Part shown: positions 1-9,247 of the stretch, one piece after another | Layout: every line of letters begins with the position of its first letter | Numbering within the stretch: the first letter of the stretch is position 1 | Assembly: GCA_029881175.1 (NCBI GenBank) | Contig: JAOUNC010000078.1 | Location: forward strand, 1 to 9,247 | Reading direction: 5' to 3' | Length of the DNA: 9,247 bases | From: Nitrospirota bacterium | Lineage (GTDB): Bacteria > Nitrospirota > Nitrospiria > Nitrospirales > UBA8639 | Notes under the pieces: model-generated | What the model was told of the DNA's origin: nothing | The model's input: only the letters and a program-made list of their open reading frames with translations | Database searches by the model: none | Program-made: the position numbers and the translations under genes

Positions 1-216
1 GGTGACGCGCGTCTGGGGCACCATCTCCCCATTTTCCGTCACTGTCTGATATTCGACCCCTACGACTGAACCATGTACCACAAGGTTAGATTCCTCAGTA
101 AGCGCCTCCAGGTTTCCCGCTTGCGCGGGATCCTCATCACTGTGCGACCAGGCGGTTCCGCTCATGGCCAACCCGGCGACTGCGGTCATGACAATAATTG
201 GTATTCTCAGACTCAT
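1..216 (-). CDS. Secreted protein of unknown function, N-terminal part only
   Basis: The minus-strand frame opens with ATG at 216-214 and stays open for 72 codons to the window edge, so the C-terminus is missing. The first 24 residues look like a Sec signal peptide: Arg at position 4, a hydrophobic run, and a likely cleavage site near Thr-Ala-Trp-Ser. The mature part is acidic and continues with a beta-rich stretch (NLVVHGSVVGVEYQTV). This resembles the opening of exported proteins that begin with 'SDLVVxGxV', but I cannot assign a named family. A good ribosome binding site (GGGAGA on the minus strand, 228-223) lies 6 nt before the ATG and supports this start. The product is probably exported to the periplasm or surface. 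It is transcribed away from everything else in the window. Confidence 0.75.
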   Translation of the reverse strand, partial: MSLRIPIIVMTAVAGLAMSGTAWSHSDEDPAQAGNLEALTEESNLVVHGSVVGVEYQTVTENGEMVPQTRVT

Positions 217-284
217 GTCAGTTCTCCCTTTACGGTTTCAGGCATCTTCCGATGCCTTGGTTTCTCATGTGACAATCGAGTATA
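217..284 (-). promoter_or_regulatory. Leader and possible promoter of the secreted-protein gene at 1-216
   Basis: Read on the minus strand, TATACT (284-279) is a 5-of-6 match to a -10 box and lies about 62 nt before the start codon. No convincing -35 box is visible. Between the box and the gene is a perfect 7-bp hairpin with a TTCC loop (240-257; stem AGGCATC/GATGCCT). It could shape the 5' leader of the mRNA or simply be structural. The promoter call is an inference from sequence match alone. Confidence 0.35.
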
Positions 285-346
285 GAAAAAATAAATCCCC
301 CTTTCTTTCTTTCATCCAACCGGAAAAGTCTCAGATCTGAAACATC

Positions 347-412
347 TCAGAACCAAAGTCTTCCGGCCCTCCCAGCCAAACAAGCTTTTGACGTAGAACG
401 TTTCATAAACAT
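347..412 (-). CDS. Possible 21-residue peptide ORF with a strong ribosome binding site
   Basis: The minus-strand ATG at 412-410 is followed by 21 codons and a TGA (349-347). The peptide starts MFMKRSTSKACLAGRAGRLW, is basic and has no recognisable domain. It is listed because its initiation signals are unusually good. A near-consensus Shine-Dalgarno sequence, AAAGGAGGG (427-419), ends 6 nt before the ATG, and a perfect TATAAT (439-434) lies just upstream. An in-frame GTG immediately precedes the ATG and could also serve as start. It could be a small protein, a leader peptide for the downstream secreted gene at 1-216, or the surviving start of a broken gene. Which of these applies is not decidable here. 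Confidence 0.3.
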   Translation of the reverse strand: MFMKRSTSKACLAGRAGRLWF

Positions 413-418
413 CACGCG

Positions 419-439
419 CCCTCCTTTCGTTAGATTATA
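419..439 (-). promoter_or_regulatory. Perfect -10 box and near-consensus Shine-Dalgarno before the 347-412 ORF
   Basis: On the minus strand TATAAT occupies 439-434 and AAAGGAGGG occupies 427-419. The -35 region is not convincing. If TATAAT is the -10 box, transcription would start very close to the ribosome binding site and leave an almost leaderless mRNA. The two signals may therefore not belong to the same transcript. Confidence 0.35.
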
Positions 440-647
440 TGTAAATAAGTGACTCAGAAACTTCGGCTGCTCTCGCTAATTGAGGGCGGCCCCTCTTCAA
501 ACATAAGAACATTTGCAACGAGGCAACAAACCGGAGGACCCCGCAATTGATGGCAGGTTCGATTACCATGAGTTGTGGGTAACAAAACAGTCATAAAACC
601 GCCTCTAAAGAGGGATTATCCAACGGGAAAAAATGTTTTTTTAAAAT

Positions 648-848
648 TTAGAAATACGTTTCAGATGGTTTGTCGTCCTCACTACGATAATGGTTCAAAA
701 AAATTTTGTAACCTATATCATAAATAAGTAAAAATGTAGTGATCAATTTATATGCCAAAAAAGCAATCGGCATAAGTGCTTGAAATAAAAGGGTTTTCAG
801 AATTAATATATTTGATGATAAAAATTCACCGATACATTTGTTATCCAA
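648..848 (-). CDS. Candidate small membrane protein (66 aa) in an AT-rich island
   Basis: I place the start at a minus-strand TTG (848-846) because a clean GAGGAG ribosome binding site (861-856) lies 7 nt upstream. The frame is open further upstream, but no better start is visible there. The 66-residue product has a polar N-terminus, then a long hydrophobic region (about residues 13-45, including LMPIAFLAYKLITTFLLIYD), then a charged tail ending SEDDKPSETYF. This fits one or two membrane helices. The surrounding DNA is far more AT-rich than the rest of the window (hand counts of 14 to 20 G+C per 60 bases), which suggests horizontal acquisition. No family is recognised. It could still be chance, because AT-rich DNA readily encodes hydrophobic stretches. 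Confidence 0.4.
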   Translation of the reverse strand: MDNKCIGEFLSSNILILKTLLFQALMPIAFLAYKLITTFLLIYDIGYKIFLNHYRSEDDKPSETYF

Positions 849-928
849 TAAGATACTCCTCACACCCTCATTCCAAAGGAGAAAGACGCAAAATTCTAGA
901 GACCGCAAGGAGTATTTCTGTCCATTAA

Positions 929-1021
929 ATAAAGAGAAGGGAAGCTCCGGAAGGCATGGAGGACGTGGAATTGGGCGAAATAGAAATACCCACCGAAGGC
1001 GAAGCGCCAGAGCTTCAATAA
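929..1021 (+). pseudogene. Probable 3' remnant of a plus-strand gene
   Basis: A plus-strand frame open from 929 to the TAA at 1019-1021 encodes an acidic, very protein-like tail: MEDVELGEIEIPTEGEAPEL. A strong terminator begins about 30 bases after the stop, which is the usual layout at a gene end. There is no good start: the ATG at 956 has GGAAGG almost touching it, and a stop lies just upstream at 926-928. The AT-rich island ends just before this point. The simplest reading is the C-terminus of a gene whose body was lost or displaced. A 21-residue acidic peptide starting at 956 is the alternative. The family is unknown. Confidence 0.35.
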
Positions 1022-1051
1022 GCATTCTTCGAATTTTCCGATCCACGGTGT

Positions 1052-1096
1052 GCCCCTTGAGAGGACTTACAGGTTCTCCCAAGGGGCTCTTTTTTT
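1052..1096 (+). terminator. Rho-independent terminator
   Basis: GCCCCTTG (1052-1059) pairs perfectly with CAAGGGGC (1080-1087). The stem extends inward past one A/C mismatch through GAG/CTC. It is followed directly by TCTTTTTTT (1088-1096). It closes the plus-strand gene remnant ending at 1021. Confidence 0.85.
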
Positions 1097-2203
1097 AAGT
1101 TTCTTCAAGCGTTGCGCGATACATATCAAATACAGAACATTTCATTTTCCTGTTTTCCTCATCGTAACAATTTCCTCTACTGTTGCCGCCAGCTTGAAAC
1201 ACATCGTTCCCCTTACCGGTCATTCCTGATGAGTCGCGAGATTTGGATCGAACGACCCAAGGATACTCTTAAAGAAGGCCACAGTAGTCGGAAGCCAAAC
1301 CATTGGCTTAAGACCGTTTTACTCAAACCTCAGTGAAGACGGGCTACCGGCCAAAGTAGAGCAAGCGACTCTCCCAACCAACGCTTTACATCCCAAGTGA
1401 TTCACCGAGTATCGAAATAGATGCCAATTGTGGGACACCCGGGAATGGACCTGCTGAAACTTGTTGCCCTCTTGGTTCAACTTGCTTCTCCTTTCAAAGA
1501 ACGAAACGCCTAATGATAGCTGACGTTTTCCCCCTTAGGATCAAATAGATGGACGAGACGTTTCGCTGGCACCCGTTATGGCATTGTCTTTGCTTAAACA
1601 ACAGATTAGCCGTTTTTCCCTCAGAAAACCGGCCATTTTGCAGACAATCTCCCACACTGTGATGTGGGAATAGAACACTTTTTCACAAAAGGTCGTGCTA
1701 ATCATGGTTGAACAACCCGTCAAACGCGCCCCGGCTAACCTTCCTACATGGTGGCACCGAGGACCATCCGGTCTCGTGGAAGAATGGGAAACGCGAGTCC
1801 CAGAAGAGGAAATCACTAAACGGCAAGATCGCTGGCGACCCACTCCCTCCAAAAACGCCAACCCACAAAAGGCAACGACGGCCAAGCCCTGATCTTCGCT
1901 CTGCCAATTTCAACGTTCTCCTGAAACGATTCAGGTTTTCCCCCATTCGATTGCGCTCTACACCTCCCCACTGATTCTCCCCAATATGTCTGAAAGGGAA
2001 GACGCCAACAACCCACAACAAATATAAGATGCATTCCGAACCCAAACGAGGTGAGGGTACGGCCATGAAAATTGGCTGCATTGCATCTGACCTCAATGGC
2101 CCAGCTGACTGAATTGGCTAAAAAGAACTCCTTCTCATGTGGCCAATGCCGGCCAGACGGCCATGAAACACTCACTACGCCCCCTCACGAGATCCTCTCA
2201 CCT
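1097..2203. other. Gene-poor region, about 1.1 kb, mostly without recognisable content
   Basis: Several frames on both strands are open for 65-130 codons here and overlap one another. None has both a good ribosome binding site and a recognisable protein, apart from the weak candidate at 1704-1892. Two small hairpins are visible: AAGCCAA/TTGGCTT with an ACCA loop (1292-1309), followed by CCGTTTT a few bases later, and TCCCACA/TGTGGGA (1650-1669). A 14-codon ATG frame at 2065 has a fair GAGGG site upstream but no recognisable product. The stretch could be decayed coding sequence or long regulatory DNA. Confidence 0.5.
1704..1892 (+). CDS. Possible small hypothetical protein (62 aa)
   Basis: The ATG at 1704 opens 62 codons ending in TGA. 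AAAAGG (1687-1692) lies 11 nt upstream, slightly far for a ribosome binding site. An in-frame GTG at 1695 is too close to it to be preferred. The product is tryptophan-rich and charged in the middle (LPTWWHRGPSGLVEEWETRV) with a basic, proline- and lysine-containing tail. It has no signal peptide or membrane segment, so it would be cytoplasmic. The amino acid mix looks more natural than in the overlapping frames, and a terminator-like stem lies downstream at 2204-2380. I recognise no family and this may be chance. Confidence 0.35.
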   Translation: MVEQPVKRAPANLPTWWHRGPSGLVEEWETRVPEEEITKRQDRWRPTPSKNANPQKATTAKP

Positions 2204-2380
2204 AAAAACGGCAGTTGGCAAGTTCGGAACCCTTCGACACGCCCACTCCGCAGACTGCTCAGGACAAACGGACTCTTCGGCATTTGGGTGAATGCGTCAA
2301 AAGCCGTTCGTGCTGAGCCCTGAGCTTGCCGAAGGGTCGAAGCATAGGCGGTGTATCACCACAGCAACTGCCGTTTTTTT
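2204..2380. terminator. Bidirectional terminator-type stem interrupted by REP sequences
   Basis: AAAAACGGCAGTTG (2204-2217) is the exact reverse complement of CAACTGCCGTTTTT (2365-2378), and the right arm runs on to seven Ts (2374-2380). This is the typical A-tract/stem/T-tract shape of a bidirectional rho-independent terminator, except that the arms are separated by 147 bases. That interval is largely filled by an inverted pair of REP-type sequences. The natural reading is a small terminator hairpin whose loop received the REP unit. The long loop may have weakened termination. Confidence 0.6.
2229..2345. repeat. Inverted pair of REP-type sequences (BIME-like)
   Basis: The left unit has ACCCTTCG (2229-2236), GCTCAGG (2257-2263) and ACGG (2268-2271). 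The right unit mirrors them as CCGT (2304-2307), CCTGAGC (2319-2325) and CGAAGGGT (2330-2337), then TCGAAGCA. The combination of CCTTCGAC, GCTCAGG and CGAACGG-like cores is the familiar form of repetitive extragenic palindromes dispersed in many bacterial genomes by REP-associated (RAYT, Y1-type) transposases. No such transposase is in the window. The left unit carries extra bases between its cores and looks partly degenerate. Confidence 0.7.
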
Positions 2381-2431
2381 GGATAAAAAACATTGAAGGG
2401 ATAGAGAGGGAGTCTCACCCTTTTTCTTTCT

Positions 2432-2447
2432 CTGTGCAATTGCACAG
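2432..2447. promoter_or_regulatory. Perfect 16-bp palindrome, possible operator
   Basis: CTGTGCAATTGCACAG is fully self-complementary with no central spacer. It lies 75 bp before the start of the DUF928-type gene, the right size and place for a site bound by a dimeric transcription factor. TTGCAC inside it could act as a -35 box, but the matching -10 region (TAAGGT, 2464-2469) is poor. No regulator gene is nearby to suggest which protein binds. Confidence 0.4.
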
Positions 2448-2522
2448 CTCCTAAAAAATGACGTAAGGTAGACAAGTGAACTCTGCTGAGGGAAGTGGCA
2501 GTTACTTCAGAAAGGTGCGAAG

Positions 2523-3704
2523 TTGAAAACCCAAGTACGATTTATCCGACTGGCGTCGATATCCTACTTTTGCATTCTCTCAGGTCTGACTGCCTTCATT
2601 GCCCCTCCTCTTCTTCTTGCCGGCCCTCCTAATGTTGTCCTTAGTCGACCCATTCATTTTCCGACGATCCATGGCAATCCCGTGACTCTCTCACCAGGCA
2701 AATATCTGATAGAGCAAGCCGGACCACAGGAATTACGGGTCACCGCTGCAGCAGATAAACAAGAATTTCTCATTCAAGCTCAAGCGCTCACCCATGAACA
2801 ATATGAATTGTTTTCCCCCATGGCCTTAACCCGCTACGGCAAAAACCATGAATTTCTGATGAATCTTTTGCTCCCTGGAGGGATTCGACTCGAAGCCACC
2901 GGCAGCTCAAAAGACTTACCAAAGCCCACACCTGTCCAAGAGCCGCCTCCCATCGCACCAGTAGGAGAACTGCCCATACCACCAGCGGCTCCTGCTCCAG
3001 TTGAACCACCCCCTGTAGCCGCGATCATTCCTGACCCGGAACCGCCGGCACTTCCCCAGCATACGCCAATCCCCGATCCACCACCGCCCTCTCCCGTTCT
3101 CATTGAGGAATCCCCGGTGATGCCGTATCAAGCACCTGCTCCCGACCAACCAGGCCTACGCATTGACGGAAACAGTCCCGACCCGCAATTCCCATCAATC
3201 TTTGTATTAGCCCCGAACCATATTGGACTCACCAGTCAGGAACAGCCTGTTCTCTATTGGCATCTGTCCCAGGGCGCTCAACATCCCCTGGATGTCATGA
3301 TTGCAGAGGAAGGCCATTTAGACCTGCTGCTGGATATTCGATTACTGCCTCCCCTCCAAGCCGGTATCCATGAACTCCGATTAGAAGACTATGGCATCAG
3401 CCTGGTTCCCGAAGTCCCCTATCGGTGGACAGTGCGAGTAATGGTTCCTCAAGCCTCAGCAACCATTACGGCCAGTGGAGCGATTCAACGAATCAAGGCC
3501 CCTGCCGGCTCCCCGACTGCTCTCCTCAATTCACCGGAAGGCTATGCACAAAAAGGGCAGTGGTACGATGCGATCACCGCCCTACAGACCCTCCTCCAAG
3601 CCAAACCCGGAAACACCGCCCTACTCGCTCAACGGGCTGCCTTGCTGGAACAAGTCGGCCTCACCGAAGCCGCCGCCTATGGGCAACAAACCCAGACCCC
3701 GTAA
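2523..3704 (+). CDS. Exported proline-rich protein with a C-terminal DUF928-like domain
   Basis: 393 residues from a TTG start, chosen because AAGGTG (2512-2517) lies 5 nt upstream and the signal peptide begins right after it. Residues 1-33 form a signal peptide (KTQVRFIRL, hydrophobic core, LLLA/GPP). Residues 35-130 look like a beta domain (VTLSPGKYLIEQ, FLMNLLLPGGIRLEATGS). Residues 133-210 are a proline-rich linker likely to be extended. Residues 223-385 match the pattern of DUF928: 'GLTSQEQPVLYWHL', 'GIHELRL', 'VPYRWTVRV', 'IQRI' and the hallmark 'YAQKGQWYDAITALQTLL', ending in an alpha-helical TPR-like tail. DUF928 proteins have no established function and are best known from cyanobacteria. 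The product is probably periplasmic or surface-linked. The domain call rests on remembered motif patterns. Confidence 0.8.
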   Translation: MKTQVRFIRLASISYFCILSGLTAFIAPPLLLAGPPNVVLSRPIHFPTIHGNPVTLSPGKYLIEQAGPQELRVTAAADKQEFLIQAQALTHEQYELFSPMALTRYGKNHEFLMNLLLPGGIRLEATGSSKDLPKPTPVQEPPPIAPVGELPIPPAAPAPVEPPPVAAIIPDPEPPALPQHTPIPDPPPPSPVLIEESPVMPYQAPAPDQPGLRIDGNSPDPQFPSIFVLAPNHIGLTSQEQPVLYWHLSQGAQHPLDVMIAEEGHLDLLLDIRLLPPLQAGIHELRLEDYGISLVPEVPYRWTVRVMVPQASATITASGAIQRIKAPAGSPTALLNSPEGYAQKGQWYDAITALQTLLQAKPGNTALLAQRAALLEQVGLTEAAAYGQQTQTP

Positions 3705-4062
3705 CGCCTCCCCACCAAATTCCGGTTTACCCTCTCCCAAAAAGTCGGCAGCTGCCGAGCCGAAAACCGGCATCTCTCCTACATTGTCAGAATTTCCCGC
3801 CACGAATCCCTAGACTCTTCAGTTCCAGATTCGTCAAAAAAACAGGTGAACCTTTTACCTCAATCACACGACTCACAAAGAGTAAGGAGATCTCCTGGAA
3901 AATGTCTCCAATTAGGTCGTGACAGCGCCAGACCCGCAGCCCTCCTTTCGAGGGGGTTGTGGGCTTAGGTAAATAGGTATAGGGTCACCACCCTATTGAG
4001 GCACAAAAATCCACAAAAAGAACCTGATCCCCCAACACCAATATTCAGAAAGGTATCCCCCA
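3705..4062. other. Intergenic region with three inverted repeats
   Basis: No gene is visible. The first structure (3722-3770) has outer arms CCGGTTT/AAACCGG around a perfect 14-bp palindrome, TCGGCAGCTGCCGA (3745-3758), and could form nested hairpins after the upstream stop. The second (3933-3963) is a 12-bp RNA stem allowing G-U pairs with a 7-nt loop. It has no T-tract, so it is not a classical terminator. The third (3979-3996) is ATAGGGT/ACCCTAT with a 4-nt spacer and overlaps a TATAGG sequence. The ribosome binding site of the next gene (AAAGGT, 4049-4054) closes the region. Confidence 0.55.
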
Positions 4063-6828
4063 ATGATCCTCACACCCATCCGAAACGAAAAACGTCACAG
4101 TGAGCCACCAATAAGACAAGTAGCCAAGAAAAGCCAAAACATACTGTGCGGGCTGGTATCGGGGCTGCTGATGCTGACAGCCGGAATCCAGGATGTCGAC
4201 GCCGCCCGCGTAATAGGCTCCGGCCTGTCCTCCCCGACGAGAACCATCACGTTTTCCGAGGTTCGCGTTCCTTCTGGGGCGGTCGTCACCACGCAATTCG
4301 CACGATGGGGGGCGGGGGTCACCTTCGGCAGCCGGTCATCGACTGAAGGACTCTATTTGACGACTGCCGGTCATCCTGGCCAAGGCCTGCAGAATTATTT
4401 CCCAGATACCTACAATCCCTTCGTGCTCAAATTCGATCAACCCGTCACGGCTGCGGCGTTCGAGATGACGACCAACGGTCACACTGATAGTTTTACGGCA
4501 CTGCTCAAGGGTGTGGTCGTCGATACGTTTTCCGTAAAAACCGGGGGCTGGGATTTTTATGGATTCACGGGAATCGTGTTCGATGAAATCCAGGTCCACA
4601 TTGGTCAAGGCCAGCACACCAACGATCACATGCGATTGGACAATCTTCAGATTGGTGCGGCGGCCCCGGTCAATTCTGCACCGGCGCCCGTGGTCGACCA
4701 ACGGGTCGTGAACATTGACTTTCAGCCTGGCGGTAACACTTACAGCGGAGTGGGGGCGTTGGGCGGCGCGTCCGACACGCGCTGGAACGCCGTTGGTCCT
4801 GCTGGCGGCAGCAATCTCACCTATGCCGATGGATCACCAAGCACCGTGGCGATTACCCCATCTGGGTACAACGCGGGCTACGCCAACAATCAGCAGATCA
4901 ACCCGCTACTCAATGATTGGATTTACAGCACATCGACGACTGAACCCACGCTACGGATCTCTGGGCTCGCTCCTAATTCGCTCTATGATATTGCGTTCTA
5001 CAATGGTTTTTATTGGCAGGACTATACGGTTCAGGGTCAACAGGCTGGAGTTGCGCAGACCAAGCCCGTGGCTGCTCAGGGATCTGCGGGCGCACCCCCG
5101 TTTCCTCAAGGGACCTATGGAATACTTCAAGGTGTCAGGTCGACCGCGTCCGGGACGATTTCGATTACTACCGCAGCAAAGCCCGGAGGGAATTATGGTG
5201 TCGATGAGACGATTGCTGGTATGCAGATTCAGAAGCAGTCCACGGCGGGGCAGATTGCTGCGCCCCCCACACCCAGTGCCCCCACAGCCTCCCTGGTTCC
5301 CGATGGCGGGTTCGAGGTTCCGCTCACTAGTACTCTTGTCGGAAAACCTGTTGGCAGCAAGATCGGCGGTTGGACCGTCATCGGCCCGGCAAACAGCACC
5401 TTCCTAGTCAGCCTGCCTGCCTGGAACAAGATTCCAGCGCGAGAGGGCAAAGTGGCGGTGCACATCGGCGGCTACTTGAGAGCCGGTGGCGTCAGCCGCT
5501 CGTTCGCCACCCGAGTCGGCACCACCTACCAGATCAGCCTCTGGGCGGTGAACTCGCCGAACAGGGGCACCGGTACCGGCAAGGTGAGAGTGCACGGAGG
5601 TGGGGAGTTACTGAACCAACAGTTCCAAGCGCCAGCGCCACCTTCCTGGAAACAATCGTCCTTCTCCTTCACAGCGAGAGCGTCGACCACCACGATTGAG
5701 ATCCAGAACGTCTCCGGTGGGCTGACCATCGACGACGTGACCGTCACGCCGGCTCCCACCATGTCACTTACGCACCCTCGAAACCCCATCGCCACGGATG
5801 TAGGATCATGGACTAATGGGAGGATAAGGATGGACGCACTGCCGTTCGCCTCCCAGGGGGCCAATACTGCTACGGGGTGGAATATTTACAAGGATTGCTA
5901 TGGGAAAGAGAACTGGCATCCACAGCATGTTGTGCGTTTAGCGAATAAGAACGGGCTGGCCTATTTTATGGTCGCTCAGTCAGACAAGGGCGGCGGATTT
6001 ATCACATTATTACAGACTCATCCCAATCAGCTAGATTCAAGCACGGACCTCATCAAGACGCCGCCGTCCGGAGGAAATACCGGCGCGTATATTTGGGCGG
6101 ACGGTTACCCATCAAATGGGGCGAATCCGATTGGAAGCTGGAATCATCCGGGAAAGATGGAAGTCATTGGCGGTTTGTTAGTCGTGGCGGCACAGAACTG
6201 GTCAACGACCTGCCCAACAGGATCAGGCTTGGGAAGCTCAATTGACGCGTTACTGTTCTACGACGTCAGAGATCCTGAAAACCCAAAATACCTCGGGAAG
6301 ATTAATGAAGACGAGCTAGGGGTCAATGAAATCTCTACTGTCGGAATTGTAAAGACTCCCAACAACACTTATATCCTCACCGCCGGTGGGGACGGGCGCT
6401 ATTCCACTTGGAGAGCGCAAGAGATTACCACGGATATCAAGAAATGGACGCGAATTCCGACTCCAATAGCCGAATCGTTCAGTGGTCAACATGGCATGAA
6501 TTTCAATAGCTATCAAAGGACGACCAGAATCGGGAACTTATCTCCTCGCGCCGGCGAGGAACGGGTCATGTTCTTCGATGCCGACGGGAAATATGACAAC
6601 TTCATGATTCAGGAATATGTATATGACGCTGCCACTGGATTTCTTAAGTTAACAGGAACAAAGCAGTTTCCTATTGGTGCGCATAACCTCGGCAACGGAC
6701 TCATTGGGGCGGACCGCGATTGGGACGCCGACTCTCTTTACGTGACACGATATGGAAAGCCAGTAATCTATACGATTGAAAGCGCAGGTGGTGTCCACGG
6801 CAGGGTTTTTCAGCTGCATAATAAGTAA
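4063..6828 (+). CDS. Large secreted multidomain protein, beta-sandwich domains plus propeller-like C-terminus
   Basis: 921 residues. AAAGGT lies 8 nt before the ATG. A basic, unusually long n-region (about 25 residues) precedes a hydrophobic core (27-41) and a VDA/A cleavage site near 47. Residues 50-200 form a beta-sandwich-type domain seen in exported 'anchor' proteins. Residues 214-390 form a second one that looks carbohydrate-binding-like (VVNIDFQPGG; ISGLAPNSLYDIAFYNG). Residues 412-563 resemble DUF642/galactose-binding folds (LVPDGGFEVP; YQISLWAVN; LTIDDVTVTP). Residues 570-921 look like a beta-propeller: a LVIVD-type repeat 'YDVRDPENPKYLG' (733-745) and recurring His motifs WHPQH (618-622), WNHP (693-696), GQH (808-810) and AHN (873-875). 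No C-terminal PEP-CTERM or LPXTG sorting signal is present. The likely role is an extracellular or outer-surface binding protein. No enzyme activity is established. Confidence 0.75.
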   Translation: MILTPIRNEKRHSEPPIRQVAKKSQNILCGLVSGLLMLTAGIQDVDAARVIGSGLSSPTRTITFSEVRVPSGAVVTTQFARWGAGVTFGSRSSTEGLYLTTAGHPGQGLQNYFPDTYNPFVLKFDQPVTAAAFEMTTNGHTDSFTALLKGVVVDTFSVKTGGWDFYGFTGIVFDEIQVHIGQGQHTNDHMRLDNLQIGAAAPVNSAPAPVVDQRVVNIDFQPGGNTYSGVGALGGASDTRWNAVGPAGGSNLTYADGSPSTVAITPSGYNAGYANNQQINPLLNDWIYSTSTTEPTLRISGLAPNSLYDIAFYNGFYWQDYTVQGQQAGVAQTKPVAAQGSAGAPPFPQGTYGILQGVRSTASGTISITTAAKPGGNYGVDETIAGMQIQKQSTAGQIAAPPTPSAPTASLVPDGGFEVPLTSTLVGKPVGSKIGGWTVIGPANSTFLVSLPAWNKIPAREGKVAVHIGGYLRAGGVSRSFATRVGTTYQISLWAVNSPNRGTGTGKVRVHGGGELLNQQFQAPAPPSWKQSSFSFTARASTTTIEIQNVSGGLTIDDVTVTPAPTMSLTHPRNPIATDVGSWTNGRIRMDALPFASQGANTATGWNIYKDCYGKENWHPQHVVRLANKNGLAYFMVAQSDKGGGFITLLQTHPNQLDSSTDLIKTPPSGGNTGAYIWADGYPSNGANPIGSWNHPGKMEVIGGLLVVAAQNWSTTCPTGSGLGSSIDALLFYDVRDPENPKYLGKINEDELGVNEISTVGIVKTPNNTYILTAGGDGRYSTWRAQEITTDIKKWTRIPTPIAESFSGQHGMNFNSYQRTTRIGNLSPRAGEERVMFFDADGKYDNFMIQEYVYDAATGFLKLTGTKQFPIGAHNLGNGLIGADRDWDADSLYVTRYGKPVIYTIESAGGVHGRVFQLHNK

Positions 6829-6886
6829 GCTAAAGGGGACAGTCCTCCGAACTAGAACCGTTTGTTGGACAAGCCCGTTCTTACTG

Positions 6887-6921
6887 TTTGGTTTGATTTT
6901 CGCTATTGAAAATCAACCAAA
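6887..6921. other. Long hairpin downstream of the 921-residue protein gene
   Basis: TTTGGTTTGATTTTC (6887-6901) pairs with GAAAATCAACCAAA (6908-6921) over 14 bp with one bulged T and a 6-nt loop. It begins 58 bp after the stop codon. There is no T-tract after it on the plus strand. It may stabilise the mRNA 3' end, act as a weak terminator, or be part of a decayed repeat. Confidence 0.5.
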
Positions 6922-7101
6922 GGTTTAGGGTCAGGAAGCATGTTTGATGATAGAGATTCGTTGCTGGTTGGTTCATGCCCCGACCTATCGGGATAGCCAT
7001 AGAGGACCATGCGCATGATCATGTGATGAGTCGTATACGTCGCCCACATGGTTTTTCACGCAGCGGCGTATGACCACCCTTGTTTGCCACCCGTTCGCTC
7101 A

Positions 7102-7130
7102 TAAAAATCCCCACATCTTCGAATGTGGGG
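7102..7130 (-). terminator. Rho-independent terminator on the minus strand
   Basis: On the minus strand an 8-bp perfect GC-rich stem CCCCACAT/ATGTGGGG (7130-7123 with 7116-7109) and a 6-nt loop are followed by ATTTTTAT (7108-7101). This would end a leftward transcript entering from about 7131-7500. No convincing protein gene is seen there, so the transcript could be a small RNA, a lost gene or a remnant. Confidence 0.65.
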
Positions 7131-7528
7131 CTGGAGAGCTACCCTCTTAAATCCACCGCCTTTATGCAATTCGGCATTACTCCGCAATCCATCCTCACAA
7201 GACTGCGCTTGAAGCACGCCTGAAGGTGGGCAGATCTCTAGATTCAGCACGTTCACTCTTGCCTATCCGGTCTGATTTCGTCTGACTCCAAAATATCCAG
7301 ACATTGTTGCTTCATTTCCGAGCCTTGAGATGACAGAGAATCGGTTCAAAAACTCTGATTTACTTCACATTATTATCCTACCTCAGTACACTACCCACTA
7401 TCCCAAACCGCATATTCCCGTTGAATGTAAAAATGTTTGAACCCCTGAGGACATTCATGCGACAGACCTGATAACAAACGAACATTAATCAACTCGATTC
7501 TTGTATACCAAACTTGGAAAGAAATTGA

Positions 7529-8101
7529 ATGATGCGAAGCCTCTTTGTAGTCTTTACCCTAAGCCTGTTATTCCACACTTCCGTATCGCAAGCCGCCGAC
7601 CCCAACACCACCAAACAGATTCAATTATTACAGCGGCAGGTGACTGCGCTCCAACAAGAATTGCGCACAGTCCGAGCCCTTATCAATGTCGCCAAAGATG
7701 GCACGCTATTTATTCGTGCCAAACAACATAAACAAGAGGTGACCGGAGGAAATTCAAGGAATACCGTGAGCGCCGATCAACTCACTGAGGTGGGAAGATC
7801 ACAAACAGAAACGATAGGTCTGAACCAAAACCTCACCGTCGGAACGAATCAAAGCACGAGGATTGGCAAGGATATGGCCCTCACGGTTGGCCAGAATCTG
7901 ACAGGAAATGTGGCGAGCAATCGGACGATGGCTGCGGGCAAACAGATGATCATCACGGCAGGCGACCGCTTGACCCTGCAAGCCGGCAAATCCTCCATTG
8001 TCCTCAACAAGAACGGGGATATTGATATTCAAGGGAAGGAAATTTTCATCAAAGGGTTGGGCCAAGTCATTATTAAGGGATCCAAAGTTACCACGAATTG
8101 A
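7529..8101 (+). CDS. Exported coiled-coil protein with VgrG/gp5-like octapeptide-repeat spike domain
   Basis: 190 residues. GGAAAG (7516-7521) lies 7 nt before the first ATG. The second ATG (7532) aligns with the start of the paralog at 9036 and may be the true one. Residues 1-22 form a signal peptide ending SQA/ADP. Residues 29-53 form a short coiled coil (IQLLQRQVTALQQELRTVRA). From about residue 85 to 188 there are roughly 13 eight-residue units: LTEVGRSQ, TETIGLNQ, NLTVGTNQ, STRIGKDM, ALTVGQNL and so on, ending FIKGLGQV, IIKGSKVT. This VxGxxxxx pattern is known from the triple-stranded beta-helix of T4 gp5 and the C-terminus of VgrG proteins. Here the N-terminal gp27/gp5 parts of VgrG are absent and a signal peptide replaces them. 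The product is probably a trimeric rod in the periplasm or outside the cell. The function is unknown. Confidence 0.85.
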   Translation: MMRSLFVVFTLSLLFHTSVSQAADPNTTKQIQLLQRQVTALQQELRTVRALINVAKDGTLFIRAKQHKQEVTGGNSRNTVSADQLTEVGRSQTETIGLNQNLTVGTNQSTRIGKDMALTVGQNLTGNVASNRTMAAGKQMIITAGDRLTLQAGKSSIVLNKNGDIDIQGKEIFIKGLGQVIIKGSKVTTN

Positions 8102-8109
8102 ACGTATAG

Positions 8110-8140
8110 TCTCCACTTCACCCATGCAATTCAGTGGAGA
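8110..8140 (+). other. Hairpin between the spike-like gene and the lectin lipoprotein gene
   Basis: TCTCCACT (8110-8117) pairs with AGTGGAGA (8133-8140), an 8-bp perfect stem with a 15-nt loop, starting 8 nt after the stop codon. There is no T-tract, so it is more likely an mRNA-stabilising or attenuating structure within a shared transcript than a terminator. Confidence 0.45.
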
Positions 8141-8264
8141 GTGAAGAATGAAAAGTTTCAACACCCTACAAAAGGATTCACATATCAAGAGCAGGTCTCT
8201 ACTTTGGGGAGGTCAGTGGCCTGTGCACCCTAATATTTCCCCCTCGCGAAAGGAGCGAAGAATT

Positions 8265-8933
8265 ATGAAAAACGAGTATTCTCCAACCCTCATGCATTGG
8301 AAAGGTTTAGGCATTGCGGCTTTCTGCCTGACGTTTGCTATCGGATGTTCTACCACCCAACCTTCCCTCTCAAGCGAGGGCCCATTGGAAGAGATCCAAG
8401 AAGTGGAAGCGGGCAACGATCCCGAAGTTGCGGTGGCCGATTCGGGTGCCCCCCAAGACTGCGTTGAAAACGACGCACGCCCAGCCTGCCACGTGAAACC
8501 TCGAGGGCTCGGCTTTATCCCCATTAAGGTGAAGAGCGAGACCAGCCAACGATGTTTACGGCCCAGCGGCGGCAGTACAAATGAAAACGTGGAAATTATT
8601 CTGTCCACTTGCTCAAATACTAATAGCCGCCGCTGGTACAGAGAACAAGGGGTGTATGCAGGCGGAGACAAAATCATCAATATGCACTCGGGAAAATGCA
8701 TCGAACGGGTCGGAGCGTACTTACGCCAGCGAACCTGTGCCAATTCCTCCAATCCCACCAGTGCTCATAATCAAACCTGGGTATTCCAAGGGACCCCACC
8801 CTTCGGAAGCGGAGATTTTCTGAAATCCTGGACATCAGAAGGCGGATGCGCCCGTGCAATGAATTCAACAAGCGTCCGAATGTCGACTTGCCAAAACGAT
8901 GCAAACCGGCGGTGGTATCAAGCCGCTTTTTAA
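8265..8933 (+). CDS. Lipoprotein with a ricin-type beta-trefoil lectin domain
   Basis: 222 residues. I chose the ATG at 8265, not the in-frame ATG at 8148, because AAAGGAG (8249-8255) lies 9 nt upstream and a lipoprotein signal peptide follows directly (hydrophobic residues 15-27, then AIG/C with the lipidated Cys at 28). Residues 30-80 are an acidic linker with two cysteines (66, 75). Residues 86-222 form a beta-trefoil with three lobes, each with a Cys pair (97/116, 145/158, 195/209) and a QxW-type motif: RRW (122-124), QTW (170-172) and RRW (215-217). Only the middle lobe keeps the canonical Gln. Ricin-type domains bind sugars, commonly galactose or related glycans. The protein would sit lipid-anchored in the outer membrane or periplasm. 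It lies between two exported coiled-coil paralogs and is probably co-expressed with them. Confidence 0.88.
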   Translation: MKNEYSPTLMHWKGLGIAAFCLTFAIGCSTTQPSLSSEGPLEEIQEVEAGNDPEVAVADSGAPQDCVENDARPACHVKPRGLGFIPIKVKSETSQRCLRPSGGSTNENVEIILSTCSNTNSRRWYREQGVYAGGDKIINMHSGKCIERVGAYLRQRTCANSSNPTSAHNQTWVFQGTPPFGSGDFLKSWTSEGGCARAMNSTSVRMSTCQNDANRRWYQAAF

Positions 8934-8960
8934 AGAGAAACGACCAGTAGGCAACCGAAA

Positions 8961-9012
8961 GGGCAGGAAGGAGGGATGCTCCTTTCTGCCCAAGGGAATC
9001 GTAGCGTTCCCT
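8961..9012 (+). other. Two tandem hairpins before the second coiled-coil gene
   Basis: The first is a 13-bp stem with one G-U pair and a GGATG loop (GGGCAGGAAGGAG at 8961-8973 with CTCCTTTCTGCCC at 8979-8991). The second is AGGGAA/TTCCCT (8993-8998 with 9007-9012). Neither is followed by a clear T-tract. The strong first stem may act as a partial terminator or an mRNA processing or stability element that sets different levels for the lectin and the following gene. Confidence 0.55.
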
Positions 9013-9035
9013 CTACCAAAAGAGGAGTGTCTCCC

Positions 9036-9247
9036 ATGCGAAGTCTCATCATTCCCCTTGCAACAATGGTGTTTGCTACTCAAATGTCACTAGCCTTGGC
9101 CGCCGACCCGAGCTTTCGACAGGCGCAGCCGCGTCAGATGGCCCCACAACGAGGAAGCGCCATCCCTCAAATACAACACACACCGGATTTTCTGTACCAA
9201 CAAATCACGGCCCTGCGAGAACAAGTCACCAACCTTCAAGGTCAAGT
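9036..9247 (+). CDS. Exported coiled-coil protein, N-terminal part; paralog of the 7529-8101 product
   Basis: Seventy codons are present before the window ends. AGAGGAG (9021-9027) lies 8 nt before the ATG. Residues 1-22 form a signal peptide (MRSLIIPLATMVFATQMSLA, cleavage at LALA/ADP). A proline- and glutamine-rich stretch follows, then a coiled-coil segment (LYQQITALREQVTNLQGQ). The MRSL start, the ADP mature N-terminus and the 'QVTxLQ' coiled coil match the protein at 7529-8101, and the first 12 bases from the aligned ATGs are nearly identical. It is therefore likely to be a duplicated gene, and its missing C-terminus may carry another octapeptide spike or a different head domain. Confidence 0.75.
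   Translation, partial: MRSLIIPLATMVFATQMSLALAADPSFRQAQPRQMAPQRGSAIPQIQHTPDFLYQQITALREQVTNLQGQ

Follow-up and report, generated by a model that had tools for sequence, protein, structure and literature searches.

The DNA analyzed here, called the window in the following, comprises 9,247 nucleotides of a contig (JAOUNC010000078.1) from a member of the Nitrospirales. An ORF with an ATG start at positions 7529..8101 (+) codes for a needle-like protein of 190 amino acids (aa), referred to below as the spike. Its first 22 residues (7529..7594, +) form a predicted Sec signal peptide, whose core SLFVVFTLSLLF has a mean Kyte-Doolittle hydropathy of 2.48 over 12 aa and whose c-region reads by eye as SQA/ADP. 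A crude Sec rule is passed by this protein and, counting it, by 42 of the 49 members of its family, compared to 3 of 170 control segments (residues 61-260 of 170 other proteins). The signal peptide is followed by a short coiled coil: in the best heptad register of residues 27-54 seven of eight a/d positions are hydrophobic, and the AF2 monomer model contains a single helix at residues 25-51 (7601..7681, +). Signal peptide and coiled coil had both been proposed in the initial annotation of this DNA and are corroborated here. The needle proper consists of approximately 10 octads at residues 79-158 (7763..8002, +). Eight of them keep strict register within the mature protein, a number reached by none of 100,000 shuffled sequences (shuffle maximum 6). 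The gp5/VgrG-type repeat recognized in the initial annotation is thus real, but the 13 units and the strict VxGxxxxx pattern given there were too generous. Counting in the VxG register of the spike gave no signal, whereas the adjacent [VIA]G register did, and the signature is better described as x[VIA]Gxxxxx with the hydrophobic residue directly next to the glycine. The last 32 residues (159-190; 8003..8098, +), which end in KGSKVTTN, resemble the strands at the end of a VgrG needle. Consistently, the spike matches PF22178 with 44.7 bits (curated Pfam cut-off 30.9) and also matched VgrG needles by Foldseek and VIA. Its similarity to VgrG is restricted to the C-terminal part of the latter, and the GPD hub and OB domains (PF05954 and PF04717) were not detected by Pfam in the 190 aa. 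Pfam also identified no adhesive domain after the needle and, at E values up to 1, no C-terminal anchor of trimeric autotransporters. The only hit in the NCBIfam scan was a weak match to Bd0635 (E 0.29), which is taken as coiled-coil similarity.

Downstream of the spike gene, positions 8265..8933 (+) code for a predicted lipoprotein (start codon and lipobox-like AIGC motif read by eye) with a ricin-type lectin domain (PF00652, E 2.1e-7, over the cut-off); lectin domains of this type were also found in genome G001. A second coiled-coil protein with a Sec signal starts at 9036..9247 (+) and is cut by the contig end. It shares 69% identity over 70 aa with a 178-aa protein in locus L006, and its full-length relatives have a weak DUF2345 match below the curated cut-off. 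The lectin gene between the two coiled-coil genes occupies the place held in G001, G012, and G027 by a gene for a tandem tail-tube protein with a Tat signal. Upstream of the spike gene, positions 4063-6828 code for an exported-looking protein of 921 aa with a weak DUF642 match below the cut-off. Further upstream lies a gene (2523..3704, +) for a predicted exported protein with an N-terminal domain of approximately 100 aa followed by DUF928 (5.5e-21). The N-terminal domain (VHFxxxDGSDVxxxxGxYxVExA) occurs after the signal peptide in 29 open frames of 9 of the 12 loci scanned (window 2523-3704, L002, L014, L015, L016, L019, L034, L059, and L060); it was not found in L018, L036, or L017, the last being a T6SS control locus. 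It had no Pfam match over the cut-off in the proteins scanned. A home-made profile scores 5.2e-37 on the window's protein, which is itself one of its six seeds, all drawn from the scanned loci. The domain might serve these proteins jointly for sorting or docking; together with the lectin-like neighbors it suggests, without proving it, that the products of these clusters function extracellularly or on the cell surface.

Two further kinds of genes recur in the related loci. A predicted exported protein of approximately 680-760 aa with an Ala/Gln-rich helical stretch is encoded in L002 (4626-6737), L003 (5820-8105), and L015 (4406-6502), where its gene immediately follows the second coiled-coil gene, and also in the spike cluster L014 (4600-6642); it might have a role like that of a tape measure. 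In four genomes, genes for a CxxCxxCC protein (PF03692 in L034) and for a protein of approximately 120 aa with a AATVAALGAALG-like stretch form a pair close to exported VgrG or Tat tube genes (L034 5003-6116, L019 1567-2644, L018 11286-12409, and L060 1661-2726). PF03692 includes flagellin N-methylases.

The spike family comprises 49 proteins, including the window's own, among approximately 5.8 billion searched. In 43 of them the length (181-205 aa) and the layout of signal peptide and coiled coil are kept, which bears out the earlier view of the spike as a stand-alone protein and not a VgrG fragment. Of the remaining members, all of them shorter, five appear truncated or frameshifted, and the sixth (121 aa) lacks a signal. 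Organism names attached to two members are Nitrospira sp. and Nitrospirales. In the order the spike profile matches 31 of 235 genomes. A full-length stand-alone spike is encoded in six of these (G000, G001, G002, G012, G023, and G027), and a C-terminal piece at a contig end makes G019 the seventh spike genome; the other matches are mostly open frames of approximately 620-890 aa that represent VgrGs. A few matches are shorter, distant coiled-coil proteins with short repeats, such as those of G064, G203, and G205 (L082, L086, and L088), which belong to another family of the order; they share the general design of the spike but differ in size, and one of those in G205 adjoins the long exported VgrG. 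A phage origin was also considered and set aside: the spike and tube alignments yielded no confirmed relative in viral contigs, and the phage collection gave just two weak partial matches.

In G001, G012, and G027, the gene directly beside the spike gene codes for the Tat-signal tandem tube protein, whose two tube domains align end to end as in the T5 type. The tube protein of the window's own genome has no Pfam family match and was assigned via alignment A2 and the genome profile search. At E <1e-45, tandem tubes were found in 16 of the 235 genomes, 12 of which have the Tat motif (the exceptions are G017, G020, G233, and G234). Among 395 genomes drawn from the whole phylum, nine encode the tube at E <1e-40, and all nine belong to this order. 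A VgrG hub with a Sec signal is encoded near the spike in G001 and G027. The suggestion in the initial annotation that the spike is used outside any phage-tail setting is not supported in view of both types of neighbor.

The VgrG in the G001 cluster carries a predicted signal peptide in addition to hub and OB domains (PF05954 5.2e-64, PF04717 8.3e-15), and a signal-peptide VgrG is present in the G027 cluster, too. In the window's genome a signal-bearing VgrG is located on another contig, C294 (L034 732-2345), 1.2 kb from the Tat tandem-tube gene. Among the 120 VgrG homologs listed (of 299), 99 passed the crude Sec rule; of those failing it (n=21), many have a start within the protein, and at least P0219 lacks a signal. 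Defining the exported-VgrG clade by at least 48% identity to the hub of G000 delimits eight genomes of the order, and in all eight a signal-like core precedes the hub domain (10-aa mean 2.17-3.24). The corresponding values for T6SS-type VgrG loci (35% identity or less; n=22) are 0.48-1.30 in 20 of the 21 uncut N-termini; the exceptions are G047, with a value of 2.03 and an unclear start, and one protein that is cut at its N-terminus.

The tails of these hubs bear on the origin of the spike. Tail length was measured from an anchor after the OB domain, which was found in 87 of the 120 listed VgrGs and missed in 33; an earlier anchor pattern, which missed 49 of the 120, was dropped. A tail of at most 100 aa with 0-2 octads is present in 27 of the 87 anchored proteins (five of them cut), 58 have tails of at least 180 aa with 3-12 octads, and two are in between. 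Full-length short forms are mostly 528-551 aa long and have a basic end. The long forms mostly end like KGSKITQN, which resembles the KGSKVTTN of the spike. Within the order the spike accompanies a short hub in 3/3 genomes and a long hub in 0/5. This contrast is blurred by the long-hub genomes G058 and G205, which have distant coiled-coil repeat proteins of other size of their own. Six pairs of spike and VgrG are encoded on contigs of identical size (16889, 4010566, 56924, 30479, 48273, and 336939 bases) and thus probably on the same contig; a seventh pair (2764 bases) comes from different sources and was left out of the count. All six VgrGs paired with a spike lack the needle-type ending. A simple splitting of the exported VgrG into hub and needle is nevertheless not favored, because the spike needle scores closer to T6SS-type VgrG (5.4e-31) than to the exported long VgrGs (1.4e-18 for G146, the best of that group, and 4e-11 for G208). 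The spike was therefore probably not simply cut off its own hub, and its needle may, judging from these scores, have been recruited from a T6SS-type VgrG.

Across the 235 genomes the Tat tube occurs in seven of the eight genomes with exported VgrG and in five of the 227 others (Fisher 8.7e-10, a value that ignores shared ancestry). In all seven, the genes for exported VgrG and Tat tube share a contig and are no more than 12 kb apart; the VgrG concerned is a second, cut copy in the case of G208. The spike is less tightly linked, as four of the seven spike genomes have the Tat tube and three the exported VgrG. G012 (73% complete) has spike and tube, its VgrG not being found, and neither tube nor exported VgrG was detected in G002 (66% complete) and G023 (98% complete). 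The T6SS sheath gene TssC (PF05943) occurs in 23 of the 235 genomes and was found in none of the eight exported-VgrG, 12 Tat-tube, and seven spike genomes, several of which are incomplete. The absence of TssC from spike genomes agrees with the expectation of the initial annotation that homologs would occur without T6SS. With only 23 TssC-positive genomes in total, 0/8 and 0/7 alone are not significant; what carries weight is the contrast to genomes with ordinary VgrG, 20 of 21 of which have TssC. The sheath family PF04984 matches 25 of 59 relatives' genomes. In G000, G001, G012, G023, and G058 these matches either map to contigs without spike, exported-VgrG, and Tat-tube genes or lie at a great distance from such genes, and G027 and G002 have no match; this check of the clusters covered genomes other than G146, G205, G208, and G209. 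In G058, a member of another family, contig C23 (L018/L059) carries an exported VgrG and three tandem tubes within approximately 12 kb, all three with the Tat motif (one is L018 4773-5879). A different contig, C14 (L037), codes for a sheath-like protein (PF04984 2.3e-23) and, as read by eye, for two single-domain tube-like proteins without signals and further tail-like products, and reads as an ordinary contractile cluster. Thus, the exported set is separate in G058 although a sheath is present in the genome.

An orphan sheath-like gene was also considered as a part of the system and rejected, as its product of approximately 383 aa has no signal peptide and the gene lies in unrelated places in G000, G018, and G023. 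The G000 protein (contig C487, L058 1260-2411, -; 383 aa; PF04984 and PF17482) is encoded next to trpA, and the genes in G018 and G023 code for proteins of 382-384 aa, the latter gene adjoining secDF. No other tail genes were noticed beside these genes in the stretches read.

The location of the spike gene next to the Tat tandem tube gene and near a Sec-signal VgrG hub makes a role as the needle of an exported tail-like assembly likelier, and on these sequences we give roughly even chances to the spike being the needle of an exported tail-like tube that lacks a sheath. The alternative that comes closest is a secreted trimeric rod or adhesin stalk acting on its own, either on the cell surface or within the biofilm matrix, with hub and tube as separate domesticated surface proteins. 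This lone fibre is kept in play by G023, a nearly complete genome that retains the spike without hub or tube, and it would fit the ricin-type lectin domains among the neighbors. That phage-like trimers with signal peptides can act as surface adhesins is shown by the fibres of Bdellovibrio called MATs (PMC10769870). However, the direct adjacency of spike and tube genes in three genomes, the pairing of the spike with needle-less hubs, and the lack of a Pfam adhesive domain after the needle speak against a fibre acting alone, and we regard it as rather unlikely, though deserving serious attention. The exported tail parts might instead be spacers within a periplasmic or cell-wall scaffold that never reaches the surface. 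Sec and Tat signals alone carry proteins just to the periplasm, and no outer-membrane channel was noticed among the cluster frames read by eye, part of which were scanned for families. The lectin-like neighbors, however, suggest contact with the outside, and a purely internal scaffold seems improbable.

If the spike were an ordinary needle of a T6SS or of a contractile injection system, and its signal peptide had been called in error, its match to VgrG needles in sequence and model would be accounted for. This reading is very doubtful, however, given that the signal layout is kept across the family, that the hub has a signal of its own, and that TssC is missing from all seven spike genomes. 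Even less credible is a decayed fragment of a VgrG gene: the spike does match the C-terminal part of VgrG only, but its open frame belongs to a conserved family, 43 of 49 members of which share size, signal, and coiled coil, and contains no Pfam hub domain.

Returning to the exported tail-like tube, the sequences contain export-type signals, a coiled coil, octads, hub and tube genes in the clusters of relatives, and a needle-less hub. From these features we infer export, trimerization, needle-hub docking, the assembly of rings, and exposure at the surface. The subunits of needle, hub, and tube would each be exported singly and not fired from the cytoplasm. The needle would pass through Sec, trimerize through its coiled coil and octads, and dock on a trimer of the needle-less VgrG that also takes the Sec route. 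The two-domain tube protein would fold first and then exit by Tat. With two tube domains per chain, three subunits could form pseudo-hexameric rings like those of T5 pb6, and such rings would stack on the trimeric hub. Given that the clusters showed no sheath gene, the product would be non-contractile, a rigid tube or rod located either in the periplasm or at the cell surface. It would probably mediate attachment or carry the lectin-like products of neighboring genes. We tentatively propose, with somewhat less confidence than for the role of the spike, that Nitrospirales build a phage-tail-like tube outside the cytoplasm from singly exported parts, a self-assembling appendage without a sheath that would be neither a T6SS, an eCIS, nor a phage. 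As far as is known, tail-derived machines such as phages, T6SS, eCIS, and tailocins are assembled in the cytoplasm. If correct, the proposal would mean that tail parts are re-usable as an exported appendage, and it would explain VgrG annotations in genomes without T6SS. To our knowledge, little is known of the surface structures of this bacterial group, for which hub, needle, and tube offer concrete testable proteins. Among the titles and abstract openings listed for the open-access literature, none dealt with a Nitrospira VgrG that is exported and accompanied by a Tat tube.

Compared to the needle of VgrG and T4 gp5 (PF22178 Gp5_trimer_C, Gp5_C), the spike is encoded by a separate gene and has a signal peptide, and its coiled coil replaces the hub and OB domains. 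The set as a whole resembles the VgrG-Hcp module of the T6SS in its hub (PF05954 and PF04717) and tube parts. However, the T6SS spike has no signal and is loaded from the cytoplasm, whereas spike and hub have signal-like N-termini here (predicted); the tube is a tandem protein bearing a Tat signal, and none of the eight exported-VgrG genomes has TssC. The tandem tube shares 7% sequence identity with the T5 tail tube pb6, from which it differs by the Tat signal and the location in bacterial clusters. By sequence it is closest to the tube of the Streptomyces CIS (1.7e-9). The parts of eCIS (Afp, PVC, Streptomyces CIS) are made in the cytoplasm and include a sheath, whereas none was seen among the clusters read. 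Trimeric autotransporter adhesins are defined by a C-terminal membrane anchor, whereas the spike ends in needle strands. The nearest described analogue found is the MAT fibres of Bdellovibrio, which share with the spike a signal peptide and a phage-fibre-like trimer outside the cytoplasm (PMC10769870). They are a different type of protein, however: MATs have a beta-rich domain of approximately 130 aa after the signal peptide and form long fibres with binding tips, whereas the spike combines the coiled-coil helix at residues 25-51 with a bare needle.
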